DNA from: Mesotoga prima MesG1.Ag.4.2
GTDB taxonomy: Bacteria; Thermotogota; Thermotogae; Petrotogales; Kosmotogaceae
Assembly (NCBI RefSeq): GCF_000147715.2
Contig: NC_017934.1
Location: 2,170,001-2,234,000, forward strand
Length of the DNA stretch: 64,000 nt
Direction: 5' to 3'
Part shown: piece after piece, positions 1 to 64,000 of the stretch
Layout: every line of letters starts with the position of its first letter
How positions within the stretch are numbered: the stretch's first letter is position 1
The notes under the pieces: model-generated
What the model was told of the DNA's origin: nothing
The model's input: only the letters and a program-made list of their open reading frames with translations
The model's database searches: none
Program-made: the position numbers and the translations under genes

Positions 1-198
1 CTTGGGGCTCTCGCTGTTTACAGAAACTATAGGCAAAATGGCTCTAAGGCCATAAAGGATTACAAGAAGTTCCTTTCAATGGGTTATTCAAGGCCGCTAG
101 ACGAATTGTTTGAAAGCGCAGGTATAAAATTCGATTTTTCGGAGCATTACCTGCTTGAACTCGTCCGATTTGTTGAAAGCGAGCTAGCTTTGCTTTGA
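1..198 (+). CDS. C-terminal end of an M3-family oligoendopeptidase (partial)
   Basis: Frame 1 is open from the window edge to a TGA at 196-198, giving 65 codons of a protein tail. The tail has a basic helix, then SMGYSRPLDELFESAG, then a short amphipathic end. This matches the layout I know from the C terminus of PepF/M3 zinc oligoendopeptidases, where a helix and a conserved hydrophobic/acidic segment follow the catalytic helical bundle. The HEXXH zinc site would lie upstream of the window and cannot be checked. Such enzymes degrade cytoplasmic peptides, which fits the other peptidases in the window. Confidence 0.65.
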   Translation, partial: LGALAVYRNYRQNGSKAIKDYKKFLSMGYSRPLDELFESAGIKFDFSEHYLLELVRFVESELALL

Positions 199-322
199 AG
201 AGAGTGCTTCTTTGAAAGAATAGACAGTTCGTAAGGACGTAATCCATCATAATTAAATCTACTCAAGAGCAGGATAGCTTCGGCGAAGCTCACAGAGTTA
301 AAATTGGCGAGGAGGTGTTTGA

Positions 323-2113
323 ATGAGAAAAATCGTCTTTGTTATAGTTCTGATGATGGTACCGTTCGTTGTATTGGGACAGGTTGAAGAACTCAAGGCC
401 AAGATAGCCGAAAATCCTTTGGATGTTGAGAGTCTCAAAGCATTGCTGGAAATCTATTATGAGAATTACGAACTTGAAAATTATGGAACGACACTTAAAG
501 AAGTAATAATGGCTGTTGATGAGATTCCCGAAGCAATGTATCCGTTGATTGAAGAAGGAATTGAGAAGTTGCTTGAAAATGCTTATTCAGATTACGCCGA
601 AGAAATATCCGAGATCCTTTTTGATCTTCGGCCAGACAAGAACTCTATGCTACTCTATCTTAAGTCCCTGAATAGCGGCTGGGCCATGTCGGAGGAGGCT
701 ATCCGACAGTCTGTAAACAGACTTAGCGAAGATCAGATCGAGATTTACGAGTTTCTCCATGCGGAGTCTGTCGACCTTTATCCAGTCGATCTTCATCTGC
801 TTGTATCGAGAATCCTTGTAGAGGATTTTGGAGAGACTGACTATTTGATTCCTTATATTGTGGGGTTGATAGACGATTACGACTTTTCAACCGCTAGAAG
901 TCTGCTAAGTGAGAATTCAGAATTTCTTAGCTCTTCACCGATGTACTACTATCTAAATGGAATCCTTGATCTGGAGATAGGCTATTATGATGATGCAGTA
1001 GAATGGTTTCTGCAGGGCAAGTCGAGAGACGACGGTACTGAAATTTACGAGGCGCTGTCCTTGATCGAGTATATATATATCCCTGAATATGTAACCGATT
1101 TGTTCACCGCGATTGTCCTGGCCAACGACGAAGCATCGCTGATTTCGAATATTCAGGAGTTTGTTCTCAACTACGAGGAGTTGTCCTGGATCTTTTCGTG
1201 GATTTCAAGAGTTCCTGAACCTATGAAGCTGGCAGAGATTCTCTCAGATGAGGAGACTGCCGTATCGTACAACACGGTGAACCTCGATTTCGAGAAGATC
1301 AACATTGGTTTCTATGATGCTTACGCATCGCTTCGGGGAACAGTTTCAAGTGCTATTTATGGACAGTTTCTAGATGCGAGAACTTATGTCTACATATCTG
1401 AAAAGATGGATGGAGTCATAGTTGAAGGAGAAAGAGAGGCCAGATTTGATGGATGTGATGTTTATTCTCTTTCCCCCAACAGAGATCGATTATTGATCAT
1501 GGATACATGGGGAGAGTCAATCTCAATGGTAGATAGCAGCATGGACATTATATGGACATTGTCTGAAGAATACAGTATGGTACCTGTTGCGTGGTCACCG
1601 GATGGATCCAAGGTAGTTGTATCGACTGGCGGAGATTACTTCTCAGTGATCGATGTCGAATCGGGTCAGGTCATCGAGTCAATCGAGAGTTTCTATGATC
1701 TGGTCTTCTTGTCTTTGGATGAAACTTACGCGGTAGACTACGATGGAGAAATTGTCAATCTTACAAAAGAATCCCTTATTGATACAGATGCTCCAGCCTT
1801 CTGGGCTGCCTACGGCAATAATAACAAGATAATCTATTTCGAGTACCCCGACGAATACTCGGATTTCTCTTATGATTCTCTCCACGTATATGACTTGAGC
1901 ACTGGGGAAGACACCGTGATAGCTTATAACGTTATGTTCATGGATGCGCCGGTGCCTTCTGTGAAGATAGAGGGAGATTTCGTCTATTTCACAGAAAAGG
2001 ATGCTCTGGGAATGCACAGGGTAATTGTTATGGATTACATCACGAATGAGGTGCTATTTGAGAGTCTACCCAGTGAAGACATAATAATCTTCCCTGACGT
2101 TAGACCTGAATGA
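323..2113 (+). CDS. Exported protein with TPR-like N-terminal half and WD40/propeller-like C-terminal half
   Basis: The 596-aa product starts with a short basic stretch and a hydrophobic segment (residues 3-19), typical of a Sec signal peptide. It therefore probably acts in the periplasm or at the cell surface. Residues about 25-290 are helical and acidic with TPR-like pairs (for example YYLNGILDLEIGYYDDAVEW). Residues about 330-590 contain beta-propeller-like strands, with a recognisable PD40/WD40 signature at AWSPDGSKVVVSTG and further V-D-x-x-S-G turns. The start ATG follows GAGGAGGTG at ideal spacing. A terminator follows directly, so it is the last or only gene of its transcript. I do not recognise a named family. 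A scaffold role is inferred from the fold types only. Confidence 0.75.
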   Translation: MRKIVFVIVLMMVPFVVLGQVEELKAKIAENPLDVESLKALLEIYYENYELENYGTTLKEVIMAVDEIPEAMYPLIEEGIEKLLENAYSDYAEEISEILFDLRPDKNSMLLYLKSLNSGWAMSEEAIRQSVNRLSEDQIEIYEFLHAESVDLYPVDLHLLVSRILVEDFGETDYLIPYIVGLIDDYDFSTARSLLSENSEFLSSSPMYYYLNGILDLEIGYYDDAVEWFLQGKSRDDGTEIYEALSLIEYIYIPEYVTDLFTAIVLANDEASLISNIQEFVLNYEELSWIFSWISRVPEPMKLAEILSDEETAVSYNTVNLDFEKINIGFYDAYASLRGTVSSAIYGQFLDARTYVYISEKMDGVIVEGEREARFDGCDVYSLSPNRDRLLIMDTWGESISMVDSSMDIIWTLSEEYSMVPVAWSPDGSKVVVSTGGDYFSVIDVESGQVIESIESFYDLVFLSLDETYAVDYDGEIVNLTKESLIDTDAPAFWAAYGNNNKIIYFEYPDEYSDFSYDSLHVYDLSTGEDTVIAYNVMFMDAPVPSVKIEGDFVYFTEKDALGMHRVIVMDYITNEVLFESLPSEDIIIFPDVRPE

Positions 2114-2120
2114 TGAAACG

Positions 2121-2152
2121 AAGGCCGACTTTAGCCGGCCTTTCTCTTTTTG
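2121..2152 (+). terminator. Rho-independent terminator after the TPR/propeller gene
   Basis: The arms AAGGCCG and CGGCCTT form a GC-rich stem with a short loop. A T-rich tract (TTCTCTTTTT) follows, 8 bases after the stop codon. Confidence 0.85.
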
Positions 2153-2197
2153 TAGTGAAGAGTAAATAATGAATTATGACAGAGATCTCTTAGAGTT

Positions 2198-3100
2198 CTA
2201 TTTCTTTCCTGCAAAAGCTTCATCCAACTGTTCCTTTGTTATTAGATCGGAAGAGACCCCTTTCTTTGAGCAACAGTACCTGGCAGCTATCTGGCCTCTC
2301 AGAATTGATTCCTCTAAAGTATATCCTTCAAGGAAGTAGCTCGAAAGAAACCCCGCAGCAAGACTATCACCTGCTCCGTTTGTGTCGACTACAGGTTCAT
2401 CAAGCTCAACCGGGCCGAAGAAGTTGATTCCGTGCTCCGTGCCTAATGCACATCCTCTCTTTCCCATTCCACAGATCACAATTCTATCGTTTCGAACCCT
2501 CAGGTATTTTGATATTATGGGGGTGGGATCTCGAAAGTTTGTTGATGAAAAGAAGAGAACGTCAGCCTCTCTAACATAGTCTTCTCTGTACAGGTCATCG
2601 GGATCCGTTACATCCTGGATATCTACAGAAATTACAAGCCCTGCTTCTCTTAAAGGTTTTAGAAGAAATCTGGACCAGTTCACAATATTGACGTGGGCAA
2701 GTTTGGTTCCAAATAGGTATTTCTTTATGGCTTCAGCATCCGGCTTCAAGGCCATTGCTCCTCTACCGTCATAGAAGTTCTTTCGCTCACCGTTCTTGTA
2801 CATAATGTTTACGCTTCTCTTAGTTCCCAGTGGATCGACTCCAAGGAAAGCGATGTCGATGCCCTGTGCTGATAGAGTTTCCCGGATGTGGTCTCCAAAA
2901 TAGTCCGATCCAACGTATCCGATAAAACAGACCTCGTGGCCAAGCCTTTTCAGAGACTGACAGACATATCCACCTGCCTGGCCGATGCAATCCACAACTT
3001 CAGTAAATGTCGCCTCTACCGAAAAGTCTATCTCGCTGCCCGATAAATAGACGTTTGTATCAATCCCGATGGCGCCAATTACAGCTACTTCGAAGCCCAT
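2198..3100 (-). CDS. PfkB-family carbohydrate/nucleoside kinase
   Basis: The 300-aa protein has the ribokinase/PfkB layout. A G-rich N-terminal substrate loop (IGQAGGY) follows the first strands. The C-terminal PfkB signature DTNGAGDSLAAGF at about residue 240 holds the catalytic Asp and the anion hole. It would phosphorylate a sugar or nucleoside hydroxyl with ATP in the cytoplasm; the substrate cannot be told from sequence. The ATG is preceded by GGAGTG at good spacing. That Shine-Dalgarno lies inside the last codons of the decayed iorB upstream, so the gene probably once sat at the end of the ior operon. The full length suggests it is still functional. Confidence 0.88.
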   Translation of the reverse strand: MGFEVAVIGAIGIDTNVYLSGSEIDFSVEATFTEVVDCIGQAGGYVCQSLKRLGHEVCFIGYVGSDYFGDHIRETLSAQGIDIAFLGVDPLGTKRSVNIMYKNGERKNFYDGRGAMALKPDAEAIKKYLFGTKLAHVNIVNWSRFLLKPLREAGLVISVDIQDVTDPDDLYREDYVREADVLFFSSTNFRDPTPIISKYLRVRNDRIVICGMGKRGCALGTEHGINFFGPVELDEPVVDTNGAGDSLAAGFLSSYFLEGYTLEESILRGQIAARYCCSKKGVSSDLITKEQLDEAFAGKK

Positions 3101-3106
3101 AAAGAA

Positions 3107-3688
3107 TCACTCCTGTTTAACAACGCTTCTGAAAAGCTCAAGTTTCTCCTTGAGCAATTCTCCTCCCAGAAGACCGGAGAGAGCCTTTTCGTAATGCTCA
3201 ACCGAAATTCCTGGAATCACATTTTTGTGAGCAATAGTTCCCACAAGAACTACATTCTGCATCTGGGGATCCTCAAATCTTCTCTCAATACTGAAATCAC
3301 CTTTGAATTTCGATTCCTTGCCTCCCGTTCGATGTCATCCTTATTTACTTCTTTTGTCCTTCTCAAAAGGACATCCAATGGTTGCCAAACCGTGTCATAG
3401 TATAACCAGTATTCCCCCGTCTCTAAGTTAGTTCACCATCCCTCTCAATGCTTCATGACGCTCAAAGGTTATCACCATTTGAGCAGGGTGCTTCTTGATC
3501 AATACCGAATGAACATTATTACCAATTCTTAGCTGAGATAAAACCGTACCCCCTCTCTGAGCCAGTCCATGGGTATCGGTTCCGATAGCCCACTGACCGG
3601 AGTGGTCGACGGTCCCAAGAAGAATTTCGTTGAGCAGTCCTATGCACTGTCCACCAACTTTAATTATACAAACGTCAAACCTCCTCAT
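3107..3688 (-). pseudogene. iorB: Decayed indolepyruvate ferredoxin oxidoreductase beta subunit (iorB)
   Basis: The first 86 codons (3688 down to a TAA at 3428-3430) encode a clear IorB N terminus with GGQCIGLLNEILL and IGTDTHGLAQRGGTV. Past the TAA the homology goes on (LRDGGIL), then shifts frame to YYDTVWQPLDVLLRRTKEV. It shifts once more to NVVLVGTIAHKNVIPGISVE and ends at a TGA (3107-3109) within the Shine-Dalgarno of the next gene. So there is one nonsense codon and at least two frameshifts within an otherwise full-length (about 190 aa) subunit. The intact enzyme oxidatively decarboxylates aryl-pyruvates and reduces ferredoxin in amino-acid fermentation. It is next to a deleted iorA, so this locus cannot make the enzyme. 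Confidence 0.88.
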
Positions 3689-4053
3689 GCTTTCACCCCT
3701 TCACTGATCATCGGATTCATTTGACTCTGAGGGGCAGGTTTGAACTCAGGATCTATCTCCGATACAGAGATCGTGTTGAAACCAAATTGAACCGTCTTAG
3801 GCAGCTTGATAACTCGGACAGGCAAAGTCAGCAATACATACTTTCTGTTACATATCATTCCAGTTTTAACAGGATTTGGCAATGGTTTATGGCTCCTTTT
3901 CAGTTCTCTAGTGAACTCCAGCATACACGAATGCTTCACGATAATCACCTTGAAGCCTTCTTCTTCGACAGCCCGTTCAACAAGAAGCTAGTTCCCCATC
4001 ATAATCTCCGAACCACTTTCCTGGGAGAGGAGTATTTCGCCAATCCTCTTCAT
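3685..4053 (-). pseudogene. iorA: Internally deleted indolepyruvate ferredoxin oxidoreductase alpha subunit (iorA)
   Basis: An ATG with a good Shine-Dalgarno (AAAGGTGGG) opens at 4053 with an IorA-like start (about 21 residues ending MMGN). A TAG follows, and the sequence then jumps to the IorA C-terminal region (VERAVEEEGFKVIIVKHSC). The normal subunit is about 600 aa; here only about 122 codons remain, so some 480 residues of the thiamine-diphosphate domains are gone. The C-terminal ferredoxin-like region keeps its backbone (CNRKYVLL ... VSEIDPEF) but has lost most of the cysteines that would ligate Fe-S clusters. The end overlaps the iorB start by 4 bases, the usual translational coupling of iorAB. 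Confidence 0.78.
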
Positions 4054-4152
4054 AGGCTCCCACCTTTACACTGGATATTGTTTTATATACTGAACATTAC
4101 TCATTTTTTAGTTCGAAAGATTTCTCAAACCTCTGTTAGATGCATTCACTCA

Positions 4153-4428
4153 CTAAACTCTAACCTTTATTTGACAAAGCTTCAAAGTAGTTGGAATCTC
4201 GTCCCTCTTTTCTCCGGATAATTCGATTTCAGTCGAGACAATCTCAATTCTCTTCTTTTTCAGAATATCGAGAAATGTATCGCGAAGGCATTATGCCAGA
4301 CCCATTAGGAGTAGATTGCAAGGAGCTGATCCTTCTTTTCCAATTCTTACCTAGTAACCGGAATCGGTAATTCCAGAACCGGAGAAGCCATCTTTGAAAT
4401 CTACCTTTGCATGCACTGTACTTCCCAT
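4153..4428 (-). pseudogene. Truncated OsmC/YhfA-family peroxiredoxin-like remnant
   Basis: From an ATG at 4428 with an excellent Shine-Dalgarno (GAGGAGGTAAG), one frame of 92 codons reads MGSTVHAKVDFKDGF. It then passes two in-frame stops (TAG at codon 26, TAA at codon 46) before LDILKKKRIEIVSTEIEL and a final TAG. The pieces match the N-terminal strand, the LLMGLAGC-type catalytic helix and the following helix-strand of OsmC proteins. The cysteine after LLMGLA is present but is preceded by the stop. The C-terminal third of the fold is missing. OsmC proteins reduce organic peroxides in the cytoplasm; this copy cannot. Confidence 0.78.
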
Positions 4429-4664
4429 TTCTTACCTCCTCTGCATTTTGACTGGAAAGGATTATCTGAATTAGATGTCACGAAGATCAAACGGGCAGCG
4501 TTGCTAGAAAGAAACGAAACTCATGGTTCGCGACAACTACAGGTTGTACAGTTTAGATCATATCAATAATCAATATTAACATTCAGATGTCAAGAAGAAC
4601 CAGAATACGAGATTGCCTAGAAGTCTCTCGTGAGTGAAAAGTAGAATATATTAGGAGGTGCGAT

Positions 4665-5642
4665 GTGAATCTATACGCGTTGTTCAATTCATCTCTTTAT
4701 CATGGAACTTCTTCGAGAAAAGGTTTTTTTGAAGGCTGGTACTTCAAGTTTGTTGACAGGAAGAAGGAAAAGTCATTTGCAGTCATACCGGGAGTGTCCT
4801 TGAATTCGTCGAGAGAAGATGCTCACGCTTTTGTTCAATTCCTCTCGGGTGGGAAGAATGAATCCGGCAACTTCAACTATCCCTTGGGAGAGTTCCATTC
4901 TGGTAAGAAACACTTCTCTGTTGAGATCTCGAAAAATCATTTTTCGGCCGGAGCGGTGATTCTGGAAATGTGCAATGAGAATCACAGAATTGCTGGGAAC
5001 ATAAGGATCTTGGAGCCGTACCTTTGGCCTAGAAAGTTCTATTCCCCTGGGATCATGGGGCCTTTTTCCTTTGTGCCTTTCATGGAATGTTACCACGGGG
5101 TCGTCAGCATGGACCACAAACTTGAGGGAGAAGTAAGAATCGATGATGAACTGATAGATCTTTCCGGAGGCAGAGGATATATAGAAAAGGATTGGGGAAG
5201 ATCATTTCCAAAGGCGTGGGTCTGGATGCAGAGCAACAGCTTTGATCTCGAGAGAACCTCATTTATGCTGTCGATTGCAACGATTCCATGGTTGGGAAGG
5301 AGTTTCACCGGTTGCCTCTGCGCATTTCTGTTTAAAGAAAAGCTCTATAAATTCGCTACCTACAGGGGAGCAAAGATCGATAGAGTAGAGGCTTTGGACA
5401 ACGAAGTATTCCTCCAACTTAGACAGGCAGGGTTTTCCTTGAATGTCAGTGCAAAAAAGACTTCTGGAGCGCGTTTAATCTCGCCTGTAGAAGGTAGTAT
5501 GAGTGGGAAAATTGATGAATCGCTTACGTCTGAAATAACGGTGAGACTCTTCCGAAACGATGCGGTCTTGTTTGAAGGTACCGGGACAAATTCCGGCCTA
5601 GAAGTTGTTGGGGAGCTTAAGCTGAAGGAAAAAAGTAAATGA
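4665..5642 (+). CDS. Tocopherol-cyclase-like protein (lipocalin-like barrel family)
   Basis: The 325-aa protein carries the two signature regions of the tocopherol cyclase-like family. These are KGFFEGWYFKFVD near the N terminus (residues 19-31) and GYIEKDWGRSFPKAWVWMQ near residues 167-185. The start is a GTG (GTGAATCTATAC) behind AGGAGGTG. Plant and cyanobacterial members close the chromanol ring of vitamin E. Bacterial homologues in anaerobes have no known substrate, so only the fold is assigned. The gene stands alone between decayed genes on the left and the convergent ABC exporter unit on the right. No signal peptide is visible. Confidence 0.82.
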   Translation: MNLYALFNSSLYHGTSSRKGFFEGWYFKFVDRKKEKSFAVIPGVSLNSSREDAHAFVQFLSGGKNESGNFNYPLGEFHSGKKHFSVEISKNHFSAGAVILEMCNENHRIAGNIRILEPYLWPRKFYSPGIMGPFSFVPFMECYHGVVSMDHKLEGEVRIDDELIDLSGGRGYIEKDWGRSFPKAWVWMQSNSFDLERTSFMLSIATIPWLGRSFTGCLCAFLFKEKLYKFATYRGAKIDRVEALDNEVFLQLRQAGFSLNVSAKKTSGARLISPVEGSMSGKIDESLTSEITVRLFRNDAVLFEGTGTNSGLEVVGELKLKEKSK

Positions 5643-5735
5643 GAACCTGTGCTGTTCAATCATTAGAGGACTGGATATTGTTGCTGAGGGGATTCTTCCG
5701 TTCCTCTTTAGCAGTTTATCTCTTACATGTATGTG

Positions 5736-5768
5736 AAAAAAGGGCATCCCTAGTTTCCTGGATGCCCT
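5736..5768 (-). terminator. Rho-independent terminator of the ABC-2 exporter operon
   Basis: On the minus strand GGGCATCC and GGATGCCC pair around a 10-base loop and are followed by six Ts. It lies 38 bases beyond the permease stop codon. Confidence 0.85.
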
Positions 5769-5805
5769 CTAACATAAGATTCCGAAAAAATTGTTTCCGA
5801 ATCCT

Positions 5806-6636
5806 CTAGCCACTTCTTTTCAGCACCCCTCTTTTTTTCGCCCAAACCTCCATTCTCTTGAAAAACACGAGGCCGAATGGAAGTAGAAGTGCTCCAAGAA
5901 GAATCAGAGGCCAAACATCATTCCACATCTCCGCCATGGTTCTGCCTTCAAGTATCGATGATCGCATTCCTCTTAAAGCATAAGTAGCGGGAGAGAGCTT
6001 TCCAACCTGTTGCATCCACACCGGAAGCACATCGATTTCGTAGTACACACCTGAGAACATCAGAAGCAAGGCCTGAAAGATATGAACTACTTGAACGCCT
6101 TTTTCAGGTGAGATCAGGGGCAACACGGCAGCGACAATTCCCAGTCCAACGAATGAAAAACTTGAAACCGCCAGTATTCCAGCCGCCGACAGAAAATTGG
6201 CTCTTCCAAGATCTAGATCGAAGAAGACTGAAACGACTACTAAAATGAGACCACTTCTAAGTATTCCATATAGAATGGCATATCCGCACGTACTCAATAG
6301 ATGAGTAGCTCTTCTAACCGGTGCCATGAAGGTGTATTCGATAGTCTCTTCCCATCTTTCCCAGGCAACGGTCTCAGCTACTATCTCGAAGAGAATTGAA
6401 AGATAGCCCCACAGTATCGATCCAAGCAACATGTAAAGGATCAGATAGCTTGTATCGAGCTTCGTCCCTGAAAAGGCTTCGACTCCCTTTCCGATGAAAC
6501 CCATTGTCACAGAGTTTGCCATGGTGTAAACGAAGAAAACCAGTTCCCACTTCCAGTATCTCTTGGTGAAGTTGAAATTCCGCTCAATAAAGGCCCAGGA
6601 GGCGCGAAGCTCCCGGGCTATTGCCTGTGAATTCAT
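5806..6636 (-). CDS. ABC-2 type transporter permease
   Basis: The 276-aa integral membrane protein has about six hydrophobic segments and the ABC-2 layout: a cytoplasmic N terminus, an amphipathic helix, a helix pair (residues 30-80), and a C-terminal VYYEIDVLPVWMQ turn between the last helices. It forms the membrane channel for the ATPase encoded just upstream. The ATG overlaps the ATPase stop by 4 bases (ATGA), so the two are translationally coupled. Two-component exporters of this type move drugs, lipids, polysaccharides or small peptides outward. The cargo is unknown, but the micro-ORFs and leader upstream in the same transcript point to either a small peptide or an antibiotic-responsive function. 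Confidence 0.87.
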   Translation of the reverse strand: MNSQAIARELRASWAFIERNFNFTKRYWKWELVFFVYTMANSVTMGFIGKGVEAFSGTKLDTSYLILYMLLGSILWGYLSILFEIVAETVAWERWEETIEYTFMAPVRRATHLLSTCGYAILYGILRSGLILVVVSVFFDLDLGRANFLSAAGILAVSSFSFVGLGIVAAVLPLISPEKGVQVVHIFQALLLMFSGVYYEIDVLPVWMQQVGKLSPATYALRGMRSSILEGRTMAEMWNDVWPLILLGALLLPFGLVFFKRMEVWAKKRGVLKRSG

Positions 6637-7427
6637 GCTGACTCAACCTCCTGATATTCGGCCTCTTCGATACTCATTCCAGTGAATTCGAGAAAGACAT
6701 CTTCAAAGCTTGGATTGTCAACTTTACCGAGCAACTGCTTCTTCAGTTCTGACGGTCGTCCAGAAGCAACGATTCTTCCTAAGTGAATTATCGCAACGTA
6801 ATCACAGAGTTTCTCCGCTTCATCCATGTCATGCGTTGTCAAGAGCATGGTTGTATTCATGGTGTTCTTCACATCGCTAATAAGACTCTGAACATCCCTC
6901 TTTGCCCTTGGATCAAGTCCCGTGGTCGGCTCGTCCAAGAGTAGCATTTTGGGTTCAGTCATGAAGGCCCTAACAATGGCTACCTTCTGTTGCATACCTC
7001 TGGAAAAGTCTTCTAGCGGATCTTTCAATCTCTTGAGATCCAGTCCGAATCTCTCGGCGAGACCGTTTATCTTTTTGAGAGCCTCACGCCGTGGAATTCC
7101 ATATAGTCCTGCTGAAAAACAGAGATTCTCCACTGCGGAAAGCTTCCTGAAGAAACTTGCCTCGACTGAAACTCTGTTTATCATTCTTTGAACCGATGCA
7201 GAATTACTAACGGAATCGTACCCGAAAATGGATATGCTTCCTCTATCTGGAATCAAGAGTGTTGAGGCAATTCTGATAAAGGTTGATTTTCCCGAACCGT
7301 TTGGACCTAGAAGACCGAAAATCTCTCCTTCCTTTATTCTCAAATTTATCCCTTTTAGTGCTTTGATTTCCTTTCTACTCTTCTTAAATGCTTTCACTAT
7401 ATTGTTGGCAAGCAAAGCGTCTGCCAT
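6633..7427 (-). CDS. ABC transporter ATP-binding protein (ABC-2 exporter, DrrA/CcmA type)
   Basis: The 264-aa nucleotide-binding subunit has Walker A GPNGSGKST (about residue 40), a non-canonical signature FSRGMQQK in place of LSGGQ, Walker B MLLLDEPTTGLD and the H-loop TTHDMDEAEKL. The short C-terminal extension is typical of DrrA-like exporters. It would hydrolyse ATP to drive the permease encoded next. It sits 12 bases downstream of the third micro-ORF, within the attenuator-controlled transcript that starts near 8046. The ATG has an AGGAAGG-type Shine-Dalgarno, which overlaps the end of the micro-ORF. Confidence 0.92.
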   Translation of the reverse strand: MADALLANNIVKAFKKSRKEIKALKGINLRIKEGEIFGLLGPNGSGKSTFIRIASTLLIPDRGSISIFGYDSVSNSASVQRMINRVSVEASFFRKLSAVENLCFSAGLYGIPRREALKKINGLAERFGLDLKRLKDPLEDFSRGMQQKVAIVRAFMTEPKMLLLDEPTTGLDPRAKRDVQSLISDVKNTMNTTMLLTTHDMDEAEKLCDYVAIIHLGRIVASGRPSELKKQLLGKVDNPSFEDVFLEFTGMSIEEAEYQEVESA

Positions 7428-7439
7428 GTTCTCACCTTC

Positions 7440-7544
7440 CTAAAGGTAATGAGGTCTGCTGAACCTGCTCTCGATTTCTATCTTCTGCTTATCAACCAAG
7501 CCATCTATAAAAACGCTCTTTGAGCCTCTGATCTTATTTTTCAT
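7440..7544 (-). CDS. Micro-ORF 3 (34 aa) directly upstream of the ABC ATPase
   Basis: ATG at 7544 follows CAGGAGGAG with 6-7 bases spacing, a near-perfect initiation region. The 34-aa product is polar and basic (it starts MKNKIRGSKSVFIDG and ends SRFSRPHYL), with no cysteine, signal peptide or membrane segment. Its stop is 12 bases before the ATPase start. A longer frame is open upstream, but only this ATG has a ribosome-binding site. No family recognised. It may be a small exported or regulatory peptide, a translational coupler for the ATPase, or a chance ORF. Confidence 0.5.
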   Translation of the reverse strand: MKNKIRGSKSVFIDGLVDKQKIEIESRFSRPHYL

Positions 7545-7563
7545 TGATATCTCCTCCTGTTTT

Positions 7564-7674
7564 CTACCTTGTCTTGGCCAGTGTTGCCAAGCTTTTCGGT
7601 TTTTCGATAAAAGGCGGGAGGGCCGTCGTTTCGATTTCCCTCTTCTTTCTTGACGATCCAATAACGATGAACAT
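7564..7674 (-). CDS. Micro-ORF 2 (36 aa) in the ABC exporter leader region
   Basis: ATG at 7674 is preceded by AAGGGGGT at 4-5 bases. The product (starting MFIVIGSSRKKREIETT) has a short hydrophobic start and a basic middle, and ends LATLAKTR. The same frame is open about 25 codons further upstream without a usable start, so it could also be the end of a decayed larger gene. It lies between micro-ORF 1 and micro-ORF 3 with gaps of 53 and 19 bases. Confidence 0.42.
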   Translation of the reverse strand: MFIVIGSSRKKREIETTALPPFIEKPKSLATLAKTR

Positions 7675-7727
7675 ATTTACCCCCTTGATATTAGGAGAGA
7701 ATGGCCCGTCTAAGTATCCAAAGAACA

Positions 7728-7826
7728 CTATCGATATTGGCCGGATTCTCCGTTTTGGTTCTTTCTGTTTCTGCTGCTAATCTGCTTTCGTTTCTCGGTT
7801 TCCTTCAAAAGGCTTTTCTCAAACAT
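7728..7826 (-). CDS. Micro-ORF 1 (32 aa), first ORF after the attenuator terminator
   Basis: ATG at 7826 follows AAGGAGGTG at 5 bases, one of the strongest ribosome-binding sites in the window. The product is highly basic and hydrophilic (MFEKSLLKETEKRKQ..., rich in K, R, N, Q) with no transmembrane part. The Shine-Dalgarno begins 6 bases after the T-tract of the upstream terminator, so its translation depends on read-through. No family recognised. A frameshifted longer remnant is an alternative, since other frames beyond the stop are also open. Confidence 0.45.
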   Translation of the reverse strand: MFEKSLLKETEKRKQISSRNRKNQNGESGQYR

Positions 7827-7846
7827 TTCTGCACCTCCTTAGTGTC

Positions 7847-7882
7847 AAAAAAAAAAGACCGCGGCTGTTGCAAGCCACGGTC
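7847..7882 (-). terminator. Conditional terminator (attenuator) upstream of the micro-ORF/ABC exporter operon
   Basis: On the minus strand GACCGTGGC and GCCGCGGTC form a 9-bp stem (one G-U pair) around an 8-base loop, followed by ten Ts. It lies between the leader ORF and micro-ORF 1. Its 5' arm is also complementary to an upstream leader segment: the leader 5'-GCCACGCCTTC (complement of 7932-7942) pairs with 5'-GAAGGACCGTGGC (complement of 7874-7886) over 11 bp with a 2-base bulge. That pairing excludes the terminator, which is the design of a transcription attenuator. Confidence 0.8.
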
Positions 7883-7901
7883 CTTCATAATCCAATTGTC
7901 G

Positions 7902-8009
7902 TTATACGATCTTATACCTCACACGACGGAAGAAGGCGTGGCACAGTACGGCATCCCCGGATACCCGGTTAAGGGAAACGGTTGCCGGAACGTAAGCTCT
8001 CATGGTCAT
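7902..8009 (-). CDS. Putative 35-aa leader peptide of the ABC exporter attenuator
   Basis: ATG at 8009 follows AAGGAGG at 9 bases, close to the predicted transcription start (about 8046). The ORF has 35 codons (MTMRAYVPATVSLNRVS... ending VRYKIV) and stops 20 bases before the terminator stem. The antiterminator segment lies inside codons 23-26. A ribosome crossing it would favour the terminator. One halted earlier would leave it free to pair with the terminator arm and allow read-through. This arrangement is known from leader peptides of antibiotic-inducible ABC transporters (for example bmrB of Bacillus). The inducer here is unknown. Confidence 0.6.
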   Translation of the reverse strand: MTMRAYVPATVSLNRVSGDAVLCHAFFRRVRYKIV

Positions 8010-8052
8010 CAAACTGTGCCTCCTTCGTAGTAAATGTACCTGTTGCTAAGGA

Positions 8053-8080
8053 ATTATAGCATAATGGGGGAGAAATTCAA
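8053..8080 (-). promoter_or_regulatory. Promoter of the leader/micro-ORF/ABC exporter operon
   Basis: On the minus strand the -35 TTGAAT (8080-8075) and -10 TATAAT (8058-8053) are separated by 16 bases. Predicted start is near 8046, leaving about 37 bases before the leader ORF. Confidence 0.75.
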
Positions 8081-8269
8081 ATATCAAACTCTAAGATTTC
8101 CTAAAGTGGTTCTTAAATTTGATAACCTTATTCACACGATGACTAAATAATTCGTCTCTTGTCGATGAATTTATGTCTAAAGTAATCCAAAGATCAAGGC
8201 GGTTATCAAACGTTTCCGATGACTGTATAGACAATTCTGTTCAGGTTGGTCTAATCAAAAAGGTCTCGA
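8081..8269. other. Intergenic region without recognised gene
   Basis: AT-rich stretch between the exporter promoter and the end of the PHP gene. No open frame with a ribosome-binding site and no clear hairpin terminator was seen. Confidence 0.5.
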
Positions 8270-10120
8270 TCATCTAAATGACTGGTCAAGAAGCTCTTTG
8301 TTGTTTTCGATCACATTGTCTGTGAATGGATCACCGGGAAAGAGAAGAATCTCGCCCTTCCCGTAAACATGCCTGCCTGACTCTCCCCGAAGAACGGAAA
8401 GTCCATCGAACACGATCCCGTCGAGTTCAACTGCATCACTAGTAATGGCTTTTTCATAGGTTGCATAAATTTCCATCTCTTCCAAGAGCCTGTTGTAGGA
8501 AGAGATAATTTCATTGCTGATTTCATCTCCTGTGCCTGTTATAATCAGTCTCCCACCGTTCATAACAAATTCCTTTATGATATTCGATTGCTGAGGCATT
8601 AGTATTTTCAGACGATCAAAACTCCCACCTACTCCAGGAAGTGGAAGTAGAAGGACATCTATAGTATCGAGTTCACCAACTTTGAAGATCCTATCTGCAG
8701 TGGAAACCCTGTTGCCCATTTCCTCGAGTAGCATCTTCAGTTTTTCTCGCTCGTCACTTGCGTAATTGATGTGACTCCTATCCACCAGAACATTGAGAGA
8801 GGCAGAACTTCTTATCTCTAACCAGGTGCTAGAGTACGGAACTGAATCAAGAAGGAAAAGTATCCTTGCATCATGTTCTTCTGCGGTCCTTTCGAGATGA
8901 ACTATCTTCGATTCGAATCCCTCCAGCGTCACAATCTCTTCGTGGATAATCCCTTCTAGATTCTCTATCTGAAGCAAAGAAGAAGCTTCTTCAGAGGAAA
9001 GGTTTGAGATCTGGAATGAAAGAGTCACTCTTTCTCCGGGCTTGACACTTTCCGGAAATGCGGCTGAATTATAGAGGTGAATAGGGCAAGATCTTTCTAC
9101 CCAAATCGGAGAAGAAACTGCTTCCTCGCCGTCATGGCCTCTTGCGTATACGAAAAAGTACTGAAATCCAACTTCAATATTTGTTGTCATCTCAATATAG
9201 AACTCATGACTGTCTACAAGAAAATTTGCAATAACCCCGTCATTCGAGTAGATTTGGACAATTTCCAAAGGATCATCCGCGGTATCACGTATAAGTATTC
9301 TAAGTTCAACTCTATCGGCATCACGTACTATGTCTCCCATGAATGCTTCCTCGGTTGAAAAATGAATCTCAATGTTCCTGTCTTCCGTCGCGTATGTTCT
9401 TCTCTTCTTAAATGCTTCCAGTATCGATATTTCGCTCAGATCGGTTGCGAAGACGGCTGTTCTGGAGTCATTTGCACCTCCCCAATTAGGTTTGTGGTTA
9501 TCCTGACCAAGGGTCGTACCAAGATGCCATCCTTTACGAAGTGCTTCCCGATATGCACTGAACATCTCTTCGACAATCGTATCGTTTTCCCACCAGCTTC
9601 CATTGCCTACTTCTATAAGATTCATATAGAGATCGGCTTCCGGGGAATACTGAAATTCCTTGAAGTTGTCACCGAAATCTCTCACTGGATGATTGAATTG
9701 ACCGACGGCATCATGCTCGATTATCCAGTCATAGAGCTGCCAGAGATCGGATTTGACTCTATCGGTCCAATCACTTGTGCCGTAAACGTTGATGTGTCCT
9801 GTTCCTGTCGCCGTCCATTCGAACCCCACAAATGATAGGAAGTCTTCAGATGTTGCTTCAATGGCCGCCTCTATTGTTGCAGCTAGTTTGTTCCTGCCAT
9901 CAGGAAGATCTTGAGCGAAATAATAGGCATGATCGGTTATTGCTAGAAAGTCGAGGTCCGGGACTTCCTTGGCGTAGGAATAAGCCTCTTCCGGAATACC
10001 TGAGCCATCCGAGTAAGAAGTATGGGAGTGGGGGTTCCCGAAGTAAAGGTTGAGATTGCCGCCAACTGAGGCGACAGATGATAGGAGAAGCAGCGCCACC
10101 AATACAAACCTTTTCATCAA
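8270..10120 (-). CDS. Exported PHP-domain metallohydrolase (CehA/McbA family) with C-terminal GATase-like domain
   Basis: The 616-aa protein has a signal peptide (residues 1-20). A PHP domain starts with GNPHSHTSYSDGSG (about residue 28) and includes AITDHAYYF and, later, VGFEWTATGTGHINVYG and a TLGQDNHKPN motif, giving the His/Asp metal ligands. Residues about 240-330 look like the usual end of CehA-type domains. Residues 340-430 are Ig-like. The last 170 residues (SLNVLVDRSHI ... GGRLIITGTGDE) resemble a DUF4350/GATase-like Rossmann fold. Family members hydrolyse phosphoester or carbamate bonds. The exported location suggests a periplasmic scavenging role; substrate unknown. It appears monocistronic. 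Confidence 0.78.
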   Translation of the reverse strand: MMKRFVLVALLLLSSVASVGGNLNLYFGNPHSHTSYSDGSGIPEEAYSYAKEVPDLDFLAITDHAYYFAQDLPDGRNKLAATIEAAIEATSEDFLSFVGFEWTATGTGHINVYGTSDWTDRVKSDLWQLYDWIIEHDAVGQFNHPVRDFGDNFKEFQYSPEADLYMNLIEVGNGSWWENDTIVEEMFSAYREALRKGWHLGTTLGQDNHKPNWGGANDSRTAVFATDLSEISILEAFKKRRTYATEDRNIEIHFSTEEAFMGDIVRDADRVELRILIRDTADDPLEIVQIYSNDGVIANFLVDSHEFYIEMTTNIEVGFQYFFVYARGHDGEEAVSSPIWVERSCPIHLYNSAAFPESVKPGERVTLSFQISNLSSEEASSLLQIENLEGIIHEEIVTLEGFESKIVHLERTAEEHDARILFLLDSVPYSSTWLEIRSSASLNVLVDRSHINYASDEREKLKMLLEEMGNRVSTADRIFKVGELDTIDVLLLPLPGVGGSFDRLKILMPQQSNIIKEFVMNGGRLIITGTGDEISNEIISSYNRLLEEMEIYATYEKAITSDAVELDGIVFDGLSVLRGESGRHVYGKGEILLFPGDPFTDNVIENNKELLDQSFR

Positions 10121-10209
10121 ATCACCCTTTCACAATCAACGTTTTTTATGTAAGATCACTGAAGCTCAGGAGAATCAACACATCTTGTTTTTCCTATCTA
10201 GATAGGATA

Positions 10210-11247
10210 TCAGTCTCCAATCTCTTCTTCGTTTTCGATTTTACCTAAGTATAACCTGCTTTGAAGCATCTTTGAGAAGTCTGTCCATCTGCTTTCTTTT
10301 GAAGCAGAAAAAGCATGGCTTTCAAAATTGTCAAGCCTTGAATCAATATTGTCACAAAGCCATATCAGTATTGCTTCTCGGGTTTTCGGTGTTACCGGTG
10401 AACCGAACTGCAGTTCCCCGTGATGGCTCAACACTATGTGCATTAGCTTTCTTCTGGTTTCCTCCGGAAAGCCGCTAATTTTGGAGACTTCTAATTCGAT
10501 CAACCTGGCGCCAATAGCTATATGTTCTTCTAGATAACCATCATCGGAGTAATCAAACTTGAAAGATTCCGTTATGTAGGTCCTTGTCTTTCCAATGTCG
10601 TGCAGAAAACCTCCTGCAATGATTAGATCTCTGTCAATGTTTGGTCTGGAGTTTGACGCTTCTCTTAAAGCTAGTGCATATCTAACAACAGAGAGACTGT
10701 GTTCCGCCAAACCACCGATTCTGGCATGATGATAGACTTTTGCTGCAGGCGCTTCAAAGAAGTCAGGGCAAACCCCATCATCAGAAACCATCCGCTTTAC
10801 AAGAGTGTTCAGATACTTATCTTTGATCGACTCTACAAGTTCCAGAACTTCGGATTTTATCTTTTCTAAGTCTTCAACAATTGGAAGCAGCTGGGTTATC
10901 GAGCCTGAGCTGTAGCTTTCCATTTCACTTATTGAGAAGAGCTTCCTGATTTTTATGCTCAATCCAAACCTGTTATCTATAAGGTAGTCTGCAAGACCTA
11001 TCCAGCCCTCAACCGGTTCCAAACAGCCCTGTTCACTGATCCATGCCTTTGCTTCAGTTCTACACTTAGAATCCCCTACGAGGCAGTCATAGTATGGGCC
11101 TCTGCTTCCCTCTATCCTCTTTGCACTGAATATGAAGAAGAAACCTTGCTTTGAATTAACATAGTTTTCGACCCTGTCGAGCGCAGAGTTGTATTCTCTG
11201 AGGATTTCGGAAAGCACGGGATAACTTCCACTTTTTCCATCAATCAT
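10210..11247 (-). CDS. HD-domain 3'-5' exoribonuclease-like protein (YhaM family)
   Basis: The 345-aa protein has an N-terminal OB-fold-like region (residues 30-110) and an HD domain with HHARIGGLAEHSLSV, GGFLHDIGKT and SHHGE metal-binding motifs. This domain order and length match YhaM/CBF1-type exoribonucleases, which bind RNA or ssDNA through the OB fold and trim 3' ends. I chose the ATG at 11247 because AAAAGGAGC precedes it by 9 bases. An in-frame ATG 8 codons upstream lacks a Shine-Dalgarno. The gene lies between the PHP gene and the decarboxylase subunits on the same strand, with no obvious functional link. Confidence 0.78.
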   Translation of the reverse strand: MIDGKSGSYPVLSEILREYNSALDRVENYVNSKQGFFFIFSAKRIEGSRGPYYDCLVGDSKCRTEAKAWISEQGCLEPVEGWIGLADYLIDNRFGLSIKIRKLFSISEMESYSSGSITQLLPIVEDLEKIKSEVLELVESIKDKYLNTLVKRMVSDDGVCPDFFEAPAAKVYHHARIGGLAEHSLSVVRYALALREASNSRPNIDRDLIIAGGFLHDIGKTRTYITESFKFDYSDDGYLEEHIAIGARLIELEVSKISGFPEETRRKLMHIVLSHHGELQFGSPVTPKTREAILIWLCDNIDSRLDNFESHAFSASKESRWTDFSKMLQSRLYLGKIENEEEIGD

Positions 11248-11319
11248 CGTGTCTTGCTCCTTTTGCAACATTTAAAACTCTCTGAAACGAGTTTCATAGT
11301 ACCGGTAGTCAGAAACAGA

Positions 11320-11451
11320 CTAGCCTGCATCTTTTCTTGATGCAGACTTCATCAGCAGTTTTATCATTATAAAGAAGGCAACAGTAGCAAGAAACATTGT
11401 CGGATAGCCCTCAACAAAGATCATTATGCTTTTGGAAACGGCTTCATTCAT
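11320..11451 (-). CDS. Small single-pass membrane protein, gamma-subunit-like partner of the Na+ pump beta subunit (43 aa)
   Basis: A 43-codon ORF starts with ATG at 11451, seven bases after GGAGT, 13 bases beyond the beta-subunit stop. The product has one hydrophobic helix (MFLATVAFFIMIKLLM) preceded by a short acidic/polar N terminus and followed by a basic tail. Size, topology and position fit the OadG/gamma or delta accessory peptides that accompany beta subunits of Na+-translocating decarboxylases and stabilise the complex. Sequence similarity at this length is too weak to name the subunit. It is below usual gene-length cut-offs and easily missed. Confidence 0.6.
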   Translation of the reverse strand: MNEAVSKSIMIFVEGYPTMFLATVAFFIMIKLLMKSASRKDAG

Positions 11452-11464
11452 CACTTAACTCCTT

Positions 11465-12562
11465 TCATCCAAGAAAAAGTGCCAGAACAATGCTACCGGC
11501 CAGTACAGAACCTATCTGACCTGCAACGTTTGCTCCGGTTGCATACATTATGAGAAAGTTGTTCGGATCTTCATCCAGTCCCATACGGTGAACAACTCTG
11601 GCAGACATCGGGAAAGCAGAAATTCCTGCAGCACCTATCATGGGGTTTATCTTCTGCTTTCTGAAAACGTTCAAGATCTTGGCGAAAACAACTCCGCCCA
11701 TCGTATCCAGTACAAAAGCGACAAGCCCCATAAAGAGAATCAACAAGGTTCTTGAATTAAGAAATGCTTCTGCAGTCATAGTTGAGCCAATGGTAATCCC
11801 AAGAAAGAGAGTGATAATGTTTGACAGTTCGTTTTGAGCGGCATTACTCAACTTGTTTAGTACGCCGGACTCTCTTATAAGATTACCAAACATCAGCATC
11901 CCTATCAGCGCTACACTTACAGGTGCAATAATTCCCGCTAACAGAGTCACTAGGATCGGGAAAAGTACCCTCACGTATTTGGGAACCTTCTCGGTCCTGT
12001 TGTCCATTCGGATCCTTCTCTCTTCCTTAGTGGTCAGCAGTTTTATTATTGGTGGTTGCACAACTGGAACGAGAGCCATATATGAATAGGCGGCGACTGA
12101 AATCGGTCCCAACATGTGGATTGCCAGTCTACTTGCGACATAAATAGACGTTGGACCATCGGCTGTACCTATTATCCCTATAGAAATCGCTTCCCTTATG
12201 TCAAATCCCAGTAACGCTGCCACAATAATGGTCAAGAAGATCCCAAGCTGAGCAGCCGCTCCGTAAAAGAACATAACGGGTTTCTGTAATAGAGGTCCAA
12301 AGTCTATCATGGCTCCGATCCCGATGAATATTAGGGCTGGGAAAAGTTCATTCGCAATCCCGGCCTCGTAAAGAATAGTGAGCACACCATGCTCTCCAAT
12401 AGCCGATGACCCAGGAATATTTGTAAGAATAGCTCCAAACCCGATAGGAAGAAGCAACATTGGCTCATATTCCTTCTTTATTGCTAAGTAGATCAGGATT
12501 GCTCCTATTGCAAACATTACTAGATTCCCTACAGGAATAGAAAAGTTCGATAGTAGATTCAC
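11465..12562 (-). CDS. oadB: Na+-translocating decarboxylase beta subunit (OadB/GcdB/MmdB family)
   Basis: The 365-aa polytopic membrane protein has 9-11 hydrophobic segments. It carries the conserved beta-subunit elements IGIGAMIDFGPLL, the IGIIGTADGPTS motif (with the Asp implicated in Na+ passage) and the C-terminal GANVAGQIGSV. This subunit couples carboxybiotin decarboxylation to Na+ export in oxaloacetate, methylmalonyl-CoA or glutaconyl-CoA decarboxylases. The alpha subunit and biotin carrier are not in the window, so the substrate is undecided. A gamma-like peptide follows 13 bases downstream. A start ATG with a GGAGGCATC Shine-Dalgarno is clear. Confidence 0.9.
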   Translation of the reverse strand: MNLLSNFSIPVGNLVMFAIGAILIYLAIKKEYEPMLLLPIGFGAILTNIPGSSAIGEHGVLTILYEAGIANELFPALIFIGIGAMIDFGPLLQKPVMFFYGAAAQLGIFLTIIVAALLGFDIREAISIGIIGTADGPTSIYVASRLAIHMLGPISVAAYSYMALVPVVQPPIIKLLTTKEERRIRMDNRTEKVPKYVRVLFPILVTLLAGIIAPVSVALIGMLMFGNLIRESGVLNKLSNAAQNELSNIITLFLGITIGSTMTAEAFLNSRTLLILFMGLVAFVLDTMGGVVFAKILNVFRKQKINPMIGAAGISAFPMSARVVHRMGLDEDPNNFLIMYATGANVAGQIGSVLAGSIVLALFLG

Positions 12563-12786
12563 TGGTGATGCCTCCCGAATTGTATTTCAAAGTTTCACAT
12601 TCGACTTTTGTGTGAAAGGAAGCGGATTGCCCCTTTTTCAAATACAATATTAATACATACGGAAAGCTTTTGATCGGGTCGAAAAGTCTTTGTGACTAAT
12701 TTTCTGAAAAGCAAACAATCACTGCTCAATTCTTTGAGTTGTGGTAGGATTTGTCAGTTGAGGTTGATCTCAAGGAGGCGGTCGCT

Positions 12787-14118
12787 TTGAGGGCGGTATT
12801 TCCTGAGGGTTTTCTCTGGGGTGTAGCAACGGCTTCCTATCAAATTGAAGGAGCTGATTTCGAGGATGGAAAGGGGCCATCGATTTGGACTGATTTCTCT
12901 CACAGACCCGGCAAAGTAAATTCCGGAGACAATGGTGACGTTGCTTGCGATCATTATCACCGGTTCTCCGAAGATATTGAGCTAATGAAGCAACTTGGTG
13001 TTAATTCATATCGATTCTCAATATCCTGGTCGAGGGTGCTCCCCGAAGGTCGAGGAAAGATAAACCGTAAGGGTTCGGATTTTTACAACAAACTTATCGA
13101 TAGACTTCTGGAAGTTGGGATACAACCCATGGTCACACTGTATCACTGGGATCTTCCTCTTGAGTTGCATAGGAAAATAGATGGCTGGGAGAGCCGAGAT
13201 ATGAGACATTATTTCGGCGATTACTCCAGCTTGGTGTTCAGCGAATTTGGGGACAGGGTAAAACACTGGATCACGCTGAACGAACCTTATTGTTCCTCTC
13301 ATGTAAGCTATCTCTGGGGTGAACATGCCCCGGGCAAGAGAGATCTGAAAACTTCACTTACCGTGGCTCACAACCTGTTACTCTCTCATGGAGAGGCTGT
13401 GAGACGTTTTAGGGAAGTCGTCAAAGATGGGACTATTGGTCTTGCTAATGTCTCCACTTTCGTCGAACCGGCCACCGATAGCAAAGAAGACAGATGGGCT
13501 GCAAGAATTCGAGATCAGTTCATTAACGGATGGTTCTTTGAGACACCCATAACAGGTGAGTATCCTTCTGAACTCTTCAAGAGATTCAACGATGCAGGAG
13601 TACAACCGCTCATCGAAGACGGTGACATGGATTTAATATCGACGCCATTTGATTTTTGGGGTGTAAACTACTACACAAGAAACGTGATAAGAAAGGAAGA
13701 ATCAAGTATTCTAGGTAGTGAGGTTGTTCAAGGTGAACTTGCTAAGACAGAAATGGGATGGGAAGTCTACCCCGAGGGGCTTGAAGCTTTTCTTTACAAG
13801 ACATTCAAGGAATACGGAAAAAAACCAATATACATTACCGAGAATGGCATGGCGTGCAAGGACAAGTTGACTGATGGCTTTGTTGAAGATTTTGAAAGGG
13901 TTGACTATATGAAGAGGCATTTCTCTTCCGCTCTCAGTGCTTTGAAGGCAGGAGTAGATCTGAGGGGTTTTTATGTCTGGTCGCTGCTGGATAATTTCGA
14001 ATGGTCTTATGGCTATTCGAAAAGGTTCGGATTAGTGTATGTTGACTACGAAAAAGGTCTTAAACGTATCCCCAAGCGCAGCTATTACTATTACAGAGAC
14101 TTCCTCGAACGGGATTGA
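12787..14118 (+). CDS. GH1 family beta-glucosidase / 6-phospho-beta-glucosidase-like glycosidase
   Basis: The 443-aa TIM-barrel enzyme begins with the family signature FPEGFLWGVATASYQIEGA. The acid/base Glu is in TLNEP (about residue 163) and the nucleophile Glu in ITENG (about residue 350). The C-terminal FEWSYGYSKRFGL is the GH1 aglycone/substrate motif. I start it at TTG 12787, because AAGGAGG ends 8 bases upstream. The same frame is open to 12751, but without a ribosome-binding site. It lacks a signal peptide and so cleaves beta-linked oligosaccharides in the cytoplasm. The SKRFGLVYVD segment lacks the S-x-x-K-x-x-Y phosphate-binding pattern of phospho-beta-glucosidases, so the substrate is probably unphosphorylated. 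Confidence 0.92.
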   Translation: MRAVFPEGFLWGVATASYQIEGADFEDGKGPSIWTDFSHRPGKVNSGDNGDVACDHYHRFSEDIELMKQLGVNSYRFSISWSRVLPEGRGKINRKGSDFYNKLIDRLLEVGIQPMVTLYHWDLPLELHRKIDGWESRDMRHYFGDYSSLVFSEFGDRVKHWITLNEPYCSSHVSYLWGEHAPGKRDLKTSLTVAHNLLLSHGEAVRRFREVVKDGTIGLANVSTFVEPATDSKEDRWAARIRDQFINGWFFETPITGEYPSELFKRFNDAGVQPLIEDGDMDLISTPFDFWGVNYYTRNVIRKEESSILGSEVVQGELAKTEMGWEVYPEGLEAFLYKTFKEYGKKPIYITENGMACKDKLTDGFVEDFERVDYMKRHFSSALSALKAGVDLRGFYVWSLLDNFEWSYGYSKRFGLVYVDYEKGLKRIPKRSYYYYRDFLERD

Positions 14119-14251
14119 GAAAGCTCTCTTCTAAGAAAAATACTGCCGGGTTCCATTTGTGGTTTTCATTGTGAGCCCTGCTGAACGAAGAAAAGATACC
14201 AAAGGTCTTATAAAGAACTGTGAAAGAGTTTGTTTGATAGGAGGTTTTGAA

Positions 14252-15112
14252 ATGATCGGAGTTGTCGTGGATTCAGGATGTGATCTTCCTGATGAGGTTA
14301 AAGCAAAAGACAATGTAAGGGAAGTGCCACTGAAGATAGTCCTGGATGGTAAGGAATATCGGGACAATATTGATATTTCCACTTCTGATCTTCTTGAGTA
14401 CATGGAAAACAAGTTTCCGAAGACATCACTTCCAAGACCGCCCGAAATCGGGGAAGCTTTCGAAAGCCTTTATGAAAAGGGATACAACGAGATCCTCTTC
14501 ATAGGGATTTCAAGTGGCCTGAGTGGCACACTTGATCAGGTTAAGTCTTATGTTCGCGATTTTTCAGAAAAACATGGCGATTCGAAAATTGAAGTAGTGG
14601 ATTCAAAGAATATTTCAATTGGATCTGGTCTTCTGGCAATGAAAGCAATTGAGCTGATCAAAAGTGGGGAGTCTTTTGAAGGAGTCGTCAAAGACATTCT
14701 GGGTTCTGTCAGGAAAGCGAAGGTTTTCTTCTGCATACCCGTACTGAAATATCTAAGAGCAGGAGGGCGAATAGGAAAGGTTACCGCCACCATCGGTGAT
14801 ATTCTTGATCTGAAGCCCGTAATTACTGTCGGAGAAGACGGTGTTTATCACAGCGTTTCTAAAGAAAGAGGTATGAAGAGAGCTGTGAAAAGCTCCGTCG
14901 AGAAACTGATTCATTTCATCGACGGCAATAGGGTGCTGAACATTGCGGCTTATACTTCTGACAAGAGTGAGAAAACCATGGAGCTTTTCAGGATGGCGGT
15001 TTCAGAGATTAAAGCCGCTGGACTTAGCCATATAATAACCGGACAGATATCTCAATCTCTTGTTTGTCATACAGGTCCCGGTCTGATCGGAGTTGCTGCG
15101 ATCTTGGAGTAA
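14252..15112 (+). CDS. DegV family fatty-acid-binding protein
   Basis: The 286-aa protein has the DegV layout. The N-terminal VVVDSGCDLP strand-loop, SLPRPPEIGEAF, the ISSGLSGTLDQ lipid-head-group motif (about residue 92) and LKYLRAGGRIGK are all present. DegV/FakB proteins bind a fatty acid and present it to a kinase (FakA) for phosphorylation. No FakA is in the window. The ATG at 14252 follows AGGAGG at 7 bases. The frame is open 31 codons upstream without initiation signals. The stop overlaps the T-tract of a minus-strand terminator belonging to the small transcript described at 15111-15287. Confidence 0.88.
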   Translation: MIGVVVDSGCDLPDEVKAKDNVREVPLKIVLDGKEYRDNIDISTSDLLEYMENKFPKTSLPRPPEIGEAFESLYEKGYNEILFIGISSGLSGTLDQVKSYVRDFSEKHGDSKIEVVDSKNISIGSGLLAMKAIELIKSGESFEGVVKDILGSVRKAKVFFCIPVLKYLRAGGRIGKVTATIGDILDLKPVITVGEDGVYHSVSKERGMKRAVKSSVEKLIHFIDGNRVLNIAAYTSDKSEKTMELFRMAVSEIKAAGLSHIITGQISQSLVCHTGPGLIGVAAILE

Positions 15113-15287
15113 AAAAAAGCCGCCGGAGTGGCGGCTTAAAAATCGGGATATTCCAGGGGGTTTCTCATGCCTTGTCCGTCATCCATAACATGGGGGGTAA
15201 TGGTGAACAAGCATATTGTTGCTAAGTTGTTTTGCCTTTTTTAATGACCGGTTGAGCTTTGGGGTGCAAGGGTTTCTTATCTATTTG
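15111..15287 (-). ncRNA. Candidate small RNA (about 175 nt), minus strand, between degV and the MFS gene
   Basis: A consensus promoter (TTGACA, 17 bases, TAGAAT) points leftward from 15321-15293. A GC-rich hairpin (GCCGCC/GGCGGC) followed by eight Ts ends the unit at 15111. Between them there is no ORF with a ribosome-binding site; the best reading is 16 codons starting at an ATG without Shine-Dalgarno. The terminator runs into the degV stop codon, so the RNA is not the leader of a downstream gene. It has no match to a family I recognise (not tmRNA, SRP, RNase P or a standard riboswitch). Confidence 0.55.
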
Positions 15288-15292
15288 TTATA

Positions 15293-15321
15293 ATTCTACC
15301 CAAAACTATCGGGTTTGTCAA
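15293..15321 (-). promoter_or_regulatory. Strong sigma-70-type promoter for the 15.1-kb small transcript
   Basis: Minus-strand TTGACA (15321-15316) and TAGAAT (15298-15293) are separated by exactly 17 bases. No minus-strand protein gene lies downstream before the terminator at 15111-15137. Confidence 0.72.
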
Positions 15322-15491
15322 TATACCGGATCATAATTATCGGTTTTTCTTTGTAAACATTCGGTAAAGTCAAAATCCATATTGTGTAGGACGAACTGTG
15401 ATCCGATGATTTAGTTATATATTTTGTTTAGCTTTCCTTGAAGATTGCAATTATTGGTGGTAGAGACATTTAGTGCTCTACTCAGCCGGAG

Positions 15492-16850
15492 ATGTATCTA
15501 TTGGACAGGAACAGTCAAACTAGAATTCTATCGGTTTTTGAGGGTGCCATTTACAATGGGTTCTTCTTAATTACTCAGGGATTCCTTGGGACGGGGCTTG
15601 CTCTTGAATTTGGGGCGTCCGAACCAGTTATTGCTTTGATTGGAGTTCTCCCTTCAGTTTCACAATTAATTCAACTCATTGCTCCTTTTATATTAAGACT
15701 GGTTGGAAACAGAAAGAAAGCAATGATGATATGTGCGTCTGCGGGGAGATTATCGACGGCGTTTATTCCAGTAACACTCGCATTAGGAATAAACAAACAG
15801 TCACTTTTACTGGTAATTCTTGCATTCTTTTCATTTGCAGCAAGTTTGGCAGGGAATTTCTGGGTATCAATTATCAGGGATGTTGTTCCGCCAGATAAAT
15901 CGGCAAGGTTCTTCAGCCTGAGAAACGTTATATTCACAATAACAAATATGTTGATAACGCTTCTTTATTCTTTCATTCTTGACCATTCATCTGGAAAAAC
16001 GGGTTTTGTGATAATAACCACTATGGGGGCAGTCAGTGCGTTGGTCAGCCTTGTTCTACTGGGTCTTCACAACGATCCTCCACACGAGATAAGCTATGGA
16101 AGTGGCCTTTTTAAGGCTGTTACAAGAGATAAGAAATTCATGACCTATCTCCGTTTCTATTCCTTCTGGAGCTTTTCAATTGCGATTGCTTCACCCTTCT
16201 TTGCCTATCATGAGCTAGTGAATATGGAACTGGATTATTCGTTTCTCAGTTTACTTAACATCTTCAGCTCAACTCTTACGATGGTGTTTTATCTTTTGTG
16301 GGGGAGGATAGCTGATAGAATTGGAGGACAGGCGGTATTGGAATTCGGCATCCTCGGTGCATTTTTAAAGACATTTCTCTGGTTGTTCATGGACAGGGGA
16401 ACGGTCTATTTACTTTACATAGATACTTTTATTGGTACCGCTTCGTGGAGCGCAATAAATCTTTGTCTTTTCACAACAATGCTCGAATTACTAAATGGGG
16501 TAGATGCGGAAACTTACTATGCGTTGCTTTCTTTTTCGAATGGGGCTTCCGCTCTTGCTGGTTCACTCGTTGGAGGGGTTCTTGCTTTTTATCTTAACAA
16601 GTTTACCTGGACACTCGGTGGACATACGTTTTTTGGCATTCAGATTTTGTTCCTAGTTACTCTGGTGTTGAGAGGTGTTTCTTTTCTGCTATTGAAGAGA
16701 GTAAAGACGAAGAAAGTCGTATCAGTACCTGGAATGGTTTTCAATTCGGCAGTTGTCATAGCTAATCGACTTGCAGCGAGGCCGAGAGAGTTTATTGAAG
16801 TGATGATAGAGAAGAACAAATCAAGAAGAAGGAGTGATAATAGTGATTGA
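15492..16850 (+). CDS. Major facilitator superfamily transporter
   Basis: The 452-aa protein has about twelve hydrophobic helices, with basic inside loops (RLVGNRKKAMMIC, and LWGRIADRIGG between helices 7 and 8). The latter is the MFS A-like motif. No substrate motif is recognised. The end overlaps the start of pepT, so the two genes are co-transcribed and coupled. This could mean peptide or amino acid transport, but that is inference from context. The ATG at 15492 has only a weak GGAG directly upstream, so the start is less certain than in neighbouring genes. Confidence 0.8.
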   Translation: MYLLDRNSQTRILSVFEGAIYNGFFLITQGFLGTGLALEFGASEPVIALIGVLPSVSQLIQLIAPFILRLVGNRKKAMMICASAGRLSTAFIPVTLALGINKQSLLLVILAFFSFAASLAGNFWVSIIRDVVPPDKSARFFSLRNVIFTITNMLITLLYSFILDHSSGKTGFVIITTMGAVSALVSLVLLGLHNDPPHEISYGSGLFKAVTRDKKFMTYLRFYSFWSFSIAIASPFFAYHELVNMELDYSFLSLLNIFSSTLTMVFYLLWGRIADRIGGQAVLEFGILGAFLKTFLWLFMDRGTVYLLYIDTFIGTASWSAINLCLFTTMLELLNGVDAETYYALLSFSNGASALAGSLVGGVLAFYLNKFTWTLGGHTFFGIQILFLVTLVLRGVSFLLLKRVKTKKVVSVPGMVFNSAVVIANRLAARPREFIEVMIEKNKSRRRSDNSD

Positions 16851-18084
16851 GAAATTGATTGAGCGATTTCTGAGATATATATCGATTGAAACCACTTCAA
16901 GCTTTGAATCTAAGACTTTCCCGTCTACAACTGGTCAGCTAGATCTTGCCAGAACTCTCAAGGAGGACATGGAATCTATAGGATTGTCTGAAGTTACTAT
17001 TGACGATTTTGGTTATGTGATGGGGACCCTGCCCTCAAACCTTGAAACGAAACTACCCGTGATTGGATTTATCTCCCATATGGATACGAGCCCAGAAATG
17101 AGCGGAAAAGATGTAAGACCTTCAATTGTTAAATATCAGGGAGGGAAGTTGCTCCTTAACAAGAAAGATAACCTCTATATTGATCCTCATCTGTATCCAG
17201 AAATTGAAAGATATGTTGGAGAAGATCTGATTGTTACTGACGGAACTACTTTGCTTGGAGCGGATGACAAGGCTGGAATTGCAGAGATTTTAACCGCGAT
17301 GGAATTTATAATTTCGAATCCCCGGATTAAACACGGCAAGATAAGAGTAGCCTTTACACCGGACGAGGAGATCGGGAGAGGAACTAATCATTTCAGCATA
17401 GAAGAATTCGGAGCCGATTACGCGTACACAGTAGATGGGGGAGGCATTGGAGAACTGCAGTACGAGACTTTCAACGCTGCCAACACTGAGGTTGTGATTA
17501 AAGGACTGAATATCCATCCTGGAAGCGCGAAAGACAAGATGAAAAACTCAATGCTCATTGCATGTGAATTCAACGGAATGCTGCCCTCAAATGAAATACC
17601 GGCCACTACTTGTGGGAGAGAGGGATTCTTCCACTTAATCAGTGTTCAAGGTTCTGTAGAAGAAACAATACTAAAATACATCATTAGAGATCATTCTAGG
17701 GAGAAGTTTTCAAGAAAAAAGACGATGATTTCCGAAGTAGCGGCTTTATTGAACTACAAATATGGAGAAAATACGGTCACGTTTTGTACTGAAGACTCTT
17801 ATTACAATATGAAAGAGAAGATAGAGGAAGTGTATTTTGTTGTTGAGACCGCGAAAAGGGCAATGGAGAGTCTTTCAATTGAACCGAAAATAGAACCTGT
17901 GCGAGGGGGAACTGATGGTGTGCGTCTTTCTTTTGTGGGACTTCCTACACCCAATCTCTTCACAGGAGGGCACAATTTTCACGGAAGATTCGAGTACATA
18001 CCAATAAGATCTATGGAAAAGTCGGTTCAGGTAATTACGAAGATAGTAGAGTTGTTCTCTGAGGAGGCGACCTTTGAAAGTTAG
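16843..18084 (+). CDS. pepT: Peptidase T (tripeptide aminopeptidase, M20B)
   Basis: The 413-aa enzyme has all PepT hallmarks. These are SHMDTSPEMSG (first zinc ligand and catalytic Asp), GADDKAGIAEI (bridging Asp), TPDEEIGRGTNHF (general-base Glu pair), YTVDGGG and the C-terminal GGTDG and GGHNFHGRFEYIP. It removes N-terminal residues from tripeptides in the cytoplasm. I use GTG 16843 as start: AGAAGGAG lies 8 bases upstream, while the GTG at 16834 is too close to it. It overlaps the MFS gene by 8 bases. The gene ends without a clear terminator, 250 bases before pckA. Confidence 0.94.
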   Translation: MIEKLIERFLRYISIETTSSFESKTFPSTTGQLDLARTLKEDMESIGLSEVTIDDFGYVMGTLPSNLETKLPVIGFISHMDTSPEMSGKDVRPSIVKYQGGKLLLNKKDNLYIDPHLYPEIERYVGEDLIVTDGTTLLGADDKAGIAEILTAMEFIISNPRIKHGKIRVAFTPDEEIGRGTNHFSIEEFGADYAYTVDGGGIGELQYETFNAANTEVVIKGLNIHPGSAKDKMKNSMLIACEFNGMLPSNEIPATTCGREGFFHLISVQGSVEETILKYIIRDHSREKFSRKKTMISEVAALLNYKYGENTVTFCTEDSYYNMKEKIEEVYFVVETAKRAMESLSIEPKIEPVRGGTDGVRLSFVGLPTPNLFTGGHNFHGRFEYIPIRSMEKSVQVITKIVELFSEEATFES

Positions 18085-18335
18085 GACTCTTTTATGGAAG
18101 TTCAAAGTCTGGAGACGAAGATTTGAAGTTAAAGAACGATCACCTTAACCCAGTATAACTCTACAGCTTTTTTCGGTAAGAGTCACACCCCAATATAGAG
18201 ATTTATGTTCAAAGACGTTAGATTTGCTTTGATTCGCACGATCTTTGTAGATTATGCGAACATTCGTGGTTCTTAGTTCAAGGAGTCTTGTAAGTAAGGC
18301 TCTACAGATTTTCTGGGATCTCTTGGAGGTGAAAG

Positions 18336-19988
18336 ATGTCTACTAGTTCCAGATTTGTGAGAGAAAGAATTGGAAGAGATAACCCTCTCTTTTCAATGAG
18401 CCGTGTAACGATAGAAACAGCTTTCTACGGAAATAACGTAGTACCGGTCGTTTCGCCCAGTGAGGCCTACAAGCTCGCGAAGAACTCGGCAGGTACGATA
18501 GTCACTGACCTTCCAGTTTATAAACCCGAAAAAGCCGGTCTTGATTCAGATTCAAAAGTTCTTCTCTTCAATGACGGCGCCGTGACTGGAAGATGTGCCT
18601 CGGCGAGGCGAATAGTGGGAGAGCCAGGAGTAAACGAAACAGAATACGGAGCGAAGTTGCGAGAAGCAGTCTACAAAACAAGAAACAGGAAGATGTACCA
18701 TGCCCAGGCGTATATAGGGCTCGATAGAGATTTCATGGTAAAGGCACATCTTCTGGTTCCTGAAACCCACGAGAACCTGATTTATAATTGGTTGTTAAAT
18801 TTCCAGCCGATAAACGAATTCTACAACGAAATGTATGAGTCCTCAGAAAGGTGTGAAAACGAGGGCGATATTTTTGTGTTTTCCGACCCGGAATGGCATC
18901 ATCCAGATCATCCATTGGGGCTTTCATTCTTCGATCCGGAACACAATTGCGCCGCAATTCTCGGAATGAGATACTTCGGTGAATTCAAAAAAGGAACGCT
19001 TACCCTTGCGTGGGGATGTGCCAACAGGCATGGTTTTGCTGCTTGTCATGGTGGTCAGAAAAGGTACAATCTCCAGGACAGAAAATTTGTTGTGGGTTTC
19101 TTTGGACTCTCCGGTTCCGGAAAGTCAACGCTTACTCATGCTAAGCACAACGGAAAGTATGATGTTACAGTGTTGCACGATGATGCCTTCGTGATTTCAT
19201 CTTCCGATGGATCTTCCGTAGCACTGGAACCCTCGTATTTCGACAAGACGTCCGACTATCCTCTAAATAGTGAAGACAACAAGTTCCTTCTTTCTGTTCA
19301 GAACGTTGGTGCGACCCAGGACGACGAAGGACGAATTGTTATTGTGACGGAGGACATTAGAAACGGAAACGGAAGGGCAATCAAGTCAAAAATCTGGTCT
19401 CCAAATAGAGTAGACAAATTCGATGAACCAGTAGAAGCCATCATCTGGTTGATGAAAGACCCATCAATTCCTCCGGTAGTGAAAGTCAACGATCCTGTTC
19501 TCGCATCTGTTATGGGCGCGACTCTTGCTACAAAAAGGACCTCGGCTGAACGCCTGGCACCAGGAGTTGATCCCAATGCGCTGGTAATAGAGCCCTACGC
19601 GAATCCATTCAGAACCTATCCGCTTTCTGACGATTTTAATCGTTTTCTTGAATTGTTTACTCACAGAGGGATTAACTGTTATATTTTCAATACCGGGCAT
19701 TTTGGCGAGAAGAAGGTTCCCAAGGAACTCACCCTTCAAATCCTCGAGTCTATAGTAGAGAACCGAGCAGAGTTCTTGCCGTGGGAACCATTCGAGGAAC
19801 TCGAGATAATGTTTATTGAAGGTTTTTTGCCTGATCTTTCTGATGAGAGCTACAAGAAGCTTCTGAGGGAGAGACTCGTTGACAGGTACAACTTCCTTCG
19901 GTCTAGAGAAGTTGAAAGAGGTGGCTTCGATAGACTTCCCCAGGAGGCAGTCGAATCGATTTCGTCCTTGATGAAAATCGTAGAGTAG
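18336..19988 (+). CDS. pckA: ATP-dependent phosphoenolpyruvate carboxykinase
   Basis: The 550-aa protein has the kinase P-loop GLSGSGKSTLTHA (about residue 255), the nearby LHDDAF metal-binding stretch and the lid/adenine region near IEPYANPFRTYPL. It converts oxaloacetate plus ATP to PEP, or fixes CO2 in reverse, in the cytoplasm. The N-terminal half carries the oxaloacetate-binding Arg region (EYGAKLREAVY) but diverges from E. coli PckA, as in other Thermotogota-type enzymes. ATG follows TGGAGGTG at ideal spacing. A terminator follows 18 bases after the stop, so the gene is monocistronic. Confidence 0.92.
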   Translation: MSTSSRFVRERIGRDNPLFSMSRVTIETAFYGNNVVPVVSPSEAYKLAKNSAGTIVTDLPVYKPEKAGLDSDSKVLLFNDGAVTGRCASARRIVGEPGVNETEYGAKLREAVYKTRNRKMYHAQAYIGLDRDFMVKAHLLVPETHENLIYNWLLNFQPINEFYNEMYESSERCENEGDIFVFSDPEWHHPDHPLGLSFFDPEHNCAAILGMRYFGEFKKGTLTLAWGCANRHGFAACHGGQKRYNLQDRKFVVGFFGLSGSGKSTLTHAKHNGKYDVTVLHDDAFVISSSDGSSVALEPSYFDKTSDYPLNSEDNKFLLSVQNVGATQDDEGRIVIVTEDIRNGNGRAIKSKIWSPNRVDKFDEPVEAIIWLMKDPSIPPVVKVNDPVLASVMGATLATKRTSAERLAPGVDPNALVIEPYANPFRTYPLSDDFNRFLELFTHRGINCYIFNTGHFGEKKVPKELTLQILESIVENRAEFLPWEPFEELEIMFIEGFLPDLSDESYKKLLRERLVDRYNFLRSREVERGGFDRLPQEAVESISSLMKIVE

Positions 19989-20004
19989 TTTTGGTTTTAT
20001 CATG

Positions 20005-20028
20005 GGGCCGCCTTTGGCGGCCTTTTCA
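20005..20028 (+). terminator. Rho-independent terminator of pckA
   Basis: GGCCGCC and GGCGGCC pair around a 3-base loop and are followed by TTTTCATTTG. Confidence 0.85.
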
Positions 20029-20055
20029 TTTGTTTATTCAATCTTAGTTTACAAT

Positions 20056-20195
20056 AAAAAAGGATTCCTGACTGGCGTCAGGAATCGAAGGGGGAATTGC
20101 TACGAAACGAGGAGTTGTCCGGATTGCGGCTAACTTTACCGTATAAACGAGTGCATTGTGAATACACTGTAACCGAAGTTAACCGTTAACCTTTC
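20056..20195 (-). ncRNA. Candidate small RNA (about 140 nt), minus strand, between pckA and the ATP-grasp gene
   Basis: A leftward promoter at 20230-20202 and a perfect 10-bp hairpin terminator (GATTCCTGAC/GTCAGGAATC, six-base T-tract, 20056-20086) frame about 140 nt. No start codon with a Shine-Dalgarno occurs inside. The RNA ends tail-to-tail with the pckA terminator, so it does not lead into a gene. It contains an inverted GGTTAACGGTTAAC-type repeat near its 5' end. Family unknown to me. Confidence 0.55.
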
Positions 20196-20201
20196 AAACT
20201 T

Positions 20202-20230
20202 ATTATACAATTTATTCTCAAAGAAATCAA
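20202..20230 (-). promoter_or_regulatory. Sigma-70-type promoter for the 20.1-kb small transcript
   Basis: Minus-strand TTGATT (20230-20225), 17-base spacer, TATAAT (20207-20202). The next plus-strand gene starts in the opposite direction, so this promoter can only serve the short unit. Confidence 0.7.
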
Positions 20231-20442
20231 ATCGTCTCTATTATGTAAATGGAGGCGACAATTGCATGGTTCATCAGTCGGTGTCTCAGTTAGCCTTAAT
20301 TTAACGTATTGCGCAGTTGGCTAACAAGCCCGGGAAATACTGGGCTCATAGAACGGTGGTAAAAAATCAATTTGTTACTTCGATGGTATAAGATTTTATT
20401 TGATAATCTTCGTTATTCATTCTCTTTCGGGAGGTTTTGAGT

Positions 20443-21651
20443 TTGAGGGTATTGGTTACGGGCGCTAGAATGTGGTATGCAATTAATACAATAAGGCTTT
20501 TGGCTAGAAGCGGTCATGAGGTTTTCGCAGCGGACAGCAGTAGACTTAGCGGGGGTCTTTACTCCAGATATCTCAAAGGGAAATTCATTTATCCTTCAGT
20601 CGGTGAGAATAGCAGTGCTTTTGTCGAAAGCGTCATTGAAAAGATAGAAGAACTGAAGATCGATGTTCTGTGTCCAACCTTTGAAGAGGGTTTTGTGTTC
20701 AGCAAATATATTGGTAGGTTGGAAGGTCGTGTAAATGTACTGGTTCCTTCTTACGATCATATTACTCTCCTTCACGACAAGTACTCAATGACCACTTACG
20801 CAAGATCACTTGGTATAAGTGTTCCGAAGACGGCGCTGTTGAAGGATTTCAGCTTAGAGGGGTGTGAATTCCCGGTAATAATTAAACCCAGAAATCAGCG
20901 ATCTGCTGAAGGGATTTTCAAGGTTAATTCCATAGGTGAGTTCGAGAAAAGATGCAGGAATCTTGAAGAAGACAGATATCTGGTTCAAGAGTGGAAAGAG
21001 CCCTACCAGATTTGTACAACAGGGTTGGCTCACAATGGTCGGTTAATTGGAAACGTCATTTATCACAACATAAGAGAATACCCTGAATCTGGAGGAATTG
21101 GTACCTGCAGAGTTTCTATAGATTGCGAAAAAGCGCTTGGGGAAGTTAAGAAAATCGTCAGCGATCTCAACTACTCTGGATTCATTTCGATGGATTTCCT
21201 ACATGACAGAATCAATGGTGAATACTATCTGGTTGATGTAAATCCCAGGATGAGCCCCGGGCTGCTCATTGCTTATAACTCTGGTGTTGACATGGTAAAG
21301 GCGTATCTTGAATTAGCGAATGGAAGTGAAGTCAGCGTGGCTAGATCGCCGAAAACCGGTTATGGTACTTTTACAACGGCAATGGAGATCGGTTGGTTCT
21401 TCAGTACGTTGTTTAAAGGCAAGTTTAAGAACCTGAAGGGCTTTTTCAAGAGCAGGAAGAAGCTAAAGGATGATTCATGGGATGTTCGCGATCCGATTCC
21501 TTTTTTTGTGATGCTTCTGTCCATGTTGAACACTGCTGTCTTTGGACCTCTCAGAGGTGGCCAGACGAAGAGTTTTTCTCTCGGAGCAACCTGTGATACA
21601 GAAAGTCTAGGTTCCGAGGACGAGTTAATCAAGAAGAAAAAAGCTGTGTAG
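20443..21651 (+). CDS. ATP-grasp family ligase
   Basis: The 402-aa protein starts with a Rossmann-like pre-ATP-grasp domain (MRVLVTGARMWYAIN). It continues with ATP-grasp elements: FPVIIKPRNQRSAEGI (ATP-binding Lys and glycine-containing loop), YLVQEWK, and FISMDFLHD...YLVDVNPRMSPG with the Mg-binding acidic and Asn residues. It should join a carboxylate to an amine or thiol through an acylphosphate. TTG 20443 is chosen because GGGAGG lies 8 bases upstream; a TTG two codons earlier is too close. The C-terminal 80 residues are basic and have no clear match. Substrates are unknown and no partner gene is adjacent. Confidence 0.82.
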   Translation: MRVLVTGARMWYAINTIRLLARSGHEVFAADSSRLSGGLYSRYLKGKFIYPSVGENSSAFVESVIEKIEELKIDVLCPTFEEGFVFSKYIGRLEGRVNVLVPSYDHITLLHDKYSMTTYARSLGISVPKTALLKDFSLEGCEFPVIIKPRNQRSAEGIFKVNSIGEFEKRCRNLEEDRYLVQEWKEPYQICTTGLAHNGRLIGNVIYHNIREYPESGGIGTCRVSIDCEKALGEVKKIVSDLNYSGFISMDFLHDRINGEYYLVDVNPRMSPGLLIAYNSGVDMVKAYLELANGSEVSVARSPKTGYGTFTTAMEIGWFFSTLFKGKFKNLKGFFKSRKKLKDDSWDVRDPIPFFVMLLSMLNTAVFGPLRGGQTKSFSLGATCDTESLGSEDELIKKKKAV

Positions 21652-21957
21652 AAATCAAACCATGGTCGTAAAAAACACTGCTATGGATAGTAAAACGGTC
21701 TTAGAGTTAGCTAATAGAAGTTCTACCTCACAATGGAAATTTTCAAATGGTCCAAGACAATGTTAGACTGTTGATTCATATGACGCACGAAAAGTCTATT
21801 GAAACCTGGTTTCGAGAGACTGAATCAATAGTCCCGAACAATTGTTTCGAAAGCTAGAATGAGATCATTTGAGTATTAAGATTGGGCTCGCCGAAGGGTC
21901 TTCCAAATTGAAGCAAATCCAGGTTCAGCAGCTTTGCCTCATGACGGACGTGGTTTG
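21652..21957. other. Intergenic remnant between ATP-grasp gene and radical SAM pseudogene
   Basis: No intact ORF. On the minus strand the part next to 21957 may hold eroded C-terminal codons of the adjacent radical SAM pseudogene, but the match is too weak to assert. Confidence 0.35.
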
Positions 21958-22712
21958 TCATATATTGTCGTTTGAAGAGCTACAGAAGTACGAATTTCCG
22001 TAGGTTCTTTTGTATTGATTACTCATTCCCGGAAAGAGCTCGTCGAGTTTTAGATAGTAATATTCTTTCTGCCTATCCCTCAAAGTCATTCTCATTGAAG
22101 GATAGATAAAGTTGGCTCCAGCTTCTTTTCCTCTAGTAAGTATGGGCAAGATGTCTTCCGTACTATCTTCTGTGAATGGCAGGATCGGCATCAACACGAT
22201 TTCGACATCAATGCCTGCTCTAGATAAAGCCTTGAATACTTCGATTCCTCTTGAATGCCAGGGTACTCCTGGTTCGAGTTTGTTTGCCAACTTATCGTCT
22301 GGAGTTGTTATTGTGAAGACCACCGAGCAACGCTTCGAGACATTCAGAATATCAACGTCTTTAATTGAAGGTGGTCCTTTGTGGTTATCTGGACTCCATA
22401 TGCGAGATTTCGACTAACCAAAAGAGATCTCTTCGTTATTTTCATCTTTTTGGCGGAGTACATGGATCGCTCTTTTATCCGGTCGATTCTATGCCGTTAT
22501 CTCTTTTACGCTTGAGCTCGAATTTCGGAAGGTCCACTGCATTTGACCTGTAACCGACATTTTCGAAACCGTCTACTCCTTAGCATTGACTCCCAGAGTC
22601 ACAGTGTGTGCAGCAGTGTTGACACCCACGACGCCGATAGTTTGTAGATCTTATAAACGCCGAAAATTGCCCGCCTAGAGCGGAAACAACGGTCTTCGCG
22701 ATTATCTCTATA
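21958..22712 (-). pseudogene. Decayed radical SAM protein (SplB-like / Rv2578c family)
   Basis: The 3' half keeps one good frame of 121 codons (22323-21958): VFTITTPDDKLANKLEPG, IDVEIVLMPILPFTEDS, MTLRDRQKEYYYLKLDELFPG and YGNSYFCSSSN. These are characteristic of the C-terminal half of DNA-photolyase-related radical SAM proteins. Upstream, in shifting frames, lie the start IIAKTVVSALGG and the cluster-binding GCQHCCTHCDS (C-x3-C-x2-C still intact), then VDLPKFELKRKRD. Stops interrupt after GSQC and after GIESTG, and several frameshifts separate the pieces. It is therefore a dead gene of about 250 codons. Known relatives are iron-sulfur radical enzymes, some repairing DNA. Confidence 0.78.
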
Positions 22713-22861
22713 ATGGAACAATGATACTGCTCAAGAAACTACGTGAATGCAAGATCTTCGAATGACAAAAAGCGTGACTTTGCGAGAAATACAGGCGATT
22801 TCTCCGGTTTATCTAGTTTTCTTCAGAAGCGAGGTCAAAGGGTACGAAGACAATTATCTGA

Positions 22862-22867
22862 TATAAT
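22862..22867 (+). promoter_or_regulatory. Possible -10 element for the 22967 membrane protein gene
   Basis: TATAAT about 100 bases upstream of the gene. No good -35 hexamer lies at 16-18 bases, so support is weak. Confidence 0.3.
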
Positions 22868-22966
22868 CTATCCTGAAGGGATCGTTGAAAGAGAGATTTG
22901 CCCAGACGTAAGTGCTCTTCTGGCGCTTAGCAGGACAGTGACGAAGAGTTATTTTGGAGTGATGTT

Positions 22967-23401
22967 ATGGGTTTTTTCGAAGGGTTTAGCAAGATAGTAT
23001 TTGTGATCTCCTACGTTTTATGGGCTGGAGGGGGGCTCACGGTTTCGCTCTTGATGATACCTATGAAGGATCCCAGAACTGAACCTCAGGTTCAGGGTTA
23101 CCTTCACGCTTTCTGGCAAACCATAAGAATACCGGCAGCGGCTCTTTCTTTCGTTGTTTTGGGAACAGCAATTACAATGGCAATAATCGTTTCAGCTTCC
23201 TTGCTTTGGAGCTCACTTTTCTCTTTGTCATGGTTTCTCACTTTCTTGTTCTGGCTTATGGCGGACAGGTTTATGAAATCAGGAGGAAGCGATCCAAGAT
23301 CAATGGTCGAGGTCCATAAGAGAAGCTTCCACGCTTATCTGGTTATAGCAGATATTTCGATCTTTCTTTCAATGCTTTCAGTTGCGTTTATGCTGTTATG
23401 A
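22967..23401 (+). CDS. Small integral membrane protein of unknown function
   Basis: The 144-aa product has four hydrophobic segments (about residues 8-30, 55-78, 80-98, 122-144). A conserved-looking polar loop (KDPRTEPQVQGYLHAFWQ) lies between the first two, and a basic loop ending VHKRSFHAYL precedes the last. ATG follows GGAGTG. It resembles copper-resistance CopD-like or DUF-type four-helix membrane proteins in topology only. The C-terminal residues overlap the convergent ABC-F gene by 6 bases. No function is assigned. Confidence 0.7.
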   Translation: MGFFEGFSKIVFVISYVLWAGGGLTVSLLMIPMKDPRTEPQVQGYLHAFWQTIRIPAAALSFVVLGTAITMAIIVSASLLWSSLFSLSWFLTFLFWLMADRFMKSGGSDPRSMVEVHKRSFHAYLVIADISIFLSMLSVAFMLL

Positions 23402-25213
23402 TTGATCTCCCATCATTGTAGAAAGTTCCTCTAGGTCGTGTTCCAGGATCTCTCTTTCTTCAAGAATCTCAAGAATCCTCTCTTCAGCCTGATCCAAAGT
23501 GTTCAGAAATTCTTGGAGCCTCTCGTAATCACTAGCGTAAAGCCCCATTCTTGCGTGAATCTCTTCCAGACTATTGGACAGAGCTTCTTCTTCAGCATCC
23601 AATTGTTGCAACTTTTCAATGATCGACTTCTTCTTGTTGGATAATCTCCTTCTTTCTTGAAAGCTGACTCGCCCGTCATCATTACCCACCGAACCGGTAT
23701 AGCTTTGATTTCTACTCAAATACTCATCAACAGTGGATACACTCTTCAACTTATGCCTATCGATCATCAAGAAACGATCACAAATATTCTGTACGAATTC
23801 TCTGTCGTGAGAAACAAGAATTATGCAGCCTTCGTATTCTTTCAGTACCTGTTCAAGGCTTTCAATGGACCAGATGTCGAGATTGTTCGTCGGTTCATCC
23901 ATGACCAAAACGTTTGGACGCGATAATATCAGTTTCGCAAGCGCGAGTTTCGTTTTTTCTCCACCACTCAAGGTGTGTATTGGCTTAAAGACATCGTCGC
24001 CGGGAAAGCCAAACCTTCCTAAGTACTTTCTTACTTCGTAATCAGGTTGCCCCCTCATCAATTGCCAGATTTCCGTGAGCACATCGTTTGACGAATTTAG
24101 ATCCTCGGTCAGCTGAGAAAGATAGCCCCAACGGACGTTGTGGCCCCAGGTAACTTCTCCCGAGTATCCCTTTAAATTCCCAGTAATTATCTTCAAGAGT
24201 GTTGTCTTCCCGCTGCCATTTGGGCCGAGAAGGCCGATCTTATCTCTCCTGTGTATTTCTGTGGTGGCGCTGCTGAAGAGATTCTTGCTGCCAAAGCCGA
24301 ATGACAGTTTTTCGATCTTCAAAACTGAGTAGCCGGTTCTATCTGGCTGTGGCAGGCGGAATTTTGTCCCTCTGATTTCTTCATCTGGGAGATCTATCGA
24401 TTCGAGCTGCTCGATTAGTCTGTCCCTTTGTTTTTCTTTGTTGATCGCCTGCTTGATGAATTTTTCCTGCCCCCACAATCTGTAGCGTTTTGCGACAGAG
24501 TCAAGTCTTTCGATTTCTTTTGAAAGATTATCCCGTGTTCTCAGGCCGCTCTTTAACATAATCTCTCTGTCTGCCTGGTATCTGTCATAAGGTCCGGGGA
24601 AATCCCAAAGCGAGCCGCCGTTCAGCTCCCAGAAGCGATTGCCAACGTTTCTAATCAAGTATCTGTCGTGAGTAACGACAAGCAGAGCTCCTTTGTAATT
24701 CTTTAAGAAGCTTACTAACCATTCAGTCGATTCGAGATCGAGATGATTTGTAGGTTCATCCAAGAGCAGTAGATCGTAATCAACCAGAAAAAGCTTTCCA
24801 AGAGAGATCCTGGTTAGTTCGCCACCACTGAAGGTTTCGAGACGTCTTTCCCAATCTTCCTCGCCGAATTCGAGCCCTACGAGGATACTCCTTACTCTTC
24901 TGTCGAAGGAATAGTATTCTTCGGTGTCGGGAAGGACACTCGATTTGTCCTGCATGTAGTAATCCATAAGAGTCAACTCAGAGTTGGGTATTCTATTCTG
25001 TATTTGATAACCAATTCTCACGTTTGTGGAGAGGAAAATCTCCCCCTCAGACGGCAAAAGATCACCGGAAATTATTCTCATGAGGGTTGATTTTCCGCTT
25101 CCGTTCTTTCCAAGAAGTATTGTCTTATCTTTCCTATCTATCGAGGTTGAGACTTCGTCAAAGAGGAAGTCTTGACCATAATCGTGTCCAACTTTGCTCA
25201 GAGTAATCAGCAT
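23396..25213 (-). CDS. ABC-F family ATPase (translation factor / antibiotic-resistance type)
   Basis: The 605-aa protein has two nucleotide-binding domains and no membrane segment. NBD1 has Walker A GKNGSGKST and signature FSGGELTR; NBD2 has GPNGSGKTT and LSGGEKTK. Both have LLLDEPTNHLD-type Walker B motifs (LVMDEPTNNLD in NBD2). The linker between them (about residues 235-310) is basic and helical, as in ABC-F P-site tRNA-interaction motifs. A C-terminal coiled coil (residues 535-600) is present. ABC-F proteins bind the ribosomal E site to rescue stalled or drug-bound ribosomes. ATG 25213 is chosen for its GGAAGGGAA Shine-Dalgarno. The upstream open 70 codons are not protein-like. Confidence 0.9.
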   Translation of the reverse strand: MLITLSKVGHDYGQDFLFDEVSTSIDRKDKTILLGKNGSGKSTLMRIISGDLLPSEGEIFLSTNVRIGYQIQNRIPNSELTLMDYYMQDKSSVLPDTEEYYSFDRRVRSILVGLEFGEEDWERRLETFSGGELTRISLGKLFLVDYDLLLLDEPTNHLDLESTEWLVSFLKNYKGALLVVTHDRYLIRNVGNRFWELNGGSLWDFPGPYDRYQADREIMLKSGLRTRDNLSKEIERLDSVAKRYRLWGQEKFIKQAINKEKQRDRLIEQLESIDLPDEEIRGTKFRLPQPDRTGYSVLKIEKLSFGFGSKNLFSSATTEIHRRDKIGLLGPNGSGKTTLLKIITGNLKGYSGEVTWGHNVRWGYLSQLTEDLNSSNDVLTEIWQLMRGQPDYEVRKYLGRFGFPGDDVFKPIHTLSGGEKTKLALAKLILSRPNVLVMDEPTNNLDIWSIESLEQVLKEYEGCIILVSHDREFVQNICDRFLMIDRHKLKSVSTVDEYLSRNQSYTGSVGNDDGRVSFQERRRLSNKKKSIIEKLQQLDAEEEALSNSLEEIHARMGLYASDYERLQEFLNTLDQAEERILEILEEREILEHDLEELSTMMGDQS

Positions 25214-25352
25214 ACATTTCCCTTCCAATCTGCCGGTCAGTGATAATAATACAACATAACAGTTTCTTTTGTGGGAAGGGGTCTTCATGCATTCGTGGTT
25301 CGATGACATGTGATATCTTTGATTATGTGGTGAAACCGGGTGGTGAATTTCT

Positions 25353-25937
25353 TTGAAACTCTGGTTGCCTTTTCTTATAGTTCTTACAGGATTTCTAGCG
25401 GTCTCATACATCTGGGGATTCAACTTCTTCAGGAGTCCAGATCAAGTCTTCCTGCAATATGAGAGGGCAATGATCGACTATGCAAATCAAATTCGTCTTC
25501 AGCAAGATTCCGGCCTTGAAGCCGGATTAAGTGAAGATGAAATTGTGTCGCTGAGAAAGGTAGCCATTGTCGAGCTTGAAGGAGACATGAGGAATCTGAT
25601 ATTTGACTTCCCTAAATATTGGTCAATTATTGAGAAGTATTATCTACAGTATGCCCAAAGTTCAGGCATCTGGTTCACAGATGGATTGTCGGGATCGATA
25701 TATACTCAAGACGATCCAGAGTATGATACTTTTCTCGCTCTCTACGAATTGAAGGATGATCCTGAAAGTTACTGCCTGATATTTGTCCCTGAAGTTTCCG
25801 AAGAGAGTGTCTTCAGAGAGTTCAGAGGAGCGCGGATTTACTTCCTTCAGAAGACAATTTGGGGTTACAAGATTGAATGGAGCAGATCCCTGATCGATTT
25901 GATTCTGGATGTAGATTCCTCGTCTGTCTCGGTGTAA
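25353..25937 (+). CDS. Membrane-anchored or exported protein of unknown function (194 aa)
   Basis: TTG start (TTGAAACTCTGG) behind GGTGGTG. Residues 3-22 form a hydrophobic N-terminal anchor or signal, and the remainder is soluble and acidic. The body contains tyrosine-rich helical segments (WSIIEKYYLQYAQSSG) and a final beta-like part. No family recognised. The gene is divergent from the ABC-F gene and may share its 140-base intergenic promoter region. It ends about 130 bases before the next same-strand gene. Confidence 0.65.
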   Translation: MKLWLPFLIVLTGFLAVSYIWGFNFFRSPDQVFLQYERAMIDYANQIRLQQDSGLEAGLSEDEIVSLRKVAIVELEGDMRNLIFDFPKYWSIIEKYYLQYAQSSGIWFTDGLSGSIYTQDDPEYDTFLALYELKDDPESYCLIFVPEVSEESVFREFRGARIYFLQKTIWGYKIEWSRSLIDLILDVDSSSVSV

Positions 25938-26069
25938 TCTTTTGTTTTTTCACAGAAGGCCGACTCGCTTTTGGGTAAACGCTCCTCAGGATAAGCCAAC
26001 GTTCTCCAGACGAGGTTTTCTGGTATCCTTTTATCGAAGCTATTCATTCCCTTGTTGCCGGAGGATATG

Positions 26070-27359
26070 ATGTTCTTTAAGAAGATTAATGATAGAAGAA
26101 GAGAGAATAGGATTACTAAGATAGAAAGAAGGATTTCGAAATCTCGAGAAGAGGAAAAAGGTAGGTTGCTATATGAACTCTGGAATTTGAAGAGAGGAAA
26201 AGGAGATAATGAAGGCGCTATGAAGGCTGCACTAGAAAGGCTCGCATTTCTCAAAGATCCTGAGTCATTTGAAGACCTTATCTCAACCTTTGAGAAGATT
26301 GACGGGTCCTCGAAAAACTCTTTTGCCCGAGAAATCGAGAAGTTTGCCTGCGAATTTGATAGAGGCCTTTGGGAAGAATTCATATCAGTCTTCTTTGAGG
26401 ACCAACCTGAGGCTGCGATCAAATTTGCTTTAAGCTGCTACAGGATCTCTTCGAAAGCATTATTTGCCGAGATTGCTCTTAAGAAGCTTGAGAATGCTGT
26501 TTATAACGAAGAGCCCGATAGACTTGTGCGGCTACGAGAGATGTACATTTCAACAATTTCGGAAGTCGGAGAGATCTCTAGAGTAGAACAGCTTCGCCTT
26601 CTCGAGAGAGCCTTGGACTCTTCCAAATCGCTGATTCAAGACGAACAATTACTTTCCAACCTTGCGGTGAAGTATATTGATCTTATGCTTTCCGGCGAAG
26701 ATTTAGATGGAATCGCAAAGAAATTATCGGGTAGTTTTGACCGCTTTGTAGTTTATTTCAAAGGAAATGAAGTGACTCTTCTTGACAAACTAGATCTCAT
26801 TCTTCCGAAGATAGAAGAAGAAGAAATCAAAAGAGCTTTGATAGAAAAGCTTCGAATATTGGGACAGTCGATATCGGATAAAAGATATGATTCCGATTTT
26901 TCTGGTGAATCAGATTACCTTGAATTTCTTAAGAAAAGCATTGCTAACTACGAGTTTAAAGCAAGGAAAAGAGATTCGGGCGAGGAGATTCTAAGAAAAC
27001 TCGCCAGTGATTACGAGAGAATTATTGACATTCTTGAGTCTCCTGAGGAGAAACTGTTATACATTAGGAAGCTGGGAGCCTTGCTTCGGGATCGTCTTGA
27101 AGAACCCTACAAAGCACTTGAAGTCTTCGAAGAGGGGTTGCGATTGAAGGCTGATGACATATCTCTGTGGCTTGTCAAAGGAATGACCCTGGAGAAAATA
27201 GCACGTAATGAAAGTGATCCAGTTAAGGCTTCGATATGTTGGAAAAGGACTTACAATCATTATCATGCGATTGCGGAGACTTTTGAGGAGCAGGAAGTAA
27301 AGCTTACGGCGATCGAGAAGTGTGCAACGATTCAGGCAGAGAGGTTGACCGGAGTTTAG
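26070..27359 (+). CDS. Large helical repeat (TPR-like) cytoplasmic protein of unknown function
   Basis: The 429-aa product is almost entirely helical and rich in E, K, R and L. It has helix pairs resembling TPR or SEL-like repeats (for example YKALEVFEEGLRLKADDISL near residue 355). No signal peptide or membrane segment is visible. The ATG at 26070 is selected because CGGAGG ends 5 bases upstream; two TTG codons further up have no signal. Such proteins usually scaffold complexes. The stop is followed closely by a decayed SDR gene that probably was in the same operon. Confidence 0.65.
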   Translation: MFFKKINDRRRENRITKIERRISKSREEEKGRLLYELWNLKRGKGDNEGAMKAALERLAFLKDPESFEDLISTFEKIDGSSKNSFAREIEKFACEFDRGLWEEFISVFFEDQPEAAIKFALSCYRISSKALFAEIALKKLENAVYNEEPDRLVRLREMYISTISEVGEISRVEQLRLLERALDSSKSLIQDEQLLSNLAVKYIDLMLSGEDLDGIAKKLSGSFDRFVVYFKGNEVTLLDKLDLILPKIEEEEIKRALIEKLRILGQSISDKRYDSDFSGESDYLEFLKKSIANYEFKARKRDSGEEILRKLASDYERIIDILESPEEKLLYIRKLGALLRDRLEEPYKALEVFEEGLRLKADDISLWLVKGMTLEKIARNESDPVKASICWKRTYNHYHAIAETFEEQEVKLTAIEKCATIQAERLTGV

Positions 27360-27401
27360 CTTTGTTGAGATGGTTCTTTTGGGATCCTTTGGGGGTGCGT
27401 T

Positions 27402-28159
27402 TTGAGATTCTTGAACAAAACCGTACTTGTTACTGGTGGAGCCAAAGGAATCGGGAAAGCCATATTCATTGGTTTCGCGAGATGTGGTGCATTTGTGTTG
27501 ATTATGGATATCATGTGGAAGCTGGGAATCGCTTGGTGAGCCAGATGATTTCCGACGGAGGCCGAGTGACGTTTACTTATGGAGATGTTTCTTCTGAAGA
27601 TGATTTAATGAGAGTTGTTACTGGTACGGTGGGACTATTCGGATCGATAGACGTTCTCATAAACAATGTGGGGATAGGATGGACCGGAACACTTCTAGAG
27701 AGGTCAACAGATGATTGGAGGAAAGTAACCGAGGTCAATCTCACCGGCCCTTATTTGATGGCGAAATACTGCTCTCCTTATTTAGCCACTTCGAAAGGCT
27801 CAAGCATAATAAACATAGTTTCGACTCGGGCTTTGATGTCGGTAAGCAGTTCGGAACCATGCTCTACTTCGAAAGGTGGTCTGCTGGCTCACACACATTT
27901 ACTTGCCATTATTCTTGGGCTAAAAGTCAGAGTCAATGCGATATGCTCGGGATAGATCGACATAACTGAAAGCCAGCCCAGTAAGCCATCCGAACGAAGC
28001 GATGTTGCACATAATCAACACCCGGCCGGGCGAGTTGGTAGACCGGAAGACGTTGCAGATGCCTGTTTTTTTCTTAGCGGTGATGAAGCCTCTTTTATCA
28101 CAGGTGCAAATCTAGTTGTTGACGGTGAAATGACACGCAAGATGATTTATCTAGAATAG
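27402..28159 (+). pseudogene. Decayed short-chain dehydrogenase/reductase (SDR)
   Basis: TTG at 27402 opens with the SDR cofactor motif LVTGGAKGIGKAIF. A frameshift near 27510 interrupts it, after which homology continues in another frame (DGGRVTFTYGDVSSEDDLM, INNVGIGWTG, INIVSTRAL). A TAG at 27953-27955 (VNAICSG*) stands where many SDRs have Trp or another residue. The C-terminal GRVGRPEDVADACFFLSGD and FITGANLVVDGE follow in the same frame to a TAG at 28157-28159. The catalytic Tyr of Y-x-x-x-K has been replaced by Cys (PCSTSKGG). Total length (about 252 codons) is normal, so erosion is by point lesions. Confidence 0.87.
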
Positions 28160-28171
28160 GAGTGATCAGAG

Positions 28172-29869
28172 TTGAGTCAAAGGCTGGATGGAAAAAAGGT
28201 TAAATCTCTTATAGAAATGCTTTCGGGATATCACAGAATGCGGGGAAGTCGTGACTATAAGGAATCTATGAACTCGATAACGGACTATCTTATCCGTTCC
28301 GGTCTTCCGGAAAATAGATTCCGGGTATTGAAGTATCCAGCCGATGGGGTCACAAAGACGGGAAACATCGTCTCTACACTTGCATGGGAACCAGTGTATG
28401 GGGAGCTGTGGCTTGAGAATCCAGAGAGGGTTTTCGTCACTTCAACAAAAGTCACAAAAGTCTCCCTGGTTTCCGGTAGTGGAAGCAGCAAAGGCTGGGA
28501 ATCGTTACCTCTAGTTGTATATGACGGTAAAGGAGATTACTCCGGAAAAGCAGTTCTTGCTAGTGAAGATCCTGTCAAGGTTTTTCAGCATGCGGTAGTT
28601 GAGGGCGGGGCGAGGTGTCTAATTCTGTGCCATATGAGAAAGGTCTTTGAGGAAATTGGTCGCAGTCTCAATGATTTACCTCAAATGACAAACTTCTTGA
28701 CGATCCCCCACGACAGAGATTCGGCCGATAGAAACGCTGTTGCTTTTTCGGTTACAAAAGAGAAGTACGATCTTCTCTTCAATTACTCGAAAAAAGGAAG
28801 TGCGATCGTTGGGTTCAGGGCTGAAACAAATATGTCGAAAGGTAGTTTTGATGTTCTGCAAATAGACGCGACTGGTTTCAATGATGGCCCTCAGGTTCTC
28901 ATAACTGCGCATTTGTGTCATCCTTCGCCTGGGGCCGATGATAACGGGAGTGGAGCCGCTCTCGCCGTTGAGATAGCAAGGGTGTTGAATGATGAGAACT
29001 TCCCATATTCCGTGAAAATTGCACTTGTTCCCGAATATTTGGGAAGCGTACCTTATGCTCTCCAACTCAAGAGCGAGAATAACCTTCCGATATATACTAT
29101 AAACCTTGATATGGTTGGTGCAGATCAGAACAAAACGGGTTCTACATTTATTCTTTCAAAGGTCCCACCTTATTTGCCACAGAGGTGGGGAAATATCCTG
29201 GAATTCTATATCAAGACTCTTATGCCTTCAAATGCCGGTTATCCTCTGAAGAGATTTGGAGAGATTCCCTTCATGGCCGGTTCAGATCACTGTGTCTTCA
29301 CAACTCTTGGAATTCCCTCTCCGTTCATGGGCCATCTTCCAGATAGATACTACCACTCGGATTTAGACACACCCCAGATGATGGATGAAAAAGAACTGGA
29401 GTGGGTAGGTCTGTCGGCTCTCAATACTTTGGATCAGCTAGTCAAGCCCGATCAGGACTTGCTCATAAGTGTCAGAAGCAAGATGATAGGAGAGCTATTC
29501 GGTATACTAAACAGAATTTCAGGGAGAGAAGGAAGCGATGATGTTTTCGATCTTCTGATTTCTAATTACGAGGGAGAAGTACTCAGAAAGGTTTTCAATA
29601 ATTCTGGGAATCTTCCTTCACTAAGCCCACTGGAGCCAACCTTCGATAGCTCTTTAGGTCTGGAATGGATCAGGACATTCCCTCAGGAACTTAAAGACGA
29701 GCTCGAAATTGATTTCGCAAGTATCGCCGATTTCGTGGTGGGAGGTGCGGCTGTTGTTGGAGGTAGGGAAGCCGTAGAACTATTGGCAAGTATTCACTAC
29801 GGAGTCGAGATCGGGAAGGTTAGGGTACTTACCGGCTGGATGATCGAGAAAGGTTTGCTGAGATCATGA
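28172..29869 (+). CDS. M28-family metallopeptidase (DUF4910-type aminopeptidase with PA-like insert)
   Basis: The 565-aa protein has an N-terminal region with a PA-like insert (about residues 105-200) and an M28 catalytic core. Core motifs are AHLCHPSPGADDNGSGAALAVEIA (His and bridging Asp), LVPEYLGS (general-base Glu), NLDMVGADQ (Asp) and FMAGSDHCVF...YYHSDLDTPQ (His ligand). The last 60 residues form a helical, winged-helix-like tail. No signal peptide is seen, so it probably removes N-terminal residues from peptides in the cytoplasm. TTG 28172 follows AGGAGTG. The last codon overlaps the ATG of the next gene (ATGA), so both are coupled. Confidence 0.82.
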   Translation: MSQRLDGKKVKSLIEMLSGYHRMRGSRDYKESMNSITDYLIRSGLPENRFRVLKYPADGVTKTGNIVSTLAWEPVYGELWLENPERVFVTSTKVTKVSLVSGSGSSKGWESLPLVVYDGKGDYSGKAVLASEDPVKVFQHAVVEGGARCLILCHMRKVFEEIGRSLNDLPQMTNFLTIPHDRDSADRNAVAFSVTKEKYDLLFNYSKKGSAIVGFRAETNMSKGSFDVLQIDATGFNDGPQVLITAHLCHPSPGADDNGSGAALAVEIARVLNDENFPYSVKIALVPEYLGSVPYALQLKSENNLPIYTINLDMVGADQNKTGSTFILSKVPPYLPQRWGNILEFYIKTLMPSNAGYPLKRFGEIPFMAGSDHCVFTTLGIPSPFMGHLPDRYYHSDLDTPQMMDEKELEWVGLSALNTLDQLVKPDQDLLISVRSKMIGELFGILNRISGREGSDDVFDLLISNYEGEVLRKVFNNSGNLPSLSPLEPTFDSSLGLEWIRTFPQELKDELEIDFASIADFVVGGAAVVGGREAVELLASIHYGVEIGKVRVLTGWMIEKGLLRS

Positions 29870-30558
29870 ACATCAGGGGATTTTGTTTAATTATCTTTCT
29901 TATCTTAACAGCGTCCTGTTTTGCAAATTTGGAGATGAAGGTAGATAGTGGTGTATCAATGCCGTGGAGTGGGTTCCTTGAAGTCAGTGATTCTGAGAGA
30001 ACCCAGCTCCTGATGAAAAACGACTTCCGCGCTTATTTCTTACCAACTGTGGGGTATGAGATCAGCGGTGAACATCTGATAGAGTTGAGTTTTTTTCACT
30101 TCACCGTTAAAAGTACATTCGAGGCGACGGACACTGAACCTTTGGCTTCATACGAATCAATGTTTAAGCAGGATGTACTTTCGCTCACTTATATGTATAT
30201 ACTTCCTGAGCTTGATCGCTTCTCTCTTCAACTGGGTGTTCAAGGTAGGTTGTGGTTCAAACAACTGACGCTCATTGGCTCGAAAACATTTGACCGCAAG
30301 GTTTCTGATTTGTCCTTTGGCCCTGCTGCAGATTTGAGGCTGCAGATGAACGATAAGGTCTTCATTGGATTAGATGTCTCTACTGGACTGGGAAAAGGGA
30401 ACGGATTCATAGATATGTTCGCTGGACTTCACTTTGAAGGGCCATTCTACTATGTTAGAGCGGGCACAAGATATTGGTCCGTAACGAACTCCTTTGATAA
30501 CGATCGCTTCTTCCTGTCTTTTGTGAATCTGGGAGTGCAGTTCTGCGCAGTTTTCTAG
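29866..30558 (+). CDS. Outer-membrane beta-barrel-like protein
   Basis: The 230-aa product has a signal peptide (residues 1-20, ending SCFANLE) and then alternating amphipathic strands. Aromatic girdle residues are frequent (ELSFFHFTVKST, FYYVRAGTRYWS) and the C-terminal residue is Phe, as in autonomously folding outer-membrane barrels. About eight strands can be drawn. In a Thermotogota-like cell it would sit in the toga/outer membrane. It is translationally coupled to the M28 peptidase. The last stop overlaps the convergent xpt stop by 4 bases. Confidence 0.68.
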   Translation: MNIRGFCLIIFLILTASCFANLEMKVDSGVSMPWSGFLEVSDSERTQLLMKNDFRAYFLPTVGYEISGEHLIELSFFHFTVKSTFEATDTEPLASYESMFKQDVLSLTYMYILPELDRFSLQLGVQGRLWFKQLTLIGSKTFDRKVSDLSFGPAADLRLQMNDKVFIGLDVSTGLGKGNGFIDMFAGLHFEGPFYYVRAGTRYWSVTNSFDNDRFFLSFVNLGVQFCAVF

Positions 30559-31160
30559 ACTCCATTTTTCACAAATGAGAGCGGGTCGAGTGAAGAGATT
30601 CTTACAATCCCCAGGACAGGAACGCCAAACTTCGCCAGCAAAGTTCGACCTTCTTCGAAGGTTTTTTCAATGATTGCCGCAAAGCCGTGAAGCGATGCTC
30701 CCGTTTTCAATACAAGCCGGGCCAGGGCCTCTATGGTCTTACCGCTTGCCAGAAAGTCATCCACGATAATGACTCTGTCCTTCTCATCAATATAGTCCAG
30801 GGAAACGTTGAGTTCCACTATCCCTCCTTTTGTGTGCGAAGGAGCGGATTCACTCAGATACCTTTGCATTGTTATTGGTCTACTCTTACGAGCAAAAACG
30901 AGCTGTGCACCAAGGCTGCTAGCTGCCATCAATGCGGGAGCAATCCCAGAACTCTCTGCAGTCAAGACTTTTGTTACTCCATAAGTTCTGAAGTAGTCAG
31001 CGATTAGTTCACCAGCATTTTTCATTAGTTGTGGATCAATCTGATGGTTAAGAAAGGAATCTACTCGAAGAATGCCATTGCCCAGAACGGAGCCCTTGTT
31101 TCTTACAGCTTCCTCAAAGGAAGAAAATATCTCTTGCCTGGAAAGAACAACTTCGTCCAT
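30555..31160 (-). CDS. xpt: Xanthine phosphoribosyltransferase
   Basis: The 201-aa enzyme carries RVDSFLNHQIDP, VLTAESSGIAPALMA and the PRPP-binding signature VIIVDDFLASGKT, all typical of Xpt. It converts xanthine plus PRPP to XMP in purine salvage. ATG follows TTGGAGGTTAATCG. I looked for a purine riboswitch in the 280 bases upstream and found none of its conserved loop elements, so regulation differs from Bacillus xpt. The gene is convergent with the barrel-protein gene. Confidence 0.9.
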   Translation of the reverse strand: MDEVVLSRQEIFSSFEEAVRNKGSVLGNGILRVDSFLNHQIDPQLMKNAGELIADYFRTYGVTKVLTAESSGIAPALMAASSLGAQLVFARKSRPITMQRYLSESAPSHTKGGIVELNVSLDYIDEKDRVIIVDDFLASGKTIEALARLVLKTGASLHGFAAIIEKTFEEGRTLLAKFGVPVLGIVRISSLDPLSFVKNGV

Positions 31161-31460
31161 CGATTAACCTCCAAAAGGTATATGGTACAATGATCGACTA
31201 TTTCTGTATCCTTTTCTTGAAGGAGAAATTCCTTTTATGTAAGGTATGTTCTCAAAACAGATCGAAATTGCACAGGAATTCAAAATCAAGACGCTCGGAA
31301 TCACCTAGTGTGATTTTTTTCGAGAGATCTAGTTTACTCCCGGTGATACCAATCATTCAAAATGCCCCGATTCATCGCGATTAAATCTACCAAAAAGTCT
31401 TTTTTCATTTGATAGTGAAAATGTATAATTGAGCTACGTAACTAAAGCGGAAGGTTTCTT
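31161..31460. other. Intergenic region with a short plus-strand terminator-like hairpin
   Basis: Contains AATCAC/GTGATT with a 5-base loop and seven Ts at 31299-31320 (plus strand). No supported gene is upstream of it on that strand; the only open frame (from 31190) lacks a ribosome-binding site. The rest is AT-rich promoter-like DNA for xpt and for the decayed barrel gene. Confidence 0.4.
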
Positions 31461-31979
31461 ATGAAGCGGAAGATACTAGTAATATTATAACATTTCTCTT
31501 AATCTCTACGGCGTCTTTTGGAAGCTATTTCAACGCGAACAATATCGGCGGTTCGGTTGTTTATTTCCCTTTTCTTCTTGGAATATTCTCGGTGAATGGA
31601 TACTACAGACTGGGCTTTCAAGTCTTTGGCGCTTCCAAAAGCGGTAGTTTGAGTTTCACTCCTACCACGCTTTATACTGGGCCTTCGGCTCATATTCGGG
31701 TGCATTTGGTGAGGTTTCCGGACTAGAAGCAGGGCTTATGCACGATTGCTGACGGGAATCGAGAATCTTTCTTTTAACTTGTTTGGAAGAAGATTCATGT
31801 TTGCGCTCGGACTGAGAGGACAAGCTATGTACTCTTTCTTCGAAACAACCGATAATTTCAAAACAAGACTCTCTCCTGAGATCAGCTTCGTAAATGAAAC
31901 CAAAATGACGGACAGGTTCAACTTCTCCCTCTTTTTCTGGCCGCTTCCCGTCCTTTTGGGTTTCGACATGTATTTCTAA
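31461..31979 (+). pseudogene. Decayed outer-membrane-like protein
   Basis: ATG at 31461 begins MKRKILVIL and hits a stop at once. In the shifted frame a signal-like segment and barrel strands follow (ITFLLISTASFGSYFN, GYYRLGFQVFGAS). After a second shift, SGAFGEVSGLEAGLMH leads to LTGIENLSFNLFGRRFMF and an intact C terminus ending in Phe (GFDMYF) at 31979. At least two frameshifts are needed to join the parts, giving about 170 codons. The composition resembles the intact barrel gene at 29866 but is not a recent copy of it. Confidence 0.7.
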
Positions 31980-32003
31980 AAAAGAAGCCCAAGAATCGGG
32001 GCA
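31980..32003 (-). terminator. Terminator of the desulforedoxin gene
   Basis: Minus-strand GCCC/GGGC stem with a GATTCTT-containing loop, followed by TTCTTTTTT, directly after the stop codon. Confidence 0.6.
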
Positions 32004-32007
32004 TCTT

Positions 32008-32133
32008 TTATTTCTGCACAAGCTTCATTGGCTCTCCACAGCAGACCAGTTCTCCTCCACCAGCTTCTTTCACTTCAACTATGTTTCCACATATCTCACA
32101 TCTGTAGACTTCTCCAACGTTCTTTACCTTCAT
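32008..32133 (-). CDS. dfx: Desulforedoxin (41 aa rubredoxin-like iron protein)
   Basis: The 41-codon gene starts at ATG 32133, behind GGAGAGTGAG. It encodes [15 protein letters not shown] followed by ELVCCGEPM. The C-x2-C plus adjacent C-C pattern is diagnostic of desulforedoxin, which ligates one Fe with four cysteines as a homodimer. The same fold forms the N-terminal domain of desulfoferrodoxin/superoxide reductase. It would carry electrons in oxygen or superoxide defence of an anaerobe. No reductase gene is adjacent. The terminator immediately downstream shows it is a single-gene transcript. It is shorter than common annotation cut-offs. Confidence 0.9.
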
Positions 32134-32206
32134 GATCTCACTCTCCTTTTTTTGATAGTAAACTTAGTTACTGTTTCCACAGTCAAATGGATTGGAGGTG
32201 CTGACA

Positions 32207-32641
32207 ATGGAAAGAGTCTTTTTCGCCGTTCTTTTCACTATATTCATTGTTGCCGCCGCAGGTACCCTTTACCAGGAACCACAGGTGATCTTCGCCAGTC
32301 ATCTTCAAGATGGGACGCTTGTTTATGGCGGTAGTGTGATGCTTAGCTGGGACGTCGTTGTCAGAAACAACTCTATCATATTGAGCAACTTGGACATATG
32401 GGTTTCAAACAGAGATTCAGGAGCCAGGGTCGGCCTAGAATCTTCCCCTCTCATCGAAATAGCCAGCTACAATCTTTATCTGGGAACATCTTCGACGCCA
32501 AAGCTTTATGCATCTACTGGATCGAATAGTTACTTCGTCGATAGACTTTCAAATGATACTGTTTATTACTGGCAAATAGTTGCCATTGACAAAAATGGAA
32601 ATAGATATTATGGACCGATTTGGTATTTTGAAACGAGATAA
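32207..32641 (+). CDS. Exported protein with a fibronectin type III-like domain
   Basis: The 144-aa product has a signal peptide (residues 1-18, ending VAAAG). Its beta-rich body ends in a typical FN3 end pattern (YNLYLGTSS ... VYYWQIVAIDKNGN ... GPIWYFET). ATG 32207 follows GGAGGTG at 6 bases; an ATG five codons upstream is poorly placed. It probably acts at the cell surface or periplasm as a small adhesion or carbohydrate-binding accessory. The stop codon abuts that of the convergent dehydrogenase. Confidence 0.68.
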   Translation: MERVFFAVLFTIFIVAAAGTLYQEPQVIFASHLQDGTLVYGGSVMLSWDVVVRNNSIILSNLDIWVSNRDSGARVGLESSPLIEIASYNLYLGTSSTPKLYASTGSNSYFVDRLSNDTVYYWQIVAIDKNGNRYYGPIWYFETR

Positions 32642-33595
32642 TCAGACCACAGCATTGGGAGGTTCCTTTCCTTCTAGAACTGCGGCCACGTTGCGCCCCA
32701 CCATAATTGCCATTTCTGTCCTTGCTTCTCTTGTTGCAGACCCTACGTGTGGAAGAAGGACCACGTTATCCATATCTATCAAAGACTGTGGTACAGTTGG
32801 TTCTTCTTCATAGACATCAAGACCGGCGGCAGCTAATCTACCATTCTTAAGAGTCTTTATCAGTGCTGCTTCATCGATAATGGATCCCCTGGCAGTGTTC
32901 ACCAGAATCGCACCAGGTTTCATCATAGAAAGTCGCTTCTCATTAAGCAAATGGTGTGTCTCTCTTGTAAGGGGGACGTGAATAGACACAAAATCAGATT
33001 CTTTAAGCAGTTCCTCGAGGCTCCTATAATTCACGCCAAGTCTCTCTTCTTCTTCAGTTAGAAGAGGTTTCCTGTTGTGATAAATTACTTTCATCCCGAA
33101 AGCTTGAGCTCTTTTTGCAACGGCCCTCCCTATTCTTCCGAGGCCGATAATGCCCAAATTCTTTTCTTTGAGAGAGGGACCTGTTAACAGGTCTGGCTTC
33201 CATCCAGCAAACCTATGCTCTCTAACGAATCTGTCGCCCTCAACGATTCTTCTGCTTGTAGCGAGAATCAAAGCTAACGTTAAGTCTGCCGTGGCGTCTG
33301 TTAGAACATCGGGAGTATTGGTAACTCTTACACCTCTTTTTCTGGCTTCTTCAACGTCGATGTTGTTATAGCCGACCGCGTAATTTGCAATCACCTTTAA
33401 TTTCGGAAGTGATTTGATAAGCTCTGCATCAATCTTATCCGATAGCAGTGTTACCAGTGCTACCGCATCCTTGGCTTTCTGAATAATCTCTTCTTTTGAG
33501 AGGAACCTATCCTCAGTGTTGATCATGATGTCGTATCCTTTCAGAAGAAGCAAACCTTCGTCGGGAATCTTATAAGTGAAGAAGATCTTGTCCAT
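32642..33595 (-). CDS. D-isomer-specific 2-hydroxyacid dehydrogenase (glyoxylate/hydroxypyruvate reductase type)
   Basis: The 317-aa protein has the NAD(P)-binding loop GLGRIGRAVAKRA (about residue 150). The catalytic Arg is in NTARGSIIDE, followed by the Glu in DVYEEEP and the His in LPHVGSAT. HNRK after the second Rossmann strand, with a basic residue, suggests possible NADPH use. It would reduce glyoxylate, hydroxypyruvate or a similar 2-oxoacid. ATG follows AGGAGGTG. It is 64 bases downstream of clpC on the same strand and may be read from the same transcript. Confidence 0.88.
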   Translation of the reverse strand: MDKIFFTYKIPDEGLLLLKGYDIMINTEDRFLSKEEIIQKAKDAVALVTLLSDKIDAELIKSLPKLKVIANYAVGYNNIDVEEARKRGVRVTNTPDVLTDATADLTLALILATSRRIVEGDRFVREHRFAGWKPDLLTGPSLKEKNLGIIGLGRIGRAVAKRAQAFGMKVIYHNRKPLLTEEEERLGVNYRSLEELLKESDFVSIHVPLTRETHHLLNEKRLSMMKPGAILVNTARGSIIDEAALIKTLKNGRLAAAGLDVYEEEPTVPQSLIDMDNVVLLPHVGSATREARTEMAIMVGRNVAAVLEGKEPPNAVV

Positions 33596-33659
33596 TAAGC
33601 ACCTCCTAGAAAAATGATATCATTACTTCTGTATCATTAGGCCAAGAAACGGTACTCTA

Positions 33660-36044
33660 CTAAGCCTCTTGTGCCTTCACCAAGATTCCGGACGCGTCTG
33701 AATCAATAATAACTTTCATTCCTTCTGCCAGGGCTCCATCAATGATCAAATCTGCTATAGGCCCTTCCACCAACTTCTCAATTAATCTCCTAACCGGTCT
33801 AGCACCATATTCTCTGTCGTAACCCTCCTTAGCAAGATACTCGACCGCTTTCTGGCTGATCTCAACGGAAATGCGCTGATCAGATAGTCTTTTTTCCATT
33901 TCCGCTATTCTCATCTTAACAATTCCCTCCATTGCTTCGCTATCTAAAGGTCTGAAAAGGACGATGGAATCAAGCCTGTTAATGAACTCTGGCCTGAAGG
34001 CTTTCCGCAGGCTTTCTTCAGCAAGATCCATTGCTCGGCTCAGTTCCGAGGTACTCGCCAATTCTTCAGATGCAATATTACTGGTCATTATAATTATTGT
34101 ATTTGAGAAAGAAACTGTCTTTCCTTTTCCATCAGTAAGACGTCCGTCATCCATGATCTGAAGCAAAACACTGTGCACCTCTCTGTGAGCCTTCTCTATC
34201 TCATCAAGAAGAACAACTGAATAAGGTCTTCTCCTGACTGCTTCTGTTAACTGACCGCCTTCTTCGTAGCCCACATATCCGGGAGGCGCTCCAATAAGTC
34301 TCGAGACGGTATGCTTCTCCATATATTCAGACATATCAATTCTTACCATTGCCTCTTCACTGCCAAAGAGGATGAATGCGAGCCTCTTGGCAAGTTCGGT
34401 CTTGCCCACCCCTGTGGGTCCCATGAACAGAAAAGAGCCCCAGGGTTTATGAGCTGCATTTAAACCGGCTCTTGCTCTTCTGATCGTCTGCGAAACGATT
34501 TTGACTGCCTCTTCCTGATCGACAAACTTTTCGTGGATAATTGACTCGAGATCACGGAGCTTCTCACGTTCAGACTGAAGCATTTTTCCGGCAGGAATTC
34601 CAGTCCATTGTTCAACAATTGAGGCCACAACTGCTGATGTCACGGTCTTTCCAAAAGACTCTTCCGATTCCCACTTCTCCTTTTCAAGGAGAAATTCCCT
34701 TCTCTTTTTCTCTGCCACGGTCTTTAACTCGGCAGCGGTCCGATACTCGCCTTTTTCTGCATGAGCACTTATCTCGCCATCAAGCTCCCTGAGCTCGCGA
34801 TCGAGCGATCTCAGTTTTTCGGGCATATAGCCTGTTTGTAGTCTCACAAATGAAGCAGCCTCGTCAACGAGATCGATCGCTTTGTCAGGAAGATAGCGGT
34901 CTGTTATGTATTTGACACTCAGATCAACGGCCGTCTTCAGTGCATCGTCTTCAATTTTTATATCATGGTGTTTCTCATAAGTGGGTTTCAACCCTTCGAG
35001 GATTCTGTAGGCCTCTTCAACTGTCGGTTGTTCTACCATAACGGGTTGAAAGCGTCTCTCTAACGCCCTGTCCTTTTCAATATACTTTCTGTATTCATCG
35101 AGAGTTGTAGCTCCAATACACTGCAACTCTCCCCTTGCAAGGGCAGGTTTCAGCAGATTAGCGGCGTCCATGGAACCTTCTGCTGAACCCGCTCCAACGA
35201 CACTATGAATTTCATCTATGAAGAGAATTACTTCGCCGGAGAGCTTTCTAACAGAGTCTATTATACCTTTCATTCTCTCTTCAAATTCCCCTCGGAACTT
35301 GGTCCCAGCTACAAGTCTACCCATGTCAAGGGCCAGAACACTTTTGTTATTCAAATATTCCGGCACATCACCGCTCACAATTCTTTGCGCGAGACCCTCT
35401 ACAATTGCGGTTTTGCCAACGCCAGGTTCTCCCACCAGGGCAGGGTTATTCTTGGTCTTTCTTCCAATAATCTGTATTACTCTTCTTACCTCGTCTTCTC
35501 TTCCAATAACGGGCATTAGCTTGCCTTCTCTTGCGAGCTGAGTGAGATCTATCGTGAATTTCTTCAAAGAAGAGAGATTCTCGTCTTCCTCTGCATCGCC
35601 TTTCGTACGACCCTTAAGGATCAAAGTATATATATTGTCGAGATTGACTCCGTACTTCGAGAGCAATCTGCTGGCCACTGCAGAGGTTTCCCGTACCATG
35701 GCAAGAAGAATATGCTCGGTCCCTGTCTTTGAATCGTGCATTCTTCTAGCTTCGCTTCTGGCATTCTCCAGAATGTGCCTTGCATCCGGAGTAATGTATA
35801 TCTGGTTACCTATCTGACCTCCGCTCCCATAACGACCGATTACCTCTTCAACATCCTTTTTGAGAGAATCGATGCTTACCCTCTTTTCATTCAAAATGTC
35901 AATTGCAATATTGTCGCCATCTTCCAGCATAGAGAGGAGAATATGCTCTGAAGCAAGCTGATTCTGTTTGTACCGCATTAGAATATCTTGTACATCCATA
36001 AGGATCTTCTTAGCTTTCTCGGTGTATTCTTCATAGTTAATCAT
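33660..36044 (-). CDS. clpC: ClpC-type AAA+ unfoldase (Clp/Hsp100)
   Basis: The 794-aa protein has a ClpN repeat domain (residues 1-145) and AAA1 with [10 protein letters not shown] short middle region carries a UVR-like motif ([12 protein letters not shown]). AAA2 has GPTGVGKTE, the sensor TSNIASEE and the arginine finger FRPEFINR, and a ClpB D2-small domain follows. Domain order and length are ClpC-like, since the long ClpB coiled-coil is absent. The D2 loop after TSNIASEE lacks the (I/L)GF tripeptide that ClpC proteins use to dock ClpP, so it may work without the protease. The second ATG of ATGATG is taken as start because of its spacing from GGAGGTG. A terminator hairpin separates it from hsp20 upstream. 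Confidence 0.88.
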
Positions 36045-36056
36045 CATTACACCTCC

Positions 36057-36082
36057 AAAAAAAGGGCGCCCGTAAGCGCCCT
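36057..36082 (-). terminator. Terminator between hsp20 and clpC, adjoining the clpC ribosome-binding site
   Basis: Minus-strand AGGGCGC/GCGCCCT stem with a TTACGG loop, then seven Ts that run directly into GGAGGTG, the clpC Shine-Dalgarno. It could cut transcription after dnaK-hsp20 or act as a partial read-through element controlling clpC. Confidence 0.8.
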
Positions 36083-36100
36083 CTCAGTTTAAACTTTTTC

Positions 36101-36550
36101 TCAGTCGATCTTGACTTGAATTGCTTCCTTTTTGACTTCTTCTTTCTTGGGGAGCTCGAGCTTAAGGACACCATCTTCGTATTTGGCTTTGACTTCATCA
36201 CTCTTTACGTAGTCCGGAAGTCTGAAGATCCTCTGGAATGCTCCGCTATATCTCTCATAGCGGTGGTAATCTCTTTCCTTCTGCTCTCTCTCAAGTTTCT
36301 TCTCTCCTTTGATAGAGAGAACATCATCCTCCACCTTGATTTCCAGTTCATCCTTCTTGATTCCCGGGATGTCCATTTCAATGAAGACAGAGTTGTCCTT
36401 CTCGTAGATGTCAACTTCGGGGCTAAACATGGTTGTTTCTCTTGACTGGTCGCTCAGCCCTTTGAAGGCGTCGTTAAAGAGTCTGTCCATTTCTCTCTGA
36501 ATCTCTTCAAAGGGTCTGAAAAGATCGCTTCCTCTTCTGATTGCCAACAT
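36101..36550 (-). CDS. hsp20: Small heat shock protein (Hsp20/alpha-crystallin)
   Basis: The 149-aa protein has an N-terminal FRPFEEIQREMDRLF helix, then an alpha-crystallin domain (about 45-140) with FIEMDIPGIKKDELEIKV and the diagnostic YEDGVLKLELPKKEE. Family members form oligomers that hold unfolding proteins for DnaK and Clp. ATG 36550 follows GGAGGTG by 5 bases. A longer open frame into dnaK lacks a start signal. It lies 37 bases after dnaK on the same strand and is probably co-transcribed with it. Confidence 0.95.
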   Translation of the reverse strand: MLAIRRGSDLFRPFEEIQREMDRLFNDAFKGLSDQSRETTMFSPEVDIYEKDNSVFIEMDIPGIKKDELEIKVEDDVLSIKGEKKLEREQKERDYHRYERYSGAFQRIFRLPDYVKSDEVKAKYEDGVLKLELPKKEEVKKEAIQVKID

Positions 36551-36587
36551 ATTAACACCTCCATTTTCTGGGTTTCTATAGATTCTG

Positions 36588-38432
36588 TTACTTGCTGTCT
36601 TCCGGCGGTATGTATTCGGTACCAGTGTCATTGTCATGATTTTCACCTTCCTGTGGGCCACCATCAGCTGGAGCCTGTGCCTGTGCCTTCTGATAAACGC
36701 TTTGTCCGACTCTCATGCTCTCTTTCTGGAGCTGATCAAACAGGAGCTTAATTCTCTGAATATTGTCTTCGCTTAAAGCATCCCTTAGATCTTTCACCAG
36801 TCCTTCAAGTTTGCCTCTGTCTTCGGACGAAATCTTATCTCCACTTTCGTTGAGAAGCTTCTCCATACTGTATGCCAACTGATCGGCCTGGTTCTTTAGC
36901 TCTACTTCCTGTTTCTTCTGCTTATCCTGCTCTTCGTATTTCTTTGCCTCTTCTACGATTCTCTTAATATCCTCTTCAGACATCTTCTGTCTTCCACTAA
37001 CAACCATCGACTGCTCTCTGTTCGTTCCGAGATCTTTTGCGGAGACATGTACAATTCCATCACTATCGATGTCGAAAGTCACTTCTATTTGAGGCACTCC
37101 CCTAGGTGCCGGTGCAATTCCTGTAAGCTTAAAGCTTCCAAGAGACATGTTGTCTCTGGCCATGGTCCTTTCTCCCTGGAACACTGCTACTTCCACTTCG
37201 GTCTGACCGTCTGCCGCGGTTGTGAAAACCTTAGACTTTTTCACGGGAACCGTGGAGTTTCTTTCGATTATCGGCTCCATTAAACCGCCCATGACCTCGA
37301 CTCCTAAAGTGAGAGGTGTTACGTCTACGAGCACCAGATCGCTTTCCACGCTGCCAGAGAGAATACCGCTCTGAAGCGCTGCACCAATTGCTACCGCTTC
37401 GTCTGGGTTGATGTTCTTGTTAGGATCTTTGCCGAAGATCGACTTGATGAAGCTTTGAACCATTGGAATTCTAGTAGAGCCTCCGACAAGTAGTACTTCA
37501 TCAACCTCTTTTGGCGAAAGCTTTGCGTCGCTCATTGCTCTTTCTATCTGTTCCCTGGTGCCTTCGACAAGATCTTTTATTAGGGATTCCAACGTGGACC
37601 TCGTTATTTTCATTTCGAGGTGCAATGGGCCATCAGCCGTTGCAGTTATGAAAGGCAGGGAAATCTCAGTTTCATACTTTGAAGAAAGCTCAATCTTGGC
37701 TCTTTCCGCGGCGTCCTTCAATCTCTGAAAGGCCTGCTTGTCTTTTCTGAGATCGACGTTGTTCTTCTTCCTGAAGTCCTCAGCTATGTAATCTATTAGC
37801 CTCTGGTCAAAGTCATCTCCTCCGAGGTGGTTGTTACCTGAAGTTGAAAGGACTTCAACTACTCCATCACCAATATCCAGGACGGAAACATCAAAAGTTC
37901 CTCCTCCGAGATCATATACGATAATCTTTTTGTCACCTTTTTTCTTATCGATTCCGTATGCTACGGCTGCCGCTGTAGGCTCGTTAATTATTCTCTGGAC
38001 CTCAAGACCAGCAATTATTCCGGCTTCTTTAGTGGCCTGTCTCTGAGCATCATTGAAATATGCAGGACATGTAATAACTGCCTTAGTAATTTTTCCGCCA
38101 AGGTAAGCTTCCCCGTCTGCCTTCAACTTCTTCAAAATATAGGCGCTGATTTCTTGAGGAGTGTACTCTTTGTCATCTATCCTTACTTTGAAATCGGAAC
38201 CCATCTTTCGCTTTATCGATCTTACAGTCCTCTCCGCATTCAGAATCGTCTGTCTCTTTGCAGGCTCACCCACAATGATTTCACCGGTCTTGCTGAACGA
38301 TACTATAGAAGGTGTTGTACGATTTCCTTCTGCATTAGGAATTACCTCGACGTTTCCGTCTGGTTTGACCCATGAAATAACAGAATTAGTCGTTCCAAGG
38401 TCGATACCTACTGTGTATTCCTTATTTGCCAT
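36588..38432 (-). CDS. dnaK: Chaperone DnaK (Hsp70)
   Basis: The 614-aa Hsp70 has the ATPase signatures [26 protein letters not shown] and [13 protein letters not shown], the linker and substrate-binding domain ([15 protein letters not shown]), a helical lid and an acidic tail ending EDSK. It folds and protects nascent and heat-damaged proteins. ATG 38432 follows GGAGGGAAATCAG. GrpE and DnaJ genes are not adjacent, as often in Thermotogota. A consensus promoter lies about 45 bases upstream. I found no CIRCE inverted repeat, so HrcA control is not supported by sequence. Confidence 0.97.
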
Positions 38433-38474
38433 CTGATTTCCCTCCTTGCATGCAAACTCAACATCTACAACACT

Positions 38475-38503
38475 ATTATAGGCAAGAGAAATCAAGCTGT
38501 CAA
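38475..38503 (-). promoter_or_regulatory. Consensus promoter of dnaK-hsp20
   Basis: Minus-strand TTGACA (38503-38498), 17-base spacer, TATAAT (38480-38475): a perfect sigma-70-type promoter with a start near 38468, about 36 bases before the dnaK ATG. Confidence 0.85.
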
Positions 38504-38741
38504 CACCAAAGTTCCATAATGTACATCTATGATAAGACTTATTACATAAGCACTACAAGATAATAAATAATAGTGACATACTTTTGTATAGCGTTCTTAG
38601 CGTAAGACTGATAATAAAAATTGCATTCTTTTAGAATTACCCCATGCAAGCGTTCGAGAAATCGGATGAAATCAGTTTATTTGGACAAGAATAATGAAGT
38701 TGGCATGCAAAGAAACCCGCATAGAAGTATTACCGATTACT

Positions 38742-39917
38742 CTAAAGCAAGTCCTGAAGAGAATCGATATCGGTTACTTCCACAACTGAAGGTTGCTCTT
38801 TAAGAATTGCAGGGTATTTCAAGCCGGAGCCCGTTAGAACTGCAACAACAATAGCCCTCTTGACACCAATCTCTTTTCTCAGCTTTGAAATCGAGGCAAA
38901 TGCTACCGCGCTGGCAGGTTGTCCAAAGAGACCTCTTTTGGCTAGTTGTCTCTGAGCTGTGAGGATCTCGTCTTCATTAACGGCAACAGTGATTCCCTGA
39001 TTTTCTTTTAGCATTCTCAGAACAGCATTTCCGCTTGGGGGGAAGGGATTTTCGATTGCGTGTGCAATTGTATGTGCGTGGGCGAATTTCTCTATCTGAT
39101 TGTCGTTGGAAGAAAAGGCTTGGTGTATAGGGCAGCATCCCAAAGCCTGTGCCACGATCATTCGAGGGATGCTATTAGAGAGCCCACATGCCTTGAGTTC
39201 GCGAAATCCCTTTTCTATTCCTCTAACATTTCCACCAGAGCTTGTAGGAACGATCACAAAATCGGGAACTCTACCTTCCAGCTGAAGGAATATCTCGAAG
39301 GCGATAGTCTTCGATCCTTCCACTCTCATTGGAATGTCGGAATTTGCAAAGTAGATGTTCTTCTTTTTTCCTAGTTCCAGTGATTTGAAATAAAGACGGT
39401 CATAATCTCCTTTGACCTTCAGTATTCTAGGACCATAGATGGCGATTGGCGAGATTTTCTCCTCAGGGATTGAATCAGAGATAAGAATTGTGGTCTTCAG
39501 TCCCGCTCTCATACTGTAGGCGGCAACTGAGGCGGCCATGTTACCCGTGGAGACTGTGCCGATATGCTTGTAGCCCTTGTTAATGGCGTCGAGAACGGCC
39601 AAATAACTTCCGCGGTCCTTGAAAGACCATGTCGGATTTATTGTCTCGTTCTTTATGAACAGTTCTAAACCATCTGTCATAGCATGTTCTATCTTCGTCA
39701 GGGGGGTGAGCCCCTCACCCATTGAAAGAGAGTTAAAATCCTTCAGTTCAGGTAAGAGATCCGAAAAGCTTTCGAGAATCCCTGATTTTCTCCAGGAGAT
39801 GTTTACAGCCGTTTTCTTTTCTATTACTATCTCAAGCGGTTCCCCACACGAACAGCGAAAATGTTCTCCTAAATATTCTTTGCCGCACATAGTGCAAATC
39901 ATTTTCGTTTCTCTCAT
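38742..39917 (-). CDS. thrC: Threonine synthase
   Basis: The 391-aa PLP enzyme has an N-terminal zinc ribbon (CTMC and CSCGEP cysteines) and the PLP-Lys motif WSFKDRGS (about residue 98). It also has TVSTGNMAAS, SSGGNVRG for phosphate/PLP binding, and a C-terminal VLTGSGLKYP. It converts O-phosphohomoserine to threonine. The second ATG of ATGAAGATG is preferred as start because GAGG precedes it by 6 bases. It is upstream of dnaK on the same strand, but dnaK has its own promoter. Confidence 0.9.
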   Translation of the reverse strand: MRETKMICTMCGKEYLGEHFRCSCGEPLEIVIEKKTAVNISWRKSGILESFSDLLPELKDFNSLSMGEGLTPLTKIEHAMTDGLELFIKNETINPTWSFKDRGSYLAVLDAINKGYKHIGTVSTGNMAASVAAYSMRAGLKTTILISDSIPEEKISPIAIYGPRILKVKGDYDRLYFKSLELGKKKNIYFANSDIPMRVEGSKTIAFEIFLQLEGRVPDFVIVPTSSGGNVRGIEKGFRELKACGLSNSIPRMIVAQALGCCPIHQAFSSNDNQIEKFAHAHTIAHAIENPFPPSGNAVLRMLKENQGITVAVNEDEILTAQRQLAKRGLFGQPASAVAFASISKLRKEIGVKRAIVVAVLTGSGLKYPAILKEQPSVVEVTDIDSLQDLL

Positions 39918-40017
39918 CTTCATCCTCTTCTAAATGCTTATTTGACAAACTTCATAATTCATCTTTTCCTTCAATCCAAGGTTGGTGGCAATCGACAAAG
40001 AAGGGTAATTTTCTTAA

Positions 40018-40791
40018 TCACAGGGCCAGTCTACTACCAAACCTGCTTGAAAGGAATTCATCGACGTATGTTTTCGCCACAGCTAGGCTGAGGCCTTGAT
40101 TTCTAAAATCCTTGACGGTTTCTAGGCGCACTTCGATTCTATCTCGAAATCTGTACACACTCAAGCACCAGCTAATTATTGTCTTACTCTTGATCAATGC
40201 AAAACCTCCACCAAACTTCTCGAATGAATCCAGATCTTTCCAGAAAAAATATAGCCAGGCTCTAAGAACGTTACTGTTATCCAGCTGCAGATTTAGTAAC
40301 TCCTGATTAATTCTGTACGCGGCAAATTCAATTGAATGGCTTCGTTCAGTATTACTTAAAATCTGCTTGAAAGAAGCGTCTTTTCACCAGTCTTGGATTC
40401 ATTGCTTTTAGGATAGCTAGAAGTTTATGCAAAACAGTGGGATAAGAACAGAAATTCACAAAAGAAACGCCTCTCTCTCTCTTGCTAGCGGGCGAAGAAG
40501 AGTCTCGAAAAGAAATCTACTAAGTTTCTTTTCTGAGATCTTTTCACTTTCACCCCCAACTAGAACTGTATCACAATAATTCCAGACCACTATGAGGTTC
40601 GGACTTCTTTGATTGTCAACAAAGATCATTCCTCTGGTGTTCCTCTCGATTATTGAAAGACCCATTAGGCTCTGTGAAAGGGTTTCAATTAAAGTCTTGT
40701 CGTTACTCATCATCTCGACTTCGCTCTTAAGATACAATTTGATCTCCTTCTTCCGGGGATTTGTAAATTCTACTCCGTTTCTGCTAAGCAA
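40018..40791 (-). pseudogene. Frameshifted GNAT-family acetyltransferase (GNAT_acetyltran / ZmaR-like)
   Basis: The N-terminal half is one frame of 111 codons (40791-40456) with LMGLSIIERNTRGMIFVDNQ and LIVVWNYCDTVLVGG, as in the ZmaR-like GNAT family. After TGA the homology shifts to NFCSYPTVLHKLLAILKAMN, then to a third frame. That frame is open from about 40380 to TGA at 40018-40020 and encodes FGGGFALIKSKTIISWCL and VRLETVKDFRNQGLSLAVA (acetyl-CoA-binding region). Two frameshifts therefore split a gene whose total length (about 258 codons) equals the normal family size. Relatives acetylate antibiotics or polyamines. Alternatively two functional fragments exist, but the second has no start signal. 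Confidence 0.68.
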
Positions 40792-40855
40792 AGCAGCGTG
40801 TGTAGTTCTTTGTTTTGCTATTTATAAATGTTAGATTATCTCAGGAGGTGGAAAA

Positions 40856-41083
40856 TTGGAGATCAAAGGATATGTTGAAATCGATGGGGTTACGTACAAA
40901 CTGATCAGTCGACAGAAGAGTGCTCACAAGAAACTTAGGATAAGAAGCAAGGGCCAGACCGGTGTTCACCTTTTAGAAGAGGAGAACTTTCTGAAAAAGA
41001 ACTGTGATTATCTAAAGAGTCTCTTAAACGATTCGGAAGTTGCCATTCCAGTTGGAAAAAACGGTGGGGGCCAAGATGAATGA
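40856..41083 (+). CDS. Small hypothetical protein (75 aa) coupled to the M24 peptidase
   Basis: TTG start behind AGGAGGTG at 5 bases. The product has a beta-hairpin-like start (MEIKGYVEIDGVTYKL), a very basic middle (KSAHKKLRIRSKG) and an acidic helix. No cysteines, signal or membrane part. The last 8 bases overlap the M24 gene, so it is translated in tandem with it. No family recognised; a nucleic-acid-binding or chaperone-like role would be speculation. Confidence 0.6.
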   Translation: MEIKGYVEIDGVTYKLISRQKSAHKKLRIRSKGQTGVHLLEEENFLKKNCDYLKSLLNDSEVAIPVGKNGGGQDE

Positions 41084-42326
41084 ATTTGCGGATCAATATA
41101 GAGAAATAGCTTCCACAATGCCCTCCGAGGACGAAAGAATTGCCAGCTACAACGAATTTCTTCTTGACAGGCTTGAAAATATTATGCCGCGGCTTCTTGC
41201 GGAAGAGGAGTTTGATGCCTGGATGGTAATAGGAAGAGAGAACAACGAAGATCCTATTATCAGTACGTTGCTTCCCGGTTCGTTTTACGGAGCGAGCAGA
41301 ATAACGGCCTTCTTGTTCACGAAGAACAACAGATTTGTATTGTCTCCACATGGTAGTCAAATGAGCGGCTATTATGAATCCGCATGGAAAGTTGAAGACG
41401 GAGATATCTTCGATTTTATAGGAGAACTATTAAGGGATTTGAAAGTAAAGACACTAGGAGTAGACTATTCGGACAACTTTGCACTCGCCGATGGGATTAC
41501 GGTTTCACTTTTCCAGTCTCTCAAGAGAAAGCTTTCTGATGAGGTTACTCTGGTGAGTGCCGAAAACATTGCAGTCAACTGGTTGCAGACCAGAAGCGAG
41601 AAGGAGATTGAGGTTTACAGGAATCTCGACAGAATAGCTCACGTAATAATCAGAAATGCCTTTTCGAGAGACAACATTACACCGGGAGTCACGAAAACCA
41701 GAGATGTCGAGCTCCTGCTAAAAAAGCTGGCATACGATATTGGTCTGAAAACATGGTTCGGCCCAGATGTAGATTTCCAGAGAAAAGGCGTGGAGGATAC
41801 GAGGTGTACGGGTCTAATTGAGGAAGGTGACCTATTGCATTGCGATTTTGGTTTTATGTACAACGGCCTCGCAACTGATACACAGCAGGTATTCTATCTG
41901 AAGAAGGAAGGGTATGACGATTTGAAGCTAGGTCTCGGTGAAGTCATCAGAAGAACAAACGAGGTTCAGAATATTCTGGCACGAAATTTCAGGGAGGGAA
42001 TTACTGGAAATGAATTGCTTCGAGTTTCTCTTGAAGACGCAAAGGTAAAGGGTCTGGAAGCAGCAATATACTCACATCCAGTTGGTTATCATGGACACGG
42101 TGCGGGGCCAGTTATTGGATTATGGAACAACCAAGACAGAATAAGCGGAGCTGGAGATCTGAAGATCAGAAACATGACCTGCTTTGCCATGGAGCTAAAT
42201 TGCAGGACGCGACTTTCACTGTGGAACGGACAGAATGTCTACGGTTTCTTGGAAGAAACGGTTGCTTTCACCGATAATGAGATTGACTATCTAGATGGAA
42301 GGCAGAAAGAGCTTTTTCTAATATAG
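41076..42326 (+). CDS. M24-family metallopeptidase (Xaa-Pro aminopeptidase-like)
   Basis: The 416-aa protein has a creatinase/prolidase-like N-terminal domain (residues 1-160) and a pita-bread M24 domain. Metal ligands are visible as LLHCDFGFMYNGLATDTQQ (two Asp), YHGHGAG (His), CFAMELNC (Glu) and FLEETVAF (Glu). It would cleave Xaa-Pro bonds in peptides, or it could belong to the M24 branch with unknown substrates. ATG 41076 follows GGGGG at 5-6 bases. It is between the 75-aa gene and the chagasin-like gene, spaced by -8 and +12 bases, so all three form one operon. Confidence 0.85.
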   Translation: MNEFADQYREIASTMPSEDERIASYNEFLLDRLENIMPRLLAEEEFDAWMVIGRENNEDPIISTLLPGSFYGASRITAFLFTKNNRFVLSPHGSQMSGYYESAWKVEDGDIFDFIGELLRDLKVKTLGVDYSDNFALADGITVSLFQSLKRKLSDEVTLVSAENIAVNWLQTRSEKEIEVYRNLDRIAHVIIRNAFSRDNITPGVTKTRDVELLLKKLAYDIGLKTWFGPDVDFQRKGVEDTRCTGLIEEGDLLHCDFGFMYNGLATDTQQVFYLKKEGYDDLKLGLGEVIRRTNEVQNILARNFREGITGNELLRVSLEDAKVKGLEAAIYSHPVGYHGHGAGPVIGLWNNQDRISGAGDLKIRNMTCFAMELNCRTRLSLWNGQNVYGFLEETVAFTDNEIDYLDGRQKELFLI

Positions 42327-42338
42327 GAGGTGTTAACC

Positions 42339-43013
42339 ATGAAGAAAGCACTAACGGCGTTCTTTTATATTGCATTGATAATCACATTGGGGCTTGCGAT
42401 TGAATTGAAAGAGTCGGCTAACTCAATGAGTGTGAATGATCTTGCCATACTTGAGATTCAAGAGAATCCTTCCACGGGATATCTTTGGCATATTTTTGCG
42501 GAACCGACAGGTGTGTTGAGAAACTTCCTTGAAGAGCACAATACGCGCAGTATAATGCCGGGCGCTCCTTCTGTCAAAGGGTGGATAATGACAGCGGCAA
42601 AGGAAGGAAAGGCTTTGATCACTTTGAAGCTATTCAGGCAGTGGGAAGGAGAGAAACACTCTGTGGACTTCAGGGCATTGACGGTGGATGTTACCGGCCA
42701 AGGGAAGGGTCAGGTAGATCTGAAGATTCTCACTAATGAAGTGACGCTTGGTACGATCTTCACGGTCACCCTGGAGGAGAATGCTAGCACTGGGTACACA
42801 TGGCAGTATGTAGTTCTTGGAGATGGGATCATGGAAAAAAACAAAGAGATCTCAGTCGATAAAAGCGACAAGGTAGGAGCTCCTTCCAAGGTTACCTGGA
42901 CATTTCAAGCGGTGGATGAAGGGTATTCGACGATCATCTTCAGATACTTCAGATCGTGGGAAGGAAAAGAATCGGCGGTTGATTATAAAGCTTACAATAT
43001 TTCCGTTAAATAG
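42339..43013 (+). CDS. Exported tandem chagasin-like peptidase inhibitor (two I42 domains)
   Basis: The 224-aa product has a signal peptide (residues 1-20). Two copies of an I42/chagasin-like domain follow (about 25-120 and 130-224). Each copy shows the three inhibitor loops: N-P/A-S-T-G-Y (NPSTGYLW and NASTGYTW), a G-A-P-S loop before Trp (GAPSVKGW and GAPSKVTW), and R-x-W-E (FRQWEGEK and FRSWEGKE). Chagasin domains block papain-like cysteine peptidases with these loops. The protein is exported, so it may protect the envelope or inhibit foreign peptidases. ATG 42339 follows GGAGGTG. It is last in the three-gene M24 operon. Confidence 0.85.
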   Translation: MKKALTAFFYIALIITLGLAIELKESANSMSVNDLAILEIQENPSTGYLWHIFAEPTGVLRNFLEEHNTRSIMPGAPSVKGWIMTAAKEGKALITLKLFRQWEGEKHSVDFRALTVDVTGQGKGQVDLKILTNEVTLGTIFTVTLEENASTGYTWQYVVLGDGIMEKNKEISVDKSDKVGAPSKVTWTFQAVDEGYSTIIFRYFRSWEGKESAVDYKAYNISVK

Positions 43014-43061
43014 GATCTGATATCATTGAATGACGCTTAGTTCTGCCGAGGTGAAATACTG

Positions 43062-44828
43062 TTGAGCATTCCAGGAAGCAAGTTGCAGGTATATCTGACA
43101 TCGATTCTGATAGTCGTTGTTTCAGCAGTAGTCTTTTCCCTGCACTCTATTCAGCCAGTTAAGTTTTTCGCCATACTTAGCGAAATGGTTGTTATTGGTG
43201 TTTCGCTAGTCGCGGCTTACCTACTGGGAAATCGCGAGCTCCACAAAGGGATTCCTCTGGGCCTTATCTTTCTTTCGGTTTCAACATATTTTGATTTGCT
43301 TGAAGCGCTTACCGAAACGAGAGTGTATGAATTCGTTTCAGTAGTACTTCTGCTTATTGGTTTACCCATGCTCCTGATAAGTGCTTTCTATCACATCAAG
43401 GAGCGAAAGAAGAGAATCTCAGAGTTCGGGGCCGTTGTAAACAATTCACTGGACGGCATTCTGCTTCTGGGTCTGTCAGGAGAAATACTCTATCCGAACA
43501 GGGCCGCTTGCAGCTTGCTTGGATATAGTAGCGAAGAACTCATGAGAAAGAGAGTATCTGATTTGCTTTCCGAAGATAGCGAGAAGAAATTCGAGAAGGC
43601 GAAGTCCTCCCTTTTTGCTGGAAAGAATGCCTTTCAGATTGAACTGGAACTCATTACCGCGAGACAATTCAAGTTAGTTGCTGAGGTCAATCTAGTGATT
43701 GGAAGGGATACGAAAGAAGATCCCGATTCCTTTCTCATGACCTTCAAAGATGTCACTCACCTGCGGAAGATCGAGTCGACTCTCATTGAACAGAACAAGT
43801 TCCAGAGACTTCTCAACGAATTAATCACGGAAGTATTGGAAAGCGATTTCGATGAAAAGACCTACAGGTACTTCTTGATGAGATGTGTTGAGGTCTTCCC
43901 AAAAGCAGATGCAGCAGCTTTTCTTTTAAAAAAGGAGGATAATCGTTATCATTTCGTGGCCACTCACAACTATGACTTTGAGAAACTGAAGACGGTCTCT
44001 TTTTCTTCCGAAGAGCTTATTCAAAAAGGTAGCGATGATGTGGTTATCATAAAAGACTACAGTGTTGATTACAAAATGGATGGTGAGCGACTGGAGAAGA
44101 TTGTAAAAGGAGGAAGGCTTGAGGAAATAAAGAGCACGCTTTCGATACCAATAAAGATAGATGATGACATCAGAATGTACTTCAATCTGGACAGTTTTAC
44201 CTCTTCAACAGCTTTTGATGACAAAGAGGTAGTGAACACTGCAATCGGTTTTGGAAAAGCGATTTCAGTTCTTCTTTGGAGGATACAGACAGTAAATGAA
44301 CTGAGAAGACAGAGAAAGCTGATGGAAAAGCTATCTATGGAGGATCACCTGACCGGTCTTCCGAATCGCAGAGCCTTCTTTGATTGCGCGGAAAGGCAGC
44401 TTGAGTTTTCGAAACGAAAGTCTGAGGCAATGGCTCTTCTTTATCTTGATCTCAATGATTTCAAAGGAGTCAACGATACTCTTGGACATGATTTTGGTGA
44501 TGAGCTTCTAAAGAGTGTTGGCAAGCGCCTTAGTACCGTCTGCCGTAAAAGTGATCTCATTGCAAGGATGGGCGGCGACGAATTTGTGTACGTACTACCT
44601 TCAACGGGAAAGGAAGGGTCTAGAGAAGCGGAAACGAGAATCCATCAAGCCTTTGAAGACCCCTTTTCTGTCAAGGGAAGAAGCTTGAAACTGACTGCCA
44701 GTGTCGGTATAGCAGTATTTCCTGATGACGGGAAGACGATTAGAGAATTGCTGATCGTAGCCGACGAAAAGATGTATGAAAACAAGGAGAAGCTCTCAAG
44801 AGAGTCAAAGAGGGTGACTATTACCTGA
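43062..44828 (+). CDS. Membrane-anchored PAS-GAF-GGDEF diguanylate cyclase
   Basis: The 588-aa protein starts with three or four membrane helices (residues 8-110). A PAS domain follows (about 125-230, GAVVNNSLDGILLL and ILYPNRAACSLLGYSSEEL), then a GAF-like region (about 260-410) and a GGDEF domain (about 420-585). The catalytic motif ARMGGDEF is intact. The R-x-x-D inhibitory site (RKSD) lies five residues upstream, so product feedback is expected. It makes cyclic-di-GMP from GTP in response to a signal sensed by the upstream domains. TTG start behind GAGGTG. The gene is monocistronic. Confidence 0.93.
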   Translation: MSIPGSKLQVYLTSILIVVVSAVVFSLHSIQPVKFFAILSEMVVIGVSLVAAYLLGNRELHKGIPLGLIFLSVSTYFDLLEALTETRVYEFVSVVLLLIGLPMLLISAFYHIKERKKRISEFGAVVNNSLDGILLLGLSGEILYPNRAACSLLGYSSEELMRKRVSDLLSEDSEKKFEKAKSSLFAGKNAFQIELELITARQFKLVAEVNLVIGRDTKEDPDSFLMTFKDVTHLRKIESTLIEQNKFQRLLNELITEVLESDFDEKTYRYFLMRCVEVFPKADAAAFLLKKEDNRYHFVATHNYDFEKLKTVSFSSEELIQKGSDDVVIIKDYSVDYKMDGERLEKIVKGGRLEEIKSTLSIPIKIDDDIRMYFNLDSFTSSTAFDDKEVVNTAIGFGKAISVLLWRIQTVNELRRQRKLMEKLSMEDHLTGLPNRRAFFDCAERQLEFSKRKSEAMALLYLDLNDFKGVNDTLGHDFGDELLKSVGKRLSTVCRKSDLIARMGGDEFVYVLPSTGKEGSREAETRIHQAFEDPFSVKGRSLKLTASVGIAVFPDDGKTIRELLIVADEKMYENKEKLSRESKRVTIT

Positions 44829-44943
44829 TCATTTGATCTAACTGCTTTTCAAACTTACTTAGGTTACAAGAAAATGCATCTAGACACTTTTACCTCACAA
44901 GAAACACGCTTTCTTCTGTGCCAAATAATTCACTAATTCATTT

Positions 44944-45130
44944 CTCACGAAGTACGTATGTAACAACTAATAGAAAGGAGCAAGAGAAGGAGAGCGGAAA
45001 CCGGAATGGAGAAGATGGAAAACGATTTTGAACTGTTCTGTTCGAGGAGTAAAGACCTGAGCATGGAGATTGCTATCCGGATTGTTTCGTAGACTTTGTG
45101 CTTCTTTGTTTCCGACTTAGTCTTCTCGAG
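44944..45130. repeat. Dispersed ~185-bp repeat, copy A
   Basis: This 187-base segment recurs at 51889-52071 in the same orientation. The two share long identical runs, for example 38 bases beginning TAACAACTAATAGAAAGGAG, with scattered substitutions and small gaps. The ends are loosely inverted (CTCACGAAG at one end, complement CTCGAGAAG at the other). Copy A abuts the broken 3' end of a nucleotidyltransferase gene. No target duplication is obvious. Confidence 0.78.
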
Positions 45131-45541
45131 CGTATGGATACTTCTCTTGAGAAATTTCTGAAGAAAGGTGATTTCACAACTGCTCTTATTGTGAAGCTCT
45201 ACCAGAGAGTTCAGTGACTCTCGAGATATAAGTATAAGATCGGCGTATAGAACGAGAATATCCTCATCTTTCGGTATGAGTTCGAGAGCTTTTTGCAGGG
45301 CATCGGTAGTTACTCTTGGAGTCTTTTGATATGGATAACTGACCGGGAAAACTATGCTACCTGCGAAATCTCTCTCAAAATCAGGGTTTATTATTACTAC
45401 CGCTCTGTCACATTTCGAGACCTCGAAAGCCTTTTAAAGAATATGCATTACCATAGGTCTTCCCTTCATCTTCATCAGAGGTTTTGGAACTGATGACTTC
45501 AGACGTTTCCCCATTCCTGCGGCAAGAATAACTGGAATCAT
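45131..45541 (-). pseudogene. Truncated GlmU-like sugar nucleotidyltransferase
   Basis: ATG 45541 begins MIPVILAAGMGKRLKSS and PKPLMKMKGRPMVMHI, the nucleotide-binding signature of GlmU/MobA-like transferases. It is interrupted by TAA after MHIL. Homology resumes in frame (KAFEVSKCDRAVVIIN, TTDALQKALELIPKDEDILVLYADLIL) and ends abruptly at the repeat (45130). From there a foreign reading frame continues in the repeat to 44945. Normal proteins need at least 230 residues for this domain; only about 137 codons remain. The intact enzyme would make UDP- or other nucleotide sugars. Confidence 0.78.
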
Positions 45542-45750
45542 GACCGAAACAGGCCCGTTCATCTCATCGATCTGAAGAATAATAACACTTTCTATCGATC
45601 GAAACTGCACTCATGACCAGATATGACTGAACGAGAAAGGAAAAGTATAGAAGAGTAATTCACCGATAATCGCCTTGTGTTTTCGCTGAGCGGACAGGAT
45701 TAGATTCGATGGGATTTGGCTATTACAATACGGGAGTGTTTATATTGGTG

Positions 45751-45776
45751 TGTAATCGTTTACGCAAACGTTTACA
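45751..45776 (+). promoter_or_regulatory. LacI-family operator upstream of the rbs-type operon
   Basis: A near-perfect 26-base palindrome (TGTAA-t-CGTTT-a-CG-c-AAACG-t-TTACA) with a central CG and AAACGTTT-like half-sites, the usual shape of LacI/GalR-family operators. It ends 18 bases before the regulator start codon, so it probably mediates autorepression and control of the whole operon. Confidence 0.85.
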
Positions 45777-45794
45777 GGAGGATCTTTAATATCG

Positions 45795-46775
45795 TTGAAG
45801 ACAAAGATCAGTATACGTGAAGTAGCAGAAAGGGCCGGGGTTTCGACGGCCACAGTCTCCAGAGTACTTAACAAGAGCCTATATGTAAGGCCCGAGCTCG
45901 AAGAAAAAGTCATTAGAGCCTCTCGGGAGCTTGGTTATGTTCCCAATAGGCTTGCCAGAGGCCTCAGAATCGGCAGTAGCGGTATGATAGGTTTCCTTAT
46001 CCCCGATATAGTGAATCCCTTTTTCTCGGAAATAGTAAAGGGAGCTGAAGATTATCTGCGCGAGAAGGGATACTTCATTTTTCTTGCCAGTTCATCTGGC
46101 GATTCTCTGAAAGAGGAGGAGCTTCTTAAGGCTCTGTATTCACGGAATATTGAGGGAATTGGTGCAATAATCCTCGGAGAGCTTCCTGAGTTTGTTAGGT
46201 CGATTTCGTCAAATCTGCCCATTGTGATTATCGACAATTATCAAGACTGGGATGAAGTCTCTTATGTTTTTTCAGACAATTACGATGGGATGAAAAAGAT
46301 GATGAATTATCTAATTAGAGGGGGTCACAAAAGCTTTGCGTTTCTAAATGGTCCCGCGAACACATTTTCCTCAAGAGAAAGGCTTAGGGCATTTGAAGAT
46401 GTTATCTCAGAAGAGAATAGGAGTTTCGAGATACATTTCGGAGACTATACCTTTGAAAGCGGTAGAGATATGCTAAGAAAACTCAAGAGAATACCCGATG
46501 CTATAGTATGCGGTAACGATATGATAGCATTCGGAGCTATAATGGAGCTGACTGAGATGAAATACGATGTACCTGGAAGAGTATCGGTTACAGGATTCGA
46601 TGACATACTCTTCTCAAGTATGACCAATCCTAAATTGACTACCGTTCGTCAAGATGGATACGCTATGGGTAGGGTTTCCGGTGAGATACTTCTGAGAAAG
46701 ATTAGCGGTCAGAAAACAAACCACAAGATTCTTCTGAAGACTTCACTTCAAATCAGGGGGAGCAGCAATGGATGA
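45795..46775 (+). CDS. LacI-family transcriptional regulator of the ribose-type operon
   Basis: The 326-aa protein starts with the LacI HTH (ISIREVAERAGVSTATVSRVLN) and hinge helix (VPNRLARGLR). A periplasmic-binding-protein-like sensor domain follows (residues 62-326). It would bind the palindrome just upstream and release it on sugar binding. The TTG start is 12-13 bases from AGGAGG, rather far; translation could also begin a little downstream. The 3' end overlaps rbsA by 8 bases, so regulator and transporter are one transcript. It is named by context; ribose is inferred from the neighbouring genes. Confidence 0.88.
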   Translation: MKTKISIREVAERAGVSTATVSRVLNKSLYVRPELEEKVIRASRELGYVPNRLARGLRIGSSGMIGFLIPDIVNPFFSEIVKGAEDYLREKGYFIFLASSSGDSLKEEELLKALYSRNIEGIGAIILGELPEFVRSISSNLPIVIIDNYQDWDEVSYVFSDNYDGMKKMMNYLIRGGHKSFAFLNGPANTFSSRERLRAFEDVISEENRSFEIHFGDYTFESGRDMLRKLKRIPDAIVCGNDMIAFGAIMELTEMKYDVPGRVSVTGFDDILFSSMTNPKLTTVRQDGYAMGRVSGEILLRKISGQKTNHKILLKTSLQIRGSSNG

Positions 46776-48258
46776 TTTCATTCTCAAGATGGAGGGTATC
46801 TCCAAGAGCTTTCCCGGAGTAAAGGCGCTGGATAACGTCAGTTTCGATCTAAAGCGAGGAGAGATTCTTGCTCTGATAGGCGAAAACGGCGCTGGCAAGT
46901 CGACTCTCATGAAGATATTGAGTGGTGTTTACAGGCAAAATGAGGGGAAGATAATTCTCGAAGGTAATGAAGTTCGTATTGAGGGACCCTCAGATTCTAT
47001 AGAGCGTGGAATAGCGGTAATCTACCAGGAATTGAATCTTAGTGAAGATCTCACAGTTGCCGAGAACATATATTTGGGAAGAGAGATGAGCTCATGGTGG
47101 AATCTTAATCGTAGAGGCCTCAGAAGAAGGGCCGAAAAGCTTCTGAGCTCGCTCAACTTTCCAGTACGCGCAGGCGCGATAGTTAGGAAGCTTAATGTCT
47201 CGGAAAGACAGCTTGTCGAGATCGCTAGAGCTATGGCCTCCGATGCAAAGATAATCGTAATGGATGAACCTACTGCAACGATAACCGAGCATGAGACATC
47301 GATACTATTCAAGCTCATGAGGGAACTTAAAGAAAAAGGTGTGTCGATAGTTTTTGTTTCTCATAAACTTGAAGAGGTTTTCGAAATAGCCGACAGGGTC
47401 ACGATATTGAGAGATGGATCATTAATATCTTCCGCTCCTATCGGAGACTACACTGGCGACCGTTTGATAAAGGATATGGTAGGAAGAAGAATCGACGATA
47501 TGTTCCCGAAAGAGAACTTCGTAACGGAAGAAACCGTCTTCGCGGTTGATGGTCTTTCAGCACCAGGTCACTTCGAAAATGTCTCTTTCGAAGTGAAAAG
47601 AGGTGAGATCCTCGGAATAGCGGGTCTTGTGGGCTCTGGCAAGGGCGCGATTGCTCTAGCCATATACGGTGGCATAAAGGCAACTGCGAATAAGGCCGAG
47701 CTTTGCGGCAAATCATTCCCATTTCCAATTAGGCCTGACCAAGCATTGTCTAGAGGAGTAATTCTCATACCCGAGGATCGGAAGACACAGGGGTTGGTGA
47801 CATCTTTGAGTATTACAAAGAACATTGTTCTACCAAATACAGAACTCGTAAGCAAACTGGGCAATATTAGCTGGAGAGCGAGCAGGAAACTTGCCGAAAA
47901 GATGATAAATAGACTGGCTATAAAGACACCTTCTTCAGATGAAAGAGTTAACAACCTGTCAGGTGGAAATCAGCAGAAAGTAGTTCTTGCAAAAGGGCTT
48001 ACAAAATCGCCTGAAATAGTAGTCTTCGTCGAGCCCACCAGGGGAATTGACGTTGGAGCAAAAGTTGAGGTCTACCGGCTAATGAACGAACTGGCAAATC
48101 AGGGTAAGGGGATAATCATGATATCTTCTGAGCTGCCAGAAGTAACGAGCATGAGCGATCGAGTACTTGTGATGCACCGTGGTCGCCAGGTAGCCATATT
48201 TGAAAGAAAGGATATTAATCAGCAGAACATAATTTCTGCGGCAATGGGGGAACAATGA
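46768..48258 (+). CDS. rbsA: Sugar ABC transporter ATP-binding protein (RbsA type, two NBDs)
   Basis: The 496-aa protein has two fused ATPase domains. NBD1 is canonical: GENGAGKST, LNVSERQLVEIARA, VMDEPT. NBD2 has the expected degenerate Walker A (GLVGSGKGA) and LSGGNQQK. Its Walker B reads VVFVEPTRGID, with Val in place of the Asp that precedes the catalytic Glu in most homologues. It would energise ribose or related pentose import with the permease and binding protein encoded next. The start overlaps the regulator and the stop overlaps rbsC (ATGATG). Confidence 0.9.
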   Translation: MDDFILKMEGISKSFPGVKALDNVSFDLKRGEILALIGENGAGKSTLMKILSGVYRQNEGKIILEGNEVRIEGPSDSIERGIAVIYQELNLSEDLTVAENIYLGREMSSWWNLNRRGLRRRAEKLLSSLNFPVRAGAIVRKLNVSERQLVEIARAMASDAKIIVMDEPTATITEHETSILFKLMRELKEKGVSIVFVSHKLEEVFEIADRVTILRDGSLISSAPIGDYTGDRLIKDMVGRRIDDMFPKENFVTEETVFAVDGLSAPGHFENVSFEVKRGEILGIAGLVGSGKGAIALAIYGGIKATANKAELCGKSFPFPIRPDQALSRGVILIPEDRKTQGLVTSLSITKNIVLPNTELVSKLGNISWRASRKLAEKMINRLAIKTPSSDERVNNLSGGNQQKVVLAKGLTKSPEIVVFVEPTRGIDVGAKVEVYRLMNELANQGKGIIMISSELPEVTSMSDRVLVMHRGRQVAIFERKDINQQNIISAAMGEQ

Positions 48259-49181
48259 TGAAGAAGACCCTCAGTCTTTTAAGAAGATTTCCAATCGTTG
48301 TTGGCTTTGTTGGAATCGTTCTTGTGTTTAGCTTTCTAAGCGATAGATTTTTTACCGTTTCAAATTTCATGAATGTTCTTAGGCAGGTATCTATTAACGG
48401 AATAATCGCATTCGGAATGACCTTCGTAATAATCTCTGGAGGCATAGACCTTTCAGTAGGTTCGATATTCGCTTTCTCGGCAGTAGTCGGTGCAAGCGTT
48501 ATAAAGAGCACTTCTACTTTTCTTGGAATCCTAGCGGCACTCGGAATAGGTGCTCTTATGGGCGCCTTCAACGGCGTAATCATTGCCAAGATGAAGCTTC
48601 AGCCTTTCATAGTAACTCTTGCCACTATGGCTATCGCCAGGAGCTTTACGCAGGCATTCACTCAGGGAAGACCGGTAACTGGTTTTCCAGCAAGTTTCAG
48701 GGAAATCGGGCGTGGAGAGATCTTCGGAATTCCCGTGCCTGTTTTAATAATGCTCGGAGTGTTTGTTTTCGCCTGGTATCTTCTCTTTAATACGAAGTTG
48801 GGTCTCTACACTTACTCAATAGGTGGAAACGAAGAGGCAACGAGACTAAGCGGTGTCAAAGTAGATAGATACAAGATAGTTATTTATACAATAAGCGGTC
48901 TTCTTGCCGCGCTGAGCGCACTCATTTTGACTGCTAGACTCAATAGTGCCCAGCCAATATTTGGAGAGGGTTATGAATTGGATGCCATTGCCGCGGTGGT
49001 TCTAGGAGGGACAAGCCTCTCCGGTGGAAAGGGATCGATAATAGGAACAATTTTCGGTGTTATGGTCCTTGGAATAATAAACAACGGTATGAATCTTGTT
49101 ATTATCTCACCATTCTACCAACAGGCAGTAAAAGGAGCCGTAATACTCCTGGCAGTCATGGCGGAAAGAAACAATGATTAG
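48255..49181 (+). CDS. rbsC: Sugar ABC transporter permease (RbsC type)
   Basis: The 308-aa membrane protein has eight to ten helices and the family motifs GMTFVIISGGIDLSVGS and DAIAAVVLGGTSLSGGKGS (the EAA-like coupling segment). It overlaps the end of rbsA by 4 bases. It forms the import channel and is followed, after a weak hairpin near 49195-49210, by the binding protein gene. Confidence 0.93.
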   Translation: MMKKTLSLLRRFPIVVGFVGIVLVFSFLSDRFFTVSNFMNVLRQVSINGIIAFGMTFVIISGGIDLSVGSIFAFSAVVGASVIKSTSTFLGILAALGIGALMGAFNGVIIAKMKLQPFIVTLATMAIARSFTQAFTQGRPVTGFPASFREIGRGEIFGIPVPVLIMLGVFVFAWYLLFNTKLGLYTYSIGGNEEATRLSGVKVDRYKIVIYTISGLLAALSALILTARLNSAQPIFGEGYELDAIAAVVLGGTSLSGGKGSIIGTIFGVMVLGIINNGMNLVIISPFYQQAVKGAVILLAVMAERNND

Positions 49182-49230
49182 GTATTTGTTTTAGGCCTTC
49201 AAGGCCAATTTTTGATAAGGAGGTACTGAA

Positions 49231-50109
49231 ATGAAGAAACTACTTGTAATTACCGTTTTTCTGGTAGCAGCATCGGCGTTCCTTTTCGGAGCAACCTACA
49301 GAATTGGACTCTCTCTATCCACTCTCAATAATCCGTTCTTTGTAACGCTTAGGGACGGAGCCCTTCAGGCAGCGGCTGGTCTAGGAGTAGAAGTAATCGT
49401 GGCTGATGGCCGAGACAACCCTGCCAAGCAGTTAGGTGATATCGAAGACTTTGTGCAGCAGAAATTGGATCTAATAGTTATTAACCCGACTGACAGCGAC
49501 GCGATTGTCACTGCTGTGGAGGAAGCTAATAAGGCTGGAATACCTGTGATAACAGTTGACAGAGGAGCCAGTGGCGGAATGGTGATTGCGCATATTGCTT
49601 CCGACAATGTTGCAGGCGGTATGATGGCCGGTGAGTACGTCGCAATGCTTCTCGGTGGAAAGGGTAACGTAGTTGAACTTGAAGGAATCGTTGGAACATC
49701 GGCTGCGCGAGATCGCGGAGAGGGCTTTGGTGCAGCTATTTCCAAATACCCGGACATCAAGATAGTTGCGAAACAGGTTGCAAACTTCAACAGAGCCGAA
49801 GGACTTGTGGTAATGGAGAACATCCTTCAGGCGAATCCCAATATCGATGCTGTTTTTGCTCACAATGACGAGATGGCTCTTGGAGCAATCGAAGCCATAA
49901 AAGCAGCCGGTCTTCTAGATAAGATCAAAGTCGTAGGCTTTGATGCCATTGACGATGCTGTTGCAGCGGTAAATGCCGGTGAAATGGCGGCTACTGTTGC
50001 CCAGCAACCATTTTTGATGGGTCAGCTGGCTGTCGTCAAAGCGTTCGAGTATCTGACTATCGGTACGATTTACATTCCTGTAGATCTACAGTTAGTAACG
50101 TCGAAGTAA
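49231..50109 (+). CDS. rbsB: Sugar ABC transporter substrate-binding protein (RbsB type)
   Basis: The 292-aa protein has a signal peptide (residues 1-20, ending LFGA) and a Peripla_BP_4 fold. RbsB-like contact motifs are STLNNPFF, ADGRDNPAKQ, TVDRGASGG, AHNDEMALGA and VGFDAIDDA. These Asp, Arg and Asn positions are those that hold ribose in E. coli RbsB. It delivers the sugar in the periplasm. Strong AAGGAGG Shine-Dalgarno. A terminator follows, before the broken ribokinase. Confidence 0.93.
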   Translation: MKKLLVITVFLVAASAFLFGATYRIGLSLSTLNNPFFVTLRDGALQAAAGLGVEVIVADGRDNPAKQLGDIEDFVQQKLDLIVINPTDSDAIVTAVEEANKAGIPVITVDRGASGGMVIAHIASDNVAGGMMAGEYVAMLLGGKGNVVELEGIVGTSAARDRGEGFGAAISKYPDIKIVAKQVANFNRAEGLVVMENILQANPNIDAVFAHNDEMALGAIEAIKAAGLLDKIKVVGFDAIDDAVAAVNAGEMAATVAQQPFLMGQLAVVKAFEYLTIGTIYIPVDLQLVTSK

Positions 50110-50119
50110 TAAGACGAGG

Positions 50120-50155
50120 AGGCCGGGGGGACGGGGATCTCCCTCCGGCTCTTTT
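50120..50155 (+). terminator. Terminator after rbsB
   Basis: GCCGGGGGGA pairs with TCCCTCCGGC (10 bp, one G-T) around an 8-base loop, followed by TCTTTTAG. It would reduce read-through into the ribokinase remnant. Confidence 0.75.
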
Positions 50156-50165
50156 AGAGGCTCTT

Positions 50166-51055
50166 ATGATAGCAGTTATAGAAAGCAGCAACGTCGATAT
50201 GGGAATAAACGTAGATGACTTCGCTTTACCGGGTCAGACTCAGAAGAGATGGAGCTGTCTTACTGTACAGGAGGCAAGGGTGCTAATCAGGCAGTAACAT
50301 CAAGACTACTTGGTGGAGAGGTCTTCTTCCTTACCTGTCTGGGAAACGATGGAAATGCCCATATGATGAAAAGAGAACTGAAAGCCATTGATCTTGGTAG
50401 TGGAATAAGATATGTCGATTCTCCAAACGGAGTCGCCCTGATAGAGGTTTAAAGATCAGGAGAGAACAGGATAATAGTATACCCTGGTGCAAACTCTCAT
50501 CTGTCTCCGGAGATCATCGCCGATTCAAGAGAAAGGCTGCTAAAAGCCGACATTCTTCTTCTTAAGAACGAAATTCCGTTCGAACAGACTCTCTTTGCAG
50601 CGAAACTCTTCAGCGAAGCCTGAAAGACGGTCATTTTTGATCCTGCACCATCAAGTAATATCGACAAGTCAATTCTACGATACGTAAGCATCATAACCCC
50701 AAACGAAATGGAAATGGCCGAGCTTGCTGGATACAATCTCGGCATTGAAGACGCTACTGCAAAGCTTCACAAGATGGGATGTGAGGATGTGCTTCTGAGG
50801 AGAGGAAATAAAGGGGTTTTCTTCTCTGGAAGATCGAAGAGTTTGGTAGTCCTGGCCTTCAAAGTAAGAGTCATAGATTCAACCGCAGCTGGCGATGTCT
50901 TCAGTGGGGCTTTTGCCTGCTCGCTGGACAGAAAACTCGATCTTCACGATTCTCTCAGGTATGCCTGTGCAGCCGCAGCATTATCGGTTACCAGAAGGGG
51001 AGCCCAGAAGTCGGTTCCTCGAAATGAAGAGATTGAAAGTCTCCTTGGCGAATGA
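50166..51055 (+). pseudogene. rbsK: Decayed ribokinase
   Basis: ATG 50166 starts SSNVDMGINVDDF and LPGQTQK. Near 50245 the frame shifts to MELSYCTGGKGANQAV, and ribokinase homology continues to LGNDGNAH. A TAA at 50450-50452 and a TGA at 50621-50623 interrupt the same frame. The remainder (FDPAPSS, ITPNEMEMAEL, DSTAAGDVFSGAF with the catalytic Asp) is intact to TGA/TAA at 51053-51055. One frameshift and two nonsense codons within about 296 codons mean no active kinase. The intact gene would phosphorylate ribose imported by RbsABC. Confidence 0.92.
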
Positions 51056-51888
51056 GATTTCGAGAGTTACTGGGTGCCTTTCGAAAAACTAGATTGCTTA
51101 TGAAACTGATCTAATTTGAGAAACTTCTCCTCCGTGTAACTCTCTGCGAAAGTAGGCTCAGGCTGTTTCCTTATTTTGACTGATACTAATTTAGTGTGGA
51201 GATACCTTGTAAGTATTAGAAAGATATGAATCTAAGTTTTATTGCTCGAAGTACTCTTTTAAGAGCTGAATTCATGTCGCTTTCTTATAGAGCTTATGGG
51301 TGCACAGTTTCTGTCTACTGTAACAGCAATTATGATTGAAAATCGGTACTCCAATTTGGAGAAGCAACTTTCCATTTTCGTGAAAATTATCGCGAAGGAC
51401 AACGTAAGAACAGTTTTCTACGTCTCTTTTATTGGGACAGAATGAAAGAAGCGGTGGAGGTGGAAATGAAGACGAAGACAATGAATTTCTTTCATATTTT
51501 CTAGGTCATCTCGTCTTTCACAATTCTTATATATCTGGGGCAAGCATAGTTAAGGAAGAGATTATCATCGGCCGTTCTGGCGATGATTTTGAATATATGG
51601 CGGGTTTTGGAGTTCCCAAAGATAGACCCTTCAAAGCCTTGTCTTCTGGAGACAGCATCATAGTCTCGATCGCTATAGACGACAGCATTGGAGAGAGCAG
51701 ACTTCAAACGCCTGTGCGGTAATAAAGATCGAACTGGCATCGATAGTGAGGCTACTAACCGATGAGAAATACTCTACTGCATATTCTCGTGGAACTCAGG
51801 TCCTAGGTGACTTGTGAATAAGGCGCACACACAAAAAATGGGGTTCTTGGAATTACCTCACGATTGTTGTAGGATTCTTTATCTCTTA
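51056..51888. other. Intergenic region with no recognisable gene
   Basis: A plus-strand open frame (51432-51722, about 96 codons) lacks a convincing ribosome-binding site and resembles nothing I know. It may be debris of a lost gene (KEEIIIGRSGDDFEYMAGFG is protein-like). Other frames are closed by stops. No hairpin terminator or tRNA was seen. Confidence 0.4.
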
Positions 51889-52071
51889 CTCACGAAGTGC
51901 GTGTGCGTAACAACTAATAGAAAGGAGCAAGAGAAGGAGAGCGGATACTGGAATGGAGAAGACGGAAGTCGATTTTGACCTGTTCGAGGAGTAAAGACCT
52001 GAGCGTGGAGATTGCTCTATGAATTGTTTCGAAGACTTTATAACCTTTGTTTCCGACTTAGTCTTCTCGAG
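51889..52071. repeat. Dispersed ~185-bp repeat, copy B
   Basis: Direct repeat of 44944-45130, 183 bases, with the same terminal sequences. Flanks differ completely from copy A, so the repeat itself moved or was duplicated. On the minus strand it is open as a tail ending SIPVSALLLLLLSIS..., as in copy A, but no start signal lies upstream. Confidence 0.78.
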
Positions 52072-52313
52072 AATGAATCGGTGAAGGTCATTGAAAATCA
52101 GATAGGCAGAATAACCAGGATGATCCAATTCTTGTGGCCATCTTCAGTTGAGACCTACGAGTATGTCTACGTCACATGGTTCCATAACTCTTAATATGAA
52201 CCGATTGGATCTAACGAGTCCGAATTGTACGACGAGCGAAACACCGGCAACGACGATTCGGAATTCGACACATATATTCTAGTGAAGACTAAGCAGTAAG
52301 TTTTACAAAGCAG

Positions 52314-52340
52314 AAGCGGCCATGAAGGCCGCATTTTTTG
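52314..52340 (+). terminator. Orphan rho-independent terminator
   Basis: GCGGCC/GGCCGC stem with an ATGAA loop and ATTTTTT tail. No supported plus-strand gene ends just upstream, so it may mark the end of a lost gene or an unseen small RNA within 52072-52313. Confidence 0.7.
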
Positions 52341-52550
52341 TCGCTCCTACCAATCTACTCCTAGTAAAAGAAGAGAAAAGAGTTTATTTACGGCACCGGA
52401 AATGCTACTATTCTTCTATGTATACACAGCATTGGCGCAGGATATTGCCATTTCTTCTGTCTTCATTGATCTGCCTGCTCATTTCCATTAATCCGCGCCA
52501 GACTTCTGTCATTTCCAAATTCTTTTGCTACTTTGAGAGGAGGAGAAACA

Positions 52551-55500
52551 ATGAAGAGAAAGTTACTGCTTTTTGCATCGCTAACGGTCTTTCTGATACT
52601 CATGTTGACTGGCTGTCCGAATGGCTCTAAAAGCTTCACGCTTACTATTATGACCTTGCCGGACGCAGGAATTCAGATTATCGTCGATTTGGTAAACAAA
52701 GTGACTCCCTTTAGTCAGAAATATCAGGAGGGGACAAATGTCGAGGTTCAAATAACGAGTCCTCAGGAAAGGGATACTTCGGCATTCGTTGGGGGTGACG
52801 ATACGAAGTACACATTCCAGCAGTGGAATGATGCAAACAACACGAATCCTCGAAACGTTACCGTGAACAGCAACGTTACGTATACCGCTCAAATGGGCGT
52901 ACAGTACAAAGTCGAAACCTCTTCAAACCCTGCGGGTGCAGTAGTCACGGGCGGTGGTTGGCATAACAAGAATGCAAACGCGACACTGACAGCTCTCGTC
53001 ATGGACGGTTATACCTTCAGTCACTGGCTTGTAAACGGTACAAACTCGGGTTCATCGATCACTATTGGTGTTACAATTAACGAGCCCAAGAATATTGTCG
53101 CCGTTTACACTACTGACCCGGTCCCCTGCAATTTTACTGTTACCACCTCTCCAGATCTTGCGCTGGACATTGAAATAGACGGTGTGTCATTCACCTCTCC
53201 AAAAGGGATGATTGTCAACAGTGGGACAACGAAGCAAATCGCAGTAATTACTCCTCAGGAGAAAGACATATCCCCGTGGCTTTCGGGAATAGATTCGAGA
53301 TACATATTTGATCAATGGAATGATGGAAACACCTCGCATACTAGAAACGTGATAGTAAACACAGATATAACATATACCGCAAATATGGACGCAGAATACA
53401 GGGTGACAGTCGATTCTTCGCCATCAGAAGTATCGGAAGTGGCAAATTTCTGGACGGCTAGAGGCAATGTGTGGCTGTTCGATTTCAGCGGAGATTTGGG
53501 CCCGTACAACTTCAGCTACTGGTATGTAAATGGTCAGAACCTTGGAAGCGCAAGGCCTATTGAGATTGTTGTTGACAAACCCTATCATGTCACGGCTGTC
53601 TTTGCCGAGCAAGAAACACAATACACATTAACGGTAACTACATCTCCGGAAACCGGACTAAACATAATCATCGTTGGTATTGCTTATGTCTCCCCAAAAA
53701 CGGTAGTTCTCAACAGTGGTACTGAAGCAGAAATAGAAGTTGTCTCTCCGCAGGAAAAGGAGAAATCTGGTCAAGTAACGGGAACAGACACTCGTTTCAC
53801 CTTTGTACGCTGGAGCGATACCAATACTAACAATCCAAGAACAATTACCTTGAACTCAGATATGACCTATACCGCAGAGATGAAAGTAGAGTACAAGGTG
53901 ACAACGGGAACAAACCCTGCAGGCGGAACAGTTGACGGCGCGGGTTGGTATGTTGCTGAAACCGTGAAGAATTTCACTGCTCCAGTAAGAGCCGGTTACA
54001 CCTTTTCACACTGGGTTATTAACGGAGCAAACATGGGAGATGCAAACCCTATAGCTGTTAATGTCAACTCTCCCAAGAATGTGATTGCATACTACAATGC
54101 TGAGACTACGACCAAGAATATCTTTGGAACCGTTACTCCATACACGGGAAACATAAAGACTGCGGACCTAAATAAGATAGAGATACTCTCCAATACTGAG
54201 ATAAGAACCACGTATGACAGACCTGAATTCATAGAAAACGAATATCTTCTAAAGGTGGAATCATTCAAAGAGGTGGAGTCTTCATTCAGTAGTGCCTCTA
54301 TCGCGTCGATCGATGTAATAGAAAGAATAGAGAATTATTATGGTGAATTGAAGTACCTGCACGTTAGAACAACAGCAAGCGAGGAGGAATTGAAAAGACT
54401 CCCGGGAGTTGTTCAGGTGTCGAAGAACAGCCTATTCTACGCACTTAGTACCACCCCGAACGATCCCTCATACCCCGTTCAGTGGAACTACCCTGTCATG
54501 AATTTACCTCAAGCTTGGGATTACACGGTTGGATCTAGAAGCGTTGTAGTAGCGGTAATTGACTCGGGATTCAGCACTAGCCATCCCGATCTCTCCGGAA
54601 TCTTTGAATCTGGGTATAACTTCATAGACAGCAATACAGATGTCTCAGAACCTCTCGAATCCGAGGACAGCCACGGAACTCACGTTGTTGGAACGATCGC
54701 CGCGCTCACGAATAACGCACTGGGTGTCTCCGGCGTTACCTGGGGAGGACTGGGAATCACACTAATACCCATCAGAGGAATAAAGGACGCTGCCGCACTT
54801 ATGAACAGCCTAATCTATGCAGTCGATCATGGAGCGAAGATAATTAACATGAGTCTAGGAGGAGCAGTAGACAGTCCTGCCGTTCACGACGCTGTGAAAT
54901 ACGCGGCCAGAAATGGAGTAGTGATGGTCGCAGCATCCGGCAACAATGGAGACGGTAATATTCTTTATCCTGCTCGCTATCCAGAGACTATTGCTGTTGG
55001 AGCGATATGGGAAGACGAAGGTACAATCAAGATATCGCCTTACTCATGTTATGGGTCTGAGCTTGATGTTGTGGCACCCGGTGGATATATGAGATCAGGC
55101 ACCGATCCAAACGGAATATACAGCACCGGATGGACTCCCTCGGGCAACACCTACATGTACATGCAGGGAACATCGATGGCTACGCCACATGTCACAGGCC
55201 TTGTGGCTCTTCTAATGGGAGCCGGTTTGACTGATCCGGATGATATTAGAAACGTACTGCATAATACGGCCATAGATCTCGGATCTCCTGGAAGAGATGA
55301 CGATTACGGGTGGGGACTTGTAGATGCCGAAGCTGCGCTTGATTCGATTGCCTCTCCACAGGAGTTCAAAGTCTTCTTGAGAAATCCGTCAACTGGCACC
55401 AATATTGCCAGCACTAACCTATCTGACTCAGGTGCCTACCATTTCAGTGACGTAAGCAGTACTCAGGTAAAGATCTTCGCCTGGAGGGATATGGACGAAA

Positions 55501-55643
55501 GCGGAACGATTGACACTGGAGATCTTCTCGGGTATTTCAACTATTCAGGAGGCACTCCGGATCTTGACAATGCCCAGACAGTGACCCTTTCCGGTGGCGA
55601 CAACTGGGTTGATTTTGAGTTTGCTCCGATAGTTGGAGATTGA
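52551..55643 (+). CDS. Lipoprotein subtilisin-like serine peptidase with tandem InlB-B-like repeats
   Basis: The 1030-aa protein has a lipobox (MLTGC) after a hydrophobic signal. Residues about 27-520 hold three tandem units. Each has a module with a T-T-S-P start and an F-x-W-x-D/N core (LTVTTSPETGLNI ... FTFVRWSDTN) plus a second module with YTFSHWVINGANMG, both like divergent InlB B-repeats. A propeptide-like region (520-640) precedes an S8 domain with AVIDSGF (Asp), SHGTHVVGTIAA (His) and GTSMATPH (Ser, about residue 873). The last 90 residues are beta-rich with DMDESGTIDTGD, a calcium-loop-like motif. It is surface-anchored and digests extracellular protein. Strong AGGAGGAG Shine-Dalgarno. 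Confidence 0.9.
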   Translation: MKRKLLLFASLTVFLILMLTGCPNGSKSFTLTIMTLPDAGIQIIVDLVNKVTPFSQKYQEGTNVEVQITSPQERDTSAFVGGDDTKYTFQQWNDANNTNPRNVTVNSNVTYTAQMGVQYKVETSSNPAGAVVTGGGWHNKNANATLTALVMDGYTFSHWLVNGTNSGSSITIGVTINEPKNIVAVYTTDPVPCNFTVTTSPDLALDIEIDGVSFTSPKGMIVNSGTTKQIAVITPQEKDISPWLSGIDSRYIFDQWNDGNTSHTRNVIVNTDITYTANMDAEYRVTVDSSPSEVSEVANFWTARGNVWLFDFSGDLGPYNFSYWYVNGQNLGSARPIEIVVDKPYHVTAVFAEQETQYTLTVTTSPETGLNIIIVGIAYVSPKTVVLNSGTEAEIEVVSPQEKEKSGQVTGTDTRFTFVRWSDTNTNNPRTITLNSDMTYTAEMKVEYKVTTGTNPAGGTVDGAGWYVAETVKNFTAPVRAGYTFSHWVINGANMGDANPIAVNVNSPKNVIAYYNAETTTKNIFGTVTPYTGNIKTADLNKIEILSNTEIRTTYDRPEFIENEYLLKVESFKEVESSFSSASIASIDVIERIENYYGELKYLHVRTTASEEELKRLPGVVQVSKNSLFYALSTTPNDPSYPVQWNYPVMNLPQAWDYTVGSRSVVVAVIDSGFSTSHPDLSGIFESGYNFIDSNTDVSEPLESEDSHGTHVVGTIAALTNNALGVSGVTWGGLGITLIPIRGIKDAAALMNSLIYAVDHGAKIINMSLGGAVDSPAVHDAVKYAARNGVVMVAASGNNGDGNILYPARYPETIAVGAIWEDEGTIKISPYSCYGSELDVVAPGGYMRSGTDPNGIYSTGWTPSGNTYMYMQGTSMATPHVTGLVALLMGAGLTDPDDIRNVLHNTAIDLGSPGRDDDYGWGLVDAEAALDSIASPQEFKVFLRNPSTGTNIASTNLSDSGAYHFSDVSSTQVKIFAWRDMDESGTIDTGDLLGYFNYSGGTPDLDNAQTVTLSGGDNWVDFEFAPIVGD

Positions 55644-55714
55644 TAAGCCGTTTCTGAAAGAAGTTAGTATTTCTTTGGCTGACGTTCTTCAACGCAAGGT
55701 AGGTTTGTAATGAA

Positions 55715-55750
55715 CAAGAAAAGGAACGCAATCGCGTTCCTTTTCTTTTG
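55715..55750 (+). terminator. Bidirectional terminator between the subtilase and the VIT-VWA gene
   Basis: AAAAGGAACGC pairs with GCGTTCCTTTT around a 4-base loop, flanked by A-rich and T-rich tracts. It can serve both convergent genes. Confidence 0.85.
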
Positions 55751-55789
55751 CAAATATTCCAGTACACGACAAGGATTTCTATACGAAGA

Positions 55790-57904
55790 TTACTGCTTAT
55801 TCAAAGCATCGAGCAGCTCATCCAGAGTTTGTATACCTTCATCTGAGATTTCAATTAGAACTCCTTTGTAGATGAACCTTATTCTATCACCGAGTGCAAA
55901 AACTTTTGCCACCCAGTCGCTTCTGTTGGCAAGCTCGAAGTATGCTTCACTGTATGCAGCCAAACCTAACGATTCAAGAGTGTTTACCTCTTCATCGTCC
56001 TGGATCCACACCCCTTCTTCAAGAGTGAAGCCTATTCCATCAACGAATGTGTAATCAGAAGAGCCACCTTCAACAAACTGGTCCTGCTCCATCTCCGCAA
56101 CGGATTTCGCCGCCATGACCGAATCTGCAGGAGGTGCAGCGCCCAGGCCTCCTCTGTCTCCTGCCGTGTATGTTTGAACTCTTTCAGGAGCGATCAAGTA
56201 CGATGTAAACTCGTTTATGATGTTGAACTTTTTTGAGAGAGCGATAATTTCAAGCTTCAACTCGTCTTTCTCTGCTTCAGTGAGGGAAGGATCATATCGG
56301 TAAAGATTTGCAAGATGAGCAATTCTTTTCTGAGCCCAGATTCTCTCGATGAATGGGCTGTCAGATCTCTTGGAAGTTTTGAAGAGATACTCATATCTGT
56401 ACTTTTCACCGCCTCTGGTACCTTCAACGGTCACTCTCATATCTCCCTCATCAAAGTAGATTCCCGATATCCTCAAAGCTTGCCCGGAAAAGAGAGAGTA
56501 TGGACCTTCAGGAAGAGTCTTCTTTACGTCGAGATTTTCTATAGAAACAGTCACGTTTTCCAGAGCAGGTGTCTCTATGGATCTGTAAAGATCGGTGACT
56601 TTTGCTTCAATGCTTTCTCCTTCAATAATATAACTTACTCTTCCTGCATTTTCCTGGACAAGTCGGTCCAGCAGTTCGGCAACAACCCCGGTGCCTACTC
56701 CAAAAGAGAAGAGATGAACATTTCTGGCTCTTGCCTCGGGAGTTGCATCGCTAATGATCCTTCCAATATCGGTTATTCCTTCTGTCGGCTCTCCGTCAGT
56801 CAGGAACAGAAGTGCCTTGAATCTACCAGTATCATATTTGCTGAACATATCTATGCTTGTTTGAAGTGCGCCGTAGATATTTGTCATTCCATCTGCCTGA
56901 ATCCTTCTGACCTTTTCTATCCACTCAGCCTTTTCTGAAGCATCGAGAAGGCTTCCAGTAAGGTTGTGCACTCTTCCATCGAAGGTAACAATTGCAAAGC
57001 GATCCCCCGGTCTTAGCATCTGAAGTACTTGTTCTAAAGCGCGCTTAGCTTGTTCAATCTTCTCTCCGTACATCGAACCGGAAATATCGAGAACGAAGAC
57101 GACATCTTTGGGGATAACGATTTCCTCCTTAATTCTAGGGATAAGTGTTAGGAGGAAATATCCTTCATTTGTTGATTCGTCCCAATGGGTTGCCAGAGAG
57201 GAAGGTATCTCATCTTCGGATGAAGTGAGAACCAGAGCGACGTCTGAATTGGGAATCAGATCATTTCCTATGAAGACGTATTCCCTGCCGCTGACTCCTG
57301 TTGTTTCCACGAATGGATGGGTCGGCGAATAAACCTCGGCGATCTGAAGAGGAACCGAAATTCTGACACTCACTGAGCCTATGGGAGCCGAAAGAAAACT
57401 GTCGATCTTCAGAGGATAAATCATCGAGTATGAATTGGAAGATATTTCCAGTGGCTGGCTGTATTCAATAAAGAATTGCCTTCTTTCGCCCGGTTCAAAG
57501 GGATAGATACTCATCCTGATAAGCTGAGTCCCAACGTACTCCAGCAATGCCGGGTCCTTCATTTTCGCCACTATCTCATGGTATATCTTCCTAGCTTCAT
57601 CTGCTGGAAGTACTTCACCCTTCAGAATCTGATCTCCGATCTTCATTGTGAAATCACTTATTACAGCTGAAGAGGGAATTGGGAACAGATAAACAGCTTC
57701 CAGCAATCTGGTTGATGTGTTCTCAAATTCCTCCTCAATTATTACCGTCGCAATTCCATCCTCGACTGTTATATGAACGTTGTGGGTATTCATCACGAAT
57801 CCCCCTGAATCCTGTTCCAAAGGAAACTGCGGGATTACTACACCGTTTGAAAACGTTGAAGTGACTGCCAGAACAAAAAGGAAAATCATTCCAAGACTCT
57901 TCAT
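55790..57904 (-). CDS. Exported VIT and von Willebrand factor A domain protein
   Basis: The 704-aa protein has a signal peptide (residues 1-19). A VIT domain (about 25-155) shows the typical VEDGIATVIIEEEFENTS and EAVYLFPIP. A VWA domain (about 265-440) has the intact MIDAS FVLDISGSMYG, ADGMTNIYGAL and LTDGEPT. The C-terminal part (450-704) is mixed and ends with a short Asp/Glu-rich helical segment. In bacteria VIT-VWA proteins are thought to bind metal-dependent protein partners on the surface. It is convergent with the subtilase and stands alone. ATG follows GAGGGGGCG. Confidence 0.9.
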   Translation of the reverse strand: MKSLGMIFLFVLAVTSTFSNGVVIPQFPLEQDSGGFVMNTHNVHITVEDGIATVIIEEEFENTSTRLLEAVYLFPIPSSAVISDFTMKIGDQILKGEVLPADEARKIYHEIVAKMKDPALLEYVGTQLIRMSIYPFEPGERRQFFIEYSQPLEISSNSYSMIYPLKIDSFLSAPIGSVSVRISVPLQIAEVYSPTHPFVETTGVSGREYVFIGNDLIPNSDVALVLTSSEDEIPSSLATHWDESTNEGYFLLTLIPRIKEEIVIPKDVVFVLDISGSMYGEKIEQAKRALEQVLQMLRPGDRFAIVTFDGRVHNLTGSLLDASEKAEWIEKVRRIQADGMTNIYGALQTSIDMFSKYDTGRFKALLFLTDGEPTEGITDIGRIISDATPEARARNVHLFSFGVGTGVVAELLDRLVQENAGRVSYIIEGESIEAKVTDLYRSIETPALENVTVSIENLDVKKTLPEGPYSLFSGQALRISGIYFDEGDMRVTVEGTRGGEKYRYEYLFKTSKRSDSPFIERIWAQKRIAHLANLYRYDPSLTEAEKDELKLEIIALSKKFNIINEFTSYLIAPERVQTYTAGDRGGLGAAPPADSVMAAKSVAEMEQDQFVEGGSSDYTFVDGIGFTLEEGVWIQDDEEVNTLESLGLAAYSEAYFELANRSDWVAKVFALGDRIRFIYKGVLIEISDEGIQTLDELLDALNKQ

Positions 57905-58045
57905 TACATCGCCCCCTCTTTTGTCTAGTACTTATGACACCTCATAGGGCCTGAAGGTTTATGCAGTGGATTTTTTAGAAGAGATACGGGAAGGAGAAAA
58001 ACTCCCTTTCTAATTACTCTGGATAGTTAGTAAGGCTTTTAGTTG

Positions 58046-58072
58046 AAAAACCCGGAGACCTTGGTCTCCGGG
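58046..58072 (-). terminator. Terminator of the second sugar ABC operon
   Basis: Minus-strand CCCGGAGACC/GGTCTCCGGG perfect 10-bp stem, 2-base loop, then five Ts; 25 bases beyond the binding-protein stop. Confidence 0.88.
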
Positions 58073-58096
58073 CGTCTAGATTCGTGAGGTGAAAAT

Positions 58097-59059
58097 TTAG
58101 AATATTGAATCAGGCTCGTAGTAAAGCTCGGCGTTTTCAGCAGTAATCAACTCTGCAGCGAGGATTATTTTTGATGGGATCTGCTGCTGATAGAATCCTT
58201 CAAGGGGCTGACCTCTCAGTGCAAATACCGCCATGGAAATTCCTGTAGCTATCATTGATGGAGGATATGTAACGTCTGCCTTCACGAGAGGATCATTGTC
58301 GATGATCTTCTTTATCATTTGTTTAGATCCGGCGCCGCCGAGGAATAGCTTGATGTCATTTCTTCCAGATTCCTTGTATGCCTGAAGGACTCCGACAAGA
58401 ACATCATCGTCCTGTGCCCAAACAGCGTCGATTTTCGGATACTTTTGAAGGTAATTCTCCATTATCTCTAACCCACGTGCAGTATCCCAGTAAGCTGGCT
58501 GTGAATCCAGAATTCTTATGTCCGGATACTTCGCCATTACTTCGTTGAATGCGTCTACTCTTTCGCTATTAATAACGCAAGGGATGCCTTCCAGAACAAC
58601 TATGTCGCCTTTGTAATTGAGAGCCTCAGCCAGCCACTCGCCAGATACTCTTCCAAGGCCCGGGTTGTCACCGGCTACGTAGACATTCTCAACGGGTTTC
58701 GTCAAACCTCTGTCGACTGACACGATAAAAACACCACTGTTATAGGCCTTCTCGACAACAGGTGTGAGTGGTTCCGAATCGTGAGCAAGAATAACCAGAG
58801 CGTCGATGCCCTTTACCATGAGGTCTTCAACGTCTCCAACCTGTTTTGCAGGTGAGTCGGCCGTCACCAGGAAGAACTCAATGTCGGGATCCTTCTCACT
58901 CCAGTCCTTTATGGCTCTTTGTGCCCACCATACGATTCCACCTGTCCAACCATGGTCCGCACTTGGAATGGCAACACCAATCTTGATCTTCTCGGCAGCC
59001 ATCGCAAAAGCCGAGAGAATGAACACTACGAGGATTGTAAGAACAAATGCCTTTTTCAC
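58097..59059 (-). CDS. Sugar ABC transporter substrate-binding protein (Peripla_BP_4)
   Basis: The 320-aa protein has a signal peptide (MKKAFVLTILVVFILSAFA) and the RbsB-like fold: GVAIPSADHGWTGG, SVDRGLTKP, AQDDDVLVG and FLGGAGSKQ. The contact residues differ from the RbsB at 49231 (WTGGIVWWAQ with three Trp), so another sugar or cyclitol is bound. GTG 59059 is preferred as start; GGAGG abuts a GTG three codons upstream. It is last of five minus-strand genes and is followed by a strong terminator. Confidence 0.9.
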   Translation of the reverse strand: MKKAFVLTILVVFILSAFAMAAEKIKIGVAIPSADHGWTGGIVWWAQRAIKDWSEKDPDIEFFLVTADSPAKQVGDVEDLMVKGIDALVILAHDSEPLTPVVEKAYNSGVFIVSVDRGLTKPVENVYVAGDNPGLGRVSGEWLAEALNYKGDIVVLEGIPCVINSERVDAFNEVMAKYPDIRILDSQPAYWDTARGLEIMENYLQKYPKIDAVWAQDDDVLVGVLQAYKESGRNDIKLFLGGAGSKQMIKKIIDNDPLVKADVTYPPSMIATGISMAVFALRGQPLEGFYQQQIPSKIILAAELITAENAELYYEPDSIF

Positions 59060-59095
59060 AAGAAACACCTCCTGTTTCCTTTGACCCCCTTGGGG

Positions 59096-60070
59096 TTATT
59101 GAGATCTCTTTCTCTGTATTAGTACCGCACCGATAATTACCACACCTTTGACTGTACCCTGAAGATATGGCGATACCCCCAGCATATTAAGCATATTGTT
59201 TATTATGCCGAGTGTGATGGCACCGATAACAGTTCCGAATATCGAACCCGCTCCACCTGTCATTGGCGTTCCACCGATAATGACTGCGGCTATGGCATCA
59301 AGTTCATAGTTCAAGCCGCCATTCGTGGAACTCATTGAATTCAATCTCGCAGAGAGGAAGACGGCGGAGAATCCAACGGTAATACCTACTGCAACGTATG
59401 AAATGAACCTAGTGAGGTTCACTTTGATGGCAGAATACTTGGCAACTTTTGGATTGGAGCCGACGGCGCAAAGGTATCTTCCATAACGAGTCTTATTGAG
59501 GATAATGGCAAAAATCACCGCAAGACTTATGAATACAACTACAGGATTTGGAATGCCCAGGACGTTACCCATTCCCAGATCGGGAAAGAGATTGCTTTCA
59601 GATCTAAAGACGCCGGCGCTTCCTATATACAGCGCCATTGATCTGAAAATGGCCATAGTACCGAGTGTTGCGATGAAGGGAGCGATCTTTCCAATTGTTA
59701 CCATCAGTCCGTTCAACGCGCCCAATCCTGCGCCAAAAAGCAAACCAATTATCAGCGCGAACAGTATAGCCCATGCTTCTCCACCCTCGCCAAATACTGT
59801 CAGAAGCCAGTTAAGCGCAAGAATCACAACTCCACCAACAAGAGCGACCATAGATCCAACCGAAAGGTCGATCCCTCCCGAAATAATCACAAAAGTCATT
59901 CCTAGAGCTATGATCCCTGTATAGGAAACCTGTCTCAGGATATTCAAAAGGTTTTGAGTCTGAAGAAAGTACGGGCTGGCAATAGCGGATATTACAAAAA
60001 GTATCGCAAGGGCTATTAACGGGCCGAATCTTTCATATTCGAAGCGTCTCTTTACATTTTCACCTGCCAT
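59096..60070 (-). CDS. Sugar ABC transporter permease
   Basis: The 324-aa membrane protein has eight to ten helices with GMTFVIISGGIDLSVGS and DAIAAVIIGGTPMTGGAGS, as in RbsC-type permeases. It starts one base after the ATPase stop and pairs with that ATPase and the downstream binding protein. The N terminus is basic and cytoplasmic. Confidence 0.93.
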   Translation of the reverse strand: MAGENVKRRFEYERFGPLIALAILFVISAIASPYFLQTQNLLNILRQVSYTGIIALGMTFVIISGGIDLSVGSMVALVGGVVILALNWLLTVFGEGGEAWAILFALIIGLLFGAGLGALNGLMVTIGKIAPFIATLGTMAIFRSMALYIGSAGVFRSESNLFPDLGMGNVLGIPNPVVVFISLAVIFAIILNKTRYGRYLCAVGSNPKVAKYSAIKVNLTRFISYVAVGITVGFSAVFLSARLNSMSSTNGGLNYELDAIAAVIIGGTPMTGGAGSIFGTVIGAITLGIINNMLNMLGVSPYLQGTVKGVVIIGAVLIQRKRSQ

Positions 60071-61564
60071 TCAAGCAACCCCCTTGAGTCCCGTGGCATG
60101 AAGCATGATCTCTTCCTCGTTGATATGTTCACCTTCAAGGATTCCCGTAATTCTTCCCTCTTTCATCACGACGACTCTGTTGCACATTCCTATTATCTCT
60201 TCAAGTTCGGAGGAAATGAGAATACAGGACACACCCTCATTTACCAGTTCGTTCATGAATCTGTATATTTCTCTCTTAGCGTTCACATCTATTCCTCTGG
60301 TGGGTTCGTCGAAAATGAAAATGTCGGGCTCCGGGTCAAGGGATTTTGCGAGGGAGACTTTCTGCTGGTTTCCACCACTGAAAAACTCCAGTCTTGTCTT
60401 GAGAGATGCTGCTCTGATATTGAATTTGTCGACATACTTCTTCGTCTTTTCCCGCTCTTTCTTACTGTTAATGAGTATTTTAGAATAAGCCGGAAGCGAA
60501 ATAAGCGTTGTATTCTTTATCAAATCGAAGGATGTTAATATTCCACTCCCCTGACGATCTTCCGAAAGGTAAGCAATCTTGTTCTTCACAGCATCGTTGG
60601 GTGACTTGATTTCCACCGGTTTGCCTTTGATACTTATCTTGCCTGAATCTCTCTTTCTGATACCAATTATAGCTTCGGCTAGTTCAGTTCTTCCCGCACC
60701 CACTAGACCGGCAAAGCCAAGAATTTCCCCTTCACGAAGTCCGAAGGAAATGTTTTCTAGAAGACCATTAATTGTCAGGTTCTCGACTTCGAATACAACT
60801 TCGTCAGACGGTGAAACTTTATCTGGAAAGATCTGGCTCAGCTCGCGTCCTACCATTCTCTTTGCCATTTCTTCTTCGTCAACCTCACCAGTCTGACTTA
60901 CACTGATCATTTGGCCGTCTCTTAGAACCATCACTCTATCACAGATTTTTCTGACTTCTTTCAGTTTGTGAGAGATGTAGATGATGGTAACCCCTCTTTC
61001 CTTTAGACTTCTCATGAGGTCAAAGAGGATTTCAATTTCATTGAGAGTAAGAACAGTCGTCGGTTCGTCCATTATCAGGAGCTTTGAATCGTAAGCTATG
61101 GCCTTCGCAATTTCAACCATTTGCTTCTGGGCCACGCTCAACCTCTCAATCTTCTCTTCGGGATCGATTGATTTCTTCAACTCCTCCAGAAGAGAAATGG
61201 TTCGCCTCTTCATCTCTCTTGTGTTGAGGAACCCCTTGCGTGTAATCTCACTTCCTAGGAAGATGTTCTCATAGACACTGAGCTCATTGATCAAGTTGAA
61301 TTCCTGAGGGATAATAGAGATTCCTATCATTTTCGCGTGCAAAGGGTCTTTGATCTCCACTTCCTTGCCCTCGAAGAAGATCTTTCCTTCGGTAGGTGTG
61401 TAGATTCCGCTGAGGATCTTAACGAGAGTCGACTTTCCGGCTCCATTTTCACCTATGATCCCGAAAATCTCGCCCCTCTCTATTCCTATGTCTATGTTAT
61501 CGAGAACCCTAACCCCTGAGAATTCCTTTGAAATCCCTTTGGTCTCTATCAAGACCTCACCCAT
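60071..61564 (-). CDS. Sugar ABC transporter ATP-binding protein (two NBDs)
   Basis: The 497-aa protein has NBD1 with GENGAGKST and MDEPTTVLT, and NBD2 with the usual degenerate GLVGAGRTE Walker A, SGGNQQKVSLAKSL and FIFDEPTRGID. Unlike the RbsA at 46768, both Walker B Asp residues are present. ATG follows the isomerase gene by 11 bases. It powers uptake of the operon's substrate. Confidence 0.93.
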   Translation of the reverse strand: MGEVLIETKGISKEFSGVRVLDNIDIGIERGEIFGIIGENGAGKSTLVKILSGIYTPTEGKIFFEGKEVEIKDPLHAKMIGISIIPQEFNLINELSVYENIFLGSEITRKGFLNTREMKRRTISLLEELKKSIDPEEKIERLSVAQKQMVEIAKAIAYDSKLLIMDEPTTVLTLNEIEILFDLMRSLKERGVTIIYISHKLKEVRKICDRVMVLRDGQMISVSQTGEVDEEEMAKRMVGRELSQIFPDKVSPSDEVVFEVENLTINGLLENISFGLREGEILGFAGLVGAGRTELAEAIIGIRKRDSGKISIKGKPVEIKSPNDAVKNKIAYLSEDRQGSGILTSFDLIKNTTLISLPAYSKILINSKKEREKTKKYVDKFNIRAASLKTRLEFFSGGNQQKVSLAKSLDPEPDIFIFDEPTRGIDVNAKREIYRFMNELVNEGVSCILISSELEEIIGMCNRVVVMKEGRITGILEGEHINEEEIMLHATGLKGVA

Positions 61565-61575
61565 TAGTTCACTCC

Positions 61576-62568
61576 TCAGCTTTTCATTGCATCGTCGAAA
61601 GCGATGTTTGAAGGCTCGAAATCAACTTTCCTGACAAACTCGGCAGCTTCCTTGGCACCGAATTCTCTTTCCATTCCACTGTCTTCCCATTCCACCGAGA
61701 GGGGACCGCTGTAACCGATGTTATTTAGCTCTCTGATGATTTCTTCAAAATTTACGTGGCCGTGACCGAGAGACCTGAAGTTCCATCCCCGTCTAGTGTC
61801 ACCAAAGGTCATCATTGATCCAAGTATCCCTGCCCTTCCGTCCAATGTAACTGCTGCATCCTTCATGTGTACATGATAGATCCTTTCTGCGAAATCTCTT
61901 ACGAAGAGGTGGGGTTTTACTCCCTGCCAGATGAGATGGCTTGGATCGAAATTGAATCCAAGCGTCTTTCTGTAATTGAATACCTCTAACAGCCTCTTTG
62001 CGGTGTAATAATCAAAGGCGATTTCGGTGGGATGAACTTCAAGTGAGAATGTAATGCCTTCAGCATCGAACTTCTCAAAAATAGGTGTCCAGAGATCAAC
62101 GATTTCCCGATAGGCGTCCTCAACCATCTTCTCCGTTGTTTGGGGGAACGAGTACCAGAACTTCCATACAGGAGAGCCTGTGAAGCCTGTTACAGTATAA
62201 CAGCCCATGTTCTTTGCAGCTGTAGGAGCGTACATCATCTGCTCTATTCCCCATGCTCGAATCTTTTCGGGATTACCTTTACAGCTGGCAGGAGCAAATC
62301 CATCGAGCCTTACGTCATAAAGATCTCCCACACACTGCCCCATAAGATGGGCACCGAGGGCCCAGCATTTCAGATTGTACTTTTCGAGAATCTCCTTCCT
62401 TTTTTCGACATAATTTGGATCTTTAGCGGCCTTTTCGAGATCCATGTGATCTCCCCAACAGGCAATCTCAAGGCCATCATATCCCCACGAACTGGCTTTC
62501 TTGCAGATTTCCTCAAAAGTGAGGTCGGCCCACTGCCCCGTAAACAATGTGACTGGTCTATTTCCCAT
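61576..62568 (-). CDS. Sugar phosphate isomerase/epimerase-like TIM-barrel protein
   Basis: The 330-aa protein belongs to the AP-endonuclease 2/xylose-isomerase-like barrel family. Putative metal ligands are in FSLEVHPTEIAFD, FDPSHLIWQG, YHVHMKDAAV and LSVEWEDSG. Such enzymes isomerise keto-sugars or dehydrate inosose. It lies between the Gfo/Idh/MocA gene and the ABC ATPase with short gaps, so it acts on the imported substrate or its oxidised form. ATG follows AGGAGGTTATGAT. Confidence 0.88.
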   Translation of the reverse strand: MGNRPVTLFTGQWADLTFEEICKKASSWGYDGLEIACWGDHMDLEKAAKDPNYVEKRKEILEKYNLKCWALGAHLMGQCVGDLYDVRLDGFAPASCKGNPEKIRAWGIEQMMYAPTAAKNMGCYTVTGFTGSPVWKFWYSFPQTTEKMVEDAYREIVDLWTPIFEKFDAEGITFSLEVHPTEIAFDYYTAKRLLEVFNYRKTLGFNFDPSHLIWQGVKPHLFVRDFAERIYHVHMKDAAVTLDGRAGILGSMMTFGDTRRGWNFRSLGHGHVNFEEIIRELNNIGYSGPLSVEWEDSGMEREFGAKEAAEFVRKVDFEPSNIAFDDAMKS

Positions 62569-62583
62569 ATCATAACCTCCTGA

Positions 62584-63747
62584 CTAGATGTCTACCCAGA
62601 TACTCCCCTTCTGAGAGCTTTCAACTGCCTTTCCGATAAACCTCACTCCTGCCAAGCCGTCTTCGACTGTTGGGAAATCGGCTCCAGACATGTCTTCTCC
62701 ACTCTTCTTCTTTATAAGAGTTGTTGCGAAATTCCGGTAGATGTTTGCAAAGGCTTCATAATATCCTTCTGGATGTCCGGCCGGAATTCTAGAAACGCTT
62801 GCAGCATTGGGCAGCATGTATCCACCACCCCTTGAGAGAATCTGGACCGGTTCCCCAACGTATGCTATCTTCAGGTAGTTTGGATTTTCCTGTTCCCACT
62901 CTATTGATCCCTTGCTTCCGAATATTCTGACTTTAAGGCCATTGTCATGACCAACAGCAACCTGGGAAGCCCAGAAGACACCCCGTGCCCCATTGCTGAA
63001 TCTAACGAGGATTTCGGCGTTATCATCCAGGGTTCTGCCCGGGACGAACGAGTCGAGACTGGCACAAAGCGACTTGAGCTTGAGGCCCGTGATGTAGGAA
63101 ACTGTATTTTCAATGTGACTTCCAATATCGCCGACACAGTTCGATTTTCCGGTCTGTGAGGGATCCGTTCTCCATGCTGCCTGCATGTTGCCGGTATCTT
63201 CCAGTCTTGTAGCTAGCCAGTCCTGAGCGTACTCACCCATGACAACCCGAATTTCACCTATTGCTCCATTCTGTATCATTTCCCTTGCGTGTTTTACCAT
63301 TGCATAACCGGAATAAGCGTATGCAACGGCAAAAAGCAAATTCTTCTTTTTTGCCAAATCCGCAAGTTCCTGTGCTTCAGATTCGTCGATTGCAAGAGGC
63401 TTTTCACAAACGACGTTTATATTTGCTTCAAGAAATTCCTTGGCAATTGGGAAGTGAGTGACATTTGGAGTACAGATACTTACGAAGTCAATTCCATCTT
63501 CTCGCTCAGATTCTTTTCTCGCCATTTCTTTGTAGTCCTTGTATACTCTATCATCAGAAACTCCAAGCTTTTTGGCCGTTCTTACAGTGTCGTCATAGTA
63601 AATCGAAAAACATCCGGCTACAAGCTTTGCAAGGCCGTCGATTGCTATTGCCTTTCTATGAACGTCACCGATAAACGAACCCTCGCCGCCGCCTACCATT
63701 CCATATCTTAGCTGACCAGCAGAGGCGACTTCCTTGCCTTCAATCAT
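62584..63747 (-). CDS. Gfo/Idh/MocA family oxidoreductase
   Basis: The 387-aa protein begins with a Rossmann loop GMVGGGEGSFIG. The family motif CEKPLA (catalytic Lys) is at about residue 117. The C-terminal domain has DIGSHIENTVSYITGL and the typical D-x-x-x-H. It oxidises a sugar or inositol hydroxyl with NAD(P). ATG 63747 is chosen because GAGGTGAGAG precedes it closely; an open frame extends 13 codons further without signal. It is the first gene of the operon. A TATAAT at 63830-63825 on the minus strand is a likely -10 element, with a poor -35. Confidence 0.9.
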   Translation of the reverse strand: MIEGKEVASAGQLRYGMVGGGEGSFIGDVHRKAIAIDGLAKLVAGCFSIYYDDTVRTAKKLGVSDDRVYKDYKEMARKESEREDGIDFVSICTPNVTHFPIAKEFLEANINVVCEKPLAIDESEAQELADLAKKKNLLFAVAYAYSGYAMVKHAREMIQNGAIGEIRVVMGEYAQDWLATRLEDTGNMQAAWRTDPSQTGKSNCVGDIGSHIENTVSYITGLKLKSLCASLDSFVPGRTLDDNAEILVRFSNGARGVFWASQVAVGHDNGLKVRIFGSKGSIEWEQENPNYLKIAYVGEPVQILSRGGGYMLPNAASVSRIPAGHPEGYYEAFANIYRNFATTLIKKKSGEDMSGADFPTVEDGLAGVRFIGKAVESSQKGSIWVDI

Positions 63748-64000
63748 CTCTCTCACCTCTCGTATATGATGTTTTCTTACGAACAAAACACTAAGAAGAT
63801 AAGGAATTTCTCCTATTCTCTAAAATTATAGCTAAAACCAGACCTAATTCTTGCATTGCATCTGACCAAAAGAACGAGTGAAAAACGAAAGAATTTTGCG
63901 AGAAACTGCATTGACTTTTGCTGTTTTCATCAGATGAAGAATAATCATCTCAGATCGTTCCTGAAGCGCCTATAGGATGTTCAAGTGAATTCTCGCAGCA

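Follow-up and report, generated by a model that had tools for sequence, protein, structure and literature searches.

The minus strand at 8080-7847 of the window (the 64,000-nt stretch of Mesotoga prima MesG1.Ag.4.2 DNA analyzed here) carries, in this order, a sigma-70-like promoter, a Shine-Dalgarno (SD) sequence, a 35-codon ORF and a terminator with ten Ts, and this locus is very likely a ribosome-mediated transcription attenuator of the leader-peptide type. A slowed or drug-blocked ribosome on the leader would probably switch on the exporter genes downstream by averting early termination. The initial annotation had proposed a leader-peptide terminator/antiterminator switch composed of these elements: every one of them is present, and the proposal is supported by comparison of homologous loci. 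It had missed a helix covering the SD, three small ORFs, an N-terminal Arg-X-Arg/Lys motif in the leaders of relatives and the phylum-wide spread of the arrangement. The leader region contains the following features.

8080-8053, minus strand: promoter TTGAAT-16 nt-TATAAT, TG before the -10 box (10 of 12 matches)
8026-8013, minus strand: segment 1, GAAGGAGGCACAGT, containing the leader SD and pairing with segment 2 in the predicted off state, with the SD hidden (minimum-energy fold, pair counts)
8025-8019, minus strand: SD sequence AAGGAGG
8009-7902, minus strand: leader ORF MTMRAYVPATVSLNRVSGDAVLCHAFFRRVRYKIV, 35 codons, ATG at 8009, stop at 7904-7902
7947-7932, minus strand: segment 2, ACTGTGCCACGCCTTC, within the ORF, common to the 1:2 and 2:3 helices
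7942-7932, minus strand: antiterminator part of segment 2, GCCACGCCTTC
7918-7902, minus strand: GGTAT-N6-GTATAR element spanning the leader stop codon, kept in 12 of 13 Kosmotogaceae loci (alignments)
7886-7874, minus strand: segment 3, GAAGGACCGTGGC, terminator 5' arm and partner of segment 2
7886-7847, minus strand: intrinsic terminator, 3:4 hairpin (7886-7853) plus ten Ts (7856-7847)

Competing helices at the leader

The promoter was the joint best match in a scan of 8 kb, and the TATAA of its -10 box showed no change across 8 Mesotoga-type loci. The terminator has a G+C-rich core of 9 bp, or 14 pairs counting the flanking ones. Such a strong terminator might simply end the upstream gene or give a fixed partial readthrough to the exporter; this reading is extremely unlikely, since it leaves the ORF and the conserved 1:2 and 2:3 helices without explanation and since the upstream gene is separated from the terminator by a conserved promoter. 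The upstream neighbor (10120-8270, minus strand) encodes a CehA/McbA family metallohydrolase (NF038032), and other Kosmotogaceae genera have a similar gene ahead of the leader. In this family, the synonymous positions (TAT, GTA) of the GGUAU-N6-GUAUAR element near the leader stop are kept as well.

Two regions compete for pairing with segment 2: that of the SD (segment 1) and the terminator 5' arm (segment 3). The 11-bp antiterminator with a two-base bulge, described previously, was found between 7942-7932 and 7886-7874 as 6 + 5 bp on either side of the 2-nt bulge (GCCACGCCTTC with GAAGGACCGTGGC), and its leader part falls within the ORF 8009-7902, as had been stated. Antiterminator and terminator share segment 3 and therefore exclude each other, an arrangement kept in 21 loci, the partner lying inside or beside the ORF. 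The third helix, between the SD region at 8026-8013 and 7947-7932, is part of the minimum-energy fold and competes as an anti-antiterminator (1:2) for segment 2 of the antiterminator. As expected for an attenuator, a translatable short ORF with an SD lies 5' of the intrinsic terminator, both being located before the target genes.

The fold in the window had a z-score of -2.6, with 2 of 200 shuffles equally good. The window antiterminator taken alone does not exceed chance, as 46 among 300 dinucleotide-shuffled leaders paired equally well with the terminator arm, and it becomes compelling only because it is kept at the same place in 21 loci: in 19 of these only 0-18 of 300 shuffles matched its strength (0 of 300 were equally good in 8 loci), and in all 21 the best partner of the terminator 5' side was in, or overlapped, the ORF segment that covers the SD.

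One of the Kosmotogaceae loci (L078) was misaligned by MAFFT, so the helices were compared using hand-set registers. With these, the 2:3 helix was paired in 141 of 143 cells (13 Kosmotogaceae loci) and 4 of its 11 pairs showed changes on both sides, chiefly via L078 and L017/L024; L078 has UCGC with GCGA where the others have CCUU with AAGG. The 2:3 helix hardly varies within the genus, and its compensatory changes therefore stem from a few other genera. The 1:2 pairing was present in 95 and 94% of the cells of its two helices, with 2 pairs doubly changed (genus), and the 3:4 terminator was paired in 125 of 126 cells (14 loci). Sliding the register by 1-3 columns lowered the pairing from 97 to 36-58%. 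Compensatory changes, for which the initial annotation had recommended an alignment of related genomes, were found in both the 2:3 and the 1:2 helices. The formal covariation support for 1:2 plus 3:4 is modest: 10 of 500 shuffles reached the score, and 121 of 500 had at least as many double-change pairs.

Leader and exporter across the Thermotogota

The locus set was obtained from the clear permease orthologs of 25 genomes (identity of 54-97% in those beyond the window) by taking the regions upstream of them; 23 loci were assessable and two others end at contig ends. Of the 23 assessable Thermotogota loci, 21, from 6 families, show the same layout ahead of the orthologous DrrAB-like exporter: a short ORF with an SD, a helix over this SD and, farther downstream, a terminator. 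Thirteen of them belong to the Kosmotogaceae (L001-L008, L017, L024, L025, L027, L078) and the remaining eight (L079-L082, L084, L085, L087, L088) to other families. Homologs without the ORF or the helices had been named earlier as evidence against the switch, and the switch reading survived this check: both are kept in the 21 loci. The leader is not universal, being absent upstream of the orthologous exporter at the other two, L083 and L086, the L086 exporter closely following another gene. In the genus, the element was present in 8 of 10 genomes, the other two also being without the exporter. A leader profile search found it in other Kosmotogaceae genera, ahead of the orthologous exporter, and a contig scan with this profile returned three near relatives only. 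Segments 1-3 differ strongly between families (for example, GCCTTGCATATACCCC with GGGGTTGTGCAAGGC and TCCACGGCC with GGCCGTGGA), and the same pairing scheme is held even by loci of unrelated sequence. A literature search on Thermotogae, Mesotoga and Kosmotogaceae, with subscription papers mostly outside its coverage, found no description of attenuation or leader peptides, in line with the earlier statement that such a switch is undescribed for this gene set.

The SD, start, open frame and stop position of the leader ORF are kept in the 21 loci, and its stop falls between segments 2 and 3 in 10 of 10 lineages tested (product of shuffle probabilities about 10^-8.8). A riboswitch or a protein-bound antiterminator acting independently of translation, with an incidental ORF, would agree with the stable fold and with the conserved GGUAU-N6-GUAUAR near the stop codon. 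It is nevertheless very unlikely, given that these ORF properties are kept in unrelated sequences, that the families share the switch arms only and no aptamer-like core, and that no Rfam family matched in the gathering and E-value modes.

The leader peptide belongs to no Pfam or NCBIfam family and has a dN/dS of about 0.5-0.7 in most pairs, i.e. a weak protein constraint. L078 reads the conserved RNA segment 2 in another frame, so that there the RNA is kept and not the peptide; together with the weak dN/dS, this frame change fits a leader whose translation, not its product, would matter. The opposite reading, that the 35-aa peptide has a function of its own, for instance as a product exported by the ABC system, could be based on its constant length in the genus and on the further small ORFs in the operon, but it is hardly credible with a dN/dS far from the value of about 0.1 in small ORF 4 and with a conserved segment that changes frame in L078. 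A conserved arrest peptide was also considered and rejected, as the peptides diverge outside the RNA segments.

The exporter operon had been thought to start right after the terminator. This had to be corrected: three SD-preceded small ORFs intervene and the ATPase gene starts at 7427.

7826-7728, minus strand: small ORF 2, 32 aa, SD-preceded, poorly conserved
7674-7564, minus strand: small ORF 3, 36 aa, SD-preceded, PPFI core kept in the genus
7544-7440, minus strand: small ORF 4, MKNKIRGSKSVFIDGLVDKQKIEIESRFSRPHYL, 34 aa, SD-preceded, ending in RFSRPHYL/KFSRPHYL
7427-6633, minus strand: ABC exporter ATPase, DrrA-like (PF00005; nearest NCBIfam TIGR01188 drrA, below cut-off)
6636-5806, minus strand: ABC-2 type permease, DrrB-like (PF01061 above cut-off)

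Small ORF 4 is under strong purifying selection, with a dN/dS of about 0.1 in those pairs for which it was computable, and probably encodes a real small protein. It is confined to the 8 exporter-carrying genomes of the genus and has no Pfam or NCBIfam family; different small ORFs are located at its place in other Kosmotogaceae. The drrA and drrB models gave 247 bits (cut-off 312) and 38.5 bits (cut-off 223), respectively, both below the curated cut-offs, and since PF00005 and PF01061 were matched while these cut-offs were missed, the exporter is termed only DrrAB-like. No relative of the permease was found by sequence among solved structures. In two genomes the permease gene is broken by stops or frame changes, possibly assembly errors (G003 C17:220-938 and G010 C132:712-1532); in G003 the leader is intact although the permease is broken.

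Ribosome position and a candidate inducer

For the proposed switch we infer leader translation, stalling, termination, readthrough, the inducer and the exporter substrate. Transcription would begin near 8053, from the promoter described above. On a leader free of ribosomes, 1:2 would form, hiding the leader SD, and the 3:4 terminator would follow; a freely moving ribosome would cover or pass segment 2, again leaving 3:4 to form, and in either case most transcripts would stop at about 7847. A ribosome held at approximately the first 5-8 codons would cover or block segment 1, allowing 2:3 to pair, so that the terminator comes too late and RNA polymerase goes on to transcribe the small ORFs and the DrrAB-like exporter genes. 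Inhibition of translation by a ribosome-targeting compound would be the likely signal.

The claim of the initial annotation that the ribosome position decides the outcome is supported, at the level of prediction, by footprint-constrained folding of six lineages, in which a footprint of -15 to +15 around the P-site codon was assumed in a simplified model ignoring steric effects of a ribosome inside the loop. With the ribosome at codons 1-3, 2:3 formed before segment 4 was made in 6 of 6 lineages, and at codon 5 in 5 of 6, being partial in the window sequence, where much 1:2 pairing remains with the ribosome at codon 5 or later unless sterically hindered. From about codon 20 onward segment 2 was covered and the terminator was left, and at codon 24 none of the six lineages formed 2:3. 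In almost every case 3:4 wins over 2:3 in the complete RNA, being the more stable once segment 4 exists, and the choice would therefore have to be kinetic. The C-terminal RVRYK of the leader, which contains an Arg/Lys-X-Arg/Lys (+X+) motif, was rejected as the inducing stall site because a ribosome there is at or past segment 2 and because other genera have GYQ, RYS or RYI in place of RYK.

At the other end of the peptide, codons 4-6 encode Arg-X-Arg/Lys in 7 of 10 Kosmotogaceae representatives (RTR, RFR, RFR, RLK, RNR, RSR, RFR) against 1 of 192 control ORFs, in a comparison that was devised after inspection of the peptides and includes related, i.e. not independent, sequences. The X is variable and the charges are kept via differing codons (AGA, CGG, AAA). 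Arg/Lys-X-Arg/Lys is the principal arrest motif for ketolides and a frequent one for macrolides, the arrest being established (PMC8298421), and it is found near the N-terminus in the mef(E)/mel and erm(K) leaders (PMC4335068). A macrolide- or ketolide-type inducer, to which the motif in most Kosmotogaceae leaders points, is thus a tentative candidate with somewhat less than even chances. The window leader has lost the motif (R-A-Y at codons 4-6); since erythromycin can arrest ErmDL without an intact motif (PMC8298421), the window copy may still respond.

The RNA logic would be identical if the ribosome were stalled by scarcity of one charged tRNA, as in an amino-acid attenuator, and a very likely example of this type exists in the phylum (L122, six Asn codons before asparagine synthetase A). 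For the exporter leader this is highly improbable: it is without a run of one codon, the N-terminal residues vary freely except R4 and R/K6, and the target is an exporter and not a biosynthetic gene.

Related leaders and known attenuators

A covariance model of the leader was used to find further leaders. In four genomes of the genus a second leader type, MLDIIQAHRRAILGG..., with the 1:2/2:3/3:4 layout of the exporter leader, is located directly before an MFS transporter gene (PF07690; L116, L117, L121 and L128 in G007, G006, G002 and G005, respectively). In another family of the order (L115:1052-1249, G033), the leader MIRLLKLRYYIL..., with K-L-R at codons 6-8, and terminators precede a pair of MsbA/BmrCD-type ABC exporter genes (PF00664, PF00005). 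In L118 and L123 (G002 and G007), the leader MIRRIRNLADVD..., whose codons 4-6 encode R-I-R, is accompanied by a long terminator, with a membrane protein and an ORF resembling an amidohydrolase downstream; no clear 2:3 pairing was found at these two loci. At L122:378-600 (G053 C118), the leader MFSYVLNIVELNNNNNNPIDIGRLG with its six Asn codons is followed by a terminator and then by asparagine synthetase A (NF005054, above cut-off); this is very likely a textbook-like Asn attenuator and suggests that bacteria of this phylum use the translation of leaders to control transcription attenuation. The matches at L119, L120 and L124-L127 resemble chance or plain terminators and were rejected.

Most of what has been established about leader-peptide attenuation of drug transporters comes from Gram-positive bacteria. 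The unrelated leader sequences, the hiding of their own SD and the many +X+ motifs before DrrAB-like, MFS and MsbA/BmrCD-type targets might reflect phylum-wide, probably old drug-sensing attenuators, a possibility that we regard as less likely than not. If true, it would imply a regular exposure of these anaerobic/thermophilic bacteria to macrolide-like ribosome inhibitors. The conservation before a chromosomal exporter across the Thermotogota suggests that such sensing is old and widespread beyond clinical settings, and the switch would give the exporter a likely role in removing ribosome-targeting compounds.

Among known systems, mef(E)/mel (msr(D)) with the leader MTASMRLR is similar in its promoter, short ORF after AGGAGG, alternative pairing, Rho-independent terminator, efflux operon and +X+ near the N-terminus, but has an 8-codon leader in a 327-nt region on Gram-positive mobile elements (PMC4335068); the Thermotogota leaders have 23-35 codons, the antiterminator segment inside the ORF, a chromosomal location and a DrrAB-like target. 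The erm(K)/erm(D) system, with the leader MTHSMRLRFPTLNQ, shares the Arg-X-Arg arrest near the N-terminus and, for erm(K), the control by transcription attenuation (PMC4335068, PMC8298421), while its target is an rRNA methylase and no sequence similarity was seen. The uORFC-6-1 motif upstream of hflX is also a uORF RNA found by comparison, with a conserved Arg-Leu-Arg and presumed control by antibiotic stalling, but it belongs to Bacillales and has another gene and fold (PMC8632094). The analogy with bmrB-bmrCD of Bacillus subtilis, drawn already in the initial annotation, holds for the same three alternative structures (terminator, antiterminator and anti-antiterminator), the small ORF and the ABC exporter; there, ribosome-targeting drugs induce and bmrB translation is required (PMC4191407). 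In bmrB the three structures lie in nt 60-162 of the coding region (PMC4191407), whereas here the terminator is located after the stop codon, the leader SD is masked by the anti-antiterminator and the exporter is of another type. The three-structure attenuation logic was already known; the differences are these positions of the off-state helix and the terminator, the DrrAB-like target and the Thermotogota hosts.
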